Assembly (NCBI RefSeq): GCF_000187935.1
Contig: NZ_AEUT02000001.1
Coordinates: 806,001 to 870,000, forward strand
Direction of reading: 5' to 3'
Length of the DNA: 64,000 nt
Source of the DNA: Streptococcus parauberis NCFD 2020
Lineage (GTDB): Bacteria; Bacillota; Bacilli; Lactobacillales; Streptococcaceae
The notes beneath the pieces are model-generated. The model ran no database searches. It had not been told where the DNA came from and was given only the letters and a program-made list of their open reading frames with translations. Made by a program: the position numbers and the translations under genes. Below, one piece after another: positions 1 to 64,000 of this stretch (positions within the stretch are counted from its first letter, which is position 1; each line of letters starts with the position of its first letter).

Positions 1-473
1 GCGTCACGATCGTTTAAGCCATCTAATTCAATTAGGAATGCACAACCTGCAACTACTCCACCTAATTGTTGAATCATGTCGATAGTTGCTTTAACTGTAC
101 CTCCAGTCGCTAATAAATCATCTACGATAAGAACACGTTGACCAGGTTTAATAGCATCTGAATGCATTGTTAAAGTATCTAAACCATATTCTTTTTCATA
201 GTCAGAAGAAACAACTTCACGTGGTAATTTACCTGGTTTACGTACTGGAGCAAAACCAATACCTAGTTCAACTGCCACAGGGCAACCGATGATAAAGCCA
301 CGCGCTTCAGGTCCGACAATCATATCAATATCTTTATCACACGCATATTGAGCAATCTCACGAATTGCATAGCTATATGCTTTACCATCAGCCATTAAAG
401 GTGAAATGTCACGGAAGGTAATACCTTCTTTAGGATAGTTTTCAATTGATGCAATAAATTTTGTTAATTCCAT
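1..473 (-). CDS. apt: Adenine phosphoribosyltransferase, 3' end cut by window edge
   Basis: Purine salvage enzyme: adenine + PRPP gives AMP + PPi in the cytoplasm. The visible 157 codons start [17 protein letters not shown] and contain the PRPP-binding motif [13 protein letters not shown] near residues 118-130, which identifies type I phosphoribosyltransferases of the Apt kind. Family length is about 172 residues, so only the last 15 or so are outside the window. The ATG at 471-473 follows a weak purine-rich site. A promoter (TTTACG, 17 bp, TATAAT) lies 52 bp upstream, so it can be transcribed apart from recJ, which lies 134 bp upstream. Identity is firm. Confidence 0.95.
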
Positions 474-524
474 AATTAATTTTAAATCTTTCTAGTGGTC
501 TTAGCCAACAATAAAATACTCTTT

Positions 525-553
525 ATTATACCATTAAATGGAACTTTCGTAAA
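525..553 (-). promoter_or_regulatory. apt promoter
   Basis: On the minus strand, TTTACG (548-553) and a perfect TATAAT (525-530) are separated by exactly 17 bp, 52 bp before the apt start codon. Seen in sequence; activity is inferred. Confidence 0.6.
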
Positions 554-607
554 TTAAAGGAGACAGGAGTTTTTTGTCAATTCAAATCTCAGAAAACCAT
601 TGCCTAT

Positions 608-2815
608 TTAATCTTCATTAACCAAAAAATCATAAATTTCTTGCGGTGTTCCAAGTGACATTAGCTCTTGATACTTAACTAGTTTTTGTAATTCTTGATA
701 AGTTTTACTATCCGCGATGTCACGTTTTGATGCATCCTTATTAACCGTCATTAAACCATTATCAATTGCAACAAAACCTAATTCATTAAAAATTTGAATC
801 ATTTTAACTAAAAGATATTTTTCAATTTTCAAGTAATCACTTAACTGACTTAATTTAAAACGAACATCAAATTCCGGAAATTGGTAAATCGTTTTATATA
901 ATCTTGCAAACTGATCCTTACTACCAGAACCGGAAAGATAATAAGGCTTATCAATATTATTTTTGAAGTAAATAGCTTCAAAATGTCTCTTTTGGAATTG
1001 CAGGCGCAAAGCCTCCAAATCCTCTGGCAAATCAATAATAGCTACTTCCTGACCATCATTTTCCACCATGATATCTGAAATATCATTCGGCAAAGTCATA
1101 TTTCTAGCCCTGAAATCAAATAATTGCGGACTTTTGGTAGCCCTGGCATCGACTAACATAAGCTGAAGACTGGTGTTTCCATTCCAAGAATTAACTGTCA
1201 AAGTCACGGCCAATTCTAAATCAGCCAGTTGACTATATTCTAAATGATATTGTCCTTGATTAAAGGCAACAACATCAGTTTCAACTGAACCATTTTTTAT
1301 CCGGAGCTTCAAGTGACTTTGATCAGCACCCATAGTCCGTGCTTGAACAACTGTGAAATCTTTGAGAGCAAAAACAGGTTTTTTATTGTCCATGCCAAAT
1401 GGAGCTAAGATATTCAATTCTTTCAAGAATTCCAAACTCAAGTGATCAAGATCTAACCAACTATCAATTTTTAAACTATTTTTTTGACTTATATCAATCT
1501 TTTCAGAGACAACGTAATCAGTTATGGATTCTGATAAAGCTTGAATATTTTCAGCTGGTAAGGTCATCCCAGCTGCACCACTGTGACCACCAAAAGCAGT
1601 CATCAATTCTCGTTGATGATTTAAGGCATCAAATATATTAATAGCCTCTATTGAGCGAGCAGAGCCTTTAGCAACCCCATTTTCAATATTCAAGACGATA
1701 ACTGTTTGACTGATTTCTTCAAGAATTCTCCCAGCAACAATCCCAAGTACACCAGGATGCCAGCCGGCCTTAGCCAGAACTTGAACTGGTTTACTTAAGT
1801 CAACCATCTCAACAGCTTCATTATAAATAGTTTGAACCAAGCTTTTACGCTCTTCGTTTTTTTCATTAATCATGAGGGCAATGTCATGGGCTTCTTCATC
1901 ATCAAATCCAGTCAAGAGTTCAATTGCTGGATTAGGATCATCTAAGCGACCTAGAGCATTTAATTGCGGGGCAATTTTAAAACCAACAGTATCCTCATCA
2001 ATAGCGTCTAAATCAACTCCTGAAATAGTCATTAATTCTTGTAAACCTTGCCGTTCACTCATTTTTAGGACTTTCAAGCCATTCTTTACTAAAACGCGAT
2101 TTTCATCCGTTAAGGAAACCATATCCGCAATAGTACCAATAGCCACTAAATCCAGAAATTCAGTTGGAACTGTTTCTAGCAGGGCGCAGGCCAGTTTAAA
2201 AGCAACGCCACAGCCGGCTAATTTTTTAAAAGGATAGTCAGCTTCTGGATGTTCTGGGTGAATAACTGCGTAAGCTTGTGGTAATTGATCAGGTAGAGAG
2301 TGATGGTCCGTGACAATCACATCAACACCTGCTGCTTGCGCGTAAGCAATGGCCTCGTGACCCGCAACCCCATTATCAACTGTAATAATTAAACTAACTT
2401 GGTTTTGCTCAATGAAATACTTATAGACGCTTTCATTTGGACCATAACCATCTGTAAAACGGTTGGGGAGGTAGATTAAAGCCTCAGCTCCCATCATTTC
2501 AAGTGTTTCTTTCATGATGGATGCCGATGTCATCCCATCAGCATCATAATCTCCATAAACTAAAATCTGTTCAAAGTTTTCAATGGCGGTCCGAATTCTG
2601 TTCACCGCTTTGTCCATATCATTTAATAAATAGGGATCGTTTAAGTCAGAAAGGTCGGCCCGAAGAAAATGGTCTAATTTTTTTTCATCATCAATTCCTC
2701 TATCATAAAGGAGCCGACATATGTCTTGACTAAGACTTTTTTTCTTTGCTAGTTTAAAGAAGCCATCATCTGGCTTCTTTTCATTTATAATCCAATCATA
2801 TTTGGCTCTTATCAT
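608..2815 (-). CDS. recJ: Single-stranded-DNA-specific exonuclease RecJ
   Basis: 5'-3' ssDNA exonuclease acting with RecQ-type helicases in RecF-pathway recombination and in base excision and mismatch repair. The 735-residue protein has the DHH-family motifs in order: YGDYDADG near residue 85, TVDNG near 145, TDHHSLP near 170, then the DHHA1 part with ALGRLDD near 290 and the GGHSGAAGM motif near 400. An OB-like region and the C-terminal extension typical of Firmicute RecJ follow. Its ATG overlaps the stop of the upstream SDR gene by 4 nt, so it is translationally coupled as the last gene of the miaA-to-recJ operon. No clear terminator is visible between recJ and apt. Confidence 0.96.
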   Translation of the reverse strand: MIRAKYDWIINEKKPDDGFFKLAKKKSLSQDICRLLYDRGIDDEKKLDHFLRADLSDLNDPYLLNDMDKAVNRIRTAIENFEQILVYGDYDADGMTSASIMKETLEMMGAEALIYLPNRFTDGYGPNESVYKYFIEQNQVSLIITVDNGVAGHEAIAYAQAAGVDVIVTDHHSLPDQLPQAYAVIHPEHPEADYPFKKLAGCGVAFKLACALLETVPTEFLDLVAIGTIADMVSLTDENRVLVKNGLKVLKMSERQGLQELMTISGVDLDAIDEDTVGFKIAPQLNALGRLDDPNPAIELLTGFDDEEAHDIALMINEKNEERKSLVQTIYNEAVEMVDLSKPVQVLAKAGWHPGVLGIVAGRILEEISQTVIVLNIENGVAKGSARSIEAINIFDALNHQRELMTAFGGHSGAAGMTLPAENIQALSESITDYVVSEKIDISQKNSLKIDSWLDLDHLSLEFLKELNILAPFGMDNKKPVFALKDFTVVQARTMGADQSHLKLRIKNGSVETDVVAFNQGQYHLEYSQLADLELAVTLTVNSWNGNTSLQLMLVDARATKSPQLFDFRARNMTLPNDISDIMVENDGQEVAIIDLPEDLEALRLQFQKRHFEAIYFKNNIDKPYYLSGSGSKDQFARLYKTIYQFPEFDVRFKLSQLSDYLKIEKYLLVKMIQIFNELGFVAIDNGLMTVNKDASKRDIADSKTYQELQKLVKYQELMSLGTPQEIYDFLVNED

Positions 2816-3576
2816 TTAAAATTAAAAACCTTTCTTGCGAGAAAATCTGAAAATCTTGGGAAAAGAGCATACCATTTTGCTGTAAATGCTAATAAGAGAG
2901 GCAGATTAATCTCACGTTTATTCGTACCAATACAAGTAACAACTTTATTAGCTACATGGTCTGCTTCCAAAGCAAGCTGATCTACAGATTTAAGATAATT
3001 TCCATCCGGATCGGCAACTTCGAAGAACTTTGTTCTGATTGGTCCTGGGTTAATACTAGTAACATGGACACCACGGTCAGCTAATTCTAACCGAAGAGCA
3101 TCTGTAAAACCAATCATGGCAAATTTGGTCGCGGAGTAAACACTCGATTTACTTGTTGAGACTAGACCTGCAATTGAGATGACATTGATAATGTGCCCCT
3201 TACCACGCGCAGCCATTTTTTGTCCAAAAAGACGGGCAAAATGCATGGAAGCGAAGGTATTAACCTTAAACATATCCTCTACTTCTTGACTGTTAAACTG
3301 ATCGTAAAATTTAAAGGCGCCATAGCCGGCATTATTAATTAAGACATCAATTTGGCCAAATTCTTGTGTAATGGATTCAACAATGGTTTCAATTTCCTGA
3401 TGGTGACTAATATTTAAGGCATAACACATCTTGTTACTTCTGTTTTGGTACATTTTCTCAAGTTTAGCTTTATCACGGCCAAGTAAAATCAAAAAATCGT
3501 CAGTTGGCAATTGTTTGATAATCGCTTCTGCTAAGCCACCTGATGCACCTGTAATTACTATTTTTCTTCCTGCCAT
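2812..3576 (-). CDS. Short-chain dehydrogenase/reductase (SDR), substrate unknown
   Basis: Classical NAD(P)-dependent SDR of 254 residues. The Rossmann motif TGASGGLAEAI is near residues 8-18, NNAGYG near 87, a catalytic Ser in the VISIAG strand near 138, and the YSATK motif (Tyr and Lys) near 151-155. It resembles the DltE/YqjQ kind of membrane-associated SDR, with a C-terminal hydrophobic patch (LLLAFTAKWYALFP). It overlaps rnz by 1 nt (TAATG) and recJ by 4 nt. The substrate cannot be read from the sequence; the rnz-SDR-recJ order is familiar in streptococci. Confidence 0.88.
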   Translation of the reverse strand: MAGRKIVITGASGGLAEAIIKQLPTDDFLILLGRDKAKLEKMYQNRSNKMCYALNISHHQEIETIVESITQEFGQIDVLINNAGYGAFKFYDQFNSQEVEDMFKVNTFASMHFARLFGQKMAARGKGHIINVISIAGLVSTSKSSVYSATKFAMIGFTDALRLELADRGVHVTSINPGPIRTKFFEVADPDGNYLKSVDQLALEADHVANKVVTCIGTNKREINLPLLLAFTAKWYALFPRFSDFLARKVFNFK

Positions 3577-4505
3577 TAAATTGTAACTTCCTCTAAATCT
3601 TTGACGATTTTAACATTCTCAAAAATACTTGCCGCATCTTTTTCCATTTGTCGGCAATCTCTACTTAAAAAGCGAGCCGAGACATGGTTTAAGAGTAATT
3701 TTTCAACACCGGCATTTTTGGCAACTTGCGCAGCCTGCATGTTGGTTGAATGACCATGATTGCGAGCGATCTTTTCATCACCTTTGCCATAAGTTGACTC
3801 ATGAACTAAAACATCGGCGTTTTTAGCAAGTCTTTCTGAAGCTGGTGTTTTCCGAGTATCACCAATAATGGTAATTATCTTTCCTGGTTTTGGTGCCGAA
3901 ATATAGTCTTTTGCATAAATAGTTCGGCCATCTTCTAAAACAATATCTTGGCCACTTTTTATTTTACCAAATAGAGGTCCAAAATTGACGCCAGCTGCTT
4001 TTAATCTTTCTGCATCTAATGTCCCTTCTAAATCTTTTTGAACGACCCGATACCCCATACAAAAGATAGTATGAGCTAACTTCTCAGTATAGACAATAAA
4101 TTTATCTGTTTCCAAAATTTTGCCGAGTGATGATTCATCAAACTCATGAAAATTGATTTGATATGGTAGGCGTGATCCTGACAATTTTAAAGATGTTTGA
4201 ACATAGTTTTTGATGCCAACCGGTCCATAAATATCAATATCTGTTTGTTCATCACTTGCTTGAAATGCTCGGCTTGATAAAAAACCAGGTAAACCGAAAA
4301 TGTGATCTCCATGTAAGTGAGTAATAAATATTTTTTCTATTTTGCGGGGTTTAATTGTCGTTTCTAAAATTTGTCTTTGTGTTCCTTCACCACAATCAAA
4401 CATCCATATTTGATTGATTTCATCTAATAACTTTAAAACTAAACTAGAAACATTGCGTTGCTTGGCCGGTTGGCCTGCTCCTGTTCCTAAAAATTGTAAT
4501 TCCAT
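3576..4505 (-). CDS. rnz: Ribonuclease Z
   Basis: Endonuclease that matures the 3' ends of tRNA precursors lacking encoded CCA. Metallo-beta-lactamase fold, 309 residues, the usual length for the homodimeric bacterial enzyme. The zinc motif THLHGDH is near residues 62-68, MFDCGEGT near 34, GDTRKT near 217 and HVSAR near 274; an N-terminal KQRN loop is present. The ATG at 4505 sits 14 nt after the stop of the preceding gene. Part of the housekeeping operon. Confidence 0.95.
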
Positions 4506-4519
4506 TCGGTCTATTCTTT

Positions 4520-5164
4520 CTATTTGTCTAAATGAATAAAAAGCTTAAATTCACGCTCTTTATATTGATAATAGTATTGTCCCTGATAATGTTCAGCAAG
4601 AGATAGTACTTCTTCTTGATTATAACCACTAATACTAATCACTTGCTTTGAAAGTTTGAAAACTTTACTGAGCATTACGCCAGCCGGTGTGATATCTTCA
4701 ATTTCCTTATCACCCCAGTTTAATTTGGCCATATGAATCTGATTAGCCATCACAAATACTTGATAATGGGGGAAAATTTGGGCAATTTCAAATAATAAGT
4801 CCGTATTCAATGGATATTCAGTCTCACCAAATATCAATGATTCTTCATTTTCAGACGTGATATAAGCATAGCCGAATGATTTGCCTGAGAGATTTAAACG
4901 AATAAATGGTTTTCGTTCATCAAAACTAGGTTGTTCAGTCATCAAATCTAATGCCTGTGACATTTGAAAGTAATAATCAGTAGCCTCTTGTGGTGATTGT
5001 TTCTGGTAAATTTCAGCAAAATAAGCATTAATAACACTCGGTGGGGGTGTAATAAAAGCTAATTTTTCAGTTGCTGGTAAATGTTCTAATACATTTTCTA
5101 AATAAGGTTTGTCTAGAGTCGTAAAACCGCCATACATAAGTGCTAATGAAATATAATCAGTCAT
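4520..5164 (-). CDS. Conserved streptococcal protein of unknown function
   Basis: A 214-residue soluble protein with no signal peptide, no membrane segment and no nucleotide-binding motif that I recognise. It starts [19 protein letters not shown] and ends in a charged [14 protein letters not shown] tail. It lies between hflX (8-nt overlap) and rnz (14-nt gap), so it is co-translated with RNA-processing genes. Annotators have sometimes attached enzyme names to this position; I see nothing in the sequence to justify one. Confidence 0.8.
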
Positions 5165-6401
5165 ATAAATCGTCTAATCTCCATTTATTTTTGCTGGCAA
5201 TAAAGCCCGAAATGTCCTCAACTTCTTGATCAAAAGTGTAATTATCTAAAAGAGCTACTTTATTCAATGCATACAGTTTGTAAGCCTTGTCTTGATGAAC
5301 TTTTATTGAAAATGGTTCAAAACTATCTCTGATTTGATCGATGATCAAATTTCTTAACATTTGGCGACTACCTTTGTCACGCGCTGATAAGCGAACATTG
5401 GGAAAAGCTGTCGCAGTCAATCCATCCGCAATGTCCATCTTATTATAAATGGCCAATCTAGGAATAGATAACATATCCAAATCTTTCAAGATATCTAAGA
5501 CGACCTTCTCATGCTCAGTATGATCAGGGTCACTAGCATCTATAACATGTAGGAGCAAGTCGACATGTCGACTTTCCTCTAATGTTGATTTGAAAGCAGC
5601 AACCAATTCTGTTGGAAGATCTTGAATAAAGCCAACTGTGTCTGTTAAAGTAACTTGAAATTGATTTTGTAAGTAAATTTGTTTTGTTGTGGCATCCAAG
5701 GTTGCAAAAAGTTCATTTGCCTCATATTGGCCATCATCGGTCAAAACATTCATAATTGTTGATTTACCAGCATTGGTATAACCAATCAAGCCAATTTTAA
5801 AGGTTTCTGAACCAATCCGTTTATCTCTAATGGTTTGACGATTTTTCTCAACAACTGCTAGTTGCTTCTCAATATCTGTAATTTGATTACGGATTGACCT
5901 ACGATTCAATTCTAATTGACTTTCACCAGGTCCTCGACTGCCAATACCACCGGCTTGGCGACTTAGCATAATTCCTTGTCCCACCAAACGTGGTAACATA
6001 TACTTGAGTTGAGCTAAATGAACTTGCAATTTCCCTTCATGACTTCTTGCGCGCATGGCAAAGATGTCCAGGATTAATTGCATTCTGTCAATTACTTTAA
6101 CCTCTAGTTCAGCTTCTAAATTAGAATTCTGACGTGCAGTTAAACGGTTATTCACAATAACTGTGTCGATGTCTTCTGCTTCAACAATCTCTTTCAGCTC
6201 GGCCAATTTACCTGAGCCAATAAAAGTCTTACTATCATACTTTTCTCTATTCTGAGTATAAGTATTAACAACTTCGGCACCAGCCGTTTCGGCTAAACTG
6301 GCTAGCTCTTTCATCGACATGTCAAAGTTTTCACTGGTTTGTAAAGCTACCCCTAGAAGGATAACTCGTTCTTTTTCTACTTTTGTTTCTGTCATTGCCA
6401 T
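5157..6401 (-). CDS. hflX: Ribosome-associated GTPase HflX
   Basis: Translational GTPase that splits stalled or hibernating 70S ribosomes. An N-terminal HflX domain (about residues 20-190, with the glycine-rich GGIGSRGPGESQLE linker) is followed by a GTPase domain: G1 GYTNAGKST, G3 DTVGF, G4 NKMD. I choose ATG 6399-6401. A longer in-frame TTG at 6416 exists, but its bases are the ribosome site itself (GGAGG at 6410-6414, 8 nt before this ATG), so the longer version is wrong. Length is 414 residues. The stop overlaps the next gene by 8 nt. Confidence 0.95.
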   Translation of the reverse strand: MAMTETKVEKERVILLGVALQTSENFDMSMKELASLAETAGAEVVNTYTQNREKYDSKTFIGSGKLAELKEIVEAEDIDTVIVNNRLTARQNSNLEAELEVKVIDRMQLILDIFAMRARSHEGKLQVHLAQLKYMLPRLVGQGIMLSRQAGGIGSRGPGESQLELNRRSIRNQITDIEKQLAVVEKNRQTIRDKRIGSETFKIGLIGYTNAGKSTIMNVLTDDGQYEANELFATLDATTKQIYLQNQFQVTLTDTVGFIQDLPTELVAAFKSTLEESRHVDLLLHVIDASDPDHTEHEKVVLDILKDLDMLSIPRLAIYNKMDIADGLTATAFPNVRLSARDKGSRQMLRNLIIDQIRDSFEPFSIKVHQDKAYKLYALNKVALLDNYTFDQEVEDISGFIASKNKWRLDDLYD

Positions 6402-6482
6402 AAGCTTAGCCTCCAAATTCCGTAAGCTTTATTATACCATAATTCTGATATAAATCTCGAAGCTCAGCCTTGTAAAAATCCA

Positions 6483-7373
6483 TTATTTTTCTAGAAATTG
6501 TTCAACAAATTTAAAAACATTATTGGGATAATCATGATCACTAATATGGAAAAAAGTGACCTGCATCCGATTCCTAAACCAGGTTAATTGACGTTTAGCA
6601 AATCGTCTCGTATTTTGTTTTAATTTTACTAAGCTATCCTCTAACGACATCTCCCCTCGAAAATAAGGAAAAAGTTCTTTATAGCCTATCCCTCGACACG
6701 CTTGAACTTCTGGATGATTATCAAATAACCATTTTGCTTCTTCTAATAGACCAAGTTCGACCATTTGATCAACTCGGTGATTAATCCGATCATAAATAAT
6801 AGAGCGGTCATCATCTAATCCCACCAAGAGAACGTCATAGGGAAAGTCTTGGTTTTCCATCTCACCAGCAAACTTTTCTAATTCTAAGGCCCGAATCGCT
6901 CTGCGACGATTTAACTGATCAATAATAATTTCCTTTTCTGCAAGTAGCTGATAAAGTTCTTCGTCAGTTAAGAGGTCTAATTCCGCTCTGTAGTTTAATA
7001 GATCGGTTTGATTAACTTGTCCACCTAAATGGTAACCTTCAATTAAGCTTTGTATATACAAGCCAGTTCCACCAACAATGATTGGTAATTTTTTCTTGTC
7101 CTGAATAGTCACAATTGCTTGTTTTGCATCAGATACAAAATCAAAGGCTGAATAAGTCTCGGTGACATCTTTGATATCAGTCAAATGATGTGGAACAGCT
7201 GCCATTTCTTCTGGACTAGCTTTAGCAGTTCCTATATCTAGTTGTCGATAGACTTGTTGGCTGTCTCCAGAAATAATTTCGCCATTGTATTTTTGTGCTA
7301 ATTTAATTCCTAATGCTGTCTTTCCAACAGCTGTTGGACCTAAAACAACAATTATTTTATTCTTCTTTTTCAT
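6483..7373 (-). CDS. miaA: tRNA dimethylallyltransferase
   Basis: Adds the dimethylallyl group to N6 of A37 in tRNAs reading UNN codons, the first step of ms2i6A formation. The 296-residue protein has the P-loop GPTAVGKT at residues 12-19, [17 protein letters not shown] near 37-53, GGTGLY near 101-106 and the RRAIRALE segment near 157-164. It is the first gene of the minus-strand operon with hflX, 82 bp upstream of it. Confidence 0.96.
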
Positions 7374-7506
7374 GTCGTTCTTTCTTTTAAAATTATAGTC
7401 AAAGAAACGTCTTTTCCTTGATATTTCTTGTGTTTTCCGTTACCATATATTATAACATAAGAACAGGAACGAAATAGTTATCTGTTTATAGAAATGGAGA
7501 ATCGCT

Positions 7507-7683
7507 ATGTCTAAAAATTATCAATTTGCTAAAGGTCTAGCAACTGGTGTAGTTGCAACTGCTTTAACTGTTGCTAGCGCTGTATTTGCTGTTAAGAAAA
7601 CAATTATCGAACCTGAAGAAGAAAAAGAAGCTTTTGTTGAAGAAAATCGTAAAAAAGCTGCTCGTCGTCGTGTAGCTCGTTAA
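7507..7683 (+). CDS. DUF3042 family small membrane-anchored protein
   Basis: A 58-residue ORF starting MSKNYQFAKGLATGVVATAL, with GGAGA at 7496-7500 seven bases before the ATG. One hydrophobic N-terminal segment (about residues 9-29) is followed by an acidic stretch (EPEEEKEAF) and a basic C-terminal tail (KKAARRRVAR). The make-up matches the DUF3042 family of Lactobacillales, whose function is unknown. It stands alone on the plus strand, divergent from miaA and ending in a shared terminator. Confidence 0.85.
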   Translation: MSKNYQFAKGLATGVVATALTVASAVFAVKKTIIEPEEEKEAFVEENRKKAARRRVAR

Positions 7684-7708
7684 TTCTAACAAAAAAGCAT
7701 ATTAAGAA

Positions 7709-7739
7709 AAGAAGCCGACTTTTAGTCGACTTCTTTTTT
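7709..7739. terminator. Bidirectional terminator, DUF3042 / TDT transporter
   Basis: GAAGCCGACT and AGTCGACTTC pair (one mismatch) around a TTT loop; a T-run follows on the plus strand and an A-run precedes it. The hairpin includes the stop codon of the convergent transporter gene. Confidence 0.7.
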
Positions 7740-8630
7740 GTATAAATAAGCTAAGTAGGTCACCAAGACATAAGAAACTAATAGGGTCGCAATCACAATT
7801 TCAGCACTAATTAAGATACTGAGCATCTTTCCCCAATGTAAAAAAATACTGGCCATACGAAGAGATGTAGCACTAATGACATAGGGGAAGGTGAAGGCCG
7901 AAAAACCTGGATTAAAGGGACGACGTAAGAGTTTTGGCAATTGCACAAGAACAAAGAAATACATGGCCTGTGAGGTTACCAATAAGAAGATAACCATAGC
8001 TTCTTGTGGCGTTTGAAAACTTGATAGATAACCTGCCAACAAAAGGCTAAGTGGTGCACATATGGTTGAAATGTTAGGTTTAACTGCTTCTGGCAAGCCA
8101 ATTTTATAGGTTTTTATATAGAGGATGGGAAATAGCAAGAAGGTAATGACCAAACAAATCCAAAAGACAATTTTCCCGAATAGAAAAGCCTGGCTTGCTG
8201 GTGCTGTAAAAGTCGACATTGCTATCCCAACAAATAAGACTGTCCAAGAAGGATAGACATTCTCCCAAGAAAATTTGATGACAAAGTTGAGGCAGTAATA
8301 AGTGATTAAAACCAAATTACCAATAACAAACAACCACCAAAATGGCAGTCCAATCACTTTCAAACCTAATTGAATGGCTAATGATGAAAAGAGCATACCA
8401 ACCATAAAAAAGGTCGGAAATACTGAGGAAACCAAAGGAGATTGGATTTCCTTTAGAGCTTGCTCTTTATTGGTAATGATCCCCTTTATTAAGAGAAAAT
8501 ATAAGAATAAAGCAAGGGCTGTAAAAGGTAATTTTATGATTGGAAGATAATTGGATAACAGATTGCCTACTGCCATTGTTCCTAAAACTAAACCAGACAT
8601 AACTAAGGATGGACGATTTTGTTGATGCAT
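7722..8630 (-). CDS. TDT/SLAC1-family membrane transporter (TehA-like)
   Basis: Integral membrane protein of 302 residues with about ten hydrophobic segments. The pattern fits the TDT (tellurite-resistance/dicarboxylate transporter, SLAC1) family: an early LVLGTMAVGNL helix and the late PFNPGFSAFTFP segment before ATSLRMA, near residues 238-258, which is diagnostic. Substrates in the family include anions, sulfite and organic acids; none can be assigned here. The HMA-CDF gene ends 21 bp upstream on the same strand, so the two are probably co-transcribed. Confidence 0.82.
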   Translation of the reverse strand: MHQQNRPSLVMSGLVLGTMAVGNLLSNYLPIIKLPFTALALFLYFLLIKGIITNKEQALKEIQSPLVSSVFPTFFMVGMLFSSLAIQLGLKVIGLPFWWLFVIGNLVLITYYCLNFVIKFSWENVYPSWTVLFVGIAMSTFTAPASQAFLFGKIVFWICLVITFLLFPILYIKTYKIGLPEAVKPNISTICAPLSLLLAGYLSSFQTPQEAMVIFLLVTSQAMYFFVLVQLPKLLRRPFNPGFSAFTFPYVISATSLRMASIFLHWGKMLSILISAEIVIATLLVSYVLVTYLAYLYKKEVD

Positions 8631-8651
8631 TGTTAAACTCTTTTTTCTACT

Positions 8652-9455
8652 TTATTTTGAAAGTGCAATAATTTTTAATGAACCTTTTAAGACGAAGATA
8701 AAAATCAAGCAGCCAATTAACAAATCAGGAATAGGCGATTTGGTCCAGCTAACTAAGAAACTGCTGACTATCAAGCCTACATTAATTAAGATATCATTGG
8801 ATGTAAAAATTTGTGTCGCCTTCATATGAACTTCCTTTTGATCAGCTTTAGAAATTAGATAAAGGGAGACGATATTGGCAGCTAAGGCCATGAAAGCGAC
8901 GGTCATCATTCCAATCCCATTTGGCAGATATTGGTGATTAATGACTCTAAAAATGACTTGACCAAAACCAATCAAAGCTAAGACCAACTGTAAATAACCA
9001 GCAATGGCAGAAACTAATTTCTTCCGAGATACTGATTGGGCAACTGCCATCAAAGCCATAAAATAAACTAAACTGTCAGCTAACATGTCTAAACCATCAG
9101 CTGAAAGTCCTAAAGAATGAAAAAAATAGCCTGCAAGTTCTTCAATCACAAAAAATGACAAATTGATAATCAAAACTTGCCCTAAGATAAATCGTTGAAC
9201 AATTTGGTTTGTTTTCGAATTTATAGGACCTTCTACTATCTCACTACTAATAATCTGTGATTCTAGGTTTAGTTTGTCAATAGCTTGTAGGAGCTGGTCA
9301 GGATTTTCCTGATGGATAACTTTTGCCTGTCTTTCTTCAAAATCAACCGAGATATCTGTAATTCCTGAAAAATCAGACAGTGCCATTCTAACCAGTTGCT
9401 CTTCACTGGGACAATCCATTTTATTAATCTGAAAAATTGTTTTTGTGTAGGTCAT
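8652..9455 (-). CDS. HMA domain fused to a CDF-type cation transporter
   Basis: 267 residues. Residues 1-75 look like a ferredoxin-like heavy-metal-associated domain (INKMDCPSEEQLVRMAL, then two beta-alpha units); the rest has about five or six membrane segments with a CDF-like ADGLDMLADSLVYF motif near 118-131 and NDILINVG near 225. The metal loop has one Cys (MDCPSEE) rather than the canonical CxxC. CDF proteins export divalent metals from the cytoplasm; an N-terminal metal domain would act as a sensor or acceptor. It is shorter than usual CDF proteins and lacks their cytoplasmic C-terminal domain. Metal specificity is unknown. Confidence 0.75.
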   Translation of the reverse strand: MTYTKTIFQINKMDCPSEEQLVRMALSDFSGITDISVDFEERQAKVIHQENPDQLLQAIDKLNLESQIISSEIVEGPINSKTNQIVQRFILGQVLIINLSFFVIEELAGYFFHSLGLSADGLDMLADSLVYFMALMAVAQSVSRKKLVSAIAGYLQLVLALIGFGQVIFRVINHQYLPNGIGMMTVAFMALAANIVSLYLISKADQKEVHMKATQIFTSNDILINVGLIVSSFLVSWTKSPIPDLLIGCLIFIFVLKGSLKIIALSK

Positions 9456-9510
9456 TCATACTCCTCGTTCTTACAAGACAAAATATTCTCTATTATACCA
9501 TAGCAAAATA

Positions 9511-9537
9511 AAAAAAATTCGGTTTCCCGAATTTTTT
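9511..9537 (-). terminator. trhO terminator
   Basis: AAATTCGG / CCGAATTT stem with a short loop directly after the trhO stop codon; A-run on the plus strand gives the U-run of the minus-strand transcript. Confidence 0.7.
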
Positions 9538-10523
9538 CAAACTGTTTCTAAAGCTGGTAATGTTTCACCAATTGCTTCTAATCGACTAGCCCATTCTTCA
9601 CGGCTAAGTCCATTTTCAGTAACATAGCGATTTTTTTCATGTGCGCGGCATTCAGCTGAACAGCCACGTACATATTTGGCTTCATTTTCTTCACTGGCAA
9701 AAATTTGCTTATTACAAAATGGATTAGCACAATTCACGTAGCGTTCACAGGGTTGTCCATCAAAGTAATCTTTAGCGACCACAGTAGGATTGACATGATT
9801 GATTGGCACTGCAATTCGTTCATCAAAGACATACATGGCACCGTCCCACAATTCCCCTTGAACCTCAGGATCTTTACCATAAGTAGCAATTCCACCATGT
9901 AGTTGGCCAACATCTTTAAATCCTTCACGGACCATCCAACCAGAGAATTTCTCACAGCGTACACCGCCTGTACAATAGACAACCACGCGTTTTTCCATGA
10001 ACTTCTCTTTGTTATCGCGAACCCATTGGGGTAAATCACGGAAATTACGGATATCTGGACGAATTGCTCCGCGGAAGTGACCTAAGTCATACTCATAATC
10101 ATTACGCGTATCTAAAACCACAGTCTCGTCATCTAGCAAAGCCTCCTTGAATTGACTTGGTGACAAGTATTCACCTGTAGTTTCCAAAGGATTAATATCG
10201 CTATCAAAATCTTCGTCTTCTAAGCCTAGATGGACAATTTCTTTTTTGTAACGAACAAACATTTTCTTAAAGGCTTGCGCATCTTCTGTATCTTCTTTAA
10301 ACCATAAATCGGCAAAGCGTTCATCTGAATGAACCCAATCCATATATTTTTGAGTTGTTTCAAAATCACCTGAAACAGTACCATTAATTCCTTCATCAGC
10401 AATCAAAATGCGACCTTTAAGACCGATTGATTTACAAAATTCAAGGTGTTTAGCTGCATAAGCCTCAGCATCTTCAATGGCAACATATTTGTAATAGAGT
10501 AAAACTCTAATTTTTTTAGACAT
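9537..10523 (-). CDS. trhO: tRNA uridine(34) hydroxylase, rhodanese-like TrhO
   Basis: Prephenate-independent hydroxylation of U34 in tRNA toward ho5U-type modifications. The 328-residue protein has an N-terminal acylphosphatase-like UPF0176 domain ([17 protein letters not shown] near residues 36-52), a rhodanese domain ([14 protein letters not shown] near 137-150) with active-site Cys in [12 protein letters not shown] near 181-192, and a C-terminal Cys-rich metal knuckle ([11 protein letters not shown], then CSAEC). Full-length for the family. Monocistronic, with its own terminator. Confidence 0.93.
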
Positions 10524-10601
10524 AATATCTCCTATAATAAAAAAACTTTGGTTCTATTATAGCTAAAAAGAGTAAGAGCTAGCAAAGTATTAGCTTGAAC
10601 T

Positions 10602-10680
10602 ATTTTTCACATAATAAAATTAGCATACTTATGTTTACTTTTTGACTTAAATTGAGAAATGTGAAAAAATAATATTAGAA
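10602..10680 (+). promoter_or_regulatory. Inverted ATTTTTCACAT half-sites flanking the ald promoter
   Basis: ATTTTTCACAT (10602-10612) and ATGTGAAAAAAT (10669-10680) form an 11-bp inverted pair about 56 bp apart. A TTGACT (-35 candidate) lies between them before alanine dehydrogenase; the matching -10 is not clear. The arms resemble TGTGAAA half-sites used by Rex or CRP-like regulators. That resemblance is only suggestive. Confidence 0.4.
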
Positions 10681-10696
10681 AAGAGAGGGGTTTCAT

Positions 10697-11809
10697 ATGA
10701 TTATTGGGATACCAAAGGAAATTAAAAACAACGAGAATCGTGTAGCTATTACACCTTCCGGCGTGCTTACTCTAACTGAGAACAATCATGAAGTATGGAT
10801 TGAAACTCAGGCTGGACTTGCTTCAGGTTTTTCAGACCAAGAATATCAAGAACAAGGTGCAATTATTAAATCCAGTCCTGAGGAGACTTGGCAAGCAGAT
10901 ATGGTATTGAAGGTTAAAGAGCCACTACCATCTGAATACAAATACTTTAGACCAGGATTAATCCTCTTTACTTATTTACATTTGGCTCCAGCACCTGAGT
11001 TAACTAAAGCCATTATGGATAGTAATATAATAGCTTTAGGATATGAAACACTAGTCGACAATAATACACTCCCTCTTCTCAATCCAATGAGTGAAGTTGC
11101 TGGACGTATGGCGACTCAAATTGGTGCTCATTATTTAACTAAAATTGAAGGTGGATCAGGAATCTTACTTGGTGGTGTTCCAGGTGTAAGTAAAGGCCAT
11201 GTTGTCATTGTGGGAGGCGGTAACGTAGGTGTTAATGCCGCTCAGATGGCAGTTGGCTTAGGAGCACGGGTAACTATTCTAGATATCAATCCTAAACGTT
11301 TAGCTGAGTTGGATGCCATGTTCTCTGGTAAAGTACAAACCCTTATGTCCAATAGCTTGAATATAGCTAATAGTGTTCGGGATGCTGATTTAGTTATTGG
11401 TGCTGTCTTAATTCCTGGTGCACGTGCTCCAAAACTTGTCACTAAAGAAATGATTTCAACTATGCGGGAAGGATCCGTTGTTATTGATGTGGCTGTGGAC
11501 CAAGGTGGTATTATTGAAACTGCTGATCGAACCACTACCCATGATGAACCAACTTATATCATTGATGGCGTCGTTCATTATGCCGTAGCAAATATGCCGG
11601 GAGCAGTTGCAAGAACGTCAACTATTGCCTTAACAAATGCAACATTAAAATATATTTTAGAGCTGGCAAACAAAGGTTTCAATAAGGCAATTAATGAAAG
11701 TCAACCCTTACGTTCAGCATTGAATGTCTATAAAGGCACTATAACAAATAAAGCTGTCGCTAAATCACTTGATTTAACATACCAAGAGCCAAATAATATT
11801 TATAATTAA
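10697..11809 (+). CDS. ald: Alanine dehydrogenase
   Basis: NAD-dependent interconversion of L-alanine with pyruvate and ammonia. The 370 residues match the family length. It starts [17 protein letters not shown] (substrate-binding N-terminus with catalytic Lys and Arg), has YLHLAP near residues 94-99 (catalytic His), the Rossmann motif [17 protein letters not shown] near 169-185 and [16 protein letters not shown] near 294-309. The ATG follows GAGGGG. A small gene follows 34 bp later without a terminator, so they form a two-gene unit. Confidence 0.95.
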
Positions 11810-11843
11810 GAAAATATGTTTTACTATTACTAAAGGAGAAAAA

Positions 11844-12149
11844 ATGACTTACGAATTATGTTTAGAATATGGTACTTATCCATTAACCGTTGAGGATGCA
11901 CAATTAGATCAAGACAATGAAATTCCAGATTTTATTAAAAATGATCAAGACTTATTGGATAAATTAGACCGTATCAATACTTTATTCCATGAATTATTTC
12001 TCACAATTGAATGCCAATTTCATTATATAGGTCATGAATATCCAGGAAAACGTCAAGAGATTGCAAAATTATATGATGACATAATTACTACATTACAAAA
12101 TAATTATGCTGATCAGGATATTATCATTCGCAAATTGTTAATTCATTAA
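11844..12149 (+). CDS. Hypothetical acidic protein downstream of ald
   Basis: 101 residues, strongly acidic, no signal peptide, no membrane segment; predominantly helical by composition (for example ELFLTIECQFHYIG and KRQEIAKLYDDIITTLQNNY). An AAAGGAG site lies 6 nt before the ATG, so it is a real gene, probably co-transcribed with ald and ended by the terminator at 12157-12187. I do not recognise the family. Confidence 0.7.
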   Translation: MTYELCLEYGTYPLTVEDAQLDQDNEIPDFIKNDQDLLDKLDRINTLFHELFLTIECQFHYIGHEYPGKRQEIAKLYDDIITTLQNNYADQDIIIRKLLIH

Positions 12150-12152
12150 TCA

Positions 12153-12187
12153 AAAAAGCAACTAAGATTTCTCTTAGTTGCTTTTCT
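12153..12187. terminator. Bidirectional terminator
   Basis: AGCAACTAAG (12157-12166) and CTTAGTTGCT (12173-12182) form a perfect 10-bp stem around ATTTCT, flanked by A and T runs. It serves the ald unit on the plus strand and the truncated PHP gene on the minus strand. Confidence 0.85.
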
Positions 12188-12453
12188 TATAAAAAATTTA
12201 TAATTTCAGCTTCACGGGGTTGGTAGTAACCAATTTCAATCCCTTTTTTTAGTCGATTGTCATATTTTTGGTTCAAATCATCAATTGTTCTTGAATAATT
12301 GTCATAATCTGGAACATCATCTCTACTAGTTTCAGGATTCGACATGTCAAAATGTTCAGTTGTTATAATTTCACCATCAGATACTTTTAAATAATCTTCG
12401 AAAGCTGCAGTTGAATCGTAAGAAAAATAAGTGTGTAAATGATTGTCTCTCAT
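12187..12453 (-). pseudogene. N-terminal remnant of a PHP-domain histidinol phosphatase (HisK/HisJ type)
   Basis: 88 codons. DNHLHTYFSYDS carries the HxH motif of PHP phosphatases, followed by TTEHFDM and KGIEIGYYQPREAE, which match the next metal-ligand segments of the family. Intact members run to about 250 residues, so roughly the last two thirds are missing. The stop codon TAA falls immediately against a terminator stem, as expected after a deletion joined residue 88 to neighbouring DNA. Histidinol phosphatase activity is unlikely from this fragment. Confidence 0.75.
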
Positions 12454-12491
12454 ATTCGATACCTCACAATAATATTATATCAAACAAATAA

Positions 12492-12520
12492 ATAAAGGTT
12501 GGAAAATTTCCAACCTTTAT
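12492..12520 (-). terminator. Terminator of the malQ-glgP operon
   Basis: A long near-perfect palindrome (TAAAGGTTGGAAA paired with TTTCCAACCTTTA) lies 6 bp after the glgP stop codon. Confidence 0.8.
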
Positions 12521-12525
12521 ATTTT

Positions 12526-14793
12526 TTAATTTTCTGAATGCCAAATTTCTTGGTTATATTGTTCAATTGTTCTGTCTGATGAGAAAAATCCAGCTTTACC
12601 AATATTGTTCACAACTTTAGTCATCCATAGGTCCTGATCTTCATAATCGTTAATCATTTTTTCTTTAACTTCAATATATTCAACTAAGTCAATTAATGTC
12701 ATAAACCAATCTTTAACAACAAGTTCTTTATATAAGCGAGCCAAGCGTTCGCCATTACCAAGTTGCATCATTTCAGGGCTAATAATAAAGTTAACCGCAT
12801 CTTTGATTTGAGGATGAGCATCGTAGTAAGATTTTGGAACATATCCACCATCAGCATAAAGATTGATAATAGTATCAGAATCTTTACCAAAAGTATAAAT
12901 ATTATCCACACCAGCTAATTCCGCAATTTCAACATTAGCACCATCCATTGTACCAAGTGTTAATGCTCCATTTAACATAAATTTCATATTACCTGTTCCA
13001 GAAGCTTCTTTAGAGGCTAATGAAATCTGTTCTGAAATATCAGTTGCAGGAATAAGATGCTCTGCCACAGTAACATTATAGTTTTCAACTAGGTGAACAT
13101 TTAAGAAAGGACTAACTTCTGGGTCATTATTAATCAATTCTGAAAGACAAAGAATTAAATGAATTATATCTTGTGCAATAACATAAGCTGGGGCTGCTTT
13201 ACCACCAAAAATAACAGTAATTTTGCGTTTAGGTAGGTTGCCCTTTTTGATTTCCAAATATTTATGAATGACATAAAGAGCATTCATTTGTTGACGTTTG
13301 TATTCATGGAAACGTTTAATCTGTGTATCGATAATAGAGTTTTCATCTAATTCAATACCTTTATTTTCCTTCAAATAACGTTTCAAGGCTAATTTATTAT
13401 TAAATTTTATCTCTGCTAATTTTGCATGAACTTCTTTATCATCAGCAAAAGCTAATAATTTTTCAAGTTTACTTGCATCAGTGAGATAGTCATCTCCAAT
13501 TAAATCTTTGATATAAGCAGCCAAATCCTGGTTAGCAAATTCTAACCAGCGACGGAAAGTAATACCATTTGTTTTATTGTTAAATTTCTCTGGGTATAAT
13601 TGATAGAAAGCTTTCAATTCACTGTTTTTAAGAATTTCTGTATGCAATGCAGCCACGCCATTAACGCTTGTTGCAAAGTGAATATCCATATGAGCCATAT
13701 GTACACGACCTTCTTGGTCAATAATCTGAACAGAAGAATCATTATTTTCTGATGCAATTAAATCATTTAATTTCTCAATGATTGTTACCAAGTGAGGAAC
13801 TACTTCATTTAAGTATTCCAAAGGCCATTTTTCTAAGGCTTCTGCTAAGATTGTATGGTTTGTATATCCAACCATTTGTTTCACAATTGACACTGCAACT
13901 TCAAATGTCATGTCATACTTTTCAGTTAATAAGCGGATTAACTCAGGAATGACCATTGAAGGATGAGTATCATTGATTTGTACATAAGCATATTCAGGCA
14001 AATCAAGAAGATTTGAACCACGTTGGATGGCTTCATCAATTAATAACTGAGCCGCATTTGAGACCATAAAGTATTGTTGGTAAATACGTAATAACTCGCC
14101 ATTTTTGTCCGAATCATCTGGATAAAGGAATAGTGTTAAGTTTTTTGCAATTTCAGTTTTATCAAATGAAATACCATCCTTGATTAATCCATAATCAATA
14201 CCATCAATATCAAATAAATTCAGATAATTCTTTGTATCGCGTTTATATCCAAGGACATCAATTCGATCCAGACGTGATTTCAAAGTGAAATTTTTAAATG
14301 GTACATCATATGAAATCTCAGTTGGAACTAACCATGAATCTTTTTCAATCCAAAAGTTTGGTTCTGCTTCTTGTTCATTATGATTGAAAACTTGTTTAAA
14401 AAGTCCACAGTGATAATTTAAACCAACACCTTCGCCGTTAATCCCAAGACTTGACATTGAATCAATAAAACATGATGCTAGGCGACCTAAACCACCATTA
14501 CCTAAAGAAGGTTCAAGCTCTTCATCTTCAATTTCAGCTATAGACTTACCAACAGAAGAAAGTTCTTCCTTGACCTCTTGATAAATTCCAAGATTAATAA
14601 GGTTATTTGATAATAATTTACCAATTAAAAATTCTGCAGATATATAGTAAACTTTGCGTTTAGCAGTATTCTTTGATTTTCCACTTGCTTCTTCTTTAAC
14701 GAAATTTAAAAGTGAAATATAAAGTTCTTTATTACTTGCTTCCGCAAGTGACTTCCCTAGATTAGATTCCGCATAAGTTGTAAAAGTGTTCAT
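12526..14793 (-). CDS. malP: Maltodextrin/glycogen phosphorylase
   Basis: Pyridoxal-phosphate enzyme that releases glucose 1-phosphate from alpha-1,4-glucans. The PLP lysine is in [15 protein letters not shown] near residues 590-605; [11 protein letters not shown] near 100 and NDTHPSM near 300 are further family signatures. I choose ATG 14791-14793 ([11 protein letters not shown], 755 residues): the upstream in-frame TTG at 14808 lies in the ribosome site (AGAGGA). Second gene of the malQ-malP operon, 16 bp after the malQ stop. Often annotated glgP; the context argues for maltodextrin degradation. Confidence 0.93.
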
Positions 14794-14808
14794 GTATTCC
14801 TCTTTCAA

Positions 14809-16317
14809 TTATTTTTCTTTATTAGCATTTGCTCTTCCATAAAGGTCAGTTAAATGGATAAGATATTCTTTATGAGCTTCAGTTAAATCTTCTTCTAACA
14901 TCCGCCATTGCCAGTTTCCTCCAAGTGTATTTGGAATGTTCATTCGGCTGTCAGCTTCTTTGTCAAGCAAATCTTGCATACATAAGATTGCTGTATCTCC
15001 AACAGATGCAAAAATAGTTCTTAACATTGCTTCTGTAATAGTTTCATCTGCTGCACGACTAATATAAGCTTCTGCGAAACGTGCTTGTTTCACAGTCATA
15101 TTTTCATACCAACCATTAACTACTTCATTATCATGAGTACCTGTATAGACAATACAATTAGTATCATAATTATGAGGTAAATCAAAGCTTTGGCTGATAT
15201 GATCAAATAAACCAAATTGAAGAATTTTCATACCTGGAAAGCCAGTAGCTTTCAAGAGTTTTTCCGCTCTTTCGTCGATATAACCTAGGTTTTCGGCAAT
15301 GATTGGTAGATCTCCTAGTTCATCACGAACAGTTTCAAATAAAGCTAGACCAGGAGCAGATTCCCAGTGGCCATTTCTTGCTGTAGTGTCACCTCCAGGA
15401 ATTTCCCAGAAATCAGAAAAGCCTTTAAAGTGGTCGATACGAACTTTGTCATAGAGTTTAATGCTTTCTTTAATACGATAAACCCACCATGAAAAATTAG
15501 TTTTTTCATGTTCTAACCAATTATAGATAGGATTACCCCAAAGTTGACCATCTTCGCTAAAACCATCAGCAGGTACGCCAGCAATATAAATTGGTTTTTT
15601 ATCAGCATCAACTTTAAATAGTTCAGGCATAGTCCAAACTTCCACACTATCAGCTGAAACATAAATCGGCATGTCACCAATAATTTCAATACCGTTGGCA
15701 TTAGCATATAATTTCAATTCTAACCACTGTTGATAAAAGAAAAATTGACAAACTTTATGATAAGTAATCGCTTCTTCTAATTTATCACGGTAGAATTCAA
15801 GAGCACTTTCCTCACGTTTGATGATTGATTTATCATCCCATTCTTGTAACGCTTTATTACCAAAGTACTCTTTAATAGCCATAAATTCAGCAAAATCCCT
15901 AACCCATTGTGCTGATTTCTCGAATGTTGACAGTTGTTTTTGACCATCCTTACTAGCCATAAAGTTTCTCACAGCAGTTTCGAGGATTGGACGACGTGTG
16001 TTAAAGATTATAGCATAATCAACTGATTCTGGGTTATCACCAAAATTTACGTCCTTGTAGTCATCTTCACTAAGGTAACCAGCTTTTGTTAAATTATCAA
16101 AATCAATAAAGTGTGTGTTTCCTGCTACTGCAGAAAATGATTGATAAGGTGAATCACCAAAACTTGTCATTGATAATGGTAGAATTTGCCAATATGATTG
16201 TTTTGTATCTCTTAAGAAATCAACAAAGTTGAAAGCTGATTTCCCAAATGTTCCAATACCAAATTTCCCTGGTAATGAACTGATATGCATTAAAATGCCA
16301 CTTGCTCGCTTGCTCAT
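14809..16317 (-). CDS. malQ: 4-alpha-glucanotransferase (amylomaltase)
   Basis: Transfers maltosyl and longer units between maltodextrins, releasing glucose and making longer chains for MalP. GH77, 502 residues. It starts RASGILMHISSLPGKFGIG (family signature), and has the catalytic motifs VRIDHFKGF near residue 296 (nucleophile Asp), IIAENLGYI near 341 (acid/base Glu) and YTGTHDNE near 390 (stabilising Asp). The ATG is preceded by GAGGAG. First gene of the MalR-controlled minus-strand operon. Confidence 0.95.
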   Translation of the reverse strand: MSKRASGILMHISSLPGKFGIGTFGKSAFNFVDFLRDTKQSYWQILPLSMTSFGDSPYQSFSAVAGNTHFIDFDNLTKAGYLSEDDYKDVNFGDNPESVDYAIIFNTRRPILETAVRNFMASKDGQKQLSTFEKSAQWVRDFAEFMAIKEYFGNKALQEWDDKSIIKREESALEFYRDKLEEAITYHKVCQFFFYQQWLELKLYANANGIEIIGDMPIYVSADSVEVWTMPELFKVDADKKPIYIAGVPADGFSEDGQLWGNPIYNWLEHEKTNFSWWVYRIKESIKLYDKVRIDHFKGFSDFWEIPGGDTTARNGHWESAPGLALFETVRDELGDLPIIAENLGYIDERAEKLLKATGFPGMKILQFGLFDHISQSFDLPHNYDTNCIVYTGTHDNEVVNGWYENMTVKQARFAEAYISRAADETITEAMLRTIFASVGDTAILCMQDLLDKEADSRMNIPNTLGGNWQWRMLEEDLTEAHKEYLIHLTDLYGRANANKEK

Positions 16318-16349
16318 AATTTCTCCTCACAATATATAACTATAAGGAA

Positions 16350-16378
16350 ATTATAGCGCAACCGTTTGCGTAAGTCAA
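16350..16378 (-). promoter_or_regulatory. malQP promoter with embedded MalR operator
   Basis: On the minus strand TTGACT (16373-16378) and a perfect TATAAT (16350-16355) have 17-bp spacing, and the spacer carries the palindrome CGCAAACGGTTGCG (16357-16370). The position would block RNA polymerase. The same operator type occurs at 17597 and 22717. Confidence 0.85.
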
Positions 16379-16411
16379 TAAAAAAAACAACATTCTTTGT
16401 AAATGCTGTTT

Positions 16412-17431
16412 TTATTTTGAAATATTTCGTACACTTTCTCTTTCTTTCAGTGTAAATGGTACAAATATTTTTTGACTGAGGGTTGATTGTTTGGAACTGA
16501 TTATTTCCATTAATTGTTTAAAACTTACAATACCTAAATTTTCTACATTGATATCAAAAGTAGTTAGATAAGGATGGACTAACGTTGCATAAGTTGAATT
16601 ATTGAATGTGATAATTGAAATATCATCTGGTACTTTTAAATCATAGTATGATAAGAGCTGAGTTACACGGACAGAAAGGATTTCTCCTATCACAATTAGT
16701 GCTGTTGCCTGAAATTCTTTTATTGTTTCCATCAAATTCTCAACAAGCACTGGATTTTTACGATCAAATAATAACATCGTCTTATTATCCAAACCTAATT
16801 TCATACAACCTTTTAGATACCCCATATACCGTTCTGAAGCTACTTCCGAAAGTAAATCATCAGTTATAAATAGAATCTTTTTATGTCCTTTTTCATAAAG
16901 ATAATTAACTGCTGACTTGGCCATTAATTGATTATCATTATCAATATATGTAATCTTATTTTCAAAACCTTCTGGTGCTCCTACAATAACAAATGGTATG
17001 TTATTTGACATTAAATATCGTCTAACTGGGTCTTCTTGTTCTGAATAAAGGATAATAAAGCCATCTACTCTTTTTTGAAGATGCATCAATTTAACCTGCT
17101 CCTCCAAATCAGTAACAGTCATACCTGTTGCAATAGAGACAGTAAAGTGATTAGCCTTCGCTTCATTTGTAATTGTCGATAGAATTTGCATAAAAAATGG
17201 TTCACTGAGCCGATCTTTAAAGGTAATTGGTGGAAATACTAAACCAATATTTTGAGTCAATCCACTGGCAAGCATTTGCGCAGCTACATTTGGCACATAT
17301 CCTAAATCATTCATTGCCTTTCTAACTTTATCCTTTGTTTTTTGAGAAATAGAATGATTATCTTTCAAAACTCTGCTTACTGTTGAAGGGTTAACTCCTG
17401 CCTTAAAAGCCACATCTTTTATCGTAACCAT
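16412..17431 (-). CDS. malR: LacI-family maltose operon repressor
   Basis: Transcription factor of 339 residues. The N-terminal helix-turn-helix and hinge (MVTIKDVAFKAGVNPSTVSR, then YVPNVAAQML near residues 45-54) is LacI type; residues 60-335 form the sugar-binding core (IGLVFPP near 63, FIILYSEQ near 124, TALIVIGEI near 240). It lies between the malQP and malXFG transcripts and reads toward malQ. In streptococci MalR binds CGCAAACGGTTGCG-like palindromes and releases them with maltose. Self-regulation is not evident: the only operator in its upstream region sits on the malX promoter. Confidence 0.92.
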   Translation of the reverse strand: MVTIKDVAFKAGVNPSTVSRVLKDNHSISQKTKDKVRKAMNDLGYVPNVAAQMLASGLTQNIGLVFPPITFKDRLSEPFFMQILSTITNEAKANHFTVSIATGMTVTDLEEQVKLMHLQKRVDGFIILYSEQEDPVRRYLMSNNIPFVIVGAPEGFENKITYIDNDNQLMAKSAVNYLYEKGHKKILFITDDLLSEVASERYMGYLKGCMKLGLDNKTMLLFDRKNPVLVENLMETIKEFQATALIVIGEILSVRVTQLLSYYDLKVPDDISIITFNNSTYATLVHPYLTTFDINVENLGIVSFKQLMEIISSKQSTLSQKIFVPFTLKERESVRNISK

Positions 17432-17585
17432 TTATTACTCCTTTCGATTTATTTTTCGTGATTATTTTCATTTAATACTATTTTTTTCCATTATACAATT
17501 TTATGAGTAAATTGCAATATAAAGTAAAATAGAGTATATAAATATCATAACAGACAAATAAATGTTATTAATTTTAAAAAAGCTA

Positions 17586-17614
17586 TTGACATTTCTTGCA
17601 AACGGTTGCATAAT
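17586..17614 (+). promoter_or_regulatory. malXFG promoter with embedded MalR operator
   Basis: TTGACA (17586-17591), 17 bp, CATAAT (17609-17614). The palindrome TGCAAACGGTTGCA (17597-17610) fills the spacer and enters the -10. Confidence 0.85.
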
Positions 17615-17652
17615 AAGAGTGTAACTAATATTCATCTCTAGGAGGAGAAAAA

Positions 17653-18909
17653 ATGAAAAAATCTACTTTGAAGAAGCTACTTGTTAGTTCTGCAGTATTA
17701 GGGTTAACAACTGGACTTGCTTTAACAAGTACTTCTCAGGATACTGTTCAAGCTGCAGGTAAAAAAACTACCGTTAAATTGTGGGTTGGATCTAACGCTA
17801 AAAAATCTTACGTTGGCACTATTAAAGCCTTCGAGAAAGAAAATCCTGGTGTAAAAGTTAAAATCATCGAAACTGATGATTCAAAAACTCAAGAAACATT
17901 GAAAAAAGACCCAAGTAAGGGTGCTGATGTTCTTTCACTTCCACATGACCAATTAGGACAATTAGTTGAATCAGGAATCATCCAAGAACTTCCAGAAAAA
18001 TATACAAAAGAGGTCAAATCTACTCAAACTGACCAAGCAATTGCTGGTGCTCAATATAAAGATAAAACTTATGCATTCCCATATGGTATCGAATCATTAG
18101 TTCTTTACTACAACAAATCTAAATTAAGTGCTGAAGATGTTAAATCTTATGAAACTATTACTTCAAAAGGTAAATTCGGTGGTAGCTTTAAAGAAATGGA
18201 CGCATACTATACTGCACCTATCTTCATGACTGCTGGAGCTCATTTATTTGGTCCTGAAGGTGAAGATGTTAAAGGTACGAACTGGGGTTCTGATGCTGGT
18301 GTTAATGCTCTTAAATGGATTTCAGCCCAAAAATCAAATCCAAACTTTGTTCAAGCTGATGCAGGTTCAATTATCTCAGAATTTGGTAAAGGTAAATTTG
18401 ATGCTGTTGAGTTAGGCCCTTGGAACTACGATGCTGTTAAAGAAGCAATCGGAGAAAAAAATGTTGGTATTGCAACTTACCCAACAATCAACATTGGTGG
18501 TAAAGACGTTCAACAAAAAGCATTCTTAGGTGTAAAACTTTATGCAGTTAACCAAGCACCTGCTGGTGGAAATACTAAACGTATCGCAGCTAGCTACAAA
18601 CTTGCAGCTTACATGACAAATGCTAAAACACAAGAATCTTCTTTCAAAGCTGAAGATCGTCGTGTGATTCCTTCAAATAAAGAAGTTCAAAACGCTGACT
18701 ATGTAAAATCTAATGAACTTGCTCAAGCTGTTATTAAAATGGGTTCTTCGTCAGACTATACAGTAGTTATGCCAAAACTTTCACAAATGTCAGTATTCTG
18801 GCCTGAGTCTGCTGCTATCTTAAGTGATACTTACAATGGTAAACTTAAAGAATCAAGCTACCTCAAGAGATTACAACAATTTGATAAAGATATTGCGAAA
18901 GTTAAATAA
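17653..18909 (+). CDS. malX: Maltose/maltodextrin-binding protein, secreted, no lipobox
   Basis: Extracellular substrate-binding protein of the MalXFG importer. The 418 residues form a type I periplasmic-binding fold (VKLWVGSNAKKSYVG near residue 41, then YAFPYGIESLVLYYNKS near 138, SEFGKGKFDAVELGPWNY near 252). The signal peptide is MKKSTLKKLLVSSAVLG plus a hydrophobic core, but no lipobox cysteine follows: the region reads LALTSTSQDTVQAAGKK and looks like a type I cleavage site after VQA. Most Gram-positive binding proteins are lipoproteins, so retention at the cell is unexplained. GGAGGAG precedes the ATG. Firm as a maltodextrin-binding protein from sequence and context. Confidence 0.92.
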   Translation: MKKSTLKKLLVSSAVLGLTTGLALTSTSQDTVQAAGKKTTVKLWVGSNAKKSYVGTIKAFEKENPGVKVKIIETDDSKTQETLKKDPSKGADVLSLPHDQLGQLVESGIIQELPEKYTKEVKSTQTDQAIAGAQYKDKTYAFPYGIESLVLYYNKSKLSAEDVKSYETITSKGKFGGSFKEMDAYYTAPIFMTAGAHLFGPEGEDVKGTNWGSDAGVNALKWISAQKSNPNFVQADAGSIISEFGKGKFDAVELGPWNYDAVKEAIGEKNVGIATYPTINIGGKDVQQKAFLGVKLYAVNQAPAGGNTKRIAASYKLAAYMTNAKTQESSFKAEDRRVIPSNKEVQNADYVKSNELAQAVIKMGSSSDYTVVMPKLSQMSVFWPESAAILSDTYNGKLKESSYLKRLQQFDKDIAKVK

Positions 18910-18927
18910 ATTTATCTTTTAATTGTG

Positions 18928-18960
18928 CGAGGTTAGGTGAAACCTGACCTCGTATTTCTT
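18928..18960 (+). terminator. Intercistronic hairpin between malX and malF
   Basis: CGAGGTTAGGT and ACCTGACCTCG form an 11-bp stem (one G-U pair) around GAA, followed by TATTTCTTTT. It looks like a partial terminator or an mRNA-end stabiliser that would raise malX over malFG. Confidence 0.75.
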
Positions 18961-19019
18961 TTATGTTTTCAATAAAGGAATATCAAGAGAGAGATAGTGA
19001 TATAAATAAAGGATACACT

Positions 19020-20381
19020 ATGATAAATAAACAACCTTATGAATCAGTTTCAATGAAAGAGGTTTTTTCAAAAGGCAATCTAATAATTAAATTATCATTC
19101 TTAATTATGGGACTAGCTAATTTACTAAACCGGCAAATCATCAAAGGATTATTATTTCTTGTTACTGAGATATTATTCCTCATTAGCTTTTTTACACAAA
19201 TTATACCTGCTCTGAAAAAAATTATTACACTTGGAACAAAAACTCAAGGGGTACAAACAAAAGTTATTGATGGCATTAAGATGCAAGTCGTTGTCAATGG
19301 TGATAACTCTATGCTTATCCTCATTTTCGGTTTAGCTGCAATAATTTTTTGTTTACTTTTTGTTTTCATCTATTGGACTAGCCTAAAGAGTACTCGTAAA
19401 ATTTATCTTCTTAAAAAAGAAAATCAAAAAATCCCAAGCTTCAAAGAAGACTTTATGACTTTGACACATGAGCGATTCCATATGACCCTAATGGCCATTC
19501 CTATGCTTGGTGTTCTATTGTTCACAGTACTTCCACTACTTTATATGGTTAGTTTAGCTTTTACCAGCTATGATCATAAACATATGCCACCAAAATCACT
19601 ATTTGATTGGGTTGGTCTAGCAAACTTTGGGAATGTCCTTAATGGACGGATGGCAGATACCTTCTTCCCAGTATTGTCTTGGACTTTAATCTGGGCCGTG
19701 TTTGCTACAGTAACTACTTTCTTCTTTGGAATTATTTTAGCCCTTTTAATTAATACTAAAGGTCTTAAATATAAAAAAGTATGGCGTACATTATTTGTCA
19801 TTACAATGGCCGTTCCTCAGTTTATCTCTTTATTAATTATGAGAAATCTCCTAAATGACCAAGGTCCAATCAATGCACTATTAATGAATTGGGGGCTTAT
19901 CAAATCAGGCCTTCCATTCTTAACAGACCCACTTTGGGCAAAATTCTCTATAATCATTGTCAATATGTGGGTAGGTATCCCAGTAACAATGCTTGTTTCT
20001 TCTGGTATCATCATGAACTTACCACAAGAACAAATTGAAGCTGCTGAGATTGATGGCGCAAGTAAATTCCAAGTCTTCAAATCAATTACTTTCCCTCAAA
20101 TCCTATTGATTATGACACCAACATTGATCCAACAATTTATTGGTAATATCAACAACTTCAACGTTATTTATCTTTTAACTGGTGGAAATCCAGTTAACTC
20201 AAACTACTATCAAGCCGGTTCAACAGACCTCTTGGTAACCTGGTTATATAAATTAACTGTTTCCGCAGCAGATTACAACTTAGCTTCCGTAATTGGTATC
20301 TTAATCTTTGTTATCTCAGCTGTCTTTAGTTTATTAGCCTATACGAGAACTGCATCATACAAAGAAGGAGTTGTTAAATAA
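19020..20381 (+). CDS. malF: Maltodextrin ABC transporter permease MalF
   Basis: Inner-membrane permease, 453 residues from the chosen start. Two N-terminal hydrophobic segments and an extended loop precede the binding-protein-dependent transport domain, whose EAA loop (EAAEIDGASKFQVFKSITFP) lies near residues 339-358 and contacts the ATPase. I choose ATG 19020 (MINKQPYESVS), with AAAGGA six bases upstream. The longer in-frame ATG at 18963 has no ribosome site and sits just after the hairpin T-run. Overlaps malG by 1 nt. Confidence 0.93.
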   Translation: MINKQPYESVSMKEVFSKGNLIIKLSFLIMGLANLLNRQIIKGLLFLVTEILFLISFFTQIIPALKKIITLGTKTQGVQTKVIDGIKMQVVVNGDNSMLILIFGLAAIIFCLLFVFIYWTSLKSTRKIYLLKKENQKIPSFKEDFMTLTHERFHMTLMAIPMLGVLLFTVLPLLYMVSLAFTSYDHKHMPPKSLFDWVGLANFGNVLNGRMADTFFPVLSWTLIWAVFATVTTFFFGIILALLINTKGLKYKKVWRTLFVITMAVPQFISLLIMRNLLNDQGPINALLMNWGLIKSGLPFLTDPLWAKFSIIIVNMWVGIPVTMLVSSGIIMNLPQEQIEAAEIDGASKFQVFKSITFPQILLIMTPTLIQQFIGNINNFNVIYLLTGGNPVNSNYYQAGSTDLLVTWLYKLTVSAADYNLASVIGILIFVISAVFSLLAYTRTASYKEGVVK

Positions 20382-21217
20382 TGAAAAAGAAAAATAACCT
20401 TAATTTAACTTTTGTCTATATCCTTCTAACTGTTCTTGCTATCATCTGGCTCTTCCCAATCGTTTGGGTTGTACTAACTAGTTTCCGTGCTGAAGGTGGT
20501 GTTTATGTTGATTATTTCATCCCTAGACACTGGACATTTGAAAACTATACGCGATTATTTACCAATGATTCATTCCCATTCGGACGGTGGTTCCTAAACA
20601 CTTTAGGTGTTGCGACTGCTACCTGCATCATTTCAACATTTATCACAGTGGCGATGGCCTATTCACTTAGTCGGATTAAGTTTAAGCACCGCAATTCTTT
20701 CCTAAAAATTGCTCTTGTCTTAAACATGTTCCCTGGTTTTATGTCAATGATTGCTGTTTATTACATCTTAAAAGCTTTGAACCTTGACCAAACTTTATTA
20801 GCACTTGTGCTAGTATACTCTTCCGGTGCAGCTTTAGGATTCTATATTGCTAAAGGATTCTTCGACACTGTTCCTTATTCACTAGACGAATCAGCGATGA
20901 TTGATGGTGCGACACGCGCAGATATTTTCTTCAAAATTACTCTGCCACTCTCAAAACCAATTATTGTTTATACCGCACTGATGGCCTTCATGGTGCCATG
21001 GATGGACTTCATCTTTGCTCAAGTTATTCTAGGTGACATGACCAGCAAGTACACTGTAGCTATCGGTTTATTTACAATGATTACGAAAATCAATATTTAC
21101 GAATGGTTCACTGCCTTCGCTGCTGGTTCCGTTATCATTGCAATTCCAATCACCCTCTTATTTATGTTCATGCAAAAATATTATGTAGAAGGAATCACTG
21201 GTGGGTCAGTAAAATAA
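20381..21217 (+). CDS. malG: Maltodextrin ABC transporter permease MalG
   Basis: Partner permease of 278 residues with six membrane segments and the EAA-type loop DESAMIDGATRADIFFKITL near residues 168-187. It begins MKKKNNLNLTFVYILLTVLA and ends VEGITGGSVK, typical of MalG. Its ATG overlaps the malF stop (TAATG). No ATPase gene follows, so a shared multisugar ATPase (MsmK type) elsewhere is inferred. Confidence 0.94.
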   Translation: MKKKNNLNLTFVYILLTVLAIIWLFPIVWVVLTSFRAEGGVYVDYFIPRHWTFENYTRLFTNDSFPFGRWFLNTLGVATATCIISTFITVAMAYSLSRIKFKHRNSFLKIALVLNMFPGFMSMIAVYYILKALNLDQTLLALVLVYSSGAALGFYIAKGFFDTVPYSLDESAMIDGATRADIFFKITLPLSKPIIVYTALMAFMVPWMDFIFAQVILGDMTSKYTVAIGLFTMITKINIYEWFTAFAAGSVIIAIPITLLFMFMQKYYVEGITGGSVK

Positions 21218-21236
21218 TTCTGACATGCTATATCAA

Positions 21237-21265
21237 AAAAAGGCTATCCTCGGATAGCTTTTTTC
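21237..21265 (+). terminator. malXFG terminator
   Basis: GCTATC / GATAGC stem with CTCG loop, preceded by seven A and followed by TTTTTTC, 26 bp after malG. Confidence 0.85.
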
Positions 21266-21379
21266 TTTTTCATTTGGAATGGATGGCTCAGATTAACAAA
21301 AAAGCAGACTGATAAAGCCTGTCTTCTTATTTAATCCTATTTTGGTCTTAGCGCAGCCATTCTCAAAAATGAGACTAGC

Positions 21380-22663
21380 CTAAAGACTAATCCAAATTGG
21401 GGTCTGACTTAAATCAACTTTCCCATCAGTAACAACTACTGTTTCATCTGTCAGTTGATTGATATAATTGCCATCTTCCAAAGGTAGATCAGTTTCACCT
21501 GTTCTGCCTTTGAATGAGAAAACTCCCACAGTTTCAACTTTGTCTGAAAAGTAGGCAATCACAACTGAATCAGTCTCATCAGATGCTTGTATTTCATAAT
21601 TTGCATCAAGTGAGAGACCTTTTTTTAAGGATGCTAATTTTGTTATATAGTCAGAAATGTTATATTGACCATCCCAAGCAACTGTTCCTGTTTCAAATAG
21701 ACTAGGTTCTACAGCGTCACAAACTTCTTGTCCATTATAGATAAGTGATGTGCCTTTTTGGAAGAATTCAAATGCAGTCCATTGTCTTAATTGTTCATGA
21801 TTTGTAACTAATGAGGCAATCCGTTTAGTATCATGATTTTCAAGATTACGAAGCTTAATGTAATTTGCTGGGAAGATTAAGTCTTGTTGGCTAAGTGCTT
21901 CTGCATATCGAGTTAATGGAATTTTTCCTTGGAGATAGTTATCAAAGAATCCTCTCATATCGTAATCGTAGGTAATATCAAATACTTGGTAAACTTCAGA
22001 ATCACTATGTGCTATCAAATTACGGTTTCTTAATTCTCTTAGGAAGCCAAAATCAATTGATTCTGATAACCAAATGTGATCTGGATTGATTTCACTTACA
22101 GCTTGCCGAGCTTGATTCCAAAATGTCATTGGCACTAATGGAGCAACGTCACAACGGAAACCATCAACTCCTTTTTCAGCCCACATCGTTAACGTAGCAA
22201 TCTGATAATTCCACAAGTCTTTATTAGCATAATCTAAATCAATAATGTCTGTCCAATCTCCAACTCTGTTTCCAAAGCTTCCATCCTCTTTATGATAAAA
22301 CCATTCAGGATGTTCTTGGACTAATAGGGAATCTGGAGAGGTATGATTAAAGACAATATCGATCATCACTTTCATTCCTCGATTATGGATTTCAGATACT
22401 AGATGTTCAAAGTCAGCCATAGTTCCGAACTCAGGGTTGATAGCACGGTAATCACTAATTGCATAAGGTGACCCTGCTATACCTTTTCGATTAACTTTTC
22501 CAATTGGATAAATTGGTAAGAACCAAATAATATCTGTCCCTAAATTTTTTATACGATCCAACTCTTTTTCAACAGCTGCAAAAGTTCCTTCATCTGAGAA
22601 ATAACGTGTGTAAACACAATAAATGAGTTTGTTTCTCAATTCCTTATTCGTTTGAATTGCCAT
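21380..22663 (-). CDS. Cytoplasmic GH13 alpha-amylase / neopullulanase-type enzyme
   Basis: Hydrolyses alpha-1,4 bonds in imported maltodextrins. All four GH13 regions are visible: MIDIVFNHTSPDS near residues 96-108, GFRCDVAPLV near 167-176 (nucleophile Asp), WLSESIDF near 196-203 (Glu) and LENHDTKRI near 270-278 (third acid). Length is 427 residues with no signal peptide and no N-terminal CBM34 of classical neopullulanases, so it works inside the cell. A third MalR operator sits at its promoter. Neopullulanase against plain alpha-amylase cannot be decided from sequence. Confidence 0.9.
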   Translation of the reverse strand: MAIQTNKELRNKLIYCVYTRYFSDEGTFAAVEKELDRIKNLGTDIIWFLPIYPIGKVNRKGIAGSPYAISDYRAINPEFGTMADFEHLVSEIHNRGMKVMIDIVFNHTSPDSLLVQEHPEWFYHKEDGSFGNRVGDWTDIIDLDYANKDLWNYQIATLTMWAEKGVDGFRCDVAPLVPMTFWNQARQAVSEINPDHIWLSESIDFGFLRELRNRNLIAHSDSEVYQVFDITYDYDMRGFFDNYLQGKIPLTRYAEALSQQDLIFPANYIKLRNLENHDTKRIASLVTNHEQLRQWTAFEFFQKGTSLIYNGQEVCDAVEPSLFETGTVAWDGQYNISDYITKLASLKKGLSLDANYEIQASDETDSVVIAYFSDKVETVGVFSFKGRTGETDLPLEDGNYINQLTDETVVVTDGKVDLSQTPIWISL

Positions 22664-22691
22664 CTTGTCCTCCTATAATATTAATCAATCT

Positions 22692-22730
22692 ATTATACTA
22701 TATTTCAACTCAATTATGCAATCGATTGCG
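22692..22730 (-). promoter_or_regulatory. GH13 amylase promoter with MalR operator
   Basis: Minus-strand TATAAT at 22692-22697; the palindrome TGCAATCGATTGCG (22717-22730, plus-strand reading) covers the -35 region. It keeps the TGCAA..TTGCG arms of the other two operators with a different centre. Confidence 0.75.
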
Positions 22731-22753
22731 TAGAATTTGTTAAAGAATATAAT

Positions 22754-22784
22754 AAAACCAAAACTATTTTACCGTTTTGGTTTT
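22754..22784 (-). terminator. dlt operon terminator
   Basis: AAAACCAAAAC (22754-22764) pairs perfectly with GTTTTGGTTTT (22774-22784). The arms contain the last codons and stop of dltD. Confidence 0.8.
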
Positions 22785-24038
22785 CATTTCTTTATAAGTT
22801 AAATTAGCCCATTCTTTAGTATAGAAATAACTATCAATATCATATTTTACTTTAGTGGTTTGTGTTGCTAAAAATGGTTGAACTTGCTTATCGAAAGCTA
22901 ACCAGCCATTCCACCCTAAATGAATTGTATCATTCATAAAATAAGGTTTACCACCATCCTGGCTTAAATCAGTGATATTATTAAAACCCTGAGCCTGTAA
23001 TTGGAATTTTATCTTTTGAACTGCGTCTTGATATTTTTGTAAATCTAAACCTGTATAAGCAGCCCACTCTTTATTAACAGGCGTAACAACAAACATTACA
23101 TCTATATTTTTCTTAGCAAACTGTGACAATACTAATTGAAAATCGGTATACTCTGGAGAAATAATATAGGATTCTTTAGATTGAAAGCCTTTTAAACGTT
23201 TCATATTCTTAGCTATACGACCAGTAAAAAATGTATTGCTAATTTTGAATGGATTGTTTGAAGTTGCTATCTGTCCACGACGATCAGCAAGTTTATTCAA
23301 AGTTTCATATGAAAAATGCTTTGGTAGCCCTTTTGTTCTTGGATAAATTTTATCTTGATAGGATTTTGAGTAAGACAGGTGACTAAATAGTACTTCTACT
23401 TTCTTGGATAAATAAGCTGAACTTTTAAGATAACTGAGTTTAACCTGACTGATTGGTTCACCTTTACTGATTTTCTTTAAGTAACCTGAGTAAACAACAC
23501 TTGGATTTAATATGAGCAAACGTTGAGCAGCAATATGAGCTTCTTCATCCTTGGGATTTGCTTGTAAAATAAAATCAATAACTTGGGTATTGGACAAATA
23601 TTTTTGAACAGCCTGACCATCAGTCCCTTGACTACTAAACCACTGTGGAGAAATAACAAAAACTGCTTTTTTGTTTTCCATATATGGCGTCATATGTTGG
23701 AGACCAAAATAATGTGATAAACTTTGCGTACCACGTTTCCCAACTAAGTAGGGAATATAATTGCGATGATATTTTTTTGCTAGTACTGAAGGATGCATGC
23801 TATCCATTCGACTCCATTCACTAGAGCCAAAAAATGGGACAAAATTTTTCTTTTGATCAGTGAAAGCTTGTGTCTTTATTTCCCCATTTTTAAAGGAATT
23901 ATCAGTTAAGGATACTGCATTTTCTCGTTCCTGTTTAAAAGAGAGTTTTAGATGTGAAGGAAAACTTAATAGGGTAATGACCACTAAGCTCAATGCTAAA
24001 ATTACTGGCCCTAAAAGATGCCAAAATTTCTTAAGCAT
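22764..24038 (-). CDS. dltD: D-alanyl-lipoteichoic acid biosynthesis protein DltD
   Basis: Extracytoplasmic, N-terminally anchored SGNH-like enzyme needed to place D-alanine on lipoteichoic acid. Membrane anchor at about residues 8-27 ([19 protein letters not shown]); the catalytic-type Ser is in [13 protein letters not shown] near residues 67-79 and the C-terminal Asp/His in [11 protein letters not shown] near 369-379. 424 residues. Overlaps dltC by 8 nt; last gene of dltXABCD. Confidence 0.94.
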
Positions 24039-24270
24039 TTTGAAGTTCCTCTACACCTGCGACAATTTTATTTACAGTATTCCAGTCTTCACGTCCAAAT
24101 TCTGAGATGGGCACCTTAATATCAAAAATATTTTCAAGTTCCACGATTAACTCTACGGTGCCTAAGCTATCTAACACGCCAGCATCAAATAAATCTTCGT
24201 CTAAAATATCAGATACGTCCTCCATAAATAGACGATCAAATAGGTTAATAACAGTTTCTAATGTATTCAT
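24031..24270 (-). CDS. dltC: D-alanyl carrier protein
   Basis: Acyl-carrier-type protein of 79 residues that takes D-alanine from DltA on its phosphopantetheine arm. The attachment serine is in [11 protein letters not shown] near residues 31-41. Acidic, helical, normal length. Start ATG 24268-24270, 15 bp after the dltB stop. Confidence 0.95.
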
Positions 24271-24285
24271 TTTGTATACCTCTTT

Positions 24286-25545
24286 TTATTTTGGAATAGT
24301 TGGGAACCATAGATCATTTAGAAATCCAGAGAAAATTAATAAGGAAATCATTACAATATGGAAAGTAAAAACAATGGAGAAAAGATGGAACAATTGACTT
24401 TCAAACAATGGTTTTAGGCCTTTTTTCTTACGTTTTCGGTTAATTTCTTTTTTCTTTCGAAGCCAAATATCAGTCAGAATAAGACCAATCCCGTGAAATA
24501 ATCCGTAAGCAATGTAATACCAAGTAAACCCATGCCAGAATCCCATAACCAACATGTTCACAAGGTAAGCGACACTGGATGTTGTATTACGATTTTTAAA
24601 GGTCTTATTTTTAAAGAATAAATGAACTAGTCGCATAAAGACAAAATCTCTAAACCAAAATGACAAAGACATATGCCAACGATTCCAAAATTCTTTTAAA
24701 TTGGGAGAAAGGAATGGCTTATTGAAGTTTTCTGGAGTTTTAATCCCCATTATATATGAGATAGCAATCGCAAACATGGAGTAACCAGCAAAATCAAAGA
24801 AGAGATTTAAACCATATCCATACATGACTCCTAAAGTTGGAAGACTGAAGAATGTACCCGTTTTTAATGCTTTAGCTTGAATAGTTGGTAGTAAGATATT
24901 ACCTAAAACATAAGAAATAATAAATTTATATAAGAAGCCCAACATAATATAGTTGATAGCTTTTTCCAGCAACTTGAAATACTCATCTTGATTTGGAATA
25001 GTTTCATAATCTTCATTGAATCTACGATAGCGGTCAATAGGTCCGCTAGAGAAAGTTGGAAGGAAAATAATAAAGCGTAGGAAGGATACTAAGCTAAAAT
25101 CCTCTAAGGTACCATCACGCATTTCTATAATCATTCCAATTGATTTAAAGGTTAAATAGGAAATACCTAAGAAAGAAAATAGTGATTGCCTTTCATCAAA
25201 AGCTAGAATTGGTACTACTTTTACACAAAGCAAAGAAAAAATAACCAAAAAAGTTGCTAGATAAAAGATAAAGGTTTGATTATGGTCTTTTCTATACAAT
25301 TTATAGGCAAAGACACAGATAGTCTGCCAAATCATATAAAGGATAAAAGCTAACAATTGATAATAATTGTTCTCACCAAACATCAAAGCAATAAATAAGA
25401 ATGAGACTAAAAGCTCATAAATTGGAAATCTTTTTCCTTTAAAAATTCCAATTACAATGGGAAGCAAAAAGAGCAACAAATATAGAAAGTACTGAGGGTT
25501 AGCATAAGGTTCCAGATAGGGAATTGATTCTAAAAACCTTATCAT
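24286..25545 (-). CDS. dltB: D-alanyl transfer protein DltB (MBOAT family)
   Basis: Multi-spanning membrane O-acyltransferase of 419 residues that moves D-alanine across the membrane for teichoic acids. The MBOAT motif region [20 protein letters not shown] lies near residues 283-302 and the active-site His in [15 protein letters not shown] near 329-343. About eleven hydrophobic segments. Start overlaps dltA by 4 nt. Confidence 0.95.
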
Positions 25546-27083
25546 TGTTTATTAACCTCAGCAATCAACCCTTTAATATCAATCTTCCCATTAGGAGTCA
25601 AAGGAAGTTCTGATCTAAAGAAAAATTTAGAAGGCATCATATAGGGCATCATGTTATTTGAAACTGATTCTTTGATAGCCTTTGTCATTTCACGCTCGTT
25701 GCTGAATTGCTCCGCTACACCTTCTTTTACAATAATGAAAGCTAACAAGTTTTGAACCTTATGCTGCTGATTGTAGCGAGGAACAGCTACTGCCGCCTCA
25801 ACAAATGGAGACTGATTTAACTGTTGAGAAACATCCTCTAATTCAATACGGTAACCACTATATTTGATTTGGAAATCAAGTCGCCCACCATATAAAAGGA
25901 TATTATCATCTGTTAATTGTCCTAGGTCGCCTGTATGATAAGCTTGTTGATCGTTAAAGGTAAAGAAAGCTTCAGCTGTTTTTTCAGGGTTGTTTAAGTA
26001 ACCTTTAGAAACCGCTGGACCTGTAACAATAATTTCCCCTTGTTTACCCGGTTCTAAAATATTTAACTCCTCATCAACAATAAAAGTTGGTGAATCTGAT
26101 TTTGGATAACCAATAGGTAGTCGAGTCAGTGTTTCAGTCATTTCTTTTGTAATTTGAATAGCGGACAAAGCTACTGTTGCTTCTGTCGGACCATAAGCAT
26201 TAATAATTTGAGCATTTGGAAAACGTTCAAATAATTTCTTTGCTGTCGCGACAGTCAATTCTTCTCCATCAAAATAGAAATGGGTCAGTTGCTGTAATTT
26301 TTCCTGACAAAAATCTTCACTAAGCATTGCCATATCGACAAATGACGGTGTTGACGTCCAGATTTCTATCGGCAAATTAGTAATTGTTTTGAATAATAAT
26401 TTATAGTCACCTAAAATTTCCTTAGGTAAGGCAAACAAAGTTCCTCCCAGAGCCAAAGCTGGTGCCCAATGCATAACAGATAAGTCAAATGAATAGGGTG
26501 CCTGAGCTAACATCTGTGGTTTTTGATTTATATTAAAAGATTTATCTGTAATCATCCAATTGGTATAGCTAAGCAGGTTATTATGTGAAATTTGTACACC
26601 TTTAGGTTTACCAGTTGTCCCTGAAGTAAATATAATATAGTAGTTATCATCTCCTACAACACAATGATCAAGCTGGTAGCTTACTTTATTTGCTTTAATC
26701 TTATCAATTTCTGCAAAATCAATAATTGGACAAGAAATATTCTCTAGAGGAAAATCTTCAATTGCGATGATCAAGCTAGGATTAGCAACATCAATGATGT
26801 CATCTATTCTATCTATAGCTGAATGAACATCTACCGGTATATAGGCATGACCAGATTTAGTTAAACAAACAAAGGTTGCTAGCATATCATAAGACTGTGC
26901 TCCAAAGACTAAAACAGGAGACTTTTCCTCCAAATTTAAACTGTCTATATGTGAGGCAATGCTATCAGAATGTTGTTTCAATTCTGAATATGTGTTTTTC
27001 TTTCCCAAACAATCGTAAACAAAGCTGTCACCGGAGACAGATGCAAAGTGTTCTATTTGTTCAATCATATTTGTAATCATCAT
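25542..27083 (-). CDS. dltA: D-alanine--D-alanyl carrier protein ligase
   Basis: Adenylates D-alanine and loads it on DltC. ANL-superfamily enzyme of 513 residues: A3 motif [11 protein letters not shown] near 152-162, A5 [11 protein letters not shown] near 295-305, A7 YHTGDLG near 383-389, A8 [15 protein letters not shown] near 398-412, and the C-terminal Lys in PNGKID near 499-504. Two adjacent ATG codons (27083, 27080) follow AGGAG; the second has better spacing. The ribosome site overlaps the dltX stop. Confidence 0.95.
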
Positions 27084-27089
27084 CTTCTC

Positions 27090-27236
27090 CTAAAATTCAT
27101 TGTAAATAAAACTTCCTTGACCATGACCGGCATAGGCAAAAAAGTAAACTAATAGCATAAATATAAAATAATAGAGAACTATCTTACCTAAGAAAATTAG
27201 ACAATCTCTCATTTTTTTGTTCATTTCTTGATTCAT
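27090..27236 (-). CDS. dltX: Teichoic acid D-Ala incorporation-associated peptide DltX
   Basis: A 48-residue ORF immediately before dltA. One membrane segment (about residues 15-35) is followed by the characteristic C-terminus GQGSFIYNEF, the conserved DltX tail that in D-alanylation systems engages DltD/DltB. GAGG lies 6 nt before the ATG. Easily missed because of its length; family, place and tail all agree. Confidence 0.92.
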   Translation of the reverse strand: MNQEMNKKMRDCLIFLGKIVLYYFIFMLLVYFFAYAGHGQGSFIYNEF

Positions 27237-27269
27237 TCATTACCTCATTCAAGTCTAGGTACTAGAAAA

Positions 27270-27298
27270 ATTTTACCTTAATTTAATGATTAGAGCAA
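27270..27298 (-). promoter_or_regulatory. Candidate dlt promoter
   Basis: Minus-strand TTGCTC (27293-27298), 17 bp, TAAAAT (27270-27275), 34 bp before dltX. Both hexamers are imperfect. Confidence 0.45.
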
Positions 27299-27426
27299 GA
27301 TAAAATTTATATTATTAAATAGAAAATTATTGTAATAATATGTTGAAAACAAACTGGTATAACCTTTTTTTAAAATCAGTTTTACGCTAACATCCTTAAA
27401 AATTACTTAATAAAAGAGAACAAATA

Positions 27427-27456
27427 AAAAAAGCTAATTTATTTTAGCTTTTTTAA
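27427..27456 (-). terminator. uvrB terminator
   Basis: AAAAAAGCTAA and TTAGCTTTTTT form an 11-bp stem around TTTATT just after the uvrB stop. Confidence 0.8.
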
Positions 27457-27458
27457 GG

Positions 27459-29450
27459 TTAATCCATTGTTTTTAATTCAATGACAATATCACGAATTTG
27501 GGCCGCCAATTCGAAATCAAGCATTTCGGCTGCTTCATGCATTTGTTTTTGCAATTTCTTAATGGCTTCTTTACGTTCTGATTTGTTCATTGCAGTATAG
27601 TCAGGACTTGTTTCTTCTACATCAGCACCTTTGCCTTTACTGATACCAATTAAATCACGAATTTCTTTTTTAATTGTTTTTGGCGTAATGTCATGTTCTG
27701 TGTTATAGTCAATCTGGATTTGACGACGACGAGCAGTTTCATCAATAGCTTTCCGCATAGATTCAGTCATTTTATCAGCATACATAATAACATGTCCTTC
27801 GGAGTTACGAGCTGCACGACCAATAGTCTGAATCAGACCCCGTTCATTTCGTAAGAAACCTTCTTTATCAGCATCTAAAATAGCAACTAAACTTACTTCT
27901 GGAACGTCAATTCCTTCACGCAATAAGTTAATTCCAATTAAGACATCAAATACCCCTAAACGAAGATCACGAATAATCTCTGTTCGTTCTAGTGTTTTAA
28001 TATCACTATGCATATACTTGACCTTAACCCCCATCTCTTTAAGATAGTCTGTTAAATCTTCTGCCATCTTTTTAGTTAAGGTTGTAATAAAGGTTCTCTC
28101 ACCCTTTTCAGCTCGCGTATTAATTTCACCAAGTAAATCATCCATTTGTCCCATTGAAGGACGAATTTCGACTTCTGGATCTAACAGTCCAGTTGGACGG
28201 ATAATTTGCTCAATGATTGTATCTGTCTGTTCCATCTCGTAGTCGCCTGGAGTGGCAGATACATAGACAATCTGATGAACATGACTTTCAAATTCCTCAC
28301 GACGTAAAGGACGATTATCAAGCGCAGAAGGAAGTCTAAAACCATAATCTACTAGCATTTTCTTACGGGCTTGGTCACCATTGTACATCCCTTTGATTTG
28401 ACCCATAGTCATGTGACTTTCATCAATCATAATCATGAAATCTTCAGGGAAAAAGTCAAGCAGGGTATAAGGCGGCTCACCAGCAGCACGACCATCCATA
28501 TGACGCGAATAATTCTCGACACCATTTGTATACCCCATTTCTCGGAGCATTTCAATGTCATATTCTGTTCTTTGTTTTAATCGCTGCGCTTCTAAAAGCT
28601 TCCCTTCACTTTCAAACAACTTAAGTTGCTCTTCCAGTTCTGCTTGAATTTTTGCTATCGAGGTCTCCATGTGTTCATCATTAGTCACAAAGTGGGTGGC
28701 TGGGAAGAGCACTAGGTGGTCAACTTCGCCAAGTATCTTGCCTGTGAGACTTTCAATCTCTCTGATTCGATCAATTTCGTCCCCAAAGAATTCAACACGA
28801 AAGGCATGCTCGTCGCGAGAAGCCGGAAAGACTTCAACAACATCGCCTCGAACACGGAACCGGCCCCGTTGGAAATCAATGTCGTTGCGTTCAAATTGAA
28901 TATCAACTAATTGGTTTAATAATTGATCACGTGAGATTTCTTGACCAGGTCTTAGAGAGACGGCAGAATCTGCATACTCTTTGGGTGATCCCAAACCATA
29001 AATACATGATACTGAAGCAACTACAATAACATCATTTCGTTCTAACAAAGAAGATGTGGCAGAATGGCGAAGCTTATCAATTTCATCATTGACCGAAGAA
29101 TCTTTTTCAATATAGGTATCACTAGAAGGTACATAGGCTTCCGGTTGATAATAATCATAGTAAGATACAAAATACTCAACAGCATTATCAGGGAAAAACT
29201 CTTTAAATTCACCATACAATTGGCCCGCTAAAGTTTTATTATGGGCTATAACAAGCGTGGGTTTGTTCACTCTGTTTATAACTTGACTCATCGTAAAAGT
29301 CTTACCAGTACCAGTCGCACCAAGCAAAATCTGGGCCTTTTCACCACCTTCAATATTATCAACCAGCTCTTCTATAGCTTGTGGTTGATCCCCAGAAGGT
29401 TGATATTTAGAAACCAAGTGAAATGGTTTATCAATTCGTTTATCAATCAT
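27459..29450 (-). CDS. uvrB: Excinuclease ABC subunit B
   Basis: DNA-damage verification helicase-like subunit of nucleotide excision repair. 663 residues: Walker [11 protein letters not shown] near 44-53, the beta-hairpin [10 protein letters not shown] near 95-104, DESHM near 340 (Walker B), helicase motif [11 protein letters not shown] near 539-547, and the C-terminal UVR motif ([20 protein letters not shown]) that binds UvrA/UvrC. The ATG follows AGGACAAAAA. Monocistronic. Confidence 0.97.
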
Positions 29451-29530
29451 TTTTTGTCCTCTTTTTATTCCTTAGTCCTATTTTAACATAGGAAGAATAA
29501 AATGCTAATTTCTAAAACTAATTCTATCGA

Positions 29531-29592
29531 TGTTAGGTTTTCTAACATGAGGCATCGATTTTCTTGCTATCTTCAAAATATTCTGATATAAT
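29531..29592 (+). promoter_or_regulatory. GlnR box and promoter of glnPQ
   Basis: TGTTAGGTTTTCTAACA (29531-29547) fits the GlnR/TnrA consensus TGTNA-N7-TNACA exactly. It lies upstream of TTGCTA (29564-29569), 17 bp, TATAAT (29587-29592, preceded by TGA). In S. pneumoniae glnPQ is known to be repressed by GlnR. Confidence 0.85.
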
Positions 29593-29619
29593 TAACAAAT
29601 ATTTTAAAAGGAGACATGT

Positions 29620-31794
29620 ATGAAGAACAAATTAAAAGTCTTTATGCTGGCAATCCTATCCACAACACTTTTGTTTGGGGGAATTGCTAGCGCTGAAACC
29701 ATTAAAATCGTTTCAGACACTGCCTATGCACCATTTGAATACAAAGATTCCGATCAGGTCTATAAAGGAATTGATGTTGATATTATTAATGAAGTAGCAA
29801 AACGTCAAAATTGGGACTATAAAATGACCTATCCAGGTTTTGATGCTGCAGTAAATGCTGTTCAGTCAGGTCAAGCTGATGCTCTAATGGCCGGAACAAC
29901 AATTACTGAAGAACGTCAAAAAGTGTTTAATTTTTCTGACCCATATTATGATACAAAAATAGTTATTGCAACAAAAAAAGCACATCCAATTAGTAAGTAC
30001 AGTCAATTAAAAGGCAAAACAGTTGGTGTAAAAAATGGAACAGCTTCGCAAACATTTTTAGATCAAAACAAAGATAAATATGGCTTTAAGGTAAAAACTT
30101 TTGATACAGGTGATTTAATGTATAATAGCTTAGCAACAGGTTCTGTGCAAGCTGTAATGGATGATCAACCTGTCATTCAATTTGCAATTAATCAAAATCA
30201 AGATTTAGCTATAAATATGGACGGTGAAGCTATTGGTAGCTTTGGCTTCTCTATTAAAAAAGGTAGCAAATATGATTACTTGATTAATGATTTCAACACT
30301 GCTTTGAAAGAGATGAAGGCTGACGGAACTTACCAAAAGATCATGGATAAATGGCTAGGTAAAGAAGTTAGTACAACTTTAACATCTACTGGAGATGCAA
30401 ATAACAAAGCAAAACCTGTTAAAGAAACATATAAAATTGTTGCCGATTCTTCATTTGCACCATTTGAATTCCAAAATGGTAAAGGCAAATACGTCGGAAT
30501 CGATATGGACTTAATTAAAGCAATTGCCAAACAACAAGGATTTAAAATTGAAGTTTCAAATCCAGGATTTGATGCGGCTTTAAATGCTGTCCAATCTGGT
30601 CAAGCTGATGCAGCGATTGCTGGGATGTCTATAACTGATACTCGCAAAGAAATTTTTGATTTCTCAGATTCTTACTATACATCTAATATCTTGCTTGGTG
30701 TTAAATCAGGAAATTCTATCAAAGCTTACAAAGACTTAAAAGGAACTACTGTAGGTGCTAAAAAAGGGACTGCATCATATGATTTCCTAGACAAAATTAA
30801 GGATAAATATAATTTTAAACTAAAAGCATTTGATGAGGCTTCTTCAATGTACGATAGTTTAAATTCAGGCTCAATCAAAGCTCTAATGGATGATGAAGCT
30901 ATCCTTAAGTATTCAATTCAACAAGGCCGTAAGTTTGATACACCTATTAATGGAGAACCTTCTGGAGAGTATGGTTTTGCCGTTAAAAAAGGAACTAACC
31001 CAGAACTAATAGAAATGTTTAACAATGGTCTTGCTAAACTGAAAAAAACAGGTCAATATGATAAGATTGTTAACAATTATTTAGCTTCTGAAGATGATAA
31101 AAAAATGGCTAATAAAGGTGCTGATGAGTCAACAATGAGTGGCTTAGTGTCAAATAACTATAATCAATTACTAAGTGGTCTATGGACAACTCTAAGTTTA
31201 ACACTTATCTCATTTGCGATTGCCATGATAATTGGATTAATCTTTGGGATGATGGCAGTTGCTCCAAGTAAAGCATTACGTATCATTTCTTCTATATTTG
31301 TTGATGTGGTTCGTGGTGTTCCATTAATGATTGTTGCAGCATTTATTTTCTGGGGTATACCTAACCTGATTGAAAGCATGACAGGTCATCAATCACCAAT
31401 TAATGATTTCTTAGCTGCTACTATTGCCCTTTCCTTAAATGGTGGTGCTTATATTGCTGAGATTGTTCGTGGTGGAATTGAGGCAGTTCCATTAGGACAA
31501 ATGGAAGCCAGTCGAAGTCTTGGTATCCCTTATAAAATTACAATGCGTAAAGTTATCCTTCCTCAAGCAATTAAAGTGATGTTGCCCAACTTTATCAATC
31601 AGTTTGTTATTTCTTTAAAAGATACAACTATCGTTTCAGCAATCGGTCTAGTTGAATTATTCCAAACTGGTAAAATTATCATTGCAAGGAACTATCAATC
31701 ATTCCGTATGTATGCTATTTTAGCAATCATTTACTTAATCATGATTACTTTCCTTACTAGACTTGCAAAACGTTTGGAAAAGAGGTTTAAATAA
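29620..31794 (+). CDS. glnP: Glutamine ABC transporter: two substrate-binding domains fused to permease
   Basis: Importer subunit of 724 residues. A cleaved-type signal segment (residues 1-25, ending SAE) is followed by two type II binding domains in tandem: about 27-247 ([24 protein letters not shown]) and 269-490 ([24 protein letters not shown]). Residues 515-720 are the permease, with EAA-like loop [20 protein letters not shown]. This is the GlnPQ architecture of lactic acid bacteria, where the second domain binds glutamine and the first asparagine or glutamine. Overlaps glnQ by 1 nt; a GlnR box lies upstream. Confidence 0.94.
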
Positions 31795-32534
31795 TGGCAG
31801 AATTAAAAATTGATGTTCAAGATTTACATAAATATTTTGGACAAAATGAAGTATTAAAAGGAATTGATGCTAAATTCTATGAAGGGGATGTCGTTTGTAT
31901 CATTGGTCCTTCTGGCTCAGGAAAATCAACTTTCCTTCGTACCCTAAACTTACTAGAATCAATTACTTCAGGTAAAGTTGTTGTAGATGGTTTTGAATTA
32001 TCAGATCCACACACCAACATTGATAAAGCTCGTGAAAATATCGGTATGGTTTTCCAACATTTCAATCTTTTCCCACATATGACTGTACTTGAAAATATTA
32101 TGTTTGCACCAGTTGAGCTTGGTAAAGAAACGAAAGAAGTTGCTAGACAACATGGTAAAGAACTACTAGAAAAAGTTGGTTTATCGGACAAAGCCGATGC
32201 TTATCCTGGTAGTTTATCTGGAGGTCAAAAACAACGTGTGGCAATTGCCCGTAGTTTAGCAATGAATCCAGATATTATGTTGTTTGATGAACCTACTTCT
32301 GCACTTGACCCGGAAATGGTTGGTGACGTTCTCAATGTTATGCGTGACTTAGCTGAGCAAGGCATGACTATGTTAATCGTTACCCATGAAATGGGATTTG
32401 CCCGCCAAGTAGCAAATCGTGTTATCTTTACTGACGGTGGTCAATTCCTAGAGGATGGTCGACCAGAGGATATCTTTGATAATCCAAAACATCCTCGCCT
32501 CATTGAATTTTTAGATAAAGTTCTTAATGTATAA
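31794..32534 (+). CDS. glnQ: Glutamine ABC transporter ATP-binding protein
   Basis: ATPase of 246 residues for polar amino-acid import. Walker [10 protein letters not shown] near residues 38-46, Q-loop FQHFNLFP near 87-94, signature [12 protein letters not shown] near 140-151, Walker [15 protein letters not shown] near 160-173, H-loop VTHEM near 199. The start shares a base with the glnP stop. A branched terminator follows. Confidence 0.96.
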
Positions 32535-32536
32535 AC

Positions 32537-32580
32537 AAAAAAGATTGGAGGGGCGCAACGCCATTACCAATCTTTTTTGT
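32537..32580 (+). terminator. glnPQ terminator
   Basis: Outer stem AAAAAAGATTGG / CCAATCTTTTTT with an inner GGCG-CAA-CGCC hairpin, 3 bp after the glnQ stop. Confidence 0.85.
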
Positions 32581-32610
32581 ATTATTTTGTTAATGTTTTC
32601 TAATTTAAAT

Positions 32611-32856
32611 TTGACAGGCATTCTTTTTGATGCTATCATACAAGTAATTACAACTCGGAGGTACAAAGAGCAATGGATAACTAAAAAACTAAAAGAAGAT
32701 AGCCTTATCAAGTCTTTAGTTTTTTAGTGTGCTCTATATCTCAAACTACGTCTTTTTTGGTAGTTTATTTATTTGTATCTTCTTGACTTTCTACTTGCTA
32801 GGGTAGAAAGTTTTTTCTCTTCTTTTTAATAGATTACTCACAAAAAAGGAGACTAT
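32611..32856 (+). promoter_or_regulatory. Attenuator-like leader of the ABC-F gene
   Basis: This 323-base gap holds a promoter, TTGACA (32611-32616), 17 bp, TATCAT (32634-32639), then GGAGG (32657-32661) before a three-codon ORF ATG GAT AAC TAA (32673-32684). A long AU stem (32680-32696 with 32713-32728) starts on that stop codon, a second hairpin is at 32743-32766, and an intrinsic terminator (ACTTTCTAC / GTAGAAAGT, 32786-32811, then TTTTTTCTCTTCTTTTT) ends 31 bp before the gene. This is the layout of ribosome-mediated attenuation known for ABC-F resistance genes. Confidence 0.7.
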
Positions 32857-34368
32857 ATGCTACAAATAATAAATGTTACATTAACCCATCAAAATGATTT
32901 AAGTAAATTGACAGATAAGCTAAGCTTTACATTATCAACAGGTGAAAAATTAGGAATCATCGGTGAGGAAGGTACTGGAAAATCTAGTCTACTACAAGCT
33001 ATTTATCAACCTAACTTGATTTCATCATATTTAGATATAGAAGGTCAAATTACTAACCAATTTAAAAAACTAGCCTACTTACCACAAAGTCTTGAAAAAA
33101 GTGTCCTCAACCTAAGTCCTTCAGAATTTCTTTATCAGGATTTAGATTATGATATGTTTGACTTCAATCATTTCTACCAACTTGCAAACCAACTCAACTT
33201 TAAGACTGATCATTTAGAAAATGATCAGTTGAAAATGAAGGATTTATCAGGTGGCGAACGACTCAAGCTTCAATTGATGAAGCTCTTAGCACATGGCCCT
33301 GACCTTCTTCTCTTAGATGAACCTTCGGCTGATTTGGACTTGACCTCTTCAGAATGGCTAGCGCAATTTATCAAGACAAGTCCACTGACTATTATTTTTA
33401 TTTCTCATGATCAGGCTTTGTTAGAAGCTTGCGCAACAGCAATACTTCATCTTGAATTAGTCAAAAAGCGAACTGTTGCATCATATCATTTCTCAAAAAC
33501 CAACTATTCCGACTATATCACAAATAGGCTAGCAGCTTTTGAGAAACAGAGTCAATTAGCCAATAAGGAAAAAGAAGAGTTTGACAAGAAGGAAGCTCGC
33601 TTTAAACGCGTCCATGAAAGGGTACAACATCAACTTGAACATACAAAAGATTCTACTGCTGGACGCTTATTAGCTAAAAAAATGAAAGCTCTTAAATCAC
33701 AGGAAAGTCGGTTAGCAAAAGATCATAATCAGTTGACCAAAGCACCCCTGGAAATGGATAGTCTTAACTTATTCTTCACGGATATTCCTCGCTTGGCCAA
33801 GCAGCGAACTATCTTGCACTTGCAGGATCAAGTCTTGATTAGTGGTCAGGTCATCTCTTTCTTGGTTAAAGGACAAGACAAGGTCGTCATTACTGGTCTA
33901 AATGGAATTGGTAAAACCAAGTTATTAAAATATATCCTTGAAACCCTACAAGCTGATCCGACTTTGTCGATTGGCTATATGCCACAAAACTATGAAGAGC
34001 TTTTAAATCCTGAGCAAAGTCCCCTGGAATTTTTAGACGATTACCCTCTTGAGGATATCAAATCGATTTTGGCTAGTTTGCAATTCACGAGGGAGGAAAT
34101 CAAGCATGGTTTAGGTCAGTTATCTGGTGGTCAAAGGGCTAAACTGTTTTTAGCAAAAATGGTATTAGATAAAAATAATCTATTAATTTTGGATGAACCA
34201 ACTAGACATTTTTCACCGACAAGTCAACCTTTAGTTCGCCAATTATTTATGGATTATCCTGGTGCAATCATTTCTGTTTCCCATGATGCCTATTTTATTA
34301 ATGAAACAGGTTTCTCTATTTTTCAATTAACTGATAATGATTTATTAGCCCAAGCTATTGACAGATAG
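32857..34368 (+). CDS. ABC-F ribosome-protection-like ATPase
   Basis: Soluble tandem-ATPase protein of 503 residues with no membrane segments. ABC1: Walker A GEEGTGKSS near 35-43, signature LSGGERLKLQL near 128, Walker B LLLDEPSADLD. Basic, coiled linker about 190-290. ABC2: Walker A GLNGIGKTK near 350, signature LSGGQRAKLFL near 424, then LILDEPTRHFSPTSQP in place of the housekeeping DEPTNHLD. That DEPTRxxSPxSxP form is seen in antibiotic-resistance ABC-F proteins (Vga, Lsa, VmlR groups). Ribosome rescue from lincosamide/pleuromutilin-type drugs is therefore plausible but unproven. GGAG precedes the ATG. Confidence 0.85.
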   Translation: MLQIINVTLTHQNDLSKLTDKLSFTLSTGEKLGIIGEEGTGKSSLLQAIYQPNLISSYLDIEGQITNQFKKLAYLPQSLEKSVLNLSPSEFLYQDLDYDMFDFNHFYQLANQLNFKTDHLENDQLKMKDLSGGERLKLQLMKLLAHGPDLLLLDEPSADLDLTSSEWLAQFIKTSPLTIIFISHDQALLEACATAILHLELVKKRTVASYHFSKTNYSDYITNRLAAFEKQSQLANKEKEEFDKKEARFKRVHERVQHQLEHTKDSTAGRLLAKKMKALKSQESRLAKDHNQLTKAPLEMDSLNLFFTDIPRLAKQRTILHLQDQVLISGQVISFLVKGQDKVVITGLNGIGKTKLLKYILETLQADPTLSIGYMPQNYEELLNPEQSPLEFLDDYPLEDIKSILASLQFTREEIKHGLGQLSGGQRAKLFLAKMVLDKNNLLILDEPTRHFSPTSQPLVRQLFMDYPGAIISVSHDAYFINETGFSIFQLTDNDLLAQAIDR

Positions 34369-34392
34369 TCTCGTCTGTGTTTGAATTAGTAC

Positions 34393-35097
34393 ATGAAAAC
34401 ATTACGTTATTTCACTATTACTGAATGGTCATTGTGGTTATTTTCAATCTTGGCTATTCTTAGTACATCAATCTATTTTGGTAATCAAGAGCCTTTAGCT
34501 ATCTTAGCTTCAATGATCGGAATTACTTCCTTAATTTTTTCAGCCAAAGGTAATCCTATTGGTCAGGGATTAATTATTATTTTTGCTGTGATTTATGCCT
34601 ACCTAGCCCTACGAAATAACTACTATAGTGAGCTGATTACCTATAGTTGTCTAACTCTACCTATGGCTGTATTTTCACTTTTGTCCTGGCTGAGTCATCC
34701 TTTCCAAGGAAAAAAGGCACAAGTTACAATCAGTCAAGTCAAAGTTAAGGATTACTATTTATTATTTCTTCTAACCGTTCTGATTACTGTCATATTCTAT
34801 TATATTTTAGGAATATTTCATACACCATTTTTACTGGTTTCAACGCTTTCCATAGCGACTGCTTTTGCTGGTACCTTTCTTACTTATAAGAGAAGTCCTA
34901 ATTTTGCTTTAGCTTATTGTTTAAATGATATAATCTTAATTGCCTTATGGCTGTTTGAAGCGCAATCAGATAGCAGTCATTATGCTTTAGTCATCTGCTT
35001 TGCGACATTCCTAATAAGTGATATATACACCTATATGAACTGGCTAAGAATTCACCGACTACAATTGTTGGCAATAGAAAAAAAGAATGAGCTTTAA
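34393..35097 (+). CDS. pnuC: PnuC-family nicotinamide riboside transporter
   Basis: Membrane protein of 234 residues with seven or so hydrophobic segments. The C-terminal FATFLISDIYTYMNWLRI near residues 205-222 and FALAYCLNDIILIALWLFEA near 175-194 match PnuC transporters of NAD precursors. It begins 24 bp after the ABC-F stop. No ribosome site is visible before the ATG (GTTTGAATTAGTAC), so translation may depend on coupling. Its stop codon overlaps a convergent small gene and both lie in a terminator stem. Confidence 0.85.
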   Translation: MKTLRYFTITEWSLWLFSILAILSTSIYFGNQEPLAILASMIGITSLIFSAKGNPIGQGLIIIFAVIYAYLALRNNYYSELITYSCLTLPMAVFSLLSWLSHPFQGKKAQVTISQVKVKDYYLLFLLTVLITVIFYYILGIFHTPFLLVSTLSIATAFAGTFLTYKRSPNFALAYCLNDIILIALWLFEAQSDSSHYALVICFATFLISDIYTYMNWLRIHRLQLLAIEKKNEL

Positions 35098-35113
35098 GCT
35101 TCATTCTTTTTTT
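35078..35113. terminator. Bidirectional terminator over two convergent stop codons
   Basis: AAAAAAAGAATGAGCTT pairs with AAGCTTCATTCTTTTTTT (one bulge). It spans the 3' codons of pnuC and of the small protein on the other strand. Confidence 0.75.
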
Positions 35114-35255
35114 CTAGTTTTTCCCGCTCTAAACGTAAACGTCGATTGGGATTAAGTTGGTTGAAAAGTTCTTCTAGTTTTTCAGCATTCCAAACATCAG
35201 CTGCTGAAACGAAGTTGCCATCCTTATCTCTAAAAGATATGGGTTTATCTCCCAT
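35094..35255 (-). CDS. Small conserved-type protein downstream of obg
   Basis: 53 residues, starting MGDKPISFRDKDGNFVSAAD and ending in a charged helix (RLRLEREKLEKKNEA). AAAGGAG lies 7 nt before the ATG. It starts 40 bp after the obg stop and is likely co-transcribed with it. No membrane segment, no known motif. Its reading frame, ribosome site and terminator together support a real gene. Confidence 0.72.
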   Translation of the reverse strand: MGDKPISFRDKDGNFVSAADVWNAEKLEELFNQLNPNRRLRLEREKLEKKNEA

Positions 35256-35295
35256 AAGAATGCTCCTTTCCTAAAACAAATAAATAGTTGCAAGA

Positions 35296-36612
35296 TTAAT
35301 CAACGAATTCAAATTCATAACTACCAATACGAACGATATCACCGTCTCTAGCACCACGTTCACGAAGTGCTTCATCGACACCCATACCACGTAATTGACG
35401 AGCAAATTTCATGATTGATTCATCACGTTCCATATTAGTCATGACAAAGAGACGCTCAAGTTTTTCACCAGATAAGATCCAAGTTGCGTCATCATCACGT
35501 GTAATGTCAAATTCCTTATCATCACCAACAAAGCCATAGTATACTTCTTCATCATCTTGGAAATCAGATTCATCGTATAATAAGAATTCATCAGTCTTAG
35601 CCAATAATTCAGAAGTAGCTTCTAAAAGATTATCCAATCCTTTTTGTGCTAATGTCGAAATTGGGTAAATTAATGGTTTTTCTTCAAATTCATCATACTC
35701 TGCATATAATTTTGCTTTGAAGTCTTCTAAATTTTCTTCTGCATCTGGCATATCCATTTTATTGGCGACAATAATCTGAGGACGTTCCATCAAACGAAGG
35801 TTATAAGTTTCAAGCTCATTATTAATTGATTTGTAGTCATCATATGGATCACGGCCTTCAGATGCAGACATATCAATGATATGCAGAATAACACGCGTTC
35901 TTTCGATGTGACGTAGGAATTGTGTCCCTAAACCAACACCTTGACTAGCTCCTTCAATTAGACCTGGTAAATCTGCCATAGCAAAACTATCGCCAGATTT
36001 TGTTCTAACCATCCCAATATTCGGTACAATTGTTGTAAAGTGGTAAGCACCAATTTTTGGTTTAGCAGCTGATACCACACTTAATAAAGTTGATTTCCCT
36101 ACAGAAGGGAAGCCAACAAGACCTACATCAGCTAAAATTTTCAACTCAAGTTCCAGCTCACGTTCTTCACCTGGTTCACCATTTTCAGCGATTTCGGGTG
36201 CTGGATTACGAGGTGTCGCAAAACGAATATTACCACGACCACCACGGCCTCCTTGAGCAATTTTGAACTCTTGACCATGTTCCACTAAATCGATAATAAC
36301 TTTACCTGTCTCAACATCTTTAACCGTTGTTCCCTGAGGAACATGAACGATTAAGTCTTCTGCTCCCCGACCATGCATTCCCTTAGTCATTCCTTTTTCC
36401 CCTGCTTTAGCACGGAATTTTCGGTTATAACGGAAATCCATAAGGGTTCTCAAGCCTTCATCTACTTTAAAGATGACCGAGCCACCTTTACCACCATCAC
36501 CGCCCCAAGGACCGCCATTTGGTACATATTTTTCACGCCTGAAGGAGACCATTCCATCACCACCACGACCAGCATGAACACTAATCTTAGCAGTATCTAA
36601 AAACATACTCAT
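35296..36612 (-). CDS. obg: GTPase ObgE/CgtA
   Basis: Essential ribosome-assembly and stress GTPase of 438 residues. Glycine-rich Obg fold at 1-160 ([24 protein letters not shown]), GTPase domain with G1 GFPSVGKST near 167-175, G3 DLPGLIEGA near 212-220, G4 NKMD near 282-285, and C-terminal OCT domain near 355-430. The first ATG at 36612 has only a weak AGAGAAA site; a second ATG lies two codons on. A terminator-like hairpin sits 34 bp upstream. Confidence 0.96.
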
Positions 36613-36645
36613 TTAATTTTCTCTATCTTTCTTTCCTTTTAAAAA

Positions 36646-36661
36646 AACGCCCTACGGCGTT
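36646..36661 (-). terminator. Hairpin between the DUF4044 gene and obg
   Basis: AACGCC / GGCGTT with CTAC loop and a run of T on the minus strand, directly after the DUF4044 stop. Confidence 0.7.
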
Positions 36662-36793
36662 CTATCCCATAAATACTGATAAGGCACCCATAATTAAGCC
36701 ACCTACAGTTACTAATACCATTAAGATGACAACAAACATAGTTATTTTTTCAAAACCTGTTTTCTTACGAGGTCCATTTTCTCCAAAAGCCAC
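36662..36793 (-). CDS. DUF4044 small membrane protein
   Basis: 43 residues: a short basic N-terminus (MAFGENGPRKKTGFEKI) then one membrane helix (FVVILMVLVTVGGLIMGAL). This matches the DUF4044 family of streptococci. Start codon GTG (36791-36793), with AGAGG 8 nt upstream. It lies before obg on the same strand, separated by a hairpin. Confidence 0.82.
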   Translation of the reverse strand: MAFGENGPRKKTGFEKITMFVVILMVLVTVGGLIMGALSVFMG

Positions 36794-36973
36794 AATTACT
36801 ACCTCTTCTATCGATATTTTTCTTTATATATCTTAACATGAATGGTATCAATTAGCAAATCAGAAGACAAGATTTAATCAGTTAGAACTTTCCTAATACT
36901 ATAGGCTTTTGAGTATTGTAGTCATTTATGTTATATTAGAATAATAAAATATTATAATCATAAGGAGACCAAA

Positions 36974-38215
36974 ATGGTTTTACCTAATTTTCAAACAAAT
37001 TTAGAGAAATATGCTAATTTGTTAATTAATAAAGGTGTCAATGTCCAAAAAGGACATACGCTTTTAATTGCAATTTCTGTTGAACATCATGTTTTTGCTC
37101 GTATGCTTACTAAAAAAGCTTATGAAGCTGGTGCAGCTGAAGTTTTTGTTGATTATATCGATGATACAATTACTCGCGAAAAATTAATCAATGCAGACTA
37201 TGAACGCTTAGTAAATGTTCCTGATTTTGTTGTTGAAAAATCCAATTATCTATTAGGAAAAAATACGAGCCGGTTGTTTGTCCGTTCATCAGATCCAAAT
37301 GCTTTTTCTGGAGTTGATTCTGAACGCTTATCAGCTTCGACTAAAGCAACTGCCATTGCCTTAGAAAAACAACGTGCTGCGTCACAAGCCAATAAATTCA
37401 GCTGGAACCTAGTTTCCGCTTCAAGTCCTGAATGGGCTAAAATGGTCTTTCCTGACTTAGCTACTGAAGAAGAGCAAGTTGATGCACTTTGGGATGCTAT
37501 CTTTAAGATGAACCGTATCTATGAAGAAGATCCAATTAAAGCATGGGACTTACATCAAGAAAAATTAGTAGCAAAAGCAACTATCCTTAATGATTACCAA
37601 TTTGATGCCTTACATTATATGGCTCCAGGAACAGATTTAACACTAGGTATGCCTGAAAACCATCTTTGGGAAGCTGCTGGAAGTGTTAATGCGCAAGGCG
37701 AAGAATTCATTGCTAATATGCCAACTGAGGAAGTTTTCTCGGCTCCTGACTATCGTCGTGCAGATGGCTATGTTTCATCAACTAAACCATTGTCATATGC
37801 TGGTGTCGTAATCGAAGATATGAAATTCACCTTCAAAGATGGCCAAATTGTTGATGTTACTGCAAAAAAAGGAGAAGAAACAATCAAACGTTTGGTTGAA
37901 GAAAATGATGGGGCACGCGCCCTTGGTGAGGTTGCCCTCGTTCCTCACAAAACACCAATTTCATTATCAGGTTTAACATTCTTTAATACATTATTCGATG
38001 AAAATGCTTCTAACCATTTAGCAATCGGCGCAGCCTACGCATTTAGCTTAAAAGGTGGAACAGAAATGAACAACGAAGAACTGAAAGCCGCTGGATTGAA
38101 TCGTTCAACTGCCCACGTTGACTTCATGATTGGTTCAGAAAAAATGGACATCGATGGTATTACTAAAGATGGTCAAGTTATTCCAATCTTCCGTGGTGGA
38201 GAATGGGCAATTTAA
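36974..38215 (+). CDS. pepS: Aminopeptidase PepS (M29 family)
   Basis: Cytoplasmic metallo-aminopeptidase that trims peptides, with preference in characterised enzymes for Arg and aromatic N-termini. 413 residues, full-length. M29 features: EVFVDYIDD near 55-63, NMPTEEVFSAPDYRRADG near 250-267 (metal-binding Glu), NDGARALGEVALVPH near 311-325, and FSLKGG then STAHVDFMIGS near 355-385. AAGGAGACC precedes the ATG. Stands alone with its own terminator. Confidence 0.94.
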   Translation: MVLPNFQTNLEKYANLLINKGVNVQKGHTLLIAISVEHHVFARMLTKKAYEAGAAEVFVDYIDDTITREKLINADYERLVNVPDFVVEKSNYLLGKNTSRLFVRSSDPNAFSGVDSERLSASTKATAIALEKQRAASQANKFSWNLVSASSPEWAKMVFPDLATEEEQVDALWDAIFKMNRIYEEDPIKAWDLHQEKLVAKATILNDYQFDALHYMAPGTDLTLGMPENHLWEAAGSVNAQGEEFIANMPTEEVFSAPDYRRADGYVSSTKPLSYAGVVIEDMKFTFKDGQIVDVTAKKGEETIKRLVEENDGARALGEVALVPHKTPISLSGLTFFNTLFDENASNHLAIGAAYAFSLKGGTEMNNEELKAAGLNRSTAHVDFMIGSEKMDIDGITKDGQVIPIFRGGEWAI

Positions 38216-38221
38216 TTCATT

Positions 38222-38250
38222 AAAAAGTCAGTAATTAACTGGCTTTTTTT
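38222..38250 (+). terminator. pepS terminator
   Basis: AAAAAGTCAGT / ACTGGCTTTTT stem (one G-U) followed by T, 6 bp after pepS. Confidence 0.8.
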
Positions 38251-38262
38251 ATTTTCTCAGCT

Positions 38263-38277
38263 TATAATAGACCTATG
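38263..38277 (+). promoter_or_regulatory. corA -10 box abutting the start codon
   Basis: A perfect TATAAT (38263-38268) ends six bases before the ATG at 38275. Transcription would begin at or near the A of ATG. There is no ribosome site. The -35 is poor. Confidence 0.55.
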
Positions 38278-39192
38278 TACTATCAAATTTTAGAAACACT
38301 TAAGCCAACAACTTTCGAAGAAGCTTTTTCTGGCAAACATCCATTTGTAGCAGTAATCAAGCCAGAGGAATGGCAGGGCCTACAGCATGATTTCCATATG
38401 GGAATTGATATGGAGTTTAATATTTTTTCAGCCAACTCAACCAAGGCCGAGGTCAATATGGATTCTTTGACAGGAACCTTTAAAGTTCCTGTTCGAGACG
38501 ACCTGATTGGCAATGCTATGGACTTTTCCTTTGCTTTGGATGAACGAGGCATCATCTTCATCGATCGACATGAACACGTGGAACAATTGCTCAAAAAAAT
38601 CCAAAAAACGAAACGTTGGAGACAACCAAGTCTGGAACGCTTTATCTATGATTTTTTGGAATTTATCATTAAAGATGACTCTGAACTTTTAGAAACATTA
38701 GAAAGAGAATTAGATCAAATTGAGGAAAATGTTTTAGACGGGATTGAGGTAAGTCAAGACCATCAGTTGAATAAAATGCGCAAAAATTTAATTAAATTGA
38801 ATCAGCATTATTTGCAATTGATTGATCTGGCTCAAGAATTTAGTGAAAACGAAAATAATTTTTTTAAGGACGAAAATCTCCGTTTCTTTCACTTATTTGC
38901 ATCCCGTGTCTCTCGTTTACAAACAACTGTCCAAACTTTAAGAGAAACCATCATTCAAATTAGAGATTTAGCTCAGTCACGACTTGAAATGAAACAAAAT
39001 AAAATTATGGCTATCTTAACAATTGTAACGACTTCTTGCATGCCTTTAACTATTTTAGTTGGTTGGTATGGAATGAACTTTAAGTATATGCCTGAATTAG
39101 CCAGCAGATGGGGCTATCCAACTGTCATCCTAATTGCAATCACAATTTTAGTATCAACCATGACATTTTTCAAATATAAAAAATGGTTATAG
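38275..39192 (+). CDS. corA: CorA-family magnesium transporter
   Basis: Pentameric Mg2+ (Co2+) channel, 305 residues. Soluble N-terminal domain of about 240 residues with long helices, then two C-terminal membrane helices. The diagnostic GMN motif is in WYGMNFKYMPEL near residues 263-274, after TM1 (LTIVTTSCMPLTILVGW). The basic tail FKYKKWL faces the cytoplasm. No ribosome site precedes the ATG and a -10 box sits six bases away, so the mRNA may be leaderless. Confidence 0.93.
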   Translation: MYYQILETLKPTTFEEAFSGKHPFVAVIKPEEWQGLQHDFHMGIDMEFNIFSANSTKAEVNMDSLTGTFKVPVRDDLIGNAMDFSFALDERGIIFIDRHEHVEQLLKKIQKTKRWRQPSLERFIYDFLEFIIKDDSELLETLERELDQIEENVLDGIEVSQDHQLNKMRKNLIKLNQHYLQLIDLAQEFSENENNFFKDENLRFFHLFASRVSRLQTTVQTLRETIIQIRDLAQSRLEMKQNKIMAILTIVTTSCMPLTILVGWYGMNFKYMPELASRWGYPTVILIAITILVSTMTFFKYKKWL

Positions 39193-39198
39193 AAAGCG

Positions 39199-39226
39199 AA
39201 AAGACACCTCCAAGTGTCTTTTTAGT
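39199..39226. terminator. corA / rsuA terminator
   Basis: AAAAGACAC / GTGTCTTTT stem with CTCCAA loop between the convergent genes, overlapping the rsuA stop. Confidence 0.8.
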
Positions 39227-39938
39227 TTTCCATTAAACTAGTTATCTCTTCATCTGTTAATCGGCGAAACTGTCCTAATTGAAGTTGATTATCTAGTTTG
39301 AGTGGTCCCATTGTCAAGCGTTGTAAGTCAGTGACCTCTTTCCCACAGGCTTTAACCATTCGTTTAACCTGATGAAATTTGCCTTCTTTCAAAGTTATCT
39401 TGACTTTGCATGTTTGCTTGTGTTCATCCGTCTCAAGAACTTCTAAAGTTGCTGGTAAACAATGATGGTCTGACAATTGAATCCCATTTTCAAAAGCCTC
39501 TTGATCTTTTTTTGTCATCATTCCTTCGATATGTGCAAGATAAATCTTATCTACATGTTTCTTTGGAGTCAACAACTGATGAGCAAGTTCACCATTATTG
39601 GTTAAGAGTAGCAAACCATGCGTATCTTTATCTAAACGACCAACCGGAAAGACCTCTTTTTGTCTTGCTCGATCGTCTAACAAATCGACAACTGTTTGAT
39701 GAAGATTATCTTCAGTCGCAGAGACAACTCCAGCAGGTTTATTGAGCATATAATAGAGAAACTCTTCATAGACAAGTTTCTGCCCTTGAAAAACAATCTG
39801 ATCCTTGTCAGAATCAATTTGTCTTTTAGCAGAGCTCTCCACTTGACCATTAACCAAAACTTCTTTTTTCTTCAGCAAGCTCTTAACTTGACTACGACTA
39901 CCAATACCGGCATCAACTAAAAATTTATCTAATCTCAT
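39222..39938 (-). CDS. rsuA: 16S rRNA pseudouridine synthase RsuA family
   Basis: Isomerises a uridine of 16S rRNA (U516 in E. coli numbering). 238 residues: N-terminal S4 RNA-binding domain (MRLDKFLVDAGIGSRSQVK, residues 1-60), then the catalytic domain with active-site Asp in GRLDKDTHGLLLLTNNG near 100-116, and KEGKFHQVKRM near 185-195. RsuA rather than RluB/RluE is the best guess from length. Confidence 0.92.
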   Translation of the reverse strand: MRLDKFLVDAGIGSRSQVKSLLKKKEVLVNGQVESSAKRQIDSDKDQIVFQGQKLVYEEFLYYMLNKPAGVVSATEDNLHQTVVDLLDDRARQKEVFPVGRLDKDTHGLLLLTNNGELAHQLLTPKKHVDKIYLAHIEGMMTKKDQEAFENGIQLSDHHCLPATLEVLETDEHKQTCKVKITLKEGKFHQVKRMVKACGKEVTDLQRLTMGPLKLDNQLQLGQFRRLTDEEITSLMEN

Positions 39939-40051
39939 TTTACATCCTATTACTCAATACGTGATTTAATTAAGTATATCATATTCTACAGAAATGCCAT
40001 GACTGTTGAAGTAAACTTATATTATAATAAAAGAGAAATGGAGAATTTTAT

Positions 40052-40414
40052 ATGACAAAATATACTCACCAATTTGATACAAAATCTGAACACTCAGCTA
40101 AGCATTTAGGATCAGGTAGCCTAGAAGTTTTATCTACACCTTCCATTGTAGCCTTTATGGAACATACTGCCTACCTCTACGCTCAAGAAACAATCAAAGA
40201 TTCAGACTATACGACTGTCGGAACTGAAATTGTAATTTCTCATTTAGCTGCCTCAAAAATAGGCCAAGCCATCACAATTATCATTACGGCACTCAAAGAG
40301 GAGGGGCGCCGTTATGACTTTCGAATTGAAGCTTACGCAGGAGAAAAATTAGTGGCCAAAGCATGCCACACACGCGTTCGAGTTGACATTCAAAAATTCT
40401 TGGGAAAACTATAA
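40052..40414 (+). CDS. FlK-like hotdog thioesterase
   Basis: Acyl-CoA thioesterase-type protein of 120 residues. SGSLEVLSTPSIVAFMEHTA near residues 22-41 and GTEIVISHLAASKIGQ near 58-73 match the fluoroacetyl-CoA-specific thioesterase (FlK) family. Substrate unknown; in bacteria without fluoroacetate it is probably a general cleaner of acyl-CoA. Single gene with TATAAT at 40023-40028 and its own terminator. Confidence 0.85.
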   Translation: MTKYTHQFDTKSEHSAKHLGSGSLEVLSTPSIVAFMEHTAYLYAQETIKDSDYTTVGTEIVISHLAASKIGQAITIIITALKEEGRRYDFRIEAYAGEKLVAKACHTRVRVDIQKFLGKL

Positions 40415-40442
40415 AAGAGCTAGTTATAACTAGCCCTTTTTT
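40414..40442. terminator. Thioesterase / MFS terminator
   Basis: A palindrome GCTAGTTATAACTAGC (40419-40434) with flanking A and T runs lies between convergent genes. Confidence 0.8.
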
Positions 40443-41665
40443 TAATTTTCTAAAGCTTGATAAACAGTTGCTTTTAGATTTCCAATTGTCCACATTGCTA
40501 CAAAGCTGACTAAGTAGAGTGAAGATAGGAAGATCATAACCATTGGAACACCTGATGCGTCTAAAATCTTACCAATAATAACTGATGAGAAGCCCCCGAC
40601 TGCCCGACCGACATTTAAAATCACGTTGTTTGCTGTTGAACGAATATAGTGTGGGTAGAGTCTTGTAATCATTGCCCCGTATCCTGCAAACATCCCATTT
40701 ACAAAGAAGCCAACAATTGCGCCACCAATAATCATTGTTGGCATTGAGTTAGCAAATTGGAAGAGGTACACACAAACTGATGATGCTAATAGGAAGACTG
40801 AGTAAACTAATCTTGGGCCAAATTTATCTAAAATTTGACCAAATGTGAGCATTCCTAAACACATTCCTAGAATTGTTGCAACCATCCATAACGACGAATC
40901 TTTAACTGAGATACTTAGGCTTGTTTGAATAATCGTAGGTAGCCAGTTCATCATCCCAAAGTATCCTGCAATTTGGACTGTTGTCATCACCATTAGTGCA
41001 AGTGTTTGAGCTGTCAAAGTCGGTGTCTTAAAGAGTTCACTAATTTTAACGGGCTGACTTGTTTCTTCACTCTGATCAAGTCCGCTGTCGATAATGTTAT
41101 CATCATCTATTGCAAATTGCATCCAGAGCACTAGTAAGATTGGTACTAAACCAAATAAGAACAATCCTCGCCAGCCGAGTGTTGGCGCTAGCCATCCTGC
41201 TAATAAAGCTGAGGTAATTGAACCAACTTGTCCAGCAATCCCATTGAGTGATGAAATCCGACCCATTTTTTCAGGTGGTACTATTCCAGCCATAATGGCA
41301 ATGGCAACTCCGTACTCACCACCTACCCCAATACCTGCGATGAAGCGCATGATGTAAAGATAGTTAATGCTTTTAGTGAAGAAGATTAAACCAGTTGCAA
41401 TTGAGAAGACAAGGATAGTCCATTTAAAAACTTTGAATTTGTGGTGACGGTCAGCTAGTAATCCAAAAAGTAAGCCACCACATAGCATACCTAGGTTTGT
41501 GATGGTCGCTATCCAACCACCTTGTGCACCAGTAATACCTAATTCGGTAATAATTGAAGACATTGAGAAGGCTAGGAACATGACGTTTAAGTCATCTGTA
41601 CCTGAAGCGACAATTGCACCAACAAGAGCACGTATGTTGTTCTTGTCTAATGATAGTTTTGACAT
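40442..41665 (-). CDS. Major facilitator superfamily transporter (AAHS/metabolite:H+ symporter type)
   Basis: Twelve-helix transporter of 407 residues. The MFS A-motif is GLLADRHHKFKVFKW near 68-82; RFIAGIGVGGEYGVAIAIMAG near 107-127 resembles the aromatic-acid/metabolite symporters (NiaP, ShiA, BenK groups). A transport-linked catabolic cluster is absent, so the substrate is open. A structured leader with a terminator lies upstream (41724-41882), so the gene is likely controlled by attenuation. Confidence 0.85.
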   Translation of the reverse strand: MSKLSLDKNNIRALVGAIVASGTDDLNVMFLAFSMSSIITELGITGAQGGWIATITNLGMLCGGLLFGLLADRHHKFKVFKWTILVFSIATGLIFFTKSINYLYIMRFIAGIGVGGEYGVAIAIMAGIVPPEKMGRISSLNGIAGQVGSITSALLAGWLAPTLGWRGLFLFGLVPILLVLWMQFAIDDDNIIDSGLDQSEETSQPVKISELFKTPTLTAQTLALMVMTTVQIAGYFGMMNWLPTIIQTSLSISVKDSSLWMVATILGMCLGMLTFGQILDKFGPRLVYSVFLLASSVCVYLFQFANSMPTMIIGGAIVGFFVNGMFAGYGAMITRLYPHYIRSTANNVILNVGRAVGGFSSVIIGKILDASGVPMVMIFLSSLYLVSFVAMWTIGNLKATVYQALEN

Positions 41666-41723
41666 AAAATTCTCCTTTTAATGGTGACTCTCTGTTCACC
41701 TTAATTAATTGAATACCCTTTAC

Positions 41724-41882
41724 AAAAAAAGACTCAGGAGCAAGTCCTGAGTCAATTAAAGTCCGTCAAAATTAGAGCATGCTCAAAGAGCAGTCTCTTT
41801 TTTAAACTTTCATGTCTCACGGGACATAGTTAAAGCAGTATTTAATTGTAATAAGTATAAATGAATTAACCTTACTTGTCAA
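41724..41882 (-). promoter_or_regulatory. Structured leader of the MFS gene with intrinsic terminator
   Basis: In the 414-base gap before DUF1846. Minus-strand promoter TTGACA (41877-41882), 17 bp, TATACT (41854-41859). The leader then has a hairpin ATGTC/GACAT (41812-41827), a two-part stem AGAG..TGCTC / GAGCA..CTCT (41774-41798), and GACTCAGGA / TCCTGAGTC (41731-41753) followed by a U-run. The ribosome site and MFS start come 60 bases later. I match it to no known riboswitch class. The rest of the gap (41883-42060) is AT-rich with nothing I can name. Confidence 0.65.
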
Positions 41883-42062
41883 CCTCTCATTAACTAAAAT
41901 CTAACAATTTAATAAAATAGAAATTTGTGTAATTCATAAAAATATGTTTTTGTGAAAATATGAAATCAACTCATTTCTTAACATAATCTGATGAAAATTT
42001 TAAAAAGACAATTTTTAGCAAGATTTTAAAGAGATTTTCACCAAAAACAGGTCTTTCTTTGA

Positions 42063-42068
42063 TATAAT
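42063..42068 (+). promoter_or_regulatory. Extended -10 of the DUF1846 gene
   Basis: TGATATAATG: an extended -10 (TGN-TATAAT) with no good -35, 20 bp before the start codon. Confidence 0.55.
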
Positions 42069-42088
42069 GCTAAACAGAGGTGAAAAAT

Positions 42089-43573
42089 ATGAAAAAACTT
42101 GCTTTTGATTCCGATAAGTATTTGCATTTACAAAGGGATCATATCTTAGAACGTATTAATCAATTTGACGGCAAACTTTACATGGAGTTTGGTGGAAAAA
42201 TGCTTGAAGACTATCATGCTGCGCGTGTTCTTCCAGGATATGAACCTGATAATAAAATTAAACTTTTAAAAGAACTAAAAGATCAAGTTGAAATTGTTAT
42301 TGCTATCAATGCTAATAATATTGAGCACTCAAAAGCTCGTGGTGACTTAGGTATTTCCTATGATCAAGAAGTCTTTCGTTTAATTGATAAATTTAACTCA
42401 TTAGATATTTATATTGGCTCAGTTGTTATTACACAATATAATAATCAGGCTGCAGCTGATATTTTTCGTAACCAATTAGAAAAAAATGGAATTGCATCTT
42501 ATTTGCATTACCCAATTAAAGGTTACCCTACAGATATCAATCATATTATCTCACCAGAAGGTATGGGGAAAAATGATTATATCAAAACTAGCCGTAATTT
42601 AATTGTTGTTACAGCACCTGGACCTGGTTCTGGTAAATTAGCAACCTGTATGTCTCAAATGTACCATGACCAAATCAATGGCATTACGTCAGGATATGCT
42701 AAGTTTGAAACCTTTCCTGTCTGGAATTTACCACTTCATCATCCAGTCAACTTAGCCTATGAAGCAGCAACGGCTGACCTTGATGATCTCAACATGATTG
42801 ACCCATTCCATTTAGAAAAATATGGTAAAACGGCTGTTAACTATAATCGTGATATTGAAGTATTCCCTGTTTTAAACAGAACCTTTGAACGAATCCTTAA
42901 CAAATCACCATATGCTTCTCCTACAGATATGGGCGTTAATATGGTAGGTTATTCAATAATTGATGAACAAGCTGCTATTGAAGCTTCTAAACAAGAGATT
43001 ATTCGTCGTTATTATCAAACCCTTGTTGATTTTAAAGCAGAACGCGTTTCTGAAGCAGCTGTTAAAAAAATCGAATTATTGATGAATGACATTGGTGTGT
43101 CTCCTGCAGACCGCCAAGTGACAATGGCTGCTCGAGAAAAATCTGAAGCTACTGGTGCTCCTGCTCTTGCATTACAACTTCCAAATGGTCAAATCGTGAC
43201 CGGAAAAACTTCAGACCTTTTCGGACCTACAGCTGCCGTTGTTATTAATGCTATTAAAAAATTGGCATCAATCGACAAGTCTACACACTTGATTGAACCT
43301 GAATATGTTAAACCAATTCAGAATTTAAAAGTCAAACATCTTGGCAGTCATAATCCAAGATTACATTCAAACGAGATTCTTATTGCATTGGCAATCACTG
43401 CAATGAGCAACACCGAAGCAGACCTAGCCATGAAAGAACTTGGTAATCTTAAGGGAAGTGAAGCTCACTCTACTGTTACACTAACTGAAGAAGATAAAAA
43501 TGTACTTCGTAAATTAGGTGTTAATGTTACTTTTGATCCCGTATATCAACAACATAAACTTTATAGAAAATAA
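42089..43573 (+). CDS. DUF1846 family protein
   Basis: 494-residue cytoplasmic protein of the DUF1846 (COG4868) family, common in Firmicutes and of unknown function; structural work puts it in a P-loop/ADP-binding fold. Recognisable segments: [19 protein letters not shown] near 23-41, [21 protein letters not shown] near 170-190, and PNGQIVTGK near 368. I choose ATG 42089; the upstream in-frame GTG at 42080 belongs to the ribosome site (AGAGGTG). Confidence 0.9.
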
Positions 43574-43601
43574 AAAAGAAGCTTAGGCTTCTTTTTTTAT
43601 T
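43573..43601. terminator. DUF1846 / fetB terminator
   Basis: AAAAAAGAAGC / GCTTCTTTTTTT stem with TTAG loop between convergent genes. Confidence 0.8.
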
Positions 43602-44370
43602 GACGTTTGACAACTAATTGTTTTTTATCGTTGAAGAAACCTTTATAGGCCAAGTATGATGCTACAAAAGAGGCAATTGAGGTCGTTGATAAAAGCATAA
43701 AGGTAACCATCATTTGATATTTAACAGCTTGAATTGGTGAAGTACCAGCTAATATCAAACCAGTCATCATCCCTGGTAAGGAAACAATTCCTAAAGTCTT
43801 AGATGAATCAATTGTTGGTACCATACCAGTTTTTATTACATCACGAATAATATCAATCGATGCTGGTAAAATATCTGCTCCGAGTGCTAATTTAGTCTCT
43901 ACTTCTTCTTGTTTGTTTTGAAAATCTGACAATAGTTGTTTATAACATAAACCAATTGCGACCATTGAATTACTGATAACCATTCCACCGACCGGAATCA
44001 TTTGATTTGGGACAAAATGTAAAATGCGTGACAGTAATAAGACAGCTAAGGTAATCATGGTTCCTAAGGAAATAGCAAAGAAAGAAATGACAAAGCCATT
44101 CTTGACACCTTTTCCCCGTTTTGATGCATTGTAAGCAGCATTGACAATCATAAACAAGAGTAAGAGAGCTGTAAAAATTGGATTTTCATAACCAAAAATA
44201 TAATTTAAAACAAATCCAACTAATAGCAATTGTATTACTGCTCGAATAGCTCCGACAATGATTTCTTTTTCAAGTCTTAATTTTTGCCAATAAGAAAAGA
44301 AGAGGGTAATTATAACTAATGAAGAAGCTATTAATAAAGAGGGGACTGATATTGAAGCTGCGCCATTCAT
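43597..44370 (-). CDS. fetB: Iron export permease FetB
   Basis: Permease of 257 residues of the FetB (YbbM, UPF0014) family, with seven membrane segments. Conserved MIPVGGMVISNSMVAIG near residues 122-138 and the cytoplasmic TKLALGADILPASIDI then STKTLGIVSLPGMMTGLILAG-type region near 160-210. In E. coli FetAB lowers labile iron and protects against peroxide. Overlaps fetA by 4 nt. Confidence 0.92.
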   Translation of the reverse strand: MNGAASISVPSLLIASSLVIITLFFSYWQKLRLEKEIIVGAIRAVIQLLLVGFVLNYIFGYENPIFTALLLLFMIVNAAYNASKRGKGVKNGFVISFFAISLGTMITLAVLLLSRILHFVPNQMIPVGGMVISNSMVAIGLCYKQLLSDFQNKQEEVETKLALGADILPASIDIIRDVIKTGMVPTIDSSKTLGIVSLPGMMTGLILAGTSPIQAVKYQMMVTFMLLSTTSIASFVASYLAYKGFFNDKKQLVVKRQ

Positions 44371-45023
44371 TTAATCACCTCCAAAGATTCTATTTGTCCG
44401 TTGACTATAGTCATTAATTTGTTAGCATACTTTTTACTTTGTTCAGCATCATGGGTAATCCAGAGGATAGTCATTCCCTTTTGATGAAGAGCTTGAATAA
44501 CACCTTCAACGATTTCTTTATTTACAGAGTCTAGTGCAGATGTGACTTCATCTAGTAATAAAACTTTTGGTTCAAAAAGTAGCTGTCTAATCAAAGAAAT
44601 CCGTTGTTTTTCACCACCAGATAACTTTTTGACATCTTGGTTGAGGTAAGAACTATCCATCTGAAATAAAGTGAAGAGTTCATCAACTCGACCTTGATTG
44701 AATTCTTCATGGCGAATATCATATGGAAATTCTAAATTATCTTTAACGGTGGCCCCAAACAAATATGGGGTTTGAAAACAATAAGATAATTCCTTGCGCG
44801 TGGCAATTGGATCCTGCTTTGCAATATCCTTACCATTAAAAAGAATTTCCCCACTAGTCGGCGAAATTAATCCTGAAACTAATTTTAATAAGGTACTTTT
44901 CCCACTGCCTGACGGTCCAACGATGGAAAGGAAATCACCTTCTTCGATAGTAAAATTGATTTTGTTCAAGATGGTTTTATTATCAGCATCAAATTGAACG
45001 TCATTAAATATAATAATTGACAT
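44367..45023 (-). CDS. fetA: Iron export ATP-binding protein FetA
   Basis: ABC ATPase of 218 residues partnered with FetB. Walker [10 protein letters not shown] near 36-44, Q-loop CFQTPYLFG near 82-90, signature LSGGEKQRISLI near 133-144, Walker B VLLLDEVTSALDSV near 153-166. A PerR-like box overlaps the candidate -10 upstream. Confidence 0.92.
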   Translation of the reverse strand: MSIIIFNDVQFDADNKTILNKINFTIEEGDFLSIVGPSGSGKSTLLKLVSGLISPTSGEILFNGKDIAKQDPIATRKELSYCFQTPYLFGATVKDNLEFPYDIRHEEFNQGRVDELFTLFQMDSSYLNQDVKKLSGGEKQRISLIRQLLFEPKVLLLDEVTSALDSVNKEIVEGVIQALHQKGMTILWITHDAEQSKKYANKLMTIVNGQIESLEVIK

Positions 45024-45048
45024 ATTATCTCCCTCCCATAGAGCCTAA

Positions 45049-45063
45049 TTATAATCATTATTA
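45049..45063 (-). promoter_or_regulatory. PerR-like box over the fetAB promoter
   Basis: TTATAATCATTATTA differs at one position from the PerR box TTATAATNATTATAA. It overlaps a minus-strand TATAAT (45048-45053), 26 bp before fetA. Confidence 0.6.
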
Positions 45064-45111
45064 TTAATAGTTTATCACTTTTTCCTAAAAATATCAGAAA
45101 ACATGATTAAA

Positions 45112-45147
45112 AAAACCAATCTCCTGTTTAATTCAGGAAATTGGTTT
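45112..45147 (-). terminator. Terminator of the PaaI-type thioesterase gene
   Basis: AACCAAT-CCTG / CAGG-ATTGGTT interrupted stem, with a U-run on the minus strand. Confidence 0.7.
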
Positions 45148-45192
45148 CATAAGAGTGTTTTTTTCTGTCCGACCACTGGGGTACAGCACCTA

Positions 45193-45606
45193 TTATTTGT
45201 TTTCTTTCCTAACTTCTGCACCACGATCACTTGTTCCAGTGACATACATAGTACATGAATTTTTCGTTAGTAATTTGTCTTCTCTGTTACGAATTTCGAT
45301 ATCAACAACTTTTGTTGTTTTGCCATTGTGTATGCATTTACCAACAACAAAAAGACGCTCACCCATTTTTCCAGGTTTAAAGTAATTGATACTAGATTGT
45401 AAAGTTACAGCTTCAAAGCCAGTTGAAATGGCAACAAGTCCCGCAACCTGATCACATAGAGTAAATAGATAACCACCGTGGGCAATACCATAATAATTGA
45501 GAGAACTTTTTTTTACTTCAGTCGAGAGTGTAACGTTACCATACTCATATTTTTCAATTTTATAATTGTCAAATACTTCTATTTTGTTTAATTTAATTTC
45601 TTCCAT
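45193..45606 (-). CDS. PaaI-type hotdog thioesterase
   Basis: 137-residue acyl-CoA thioesterase-like protein. IAHGGYLFTLCDQVAGLVA near residues 41-59 is the PaaI hotdog motif (HGG then catalytic-type Asp), followed by LQSSINYFKP near 69-78 and VVGKCIHNGKTTKVVDIEI near 87-105. Substrate unknown. Single gene. Confidence 0.88.
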   Translation of the reverse strand: MEEIKLNKIEVFDNYKIEKYEYGNVTLSTEVKKSSLNYYGIAHGGYLFTLCDQVAGLVAISTGFEAVTLQSSINYFKPGKMGERLFVVGKCIHNGKTTKVVDIEIRNREDKLLTKNSCTMYVTGTSDRGAEVRKENK

Positions 45607-45694
45607 GTTTTATCCTTTACCCATAGTATAATTAAAATTACAAAATCTATTATACTACAAAATTGACAGAATCACTAAAAGATCAATTACAATT

Positions 45695-46246
45695 TTATGC
45701 ACTGATTTTTTGAGAATCGCCAAAGGCATTCAACTCCTTATGAAGGATGAAAACAAAAACCAACTCAATAATCAAACAAGCCCCAGCTACCGCCGTCGCA
45801 TTCAAAAAGTTTCCTAGAATTAGACTGAGAACTGGAATAATAACTGCAAAAACCTGATAGGTAGCTGATTTATAGACCCAAGAATAGGGTAACAAATGAG
45901 CTCCAAAAACCATGGCATAGACCATCACCATTTTATCAGGCTCCGCATTAAAAACCCACATGACAATTAACAAATAAAGCATTTGATTCATGGTCAAGAG
46001 CATAGCTAACTTAGATAAGGGGTTATTGCTATGGAATAAATCGACTTTTAAAAATTTTGCGGCTATGCTGGCAAACAACATCAAGGGGGCCGAACAACAA
46101 AAGACAAGAATATTTTGAGTCATTATTGGTAAATTCAAGGTAGTTACAATTGTAATCATCAACCAGATCATAACTGATGCATAAATAAAGGGTAATCCTT
46201 TTTTCTGCTGAAAAAGAATATCGTTTCTTAATTGTTCTAAAGTCAT
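45695..46246 (-). CDS. Integral membrane protein, unknown (DUF7010-like)
   Basis: 183 residues with about six hydrophobic segments (for example GLPFIYASVMIWLMITIVTT and AVAGACLIIELVFVFIL). The N-terminus TLEQLRNDILFQQKKGLPFI and the AHLLPYSWVYKSATY segment near residues 116-130 recall proteins filed under DUF7010; I am not certain of the family name. It starts 20 bp after the deoxyribosyltransferase-like gene and is probably co-transcribed. Confidence 0.7.
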   Translation of the reverse strand: MTLEQLRNDILFQQKKGLPFIYASVMIWLMITIVTTLNLPIMTQNILVFCCSAPLMLFASIAAKFLKVDLFHSNNPLSKLAMLLTMNQMLYLLIVMWVFNAEPDKMVMVYAMVFGAHLLPYSWVYKSATYQVFAVIIPVLSLILGNFLNATAVAGACLIIELVFVFILHKELNAFGDSQKISA

Positions 46247-46265
46247 GGCTAAACCACTTACTTTC

Positions 46266-46742
46266 TTATTTTAGGTAGTCTGGAAGGATTTGTAATAACT
46301 GTTCTGAACTACTTACAATTGTCCCATTCAATTTAATCAAACCAACTGTATAAAGGTTGACATAACCAAATTGTGATTCAGCGACTGTCTTGAGGGCATT
46401 TAGTTTTTGCTGATTATCTACTCCTAATTGACGCGAATCAGTATACAAACCAAGAATCGGAATACCTGCTTGGTAGGCAATTCCAATTTCTGAAGCAACA
46501 CCTGGATCAATCACTTGCCCATCAAGTACAGCAATCACTAAATCACTTTCAAGAACTGCTTGCGTATCCAACATGGCAATCATTTTTGAATCAGCATAGG
46601 CATTTTTATCATTAATTTCACCTTGTTCTTGTGGTAGAAAGATATTTAATGTTGGATAAGCATCTCTGATTTTGTTGACCAATACTTGATTGAAAGTGAA
46701 TTCCATTTCTGTAAAGAGTGGACTAGCAAAATAAATTTTCAT
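46266..46742 (-). CDS. Nucleoside 2-deoxyribosyltransferase-like protein
   Basis: 158 residues, matching family size. KIYFASPLFTEMEFTFN near residues 2-18 and DLVIAVLDGQVIDPGVASEIGIA near 67-89 carry the substrate loop and catalytic Glu (in ASEIG) of N-deoxyribosyltransferases, which swap bases between deoxynucleosides or hydrolyse them. Whether this one transfers or hydrolyses is not visible. Confidence 0.87.
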   Translation of the reverse strand: MKIYFASPLFTEMEFTFNQVLVNKIRDAYPTLNIFLPQEQGEINDKNAYADSKMIAMLDTQAVLESDLVIAVLDGQVIDPGVASEIGIAYQAGIPILGLYTDSRQLGVDNQQKLNALKTVAESQFGYVNLYTVGLIKLNGTIVSSSEQLLQILPDYLK

Positions 46743-46832
46743 GGTGAGCTCCTGACTTTTATTAAATTGATTAATTAATTTATTATACCATGTCTCATCA
46801 ATCTTTTCTGATATCTTCCATTTTTTCCGACT

Positions 46833-47828
46833 TTAGTCTTCTACCTTAGCTATCATTTTCGCAATAATCATCACTACTGCATATAATAGCCCTGCTATTG
46901 GCCAAACCATCCAAGTCTGATGCCAATCACTAGTTGAAAATGACCATGCAAGATAAACAATTGTAGCGGTGATCCAAAATATTCCAGAAATCCGACCTAG
47001 TAAAGGTGAGGCTTGTTTTTTTGTCATGCTAAAGTCACCCTCTTGGAGTAATTTGTTATAAGAATCCATACGCATTTGACTGCGAATAAAAACTGTCACA
47101 GCAAACCCGATGACAACTAACATTAAACCAATCAAGGGAGTAATAATATGAGGCTCTTCTGTCAGTGTAGACACACCAATTAAGGGCACAATACTAAAGA
47201 TACATAACATCACACCTAGTGTTATATTACGGTTATAACTTGTTTCAAATTGGCATTTATTCTTCTTAGCTAATCCGTCAACACCATATTCGGTTTCAAT
47301 ATTATCCTTTTCTAAAAATTCAAAGCGTTTCAAATTAAAACTACTACTAATTAATAAAAAGATACCTATTCCAATTAAAAGAAAGAGAGACACAACACCA
47401 ATACTACCTGCTAAATTTTCAGTTATCCCAAATTGCTGACTGTCTGCTAAGCCGCCTAGTACAACTAGTGGTACGCAAGAAATGATACAAAGGAAAACTC
47501 CGATAGCAATTTTTGAAGATTCCCTCATTGTTGTTGCGATTAAATCTTGTGCCTCAGACATTGAAACTTTTCTTAATGGTTTCCCATCAAATGCTTTATT
47601 ACTATCATCAGCTACAAGAGTAGATTTTATTTGGTCTTCTTTTAAAAGATAATCTGTGGATACACCAAAGATTTCTGCCATTTGAATAATTCGATTTAAA
47701 TCAGGTACGGATTGTGCACCTTCCCATTTTGAAACTGATTGGCGGGAAACATCTAACTTCTCGGCTAATTGTTCTTGACTCCAACCATTACGTTTTCTTT
47801 CCTCAATTATCTTATCTGCTAAAATCAT
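46833..47828 (-). CDS. XRE-family regulator with membrane C-terminal half
   Basis: 331 residues. Residues 1-65 are an XRE helix-turn-helix (KRNGWSQEQLAEKLDVSRQS, then VSKWEGAQSVPDL). Residues 108-325 hold six hydrophobic segments in pairs. This form, a Cro/CI domain tethered to the membrane, is frequent in Firmicutes and may sense membrane state. Target genes unknown; the palindrome GAAAGGTAAACTTTC upstream may be its own operator. Confidence 0.85.
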   Translation of the reverse strand: MILADKIIEERKRNGWSQEQLAEKLDVSRQSVSKWEGAQSVPDLNRIIQMAEIFGVSTDYLLKEDQIKSTLVADDSNKAFDGKPLRKVSMSEAQDLIATTMRESSKIAIGVFLCIISCVPLVVLGGLADSQQFGITENLAGSIGVVSLFLLIGIGIFLLISSSFNLKRFEFLEKDNIETEYGVDGLAKKNKCQFETSYNRNITLGVMLCIFSIVPLIGVSTLTEEPHIITPLIGLMLVVIGFAVTVFIRSQMRMDSYNKLLQEGDFSMTKKQASPLLGRISGIFWITATIVYLAWSFSTSDWHQTWMVWPIAGLLYAVVMIIAKMIAKVED

Positions 47829-47893
47829 TTTCAGACCTCCAAGTCGTTTTTTTATTTGCCTTTAGTCTATCTTTTTTGGTGGTTGCAGACTAG

Positions 47894-47917
47894 AAAGTTT
47901 ACCTTTCAATTTGTCAA
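47894..47917 (-). promoter_or_regulatory. Promoter region of the membrane XRE gene with GAAAG palindrome
   Basis: Minus-strand TTGACA (47912-47917) is followed by GAAAGGTAAACTTTC (47894-47908), a 5-bp-arm palindrome placed between -35 and start. The -10 is unclear. Confidence 0.4.
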
Positions 47918-48046
47918 CTACTAGTTGCAAGTCTGATAAATCAATGTTTTACTTAATACTTTTCAAAAACGTTTTTATATCCGCCTCATAATTCAAATCC
48001 ACTTTTCACGAACATTCTATACTCTAATTATACCATTCCAGAAAAA

Positions 48047-48082
48047 AAGATACTGCAAAATCAGATGTTTTACAGTATCTTT
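48047..48082 (-). terminator. Terminator of the sensor/ABC operon
   Basis: AAAGATACTG / CAGTATCTTT, 10-bp perfect stem; U-run on the minus strand. The upstream arm contains the last codons of the 39-residue ORF. Confidence 0.8.
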
Positions 48083-48189
48083 ACAATTTTATTCGAAACA
48101 GACTCAACCATGAAGACAATTGTCCAAACAATGAACATGGCATTGAGGTTGTCCTTTTCATGGTGACGACTCCTCGTGGTTTTCTCCAT
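48070..48189 (-). CDS. Possible 39-residue membrane peptide at the operon end
   Basis: A short ORF starting MEKTTRSRHHEKDNLN (basic, His-rich) with one hydrophobic stretch (AMFIVWTIVFMV) and a basic tail. The ATG is 37 bp after the ATPase stop, with AAAGG about 10 nt before it (long but usable). Its last codons form the operon terminator arm, so it is inside the transcript. I do not recognise a family. It could be an accessory peptide of the transporter or the sensor kinase, or a decayed gene end. Confidence 0.45.
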   Translation of the reverse strand: MEKTTRSRHHEKDNLNAMFIVWTIVFMVESVSNKIVKIL

Positions 48190-48225
48190 TATTTTAGCAC
48201 CTTTCACCAGATTTGTCTTTAGCTG

Positions 48226-48984
48226 TTACCAACCCAGATCCATTAACCAGTTGGTTAATTCTCGTTCTGTTTCTTTTTCGGTTAACCTCTTTTCAGAATT
48301 GATGTTGAACTCACCTTTAATATTGCCATCAACTATGTAAAGAACTTTTTTACATTTGGCTGCAACTTTTAAATCGTGAGTAACCATCAGGATTGTCGTT
48401 CCTTCCTGATTAAGCTTTGTCAATTCGTTGATGACTTCGTTTGAAGCTTTTCTATTTAAAGCACCTGTTGGTTCGTCAGCAAACAATATTTTAGGGTTAT
48501 TAATCATACTGCGACAAATACAGGCGCGTTGTAATTGACCACCAGAAACTTCATTGATGTCATTGTTAGCAACTTCAATAATACCTAATTTTCTCATTAA
48601 GTCTTTTGCACGCGCAATTTTTTCAATTTTAGATTCTCTACTGGACCGACTTTCAATGGCGGGCAATACAATATTATCAAGTATAGTCAAATTCTTAACC
48701 AGATACATTTGTTGGAAAATAAAGCCCATTTTATCTAATCTTAAATTAGCTAATTTCTTTTCAGATAGTTTGGTAATATCATCTCCATCAAAATAAACTT
48801 GACCACTGGTTGCTTGATCCATTCCGGAAACGGCATACAATAGTGTTGATTTTCCAGATCCTGAAGGTCCCATGATTGCTACCATATCACCTGTATCTAA
48901 TGAGAAAGTTACATTTTTCAAGACATTATTTTGCCTTTTATCAATCACATAGGTTTTACATAAATCTTTCACTTCTATTAGCAT
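48226..48984 (-). CDS. ABC transporter ATP-binding protein (MacB/LolD type)
   Basis: 252 residues. Walker [10 protein letters not shown] near 39-47, Q-loop FIFQQMYLV near 89-97, signature VSGGQLQRACIC near 145-156, Walker B ILFADEPTGALN near 165-176, H-loop VTHDL near 201-205. The close subfamily is that of FtsX-like permeases used for peptide export or resistance. Lies 42 bp after the permease gene and partners it. Confidence 0.92.
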   Translation of the reverse strand: MLIEVKDLCKTYVIDKRQNNVLKNVTFSLDTGDMVAIMGPSGSGKSTLLYAVSGMDQATSGQVYFDGDDITKLSEKKLANLRLDKMGFIFQQMYLVKNLTILDNIVLPAIESRSSRESKIEKIARAKDLMRKLGIIEVANNDINEVSGGQLQRACICRSMINNPKILFADEPTGALNRKASNEVINELTKLNQEGTTILMVTHDLKVAAKCKKVLYIVDGNIKGEFNINSEKRLTEKETERELTNWLMDLGW

Positions 48985-49026
48985 AATTGACTCCTTACTA
49001 AGTTAGCATTTCCAATTTTAATTCGT

Positions 49027-51390
49027 TTATTCAATGTTTGCTGTATCACTGCTTTTAATGCTTCGAATGTATTGAGCTGATAAAGTAGCTACAAAGATGG
49101 TAACAATGACTATCAAACCTGGGTAAAGTCCGAATACTTTCCAAGCCACGATATTAAATGAAACATCATTTGCTCCCATCATGCCAAATAATGGCGAGAT
49201 ACAAAGCTTCGTGATAGGTATTGATGTTATGGCTGCTAAAGCCACTGCCACGACACCGACAATAATGAACCGATAAATATGCCATTTCATAATTGAACTA
49301 TTCTGAAAACCAATTGCTTTTAGAATAGCAATCTGATTTTTTTCATTGCTGATAAAAACACGTTCTGTTAATAAGGTCACTAAAGAGACTACTATTAGGA
49401 CTATTGTTAATAGAAGAATCAGTAAGCTATTTAATACTTCACCAATACCAAAACTATCCATACAATACTCTTTTGCGGTCATAATGTCTTTTTGAGGAAA
49501 AAGTTTCTTCAACCTTTTTTGTCGCTTTTTAATTTGGGCTTCATCAGGTTGATCTGTAAAATTTATTTTATATGGAAGAACAATGGTGGCATTTTTCATA
49601 ACAGATGGTGCATCTTCATGTAATAAAATGACTTGACCAAGTTGATTCATTGTTTGATAATAAGCTGTGACTATGCACTTTTCTTCTTTTTCACCAAAAT
49701 TGACAATTAAGGTATCTCCGATTTTAGCACCTGTCATCTTGGAAATAATTGAGGTAATAGCTATTTCATGACCATTTTGTGGAGCAGATCCTTTGGTATA
49801 TTTGAGCTGACTAACCTTTGAATTAACCCCTTGTTTAAAATTAAGAAAATAGCCATTACCCTCAAAATTTACTTTGTATTTGTATACGACATCTGTCGAC
49901 ATCCGAGAAGACATACTAAGTGCTTCAACCTTTTTGTTTGTCTCTGCTAAGTTAGCTTTCAATTTTTTCATATCTTTTTGATTCAAGTCTTTATTAACCT
50001 GATCATCATCAGTTAGGTATAAATCAGCCCGAGCACCAATTATTGTTATTAGTTTGTCACTATTAATGGTCTCAGTTGTATTAACCATAATCAGCACAAA
50101 TAAGGTACAAAGAAAAAACGAAAGAATAATGGTCAAAAATCGTCTTGGGTTATTAACAATATCAGTGACTGCTAAAAATAAAGAGGGCTTAGCAGAACTT
50201 TTTTCAAATCTAAGAATCGCTTTAGTTTTGTAACGTTCACCAGTTTGACCACTTCGAATGGCATCTAGAGGTGATGATTTTTTAATTTTTGAGGTTGAAA
50301 GATAACTGAACCAAACAATTAAGAAAATCACTAATAAGGTACCAAGTAAATTAGGGAAAATACCTAAGTCATTTTCTAAAACCATATTTTCGGTTGCAGA
50401 TTGAATAAGCATCTTGCCAAAAGGTAAACTTGAGAAAAAACCTATCAGAGAACCTATACATGCAAGCACCAAGTACTTAATGATATATAAATATCTAATT
50501 TTGCCATTCCCGATTCCGATTGCCTTCATGACACCAATTTCTCTAAATTCTTCAAGAATTGTAAAATTGATTGAGAATTTTAATACTGTAAAGGCTACTA
50601 AGATTAAACAAATGGAAAGAATCAGTATAATGAAAGCAACAATCATATCCATTACATAGCCAAACTTCATCATCCAACGAGAACCTGTAAATGATATACT
50701 TTCTAATTCAGCGGTAGCAGCTTCCATACGTTTCAAATTATTTGAAATGACGTAAGCAATCTTACCTTGCCGTTTACTAGCTATCTCTTTATTTTCTAGT
50801 AGTTTATTTTTTTCATTAGTGTTGATGATAAAACGACAGTTGCCAAACATTTCTGAACCTAAGAGTGCATCTTTGGCTTTGCCATCTAAAATAAATTTTA
50901 TTTCGGTTTTACCTTTTTTAAAAATAATTGTATCACCAACTGAAAGATTATTATCTTTGATAAAGGATCCACCAATATAAACATGGCCAGGTTTAACTGT
51001 CTTTATCTTTTTATTAGCCGAATCAAAAAAGTTAATTTTACTTTCTTCAATCGACTGGAGAATTATATCGTTTCGAGCCTGGGATTTCTTTCCTCTAACT
51101 GAGAAATCATCTTTATTCAAAAAGATAATTGGTTCAACTTTATATTTAGAAACTGCTTTTTCTTTTGCTAAAAAGGCTTCAACTTTATCCTTTGGATCTT
51201 CACCCATTGATATGAGGTCAAAATTACCAATCTCAGCTTTGTCAAAATAATAGTCAACCCCTTTATAAACAGTGACAAGATTATTAATTCCACTTGACAC
51301 AAAGGTTGTAGCTAAAATAATGAAGAGTAACAAAATGAGATTCATAACCCTTTTTCGGTTAAAATCATTTTTTAAAATCCGTAGAAACAT
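49027..51390 (-). CDS. FtsX-like ABC transporter permease
   Basis: 787 residues from the chosen ATG (51388-51390, MFLRILKNDFNRKRVMN), after AAGGG. An in-frame TTG at 51432 lies upstream but has no ribosome site. Eight membrane segments in a duplicated FtsX plan: TM1 then an extracellular domain of about 200 residues, TM2-4, then TM5, a second domain of about 200 residues, TM6-8. The DAIRSGQTGER linker separates the halves. This is not the ten-helix BceB plan. Probable export or sensing of peptide/lipid ligands together with the adjacent kinase. Confidence 0.88.
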   Translation of the reverse strand: MFLRILKNDFNRKRVMNLILLLFIILATTFVSSGINNLVTVYKGVDYYFDKAEIGNFDLISMGEDPKDKVEAFLAKEKAVSKYKVEPIIFLNKDDFSVRGKKSQARNDIILQSIEESKINFFDSANKKIKTVKPGHVYIGGSFIKDNNLSVGDTIIFKKGKTEIKFILDGKAKDALLGSEMFGNCRFIINTNEKNKLLENKEIASKRQGKIAYVISNNLKRMEAATAELESISFTGSRWMMKFGYVMDMIVAFIILILSICLILVAFTVLKFSINFTILEEFREIGVMKAIGIGNGKIRYLYIIKYLVLACIGSLIGFFSSLPFGKMLIQSATENMVLENDLGIFPNLLGTLLVIFLIVWFSYLSTSKIKKSSPLDAIRSGQTGERYKTKAILRFEKSSAKPSLFLAVTDIVNNPRRFLTIILSFFLCTLFVLIMVNTTETINSDKLITIIGARADLYLTDDDQVNKDLNQKDMKKLKANLAETNKKVEALSMSSRMSTDVVYKYKVNFEGNGYFLNFKQGVNSKVSQLKYTKGSAPQNGHEIAITSIISKMTGAKIGDTLIVNFGEKEEKCIVTAYYQTMNQLGQVILLHEDAPSVMKNATIVLPYKINFTDQPDEAQIKKRQKRLKKLFPQKDIMTAKEYCMDSFGIGEVLNSLLILLLTIVLIVVSLVTLLTERVFISNEKNQIAILKAIGFQNSSIMKWHIYRFIIVGVVAVALAAITSIPITKLCISPLFGMMGANDVSFNIVAWKVFGLYPGLIVIVTIFVATLSAQYIRSIKSSDTANIE

Positions 51391-51462
51391 AGCTTTATAC
51401 CCTTTTCCTTTTACTAGGTATAGTATAATCAAGAAGTTATTAAATAATCTTTAAATCCAAAA

Positions 51463-51490
51463 TAGCAAATCAAGAATTCCTGATTTGCTT
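51463..51490 (-). terminator. Weak hairpin between kinase and permease genes
   Basis: GCAAATCA / TGATTTGC stem after the kinase stop, followed by TATTTTGG on the minus strand. It would separate regulator and transporter mRNA levels. Confidence 0.5.
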
Positions 51491-51494
51491 TAAC

Positions 51495-52715
51495 TTATAC
51501 TTTTTTAATCACTAATGTAAGGCAAAATTTATTATTTTTTATTTCAACAAAAATATCACCATGCATTTTTCGCATAATCGTTTTTGCAATATATAAGCCA
51601 AGACCACTTCCCTTAACTGATTTACTGTTACTACCTCGATAGAAAGAATCAAATATATGTGGCAATTCTTCTTCTTTAAAGAAATAGCCAGTATTTTGAA
51701 TACTAATTAATTTGCAGTTTTCTTCTTCTGAAACAGAAATGATAATTTCTTTACCATCCCCATATTTAATAGCATTTTCAACCCCATTTTGAATAACTTC
51801 GATTGTACGATCAAGGTCACCCAATAGCAAACAATTGTCAGTATTATCGACTTTAAAGTCAATTTTTAAGTTTTTTAATTTTGGCTCATAATAACTCTTA
51901 ACTTCTTGTAATAGTGAGGCTAAATAGTATTCGCCATCTTTTACAACAATATTAAGAAAATCCTCTTTAGAAGCTAGTGAAATTTCATCCACATAAGTAG
52001 TTATTTTTTTGATATTTTTAGAGATACCTTTTAAAGCTTCTTCATTCTTTTCTGGACTTTTATATAAACCAGATTGTAAAGCTCTTGTATATAGCTCTAT
52101 AGCTGATAATGGTGTTTTTATATCGTGTGTTAAAGAGAGAATCAGTGTTTTTTTATCTTTTTCCAAGTTTAATGCTTTATGTTTTTCATCTGCTAAGTTT
52201 TCTCGCAACATATCAAGACCCCAAAGAAATTTTCCTAAAAATTTACTTTTTTCAGCGTCTAGCGGTTTAACTAAATATCCTTTTGCTAACTGATGCGTCA
52301 TATCAGACATTCTGTTAAATGGACGAATAAGTTTCTGCCAAAGATAGCTTAGTAAAAACACACTAAGGAAAAATAAAACTAAAAAACCAATATTCAAAGG
52401 GATGATTTCAAAATATCTATCCCTTATTCTATATTCAATAGCATAGAGTTTATTATTAATCTTTTTAACGGCATAATGATTCTTATAAGATTGACTACTA
52501 TCATAAGAACTTACTTTTAATACCGACGGAAATTCAGTTAAATCCTTGGTAGAATTTGGATCTTTTTCAAGTTGCTTGACTAAACGATTAATGTCAACTT
52601 GATATATTTTTTCAGATGAGTTAGCAACATATTGAAAATAAAAAATATTACTAATGAAGATTATAATTATTTCAAGTAAAAGAAATAAGATTGAAAATTT
52701 TTTAAAGTTAGTCAA
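51495..52715 (-). CDS. Sensor histidine kinase
   Basis: 406 residues. TM1 about 10-30, extracytoplasmic sensor about 31-103, TM2 about 104-124, HAMP-like linker, HisKA with phospho-His in LSLTHDIKTPLSAIE near residues 194-208, ATPase core with N-box QNGVENAIKYGDG near 307-319 and G-box GSGLGLYIAK near 367-376. TTG start (52713-52715), with 8-nt overlap with the response regulator gene and AGG 8 nt upstream. Ligand unknown; partner of the OmpR-type regulator. Confidence 0.92.
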   Translation of the reverse strand: MTNFKKFSILFLLLEIIIIFISNIFYFQYVANSSEKIYQVDINRLVKQLEKDPNSTKDLTEFPSVLKVSSYDSSQSYKNHYAVKKINNKLYAIEYRIRDRYFEIIPLNIGFLVLFFLSVFLLSYLWQKLIRPFNRMSDMTHQLAKGYLVKPLDAEKSKFLGKFLWGLDMLRENLADEKHKALNLEKDKKTLILSLTHDIKTPLSAIELYTRALQSGLYKSPEKNEEALKGISKNIKKITTYVDEISLASKEDFLNIVVKDGEYYLASLLQEVKSYYEPKLKNLKIDFKVDNTDNCLLLGDLDRTIEVIQNGVENAIKYGDGKEIIISVSEEENCKLISIQNTGYFFKEEELPHIFDSFYRGSNSKSVKGSGLGLYIAKTIMRKMHGDIFVEIKNNKFCLTLVIKKV

Positions 52716-53370
52716 ATCGATAACCTATTCCCCATACTGTCACAATGTGTTCAGGGTTTTTAGGATCTTTCTCAATTTTTTCTCGTAACCAACGGATATG
52801 TACAGCTAGTGTTTGCAATTCTGACAGACTATCACTACCCCATATGGTAGTGAATAAATAATCTTTCTTTAGGGTTACACCTCTGTTTTCCATTAATAAT
52901 TTCAATAGTTCAAATTCTTTTTCTGTCAGATTAACCTGGTGGTCATTAACCGTTAAAGTTCTCATGATGGTATTTAGTTTCAGTCCACCGAGAATGAATT
53001 CTTCCTGATTGTACTTACGTTTAAAAATACCATTAATTTTAGCTAGTAAAATATCAATATCATAAGGCTTACCAATGTAGTCATCTGCACCTAAGTAAAG
53101 ACCTTTTAGATTATCAGCCTTTTGATTCTTTGCGCTCGCAATGAGGATATGAGCATTGGAACTTTCTCGAATCTTTGAGCAGACCTGAAAACCATCCATT
53201 TCTGGTAACATGATGTCTAATATTATCAGCTTTGCTCCATATTTTTGATAAAGTGTTATGGCTTTTTCGCCACTTTCAGCAGTGGCAACAGTATAATTTT
53301 CCTTTCGTAGAAATTCTTGTAAGATATTTGCTATCTCTTGGTTATCTTCTACAATCAAAATATCTAACAT
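52708..53370 (-). CDS. OmpR-family response regulator
   Basis: 220 residues. Receiver domain with acidic pocket (IVEDNQE at 6-12), phospho-Asp in LIILDIMLPEMDG near residues 49-61, and Lys in GKPYDID near 101. Winged-helix DNA-binding domain at about 125-220 (LTEKEFELLKLLMENRG, then GIGYRFD). GGGGAG precedes the ATG. First gene of the operon; a likely target is the transporter promoter downstream. Confidence 0.94.
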   Translation of the reverse strand: MLDILIVEDNQEIANILQEFLRKENYTVATAESGEKAITLYQKYGAKLIILDIMLPEMDGFQVCSKIRESSNAHILIASAKNQKADNLKGLYLGADDYIGKPYDIDILLAKINGIFKRKYNQEEFILGGLKLNTIMRTLTVNDHQVNLTEKEFELLKLLMENRGVTLKKDYLFTTIWGSDSLSELQTLAVHIRWLREKIEKDPKNPEHIVTVWGIGYRFD

Positions 53371-53536
53371 AGTGCACTCCCCTTATAAGGTTATTCTATT
53401 TTCCTGTTCTCTTAATTTGATTATATCGTAATTCCGATAGATTAGGGAAAAATTAACGATTTTAGAGGAGAAATTTATATCTCTTTAAAAAGTCAGATTA
53501 ATTTACTTTAACCTTGTAAACCTGTATACTGACATA

Positions 53537-53745
53537 ATGAAAAAAGAGAAAAGGATAAAAAAGAGAGAACTAGTACTATTTTTACATAGCTCGCTTGATG
53601 GTTTTGTTGAAGGGCCAAATGAGGTGATGGCTTGCGCCTCTTAGACAATATCGTTGCTGATTTAGAATTAGTTCATTCAGAAACTTTTGCCTCTGGGGCT
53701 CTCGCTTTAGACTATAGAAATAAAAAGGACAGAAAAGAGAAATAA
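53537..53745 (+). pseudogene. Deleted RibD_C/dihydrofolate-reductase-like gene
   Basis: Frame 1 (53537-53644) reads MKKEKRIKKRELVLFLHSS then LDGFVEGPNEV and stops; SLDGF..GPN is the N-terminal signature of the RibD C-terminal domain family. Frame 3 (53659-53745) reads DLELVHSETFASGALALDYR, the family's C-terminal strand pair. Intact members are about 175 residues; here about 110 codons are missing and the two ends are out of frame. A remnant left by an internal deletion. Confidence 0.7.
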
Positions 53746-53747
53746 AA

Positions 53748-54125
53748 ATGACATTACTTATTGCAATTATTACTGGAATTATTAACTTTATGATTGGTGG
53801 ACTTTGGTACGGCATTCTTTTTAGAGATCCCTGGATGAAAGCCATGGGCATAAAAAAAGAGGATATTGGAAAAAATGGTGATGGCAAAAAAGAAATGGCT
53901 ATGACCGCCATCGTCGAAATCATTATCAGTATCTTAGTCATCCTCTTCTTACAATCCGTCCATGCAGCAACACTGACATCTGCATTAATAATTGGTCTAA
54001 TCGTTGTTTTAGCAGTACTCAAAAACTACTTCTTCGAACAAAAACCTTTCCAACTCATCCTCATCAATGAGAGCTACAAACTTGTGGCATTCCTTGTTAT
54101 TGGATTAGCAATGTTATTTGTATAA
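53748..54125 (+). CDS. DUF1761 membrane protein
   Basis: 125 residues with four hydrophobic segments. The N-terminal MIGGLWYGILFRDPWMKAMG near residues 15-34 and the late INESYKLVAFLVIGLAM near 106-122 match DUF1761. Function unknown. It starts 2 bp after the last stop of the RibD_C remnant and probably was co-transcribed with it. Ends at a strong terminator. Confidence 0.82.
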   Translation: MTLLIAIITGIINFMIGGLWYGILFRDPWMKAMGIKKEDIGKNGDGKKEMAMTAIVEIIISILVILFLQSVHAATLTSALIIGLIVVLAVLKNYFFEQKPFQLILINESYKLVAFLVIGLAMLFV

Positions 54126-54131
54126 ACATAT

Positions 54132-54173
54132 AAAAAACCACTTCCTGTATTTGTGATCAGGTAGTGGTTTTTT
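54132..54173. terminator. Bidirectional terminator after DUF1761
   Basis: AAAAAACCACT / AGTGGTTTTTT (11 bp) with inner CCTG / CAGG. It serves DUF1761 and the minus-strand ORF that ends at 54172. Confidence 0.85.
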
Positions 54174-54315
54174 ATAAAAAGGAATCTATTTTAAATGGTG
54201 GATTAGCAATAACCTGTGTATCAGCTAGAAAATCTGCTAAATGTATTTTATCTTTTCTAAATAATCTCATTGCAACACGACTACCAACCCCAAAATAAAC
54301 TTTCTCAATGATCAT
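54172..54315 (-). CDS. Possible 47-residue protein coupled to the XRE gene
   Basis: MIIEKVYFGVGSRVAMRLF then DKIHLADFLADTQVIANPPF and KIDSFL. Its ATG overlaps the XRE gene stop (ATGATCATTGA) by 11 nt and its stop touches the terminator stem. No own ribosome site, so translation would be coupled. I do not recognise it; it may be the tail of a decayed gene. Confidence 0.4.
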   Translation of the reverse strand: MIIEKVYFGVGSRVAMRLFRKDKIHLADFLADTQVIANPPFKIDSFL

Positions 54316-54703
54316 TTAAGAGGTAAATAGCTAACGAAGTTACCCCAACTGCTAATAGAGTAATAGCTTCTTTCATTTCAAGTTTACCTAAAATAGATAA
54401 AACGATTACAGCAACGCCCATGGCAAGTGGAATAGCCCTAAGAACTAGTCTAATGGTAGTTTGTGTGTCAGTCTTTGATTTAAGATTTTCTTTTTTTACT
54501 GATGTTTGCATAAGATCCTCCAATCTGATGTCTAAAATTTCAGCCAATTTAGGGATAGTATTTGTATCGGGTAAAGAGAGGTCTCGTTCCCATTTTGAAA
54601 CAGCTTTATCCGTCACACCTAAAAGTGATGACAGTTCTAATTGTGTCATTGCTTTTTCTTTTCTCTTACTAGCAATAATCATTCCCATACTTTCCTTGGT
54701 CAT
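54305..54703 (-). CDS. Short XRE-family regulator with membrane tail
   Basis: 132 residues. XRE helix-turn-helix at about 8-62 (KEKAMTQLELSSLLGVTDKA, then VSKWERDLSLPDT), then a linker and two hydrophobic segments (AIPLAMGVAVIVLSILG and ITLLAVGVTSLAIYLL). Like a reduced form of the larger membrane XRE protein at 46833-47828. An 11-bp inverted repeat sits in its promoter region. Confidence 0.82.
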   Translation of the reverse strand: MTKESMGMIIASKRKEKAMTQLELSSLLGVTDKAVSKWERDLSLPDTNTIPKLAEILDIRLEDLMQTSVKKENLKSKTDTQTTIRLVLRAIPLAMGVAVIVLSILGKLEMKEAITLLAVGVTSLAIYLLNDH

Positions 54704-54770
54704 CCTCTATTCTCCTTCTTTTATTACCTTAATCATATCAAGCAAAGTCCAAAAAGACAATCGACTAGTG

Positions 54771-54812
54771 GTTTATTTTACTCGACTTTTAGTTTAGTTG
54801 GGTAAAATAAAC
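54771..54812. promoter_or_regulatory. Long inverted repeat upstream of the XRE gene
   Basis: GTTTATTTTAC (54771-54781) and GTAAAATAAAC (54802-54812), 11 bp perfect, 20 bp apart. A candidate operator of the divergent region. Confidence 0.45.
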
Positions 54813-54901
54813 TTTATTAGTCAGATTATGATTTGAATTATATTATATTAAGAAAAATCAAACTACTACAAATTATAAATTTCAATATTTTAATTTTAAA
54901 T

Positions 54902-54932
54902 GACCCATATATATGAGTCCAAGGTGTATAAT
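54902..54932 (+). promoter_or_regulatory. Dyad and -10 box of the aldo-keto reductase gene
   Basis: GACCCATATATATGAGTC (54902-54919) is an 18-bp dyad with one mismatched pair, placed just before TATAAT (54927-54932). MerR-type activators often use dyads in such a place, but no regulator gene is adjacent. Confidence 0.45.
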
Positions 54933-54962
54933 GAAGATAGAAATAACTTGGAGGAATAACTG

Positions 54963-55889
54963 ATGATGAAGATAAAAGTTGTTAATGGACCGCAAGAGGC
55001 ATCTGCTATTATTTTAGGATGTATGCGTATGCCTAGTTTATCAGTCGATGATGCCGCAAAAATAATTACTACTGCTGTTGATAATGGCATCAATTATTTT
55101 GATAATGCTACTTGTTATACTCAAGGGGAAGCGGAGACTCGTTTTGGTGATGCATTTGCTCAGACAGGACTCAAACGTGAAGACGTTTTTATCCAATCAA
55201 AAGTTGGTCTTGAGTTCCAACGTAATGAATTTGATTGGACTAAAGAAAACATTCTTACGAATGTCGATGCCAGTCTAAAACGTATGAAACTGGACTATAT
55301 GGATGGCCTACTACTTCATCGTCCAGATGTACTTTTTGATCCTGAAGAAGTTTCTGAAGCATTTGAAGAACTCGAAAAAGCTGGTAAAGTGCGTCATTTT
55401 GGTGTCAGTAATGTTCCAAGCATGCAAATCGAATTACTTAAAAAATTTGTTAAACAACCTTTGATTTTTAATCAACTGCAACTTTCTTTGGAACAGTCAC
55501 AACTGATTGACCAAGCACTCTATTTAAACAATAAAGCCACAGACATGTCTATTGACCGTGACAACGGTACTTTGGATTATTGTCGATTGAACGATATTAC
55601 AATTCAAGCTTGGTCCCCATTACAATACGGGATGATTGGTGGCAGCTTCATAGACCATCAAGATTTCCCCGAACTCAATCAAGGACTGCAAGAATTAGCT
55701 GACAAATACGGTGTCGCCAAAGCAGCAATTGCGATTGCATGGATCCTCCGTCATCCAGCAAAAATGCAAGCTATCGTTGGTACAATGAACCCACAACATT
55801 TAATTGAAGTTAGCAAAGCTGCAGATATTCAATTAACACATCACGAATGGTACCAACTCTACCTAGCATCAGGCAAATATTTACCATAA
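54963..55889 (+). CDS. Aldo/keto reductase (YdhF type)
   Basis: NADPH-dependent carbonyl reductase of 308 residues. Catalytic tetrad: Asp and Tyr in NYFDNATCYTQGEAETRFG near residues 42-60, Lys in FIQSKVG, His in LLHRPDVLFDPEE near 118-130. GVSNVPSMQIELL near 155-167 and AWSPLQYGMIGG near 218-229 are further family segments. GGAGG precedes two adjacent ATGs. Physiological substrate unknown. Confidence 0.92.
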   Translation: MMKIKVVNGPQEASAIILGCMRMPSLSVDDAAKIITTAVDNGINYFDNATCYTQGEAETRFGDAFAQTGLKREDVFIQSKVGLEFQRNEFDWTKENILTNVDASLKRMKLDYMDGLLLHRPDVLFDPEEVSEAFEELEKAGKVRHFGVSNVPSMQIELLKKFVKQPLIFNQLQLSLEQSQLIDQALYLNNKATDMSIDRDNGTLDYCRLNDITIQAWSPLQYGMIGGSFIDHQDFPELNQGLQELADKYGVAKAAIAIAWILRHPAKMQAIVGTMNPQHLIEVSKAADIQLTHHEWYQLYLASGKYLP

Positions 55890-55890
55890 G

Positions 55891-55919
55891 AAAAAGGCTT
55901 GTTTCCAAGCCTTTTTCTT
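55891..55919. terminator. Aldo-keto reductase / DUF2812 terminator
   Basis: AAAAAGGCTTG / CAAGCCTTTTT perfect stem with TTTC loop. Confidence 0.85.
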
Positions 55920-56463
55920 ATAGATTTTTCCGTAAATAGATTAATTTTCCACCACAATATGTAATCAAAACAATATAAAGTACAAATAAGAACATAAAAA
56001 TACCAAAAATTATTTTGTCCAACAAATCACCTGACAAATAATCTGTTTTGCTTAAATTTGGAATTATTATACATAGAAAGATAATTAAGAGTGGTAACAT
56101 ACGTGTTTTAATGATATGACTTATCATATTAAGCTTTGACTCACGATCTGAAAAGATTTGATTTTCACCTGCATGTTCAACTAGCTTAGCTGCTTTTCGA
56201 AAATAATTCCAACCAATGTATGTGCCACAATACTCCCAACCATAATCTTGATAGAGTTGCAGATAGTCTCTTGTCACTGCCTCATTTTTGTACTCTAATT
56301 GATAGATAACATCTTCAGCTTTGCTTTTTTCAAAAAGATAAGTAATAGGATTAGTATTTTTTACAAATTTCCATCCTTTTTGGCTTTGTTGTCGAAGCCA
56401 TGCTTCTTCTTCCATATAATCAGCAATTGTGAAAATTTTTATGATTTTTTTTGTTTCAGTCAT
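55918..56463 (-). CDS. DUF2812 membrane protein
   Basis: 181 residues. The N-terminal soluble part (YMEEEAWLRQQSQKGWKFVK near residues 16-35, DYGWEYCGTYIGWNYFRK near 87-104) is the DUF2812 domain, followed by two membrane segments near 117-135 and 150-172. It overlaps the PadR gene by 8 nt. DUF2812 genes commonly sit behind a PadR regulator; function unknown. Confidence 0.88.
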   Translation of the reverse strand: MTETKKIIKIFTIADYMEEEAWLRQQSQKGWKFVKNTNPITYLFEKSKAEDVIYQLEYKNEAVTRDYLQLYQDYGWEYCGTYIGWNYFRKAAKLVEHAGENQIFSDRESKLNMISHIIKTRMLPLLIIFLCIIIPNLSKTDYLSGDLLDKIIFGIFMFLFVLYIVLITYCGGKLIYLRKNL

Positions 56464-56779
56464 GGTAAGTCTCTCCTAAACTGTTTTGATAAAGTCTTTT
56501 TATGCGGGCCAATTCTAATGCTAAAATGTCTTGTCCAAGTTGGGTAATCTGATACAATTTTCGCTTGTCTTCTTCTTTTAAGAGAGTAATTAAGCCATCT
56601 TTTTCCATTTTTGATAGTGTGCCATACATTGTTCCGGGGCTTACGGTCACTTGTCCAGCCGTCATTTCTGATACTGTCTGCCCAATACCATATCCATGTT
56701 GAGGCTTTTGCAAACAAAAGAGTATATAGAAAGCTGTTTCGGACATAGGGACATAAACCCGTCGTAGTCTATCTTCCAT
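56456..56779 (-). CDS. PadR-family transcriptional regulator
   Basis: 107 residues. Winged helix: SETAFYILFCLQKPQHGYGIGQ near residues 13-34, then SPGTMYGTLSKMEKDGLI near 47-64 and RKLYQITQLGQDIL near 73-86. Coupled to the DUF2812 gene. A TCGCA-A-TGCGA palindrome lies in its own promoter, consistent with autorepression. Confidence 0.92.
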   Translation of the reverse strand: MEDRLRRVYVPMSETAFYILFCLQKPQHGYGIGQTVSEMTAGQVTVSPGTMYGTLSKMEKDGLITLLKEEDKRKLYQITQLGQDILALELARIKRLYQNSLGETYHD

Positions 56780-56805
56780 TTTTATCTCCTATATCTAAGT
56801 TCGAT

Positions 56806-56855
56806 GTATCATACTTCGATATATCTATTATATCGCAATGCGACATAAGTTGCAA
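56806..56855 (-). promoter_or_regulatory. padR promoter and operators
   Basis: Minus-strand TTGCAA (56850-56855), 17 bp, TATAAT (56827-56832). The spacer contains TCGCAATGCGA (56833-56843); a second palindrome GTATCATAC (56806-56814) is downstream of the -10. Confidence 0.7.
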
Positions 56856-56940
56856 GAGAGAAATAAAAAAGAAGCACATTTTATACTTCTTCTTTCTTTG
56901 TTTTCAAATTTAGTCTCTCACCAATTAAATGTATTATATA

Positions 56941-56986
56941 ATTTCTCTAAATACTATATAAGATTTTGAATGGTATTTAGAGAAAT
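56941..56986. repeat. 14-bp perfect inverted repeat
   Basis: ATTTCTCTAAATAC (56941-56954) and GTATTTAGAGAAAT (56973-56986), 18 bp apart, in the 332-base gap between padR and the dihydrouridine synthase gene. No T-run follows. The rest of the gap holds the padR promoter, an AAAGAAG/CTTCTTT hairpin near 56868-56900 and the dus promoter and leader. Confidence 0.6.
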
Positions 56987-57026
56987 AAGAAAAGTTTTAC
57001 AGTTACAAATTGCAAACCTGGGACTT

Positions 57027-57094
57027 GCACACTCCTCTCGTTATGGTATAGTATTAAAAGAAGATATTAGTAGCCGTAGGCTGCTATTTTTTAT
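57027..57094 (+). promoter_or_regulatory. dus promoter and leader hairpin
   Basis: TTGCAC, 16 bp, TATAGT before the gene; then AGTAGCC / GGCTGCT (57069-57085, one G-U pair) with GTA loop and ATTTTTTAT. The hairpin is a terminator candidate 17 bp upstream of the start codon, next to AAGGAG (57097-57102). Confidence 0.6.
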
Positions 57095-57110
57095 GTAAGG
57101 AGAATTATTA

Positions 57111-58070
57111 ATGACTGCTGAGAATTTTTGGCAAGATTTACCAAAACCATTTTTTATTTTAGCACCTATGGAGGACGTGACTGATGTAGCTTTTCGTCAT
57201 GTCGTCGCAAAAGCTGGAAGACCTGATGTTTTCTTCACCGAATTCACAAACTCTGCTTCTTATTGTCATCCTGATGGTATTGAATCCGTTAAAGGGCGTC
57301 TGACTTATACCCACGATGAACAACCATTAGTGGCCCATATTTGGGGTGATGTTCCTGATAACTTTGCTGAGATGGCAAAAGGCATGAAGGAAATGGGCTT
57401 TGCTGGTGTTGATATTAATATGGGTTGTCCAGCACCAAATGTCTTTAAGCACGGCCGCGGCTCGGGTCTGATTTTAAGACCAGAGGTTGCCGCTCAATTA
57501 ATTCATGCAACTAAAGAAGGTGGCCTTCCGGTATCCGTTAAAACGCGCCTGGGTCACGCCAAGCCAGAAGAGTACAAAGTTTGGCTTAAACACGTCCTGG
57601 AACAAGGCATTGCCAATCTTTCCATTCACCTAAGAACCAAGACCGAAATGTCGAAGGTGGACGCTCATTGGGAGATGATTGGTGAAATTAAAGAGCTGCG
57701 CGATCGCATCGCTCCCGATACGCTGCTGACAATCAATGGCGACATTCCAAACCGCCAAGTTGGCTTAGAGCTGGTTGAGAAATACGGCGTCGATGGTGTC
57801 ATGATTGGGCGTGGTATATTCCACAACCCTTACGCTTTTGAGAAAGTTCAGTCTGCCCATAGTCCCAAAGAATTGATTGATCTCTTCCGCTACCACTTGG
57901 ATCAGTTTGACAAATATCAATTGCGTCCCTTCCCATCAATGAAACGATCTTTTAAAATTTACATCCGCGGCTTTGCTGGCGCAAATGAGCTCCGCATTGC
58001 CCTTATGGATGCTAAAAATACAGATGAGTGTCGTAAGTTGGTAGATGAGTTTGAAGCAAAACAGTTATAA
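57111..58070 (+). CDS. dus: tRNA-dihydrouridine synthase
   Basis: FMN enzyme reducing uridines in tRNA D-loops. 319 residues: [16 protein letters not shown] near 15-30, [20 protein letters not shown] near 101-120 (catalytic Cys in GCPAP), VKTRLG near 144-149, [13 protein letters not shown] near 167-179, and NGDIPN then DGVMIGRG near 205-235. DusB/DusA assignment is not safe by eye. Codons in the middle (about 57440-57780) are visibly richer in G and C than in neighbours. Confidence 0.93.
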
Positions 58071-58075
58071 CATAC

Positions 58076-58103
58076 AAAAAAGGCTTATTTCTAAGCCTTT
58101 TTT
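58076..58103 (+). terminator. dus terminator
   Basis: AAAAAAGGCTTA / TAAGCCTTTTTT perfect stem with TTTC loop. Confidence 0.85.
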
Positions 58104-58118
58104 GTGTTAACTATTGGT

Positions 58119-58397
58119 TTATGATTTCTTAATAGACATTCCAATTACCAAGCCAATCAGCATTCCAAGCGAAACACCAGTGGCTAAATTTTTAGTCAAT
58201 GCTCCCAAAGCTGCACCGAGGGAAAGCCCAATTGCCATACCTAATGACATATAATTGTCATCTGCTACCTGTTCAATATTACTTTCAACGTCCTCTTTAG
58301 TTGCTTCTTCTTTAGATTTTTTATTGCTGATATAAATAATAAAAACGATGAAAATGATTACTGGTAAAATCATTAAAAATACATTATGCCATTCCAT
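58119..58397 (-). CDS. Small glycine-rich membrane protein, unknown
   Basis: 92 residues. N-terminal membrane helix (FLMILPVIIFIVFIIYI), an acidic loop (KKSKEEATKEDVESNIEQ), then two glycine-zipper-like segments (LGMAIGLSLGAALGALTKN and LGMLIGLVIGMSI). Glycine zippers favour helix packing or oligomers. No family recognised. GGAGG-type site (AGGAGGTTTCAGTA) before the ATG. Confidence 0.72.
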   Translation of the reverse strand: MEWHNVFLMILPVIIFIVFIIYISNKKSKEEATKEDVESNIEQVADDNYMSLGMAIGLSLGAALGALTKNLATGVSLGMLIGLVIGMSIKKS

Positions 58398-58462
58398 TAC
58401 TGAAACCTCCTAACATATATCTCTATTTCCATTATACCAAAGTCAACAATATTTGCAGTTAA

Positions 58463-58488
58463 AAAAGCCTGATATAAAAGTCAGGCTG
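58463..58488 (-). terminator. rlmD terminator
   Basis: AGCCTGA / TCAGGCT stem followed on the minus strand by TTTTTTAAC. It lies beyond the duplicated gene tail. Confidence 0.8.
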
Positions 58489-58517
58489 TTTATAACTTGT
58501 CATAATTAGGATGGCGG

Positions 58518-58574
58518 CATGAATTAGTTGCGTTTCTCTAACAAGCTCACACACTCCACGTGGTGCGTTTGTGG
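58518..58574 (-). pseudogene. Tail of a lost rlmD paralogue (57-bp direct repeat, copy 1)
   Basis: Reads in frame on the minus strand, with bases up to about 58596, as [29 protein letters not shown] tail of an RumA/TrmA-family methyltransferase, ending in a stop. The last 57 bp equal 58630-58686 exactly; upstream residues (PRIFLL) differ from the intact gene (QPVDLF). A second gene copy was lost, leaving its end. Confidence 0.7.
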
Positions 58575-58604
58575 GAGTAAAAAGATCCGGGGGACCTTTT
58601 TAGC

Positions 58605-58629
58605 ATGGTGCCTTGAAACTGGAAAGCAC

Positions 58630-58632
<3 letters not shown>
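58605..58632. repeat. Hairpin between the two repeat copies
   Basis: ATGGTGC / GCACCAT, 7-bp stem, directly after the rlmD stop codon. Confidence 0.5.
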
Positions 58633-59994
<1,362 letters not shown>

Positions 59995-60026
59995 CTATTT
60001 TCCTTTTCTCACTTTAGTCTTGCCCA

Positions 60027-60055
60027 TAAAAAGAAGGGTAACCTAAGTCCCCTTC
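60027..60055 (-). terminator. LCP gene terminator
   Basis: GAAGGG (60033-60038) and CCCTTC (60050-60055) stem, with a U-run on the minus strand. Confidence 0.65.
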
Positions 60056-60067
60056 ATTATAACATAT

Positions 60068-61639
60068 TTAACGTAAACCCATTCTTTTCAGTTGCTTTTG
60101 ATATTTCACAAAATCTACCTGAAGGGCTTGGCCTCCATACATATCATACTCATCAATCCAATCGCCATTTTCAGGAACAGTCACATGTTCAACGCCCTTG
60201 CCATTCGACATCACTGACAAGCCTTTTTGCGCCACAAATGGAAAGGATACATTGGTCGATGTTAAGGCATAAATCTTACCAATTGCCGCCGACCCAGTAA
60301 AGAGTCTTGCTGGATTTTTAACCTGAGACATGATTGCCGCCATCACTTGTTGCTGACGGACAGTCCGACCATAATCACCATCGTCATCCTTACGGAAACG
60401 CGCATAATTTAGAAGCGTCCGACCATCCATCTTTTGTTCGCCAACTTTGATGGTCTGTTGAGGAACGACACCATCCTTCATTCTTAAGTCGTCAGGAACT
60501 TTTACCGAAGGAACTGCTTCGCCGTCAACCGTTGCAAATTTAGCATCAATTTTTACACCCCCCGGAAAAAGCGTATCAATAGCTTCCGCGAATGTTTCAA
60601 AATCGACCATAACATAATACTTACAATCAATGTCATAATTAGCTTTCAGTGTCTTCCGAACTAAGTCAGCACCTTTATGATTATCTTGTTCACCGAGATT
60701 AAAAGAGGAATTTAACTTCATATCATAAGTATAGTCATTGTAACTATAACCTGGAATATTAACGAGAGTATCTCGCATAAAGCTAGCTATCTTAACTTTT
60801 TTATCCTTATTCCCAACATTGATCACCATAATAGTATCAGTCCTAGCTTCTGTCGACCCTTGTGTTACACGCTTATCTGAACCAAGAACTAGGATATTAG
60901 TCCCATCCTTAGTGTCAACACCATTGAAGGTTTCTGAAACTGCTGGTTTGTAGTTTTGCTTGTTTCCAGAGATATCAAGCATGCCTTTAAAGAACATAAA
61001 GACAATTCCCAGAATAAGGAAAAGAATAAACCAGAGTAACCATTTGAAGTAACGTTTTAGATTTTTCTTTGTTATTTTTCGTTTAGGTCTTTTTACATTT
61101 GAGTCCTGATAAGGAGAGACATCATCAGCGAAAGAACTTTGAAAGCTATCATTATTATCATATTGATCCTGATAACCAGAATTACTGTAATAGTCAGTTG
61201 AAGCTATGGTTTCCTGATAAAAAGGAACAGCGTATGTATCTTGTGCCTCGACTTGGCCAAAATCTTGATGATTATCTCTGTTTATAGCTTCTTGATAATT
61301 TCTACTTGACCGTTTTCTCCTTGATAAGGGTTTATCTTTTGGATATACGGGTAATCCGTTTGAGAGCCTTTCCGTTTGGAAACTTTCTTCTGGCCACTCA
61401 TGATTGGGTACAGGATTTTGAGAATAAGGTAATGGATCAGGGTCAACTACATACTCTGGGTAGTCGTGTCGCCCATGCCTAAATTGGGTCTCAAAAGTTG
61501 GAGTACCGGCTTCAAGTTTTGACTTTAAATATCGAAATTCTCTATTTTCATTTTCACTTAAATAATTGAGATTTCTTAAAAGATAATAATATCTCAATTC
61601 TTCATGGTGACTAAGGCCACCATTACCACTTTTTATCAT
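60068..61639 (-). CDS. LytR-CpsA-Psr (LCP) family cell-wall ligase, long cytoplasmic N-terminus
   Basis: Transfers undecaprenyl-linked glycopolymers to peptidoglycan. 523 residues. Residues 1-180 are a soluble, Asp/Asn/Gln/Tyr-rich segment; a basic patch (KRPKRKITKKNLKR) precedes the single membrane helix at about 199-217. The extracellular LCP domain at about 245-450 has ILVLGSDKR, ARTDTIMVINV (Arg and Asp for pyrophosphate), MRDTLVNIPG and NYARFRKDDDGDYGRTVRQQ. LCP proteins usually have short N-termini; this resembles Psr forms. The start site is weak (GGATGCATT). Likely psr by context. Confidence 0.9.
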   Translation of the reverse strand: MIKSGNGGLSHHEELRYYYLLRNLNYLSENENREFRYLKSKLEAGTPTFETQFRHGRHDYPEYVVDPDPLPYSQNPVPNHEWPEESFQTERLSNGLPVYPKDKPLSRRKRSSRNYQEAINRDNHQDFGQVEAQDTYAVPFYQETIASTDYYSNSGYQDQYDNNDSFQSSFADDVSPYQDSNVKRPKRKITKKNLKRYFKWLLWFILFLILGIVFMFFKGMLDISGNKQNYKPAVSETFNGVDTKDGTNILVLGSDKRVTQGSTEARTDTIMVINVGNKDKKVKIASFMRDTLVNIPGYSYNDYTYDMKLNSSFNLGEQDNHKGADLVRKTLKANYDIDCKYYVMVDFETFAEAIDTLFPGGVKIDAKFATVDGEAVPSVKVPDDLRMKDGVVPQQTIKVGEQKMDGRTLLNYARFRKDDDGDYGRTVRQQQVMAAIMSQVKNPARLFTGSAAIGKIYALTSTNVSFPFVAQKGLSVMSNGKGVEHVTVPENGDWIDEYDMYGGQALQVDFVKYQKQLKRMGLR

Positions 61640-61782
61640 AATGCATCCATCTAAACTAATATTTATTCTATAGTTATATCTATTCTATCATACTTTAATA
61701 TTTCTATTATAGCCTATATTTATTAGATTGTCTTATAAAATTACCATTTGCCAATATATTATTTACTATTTACTAACAATAC

Positions 61783-61808
61783 AAAAAAAGAAGGTAATCT
61801 TCTTTTTT
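61783..61808 (-). terminator. aroA-aroK terminator
   Basis: AAAAAAGAAG / CTTCTTTTTT, 10-bp stem with GTAAT loop, overlapping the aroK stop. Confidence 0.8.
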
Positions 61809-62298
61809 AAATACTTTTAATAATACGCACTATTTCTTCAGGGGTTCGATGATCGACATTAATAATTAAATCAGACAATCCTTCATATAACATCATGCGT
61901 CTTTCAAAGATTCCATGAAAATCTTCTTTTGAATTATTGAGAAAGAGTGGCCTTTGAAAAAACTTATCTTTTTTAATTCGGTCATAAAGAACTTCAAAAC
62001 TAGCCGAAAGGAGGATATTATTTTTTCGATTTTCTCTGAGTAGTTGACGATTCTTTTCACTGATTACAACGCCACCGCCTGTTGAAATAATGATATTCCC
62101 TTCTTTTGTCATTAATTCCTCCAGAAGAGCTGACTCAACCTGTCGAAATGCTTCTTCCCCTTGATGAGCAAAAAAATCTGAAATCGACATGCCTACTCGC
62201 TCTTCAATTATTAAATCCATATCCAAAAAATTATCATCCAAGAAAGAACCAATCGTGGTCTTTCCAGCACCCATAAATCCTAATAATACTTTAGCCAT
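61807..62298 (-). CDS. aroK: Shikimate kinase
   Basis: Phosphorylates shikimate in the chorismate pathway. 163 residues. Walker A GFMGAGKTT near 7-15, shikimate-binding DMDLIIEERVG near 26-36, and GGGVVISEKNR near 74-84; RPLFLNN lid near 116. Start overlaps the aroA stop by 8 nt, so translation is coupled. Confidence 0.94.
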   Translation of the reverse strand: MAKVLLGFMGAGKTTIGSFLDDNFLDMDLIIEERVGMSISDFFAHQGEEAFRQVESALLEELMTKEGNIIISTGGGVVISEKNRQLLRENRKNNILLSASFEVLYDRIKKDKFFQRPLFLNNSKEDFHGIFERRMMLYEGLSDLIINVDHRTPEEIVRIIKSI

Positions 62299-63574
62299 TA
62301 CTAATCCTTTCTAAATCTGTTAAAAATGATGGATAGCTTGTCGCAATTGCTTGAGATCCTGATAAGTCGACACTCCCATCATTAACAACTAAGCTAGCAA
62401 TAACAGCCATCATTGCTAAGCGGTGATCCAAATGGGCATCAACTTTCCCACCACGCAATTGATTTGGTCCATTAATAATCATACCATCTGACTTAGCTTC
62501 AATAGCAACGCCAAAGGTTGATAAGATTTCAGTCACAAGTGCAATCCGATCTGATTCTTTCACTCGTAATTCCTCAGCATCACTAATGGTTGTTTGTCCT
62601 TTAGCTTGACTAGCAAGCAAGGCAATAATCGGTAATTCATCAATCAAGCGTGGAATTAACTGACCAGAAATTTCAGTCGCTTTAAGTTGGGAATAACGGA
62701 CTCTAATTGTAGCCGACTGGTTGACTTTGTCTTCGTCAGTCAATTCTATCATTCCACCCATTGCTTTAACAACATCTAGAACACCTGTACGCGTCTTGTT
62801 AATCCCGACATTAGTTAGCATAATATCTGAACCCGGAACAATCAAAGCAGCTACAATCCAAAATGCGGCACTTGAGATATCACCTGGGACTTTAAACCTC
62901 TGCGCTTTTAAAGATTGAGGACCATTAATGGTTATTTCCTTACCCTGCACAGCAATTTCCCCACCAAACTGACGAATCATTTCTTCTGTGTGGTTTCGGG
63001 TCAACTCTTTTTCGATGACTTTAGTTTGTCCCTTGGCCTGAATCGCAGCCAGCAAGATAGCCGACTTCACCTGAGCAGAAGCTATCGGAAGATGATAAGT
63101 AATCGGTTTAAGCTCTGCTACTTCCTCAATAAACAATGGTGGATTAGCTTTTTGCGTCTGTCCTTCAATTTTGGCACCCATTCCTTGCAAAGGAATGGTA
63201 ATCCGATCCATAGGTCTGTTACTCAAGCTGGCATCGCCAACTAATCTTGTTGAAAAATTTTGACCAGCTAACAAGCCTGAAATTAAGCGCATTGAGGTTC
63301 CTGAATTGCCCATATCTAAGTCCTGGTTAGGTTTGGTTAAACCTTTTAGTCCTTTACCATAGACATAAGTCAAATGTCCTTCTTGAACAATCTTAATCCC
63401 CATTGCTTGAAATACTTTCATCGTCGCTAAAACATCTTCACTGAGCAATAAGTCTTCAATAACGGTGACCCCTTCAGCAATAGCTCCAAAAATGAGTGAC
63501 CGGTGACTAATCGATTTATCCCCAGGTACAGTAATCTTTCCATGTAATCCATTTTTAGTGGCTTTTAATAACAT
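62291..63574 (-). CDS. aroA: 3-phosphoshikimate 1-carboxyvinyltransferase (EPSP synthase)
   Basis: Joins phosphoenolpyruvate to shikimate 3-phosphate. 427 residues. GDKSISHRSL near 18-27, LDMGNSGTSMRLISGLLAG near 85-103, DELPIIALLA near 311-320, and RVKESDRI near 336-343. The GNSGTSMRL loop has Gly-Thr-Ser in the class II arrangement of Firmicutes (known to be glyphosate-tolerant), not the Gly-Thr-Ala of E. coli. Confidence 0.96.
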   Translation of the reverse strand: MLLKATKNGLHGKITVPGDKSISHRSLIFGAIAEGVTVIEDLLLSEDVLATMKVFQAMGIKIVQEGHLTYVYGKGLKGLTKPNQDLDMGNSGTSMRLISGLLAGQNFSTRLVGDASLSNRPMDRITIPLQGMGAKIEGQTQKANPPLFIEEVAELKPITYHLPIASAQVKSAILLAAIQAKGQTKVIEKELTRNHTEEMIRQFGGEIAVQGKEITINGPQSLKAQRFKVPGDISSAAFWIVAALIVPGSDIMLTNVGINKTRTGVLDVVKAMGGMIELTDEDKVNQSATIRVRYSQLKATEISGQLIPRLIDELPIIALLASQAKGQTTISDAEELRVKESDRIALVTEILSTFGVAIEAKSDGMIINGPNQLRGGKVDAHLDHRLAMMAVIASLVVNDGSVDLSGSQAIATSYPSFLTDLERISNG

Positions 63575-63617
63575 TTAATCCCTTTCATCAACCTTAATAC
63601 TTTTATTTTACAGAAAA

Positions 63618-63649
63618 AAATAAGCTTTTCAAGATAGAATAGCTTATTT
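63618..63649 (-). terminator. YihY/BrkB gene terminator
   Basis: AAATAAGCT / AGCTTATTT stem spanning the stop codon, U-run on the minus strand. Confidence 0.7.
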
Positions 63650-64000
63650 TTGTTGTTTGTGTTTACCAAATCTTCTTTTAAAAACCGATACAATATCGCT
63701 ACTACGGCCTTCTAACTTACCTTGATCAATTTCCTGATAAGTCGCATTAAATATTGCCCCTAAAATTAAAATCCTTGCTAAAAAAATAAACCATAACATG
63801 ATAATGAAAATCATGACCGAACCAAAGGTTTTAATATCGACCATTTTTTCCACATTGACGACAACATAATGACCAATCAAATTACTTAAGAAAGTCATTA
63901 CAAACCCTGTAAATAAAGCTCCAGGCATAATGTAACGGATTTTCTTGATACGAATATTAGGTAGCAAGAAGTAAAGAGCCATTAAACCAAGCAAAATTAT
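63644..64000 (-). CDS. YihY/BrkB-family membrane protein, 5' part outside window
   Basis: The visible 118 codons encode the C-terminal part: membrane segments around ALYFLLPN, ALFTGFVMTFLSNLIGHYVV and FGSVMIFIIMLWFIFLARILILGAIFNATY, then a basic tail (FKRRFGKHKQQK). The FGSVMIFIIMLWF..GAIFN pattern is typical of the UPF0761 (YihY, once called ribonuclease BN) family. The frame stays open to the window end, so an internal ATG at 63994 is not the start. Confidence 0.85.
   Translation of the reverse strand: MILLGLMALYFLLPNIRIKKIRYIMPGALFTGFVMTFLSNLIGHYVVVNVEKMVDIKTFGSVMIFIIMLWFIFLARILILGAIFNATYQEIDQGKLEGRSSDIVSVFKRRFGKHKQQK

Follow-up and report, generated by a model that had tools for sequence, protein, structure and literature searches.

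Why should an ABC-F ATPase gene of Streptococcus parauberis be preceded by a reading frame of only three codons and a transcription terminator? The gene lies in a stretch of 64,000 nucleotides from strain NCFD 2020 (contig NZ_AEUT02000001.1, positions 806,001 to 870,000), here called the window. The first-pass annotation, made from these letters, had listed a promoter, a GGAGG, the frame ATG-GAT-AAC-TAA, a 16-bp stem, a second hairpin and a terminator ahead of the gene, and all of them are present (Table 1). The question considered here is whether they make up a leader that controls the gene, and of what kind.

The leader in the window

Table 1. Features of the leader and of the genes behind it (positions in the window).
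Feature	Position	Strand	Remark
Promoter of the sigma-70 type, TTGACA-17-TATCAT, with extended -10 TG	32611..32639	+	By consensus only
Shine-Dalgarno sequence of the mini-ORF, GGAGG	32657..32661	+	GAGG invariant in 37 aligned leaders
Upstream ORF (uORF) ATG GAT AAC TAA, three codons (Met-Asp-Asn)	32673..32684	+	107 of 110 Streptococcus orthologue upstream regions have a short uORF at this site
Stem 1, proposed anti-antiterminator	32680..32728	+	16 bp (32680-32696 with 32713-32728) and, at the apex, a GAUA/UAUC hairpin at 32698-32709
Proposed antiterminator, 5' strand, CCUUAUCAAGU	32703..32713	+	Top and 3' side of stem 1; identical letters in leader L009
Second hairpin, AAACTAC (32743-32749) / GTAGTTT (32760-32766)	32743..32766	+	Apex of the proposed antiterminator
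Intrinsic terminator	32785..32819	+	12-bp stem (32785-32812), 4-nt loop, then a T-rich tail
Proposed antiterminator, 3' strand, ACUUGCUAGGG	32793..32803	+	Overlaps the terminator 5' arm, the loop and the start of the 3' arm; identical letters in L009
Shine-Dalgarno sequence of the ABC-F gene, AAGGAG	32847..32852	+	
ABC-F ATPase gene, ribosome-protection-like, 503 aa	32857..34368	+	
PnuC-like nicotinamide riboside transporter gene	34393..35097	+	TIGR01528, 60.8 bits, cut-off 42.45

The promoter boxes (TTGACA at 32611-32616 and TATCAT at 32634-32639, with a 17-nt spacer and the TG) match at 11 of 12 positions. There are 17 hits in 4 kb, among which this site scores highest. Since 14.7 hits are expected by chance, such hits are as such weak evidence. 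Terminator-like sites number three in the same 4 kb, against 2.1 expected. The 177-nt leader as a whole has a folding energy of -51.4 kcal/mol (z -5.3), which none of 200 shuffles equalled. Stem 1 is A/U-rich and exists as the first-pass annotation had it, except that its 5' arm begins inside AAC, 2 nt ahead of the stop, and not at the stop itself.

The arrangement of the mini-ORF is rare. A GGAGG followed after 5-11 nt by ATG, two codons and TAA occurs at five sites, the window's included, on both strands of the 2.16-Mb genome, and also at five sites when the pattern is read backwards; such a mini-ORF is thus unlikely to stand in exactly this place by chance. No obvious similar leader was seen by eye at the other four sites. 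The deciding point on whether the leader is real is its conservation in relatives.

The ABC-F gene and its neighbours

The next best match to the ABC-F protein in its own genome has 36% identity over part of the length. The nearest named protein is that of Streptococcus hongkongensis, with 78% identity, and a further match of 78% is found in S. uberis CAIM 1894. Among solved structures, the best match is 7p48 chain 6 at 147.6 bits, a chain named 'ABC-F type ribosomal protection protein', followed by 8buu (138 bits), which we take to be VmlR2, and by the chain named 'ExpZ' in 6ha8 (137.7 bits), presumably VmlR. The interdomain linker equals that of 7p48 chain 6 in length, with 97 and 97 residues in the alignment. 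The linker length speaks for a protein of the resistance type, and together with the structure matches it lends moderate support to the drug-induced control proposed below. The 8buu structure was deposited with a study of cplR (PMC10201436).

The protein is not filed here in any named resistance family because none of the NCBIfam ARE models among the best 25 of 182 shown is matched at its cut-off. The highest general model, NF000355, gave 288.7 of 380 bits, and the named ones gave 201.4 of 725 (Sal), 199.4 of 680 (Msr), 187.3 of 725 (Vga), 155.5 of 780 (CplR), 145.9 of 750 (Lsa) and 134.3 of 1450 bits (OptrA). The motif DEPTRHFSPTSQP, which had been taken for a signature of resistance-type ABC-F proteins, found no confirmation: in the five chains shown in the alignments, two of which are apparently of the resistance type, the sequence at that place is DQPTNHLD, DEPTNHLD or DEPTNDLD. 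Lsa, which is absent among those alignments, is presumably the likeliest to share DEPTRHFSPTSQP.

The pnuC-like gene begins 24 nt behind the ABC-F gene and is probably on the same transcript; a terminator-like site is found at 35075-35116. Upstream of the leader lie glnH/P- and glnQ-like genes.

Conservation across Streptococcus

An ABC-F match at E <= 1e-90 was found in 246 of 284 Streptococcus genomes, making this a near-core gene. The upstream region was read for 110 of the 246, the better-scoring part (30 loci, the window's own included, and 80 more). A Shine-Dalgarno sequence and a short ORF stand in the expected place in 105 of these regions by pattern, and in 107 when two uORFs recognised by eye are added, one of five codons (L191) and one of nine (L144). 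In several leaders with a TTG or GTG start, the frame printed by the pattern is an overlapping one. The three exceptions are a region without a short uORF (L135) and two regions cut by contig ends (L138 and L197). A first, stricter uORF filter had missed many leaders, the window's among them.

Matches to the Rfam family SpF43 at E <= 0.001 bring the genomes with evidence of the leader to 230 of the 246, of which 123 rest on SpF43 alone. Twelve of the remaining 16 genomes were fetched and 11 have the short uORF. This brings the Streptococcus regions in which it has been read to 118 of 122 (107 of 110 and 11 of 12), and the genomes with evidence of the leader to 241 of 246 (118 read, 123 by SpF43 match alone). 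Among the 246, one genome is without the leader (G059), one has a 14-codon frame instead (G029) and one is cut by a contig edge (G009), while two (G207 and G243) are left out of the tally. Conservation in relatives had been set beforehand as one of the tests that could refute the attenuator, and the leader is conserved.

A second annotation script was tried on 139 leaders; it found the uORF in 131 and missed it in eight. A hairpin with a T tract follows in 130 of the 131, and 28 of these 130 annotated leaders are pneumococcus-like SpF43 loci. The commonest peptides are MNN (61) and MKN (22), followed by MDNNK (8), LKN (6), MYKKSIA (5), MIN (4), MIH (4), MRN (3) and others, including MDK; one leader (L195) was misread by the script as MET for MNN. 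The window's own peptide is MDN. The final sense codon encodes Asn or Lys in 118 of the 130 leaders. If this bias is not an effect of RNA pairing, it would mean that a minimal peptide able to stall the ribosome is selected, and not just shortness of the frame.

In 37 aligned leaders, the Shine-Dalgarno sequence and the start codon are the most constant part and the letters of the stems vary. This pattern bears on the possibility that the leader is a metabolite riboswitch or a protein-binding attenuator, with the short ORF present by coincidence. The strong fold of the leader would suit a riboswitch, as would the second gene, which is of the PnuC type, since streptococcal pnuC genes have been reported with an NAD+-related RNA motif (PMC8632094). 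The constant ribosome site and the changing stem letters speak against it, and Rfam at gathering threshold gave nothing across the window; PreQ1 scored 15.1 bits against a threshold of 39, and on the opposite strand. We regard this explanation as extremely improbable. A reading as an amino-acid attenuator was also considered and, like the riboswitch, set low.

Two alternative helices that covary

The top of stem 1 carries a stretch that is complementary to the 5' arm and loop of the terminator, and across relatives the two change together. Strand pairs with changed letters include CTTTATCTAG/CTAGATAAAG (L011), ACCATATCAGGT/ACCTGATATGGT (L128) and CTGTCTAG/CTAGACAG (L133), and further covarying pairs are CTTTATCAAGT/ACTTGATAAAG, ACTTTATCTAG/CTAGATAAAGT and ACTTATTTAGTAGT/ACTACTAAATAGGT. 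A first automatic helix search chose partners outside stem 1 in certain leaders (L010, L137 and L173 among them). Run on 37 leaders aligned with MAFFT, RNAalifold returned no consensus pairs, probably due to stems that differ in length as well as in letters, and cross-species swap tests were adopted for this reason.

In the swap test, RNA duplex energies were computed between every leader region and the terminator half of the same leader, and likewise between that region and the terminator halves of the rest, with no choice of register, for 65 non-redundant leaders of the 130 annotated and 20,000 cross-species re-pairings. The native antiterminator has a mean of -14.2 kcal/mol against -10.7 when permuted (z -11.0), and native stem 1 has -22.6 against -16.3 (z -14.5); none of the 20,000 re-pairings was as good in either case. 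A control region upstream of the Shine-Dalgarno sequence, run for the set of 65, gave -9.1 against -9.3 (z +0.9). The permutation takes no account of the tree, and thinning is the sole guard against relatedness: in stricter sets, z for stem 1 and the antiterminator is -12.2 and -9.5 (45 leaders) and -10.6 and -8.4 (34 leaders), and again none of 20,000 reaches the native value. At the level of the family, an antiterminator that excludes both stem 1 and the terminator has been kept in evolution.

The window's own version is less distinctive. Its antiterminator, CCUUAUCAAGU with ACUUGCUAGGG, is imperfect, with one U-C mismatch and one G-U pair (-8.8 kcal/mol). Among the pairings of this leader with all 65 terminators, the native one comes 32nd; for stem 1, the native pairing comes second. 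Over the 65 leaders the antiterminator has a median rank of 10 and is in the top tenth in 21, which means that the terminators of relatives often fit equally well. The stem-1 region of the window folded alone has a z of -1.96, and 17 of the 65 leaders fall short of z < -2.

A probable ribosome-sensing attenuator

With these parts in place, the leader is in all probability a ribosome-sensing transcription attenuator, through which the ABC-F gene would be induced when a drug stalls the ribosome on the uORF. The first-pass annotation had proposed masking of stem 1 by a stalled ribosome; conservation and covariation support this part, and what it had missed is the antiterminator that links stem 1 to the terminator. 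Actual termination, stalling by a drug, its timing, the class of inducer and protection by the ABC-F protein are steps that we infer.

Transcription would start near 32646, judging from the promoter. When ribosomes are free, the three-codon uORF would be translated and the ribosome released at once; stem 1 would then fold and sequester the antiterminator strand at 32703-32713, so that the terminator could form at 32785-32812 and end transcription ahead of the ABC-F gene. A ribosome stalled by a drug on the start codon or elsewhere in the three-codon frame would cover the 5' arm of stem 1, and the freed strand could pair with the 5' arm and loop of the terminator before polymerase completes it. 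The ABC-F gene, and probably pnuC too, would then be transcribed.

Predicted folds of the window RNA are consistent with this scheme. The nascent RNA that ends at 32800 is predicted to form stem 1 when unmasked; with a ribosome-sized mask centred on the first, second or third uORF codon, the prediction is an antiterminator capped by the second hairpin (-14.2 to -16.5 kcal/mol). For the finished transcript, the terminator is still preferred when the ribosome footprint is masked, so the mechanism needs kinetic timing, which is here assumed.

The closest known system is vmlR of Bacillus subtilis, for which the same attenuation mechanism has been shown with the uORF MIN, and whose variants MDN and MDK are reported to be at least as functional (PMC9226507). 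Its leader also has a three-codon uORF in the first stem, a second hairpin, a terminator and an antiterminator that the second hairpin caps, as described there (PMC9226507), and its working variant MDN is the peptide of the window. It differs in serving another ABC-F protein and is described with an SL-4 hairpin that hides the gene's own Shine-Dalgarno sequence (PMC9226507). Sequence features of a leader of the vmlR type are found in the window: an ABC-F gene downstream on the same strand, a conserved short uORF with a Shine-Dalgarno sequence, a terminator and, in imperfect form, the antiterminator of the family. The uORF also overlaps the first stem, so a stalled ribosome would break stem 1.

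Since the vmlR uORF variants MDN and MDK work and the window's uORF reads MDN, drugs that block the first peptide bonds would be the likeliest inducers. By this analogy, the peptidyl transferase centre is the most likely target of the inducing drugs, which would then be lincosamides, pleuromutilins and streptogramin A.

It is also conceivable that the same attenuator responds in nature to slow initiation or early elongation in general, such as a shortage of charged tRNA or initiation stress, and not to a drug. The near-core distribution of the gene would fit such a role, as would the predominance of MNN, and the literature search found no drug resistance attributed to the streptococcal gene. 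Against this, the uORF peptides vary, so that the sensor is not one for a particular amino acid; the encoded protein resembles ribosome-protection proteins; and three of the natural peptides, MIN, MDN and MDK, are drug-responsive in vmlR (PMC9226507). On balance, a general stress signal is unlikely.

Similar leaders are described for Clostridioides difficile cplR and Listeria lmo0919/vgaL, with a short uORF (MR[I/M] in cplR) in a 5' hairpin, a premature terminator and antibiotic-induced expression (PMC10201436). In cplR, stalling on the uORF is reported as essential for induction and premature termination as dispensable (PMC10201436). This raises the possibility that in the window, too, control is mainly translational, by sequestration of the ABC-F Shine-Dalgarno sequence, with the terminator playing a minor part. 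An added layer of this kind has been described for both vmlR and cplR (PMC9226507, PMC10201436). In cplR, however, it is the terminator hairpin that also hides the gene's Shine-Dalgarno sequence (PMC10201436), whereas in the window this site lies outside the terminator hairpin, about 35 nt past its stem, and the target that covaries is the terminator. Mainly translational control is therefore quite unlikely.

A streptococcal precedent exists in msrD, an ABC-F gene under ribosome-mediated transcription attenuation, which differs in its leader peptide MYLIFM, in sensing cladinose macrolides with the last codon in the P site, and in belonging to the mefA/msrD operon (PMC10314930). The window has the uORF MDN and a near-core gene, and lacks a macrolide-sensing peptide of the msrD kind. 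The Streptomyces are5sc leader, with the uORF MLV before an actinobacterial ARE5 gene, is another known system close to this one (PMC12421871). The mechanism proposed for the window is of the known vmlR/cplR kind; as far as the searches show, the novelty lies in how widely the leader occurs in the genus, in its covarying antiterminator and in the reading of SpF43 given below. A literature search, with most subscription papers beyond its reach, brought up no paper that we recognised as describing the streptococcal leader as a uORF attenuator.

The pneumococcal small RNA F43

F43 is a 99-nt RNA of pneumococcus TIGR4 (1216148-1216246, between SP1281 and SP1282) that came from a library of RNAs below 200 nt and was confirmed by Northern blot (Mann et al. 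2012, PMC3395615, Table 1). A 2025 study keeps it as a putative sRNA, M52 (PMC12323649). Both reports would favour a reading of the leader as mainly a trans-acting small RNA whose place before an ABC-F gene is incidental.

The window itself matches the corresponding Rfam family, RF02436 SpF43_sRNA, with 18.9 bits (E 0.27, positions 1-99 of 99) in a permissive search; with a threshold of 70 bits this is a lead and not a result. By score the window falls outside the family, although its leader belongs to the orthologous gene. At E <= 0.001 its own genome has no SpF43 match. Elsewhere in the genus, SpF43 is found in 163 of the 284 genomes, in 125 of them above threshold, and 160 of the 163 also have the ABC-F match. 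Even in the three genomes that lack it at 1e-90, ABC-F sequence still lies downstream of SpF43.

The place of SpF43 does not look incidental. It lies 113-310 nt upstream of the ABC-F gene on the same strand in 75 of 77 genomes paired among the matches listed, the other two having the pair on different contigs. ABC-F is encoded downstream in 29 of 30 fetched SpF43 loci, the thirtieth ending at a contig edge, and all 29 have the uORF and carry GAGG...ATGAACAACTAA. The family also shows covariation of the stem with the terminator. An F43 deletion mutant was made, and it is absent from the eight mutants listed as attenuated in mice (Mann et al. 2012, PMC3395615). Taken together, a mainly trans-acting role is very improbable.

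The ABC-F leader and SpF43 share their place before the same gene in relatives, their Shine-Dalgarno sequence, the uORF and the stem, and they differ in that SpF43 is annotated as a small RNA. F43 is most likely the leader of SP_1282 as released by attenuation at the terminator, or else a stable fragment of that leader. SP_1282, named 'ABC transporter, ATP-binding protein' in another paper, would by its position be the pneumococcal version of this ABC-F. The identity of SpF43 with an ABC-F attenuator leader is apparently unreported. It offers a testable function for a catalogued pneumococcal small RNA as well as for a near-core and uncharacterised streptococcal gene.

Reach beyond Streptococcus

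A wider claim is about as likely as not: that most streptococci, including pneumococcus, hold a normally silent, drug-inducible protection ABC-F under one ancient attenuator of about 3-5 codons, which would reach into other Lactobacillales and clostridia, with SpF43/F43 as its terminated leader and not a trans-acting RNA. The proposed attenuator predicts that susceptibility tests on uninduced cells may overlook an inducible ribosome-protection response. The more than 100 natural variants of a minimal uORF leader would also allow peptides and stalling drugs to be compared side by side.

In the non-streptococcal Lactobacillales, the leaders of 13 of the 33 matched genomes were inspected. The script pattern found none of the 13. 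By eye, ten have a stretch resembling a Shine-Dalgarno sequence and a four-codon frame (MYTI, MIII or MLTI), and the other three have only a doubtful ATG-AAG-TTA-TAA far from such a stretch. Relatives outside Streptococcus, mostly clostridia with 36-42% identity, were searched from 400 to 30 nt before the gene (one of 77 loci was dropped for a short upstream region). An ORF of 3-4 codons with a Shine-Dalgarno match occurs in 40 of these 76, related genomes being left unthinned, against 4.7 expected from shuffles. The commonest peptides among these are MRK and MRR. Most clostridial peptides end in Lys, Arg or Asn, and the ten from other Lactobacillales end in Ile.

Variation of the short ORF

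The upstream ORFs of streptococcal leaders end on Asn or Lys as the last sense codon in 118 of 130 leaders, while some streptococcal groups carry ORFs of 5, 7 or 9 codons (MDNNK, MYKKSIA and MDSKKLIFC) and some have TTG or GTG starts. Ten leaders from other Lactobacillales have four-codon ORFs with Ile as the last codon. It looks as if the peptide and the strength of its start were being tuned.

Additional pairings and neighbouring genes

Two further complementary pairs in the window leader, listed below, are seen in predicted folds. One of them is retained as AAGAAGAT/ATCTTCTT in the nearest relative, L009; the other involves TTTGTATCTTC, which lies directly 5' of the terminator.

Additional features of the window leader, its relatives and the downstream region
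Feature	Position	Strand	Remark
Pair AAGAAGATA/TATCTTCTT	32693-32701 with 32776-32784
Pair of uORF Shine-Dalgarno region with TTTGTATCTTC	32657-32667 with 32772-32782
pnuC-like gene	34393-35097	+	24 nt 3' of ABC-F gene
Small basic ORF	between terminator and ABC-F gene		L012, L013, L015, L022, L024, L027, L029, L034 (leaders of relatives)

Several streptococci have a short ORF for a basic product, roughly 46-50 codons long and with the C-terminal end H(N/S)xGNR, between the attenuator and the ABC-F gene; the window has none at this place. No Pfam family scored above the cut-off in the four of the eight ORFs that were scanned (best E 0.03). The ORF of L015 has six database relatives, and the named one is a 'hypothetical protein' of Streptococcus minor.

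The pnuC-like gene may be induced together with the ABC-F gene. Streptococcal pnuC genes are described as having their own NAD+-related RNA motif (PMC8632094), and the space before the gene in the window is too small for such a motif.

Leaders in other genomes

Three genomes have SpF43 (Rfam RF02436, read as the ABC-F leader) and lack an ABC-F match at 1e-90. The match is broken across two frames in L261 (G074) and ends at residue 333 in L262 (G129). In L263 (G105) it reaches residue 432, close to the end of the fetched stretch, and this gene may therefore be whole.

A published study that set two variants of one Streptococcus pneumoniae isolate side by side records a base difference just upstream of SP_1282 (PMC4243769), the gene taken by position as the same ABC-F; judged by its position, this difference would fall within the attenuator leader.
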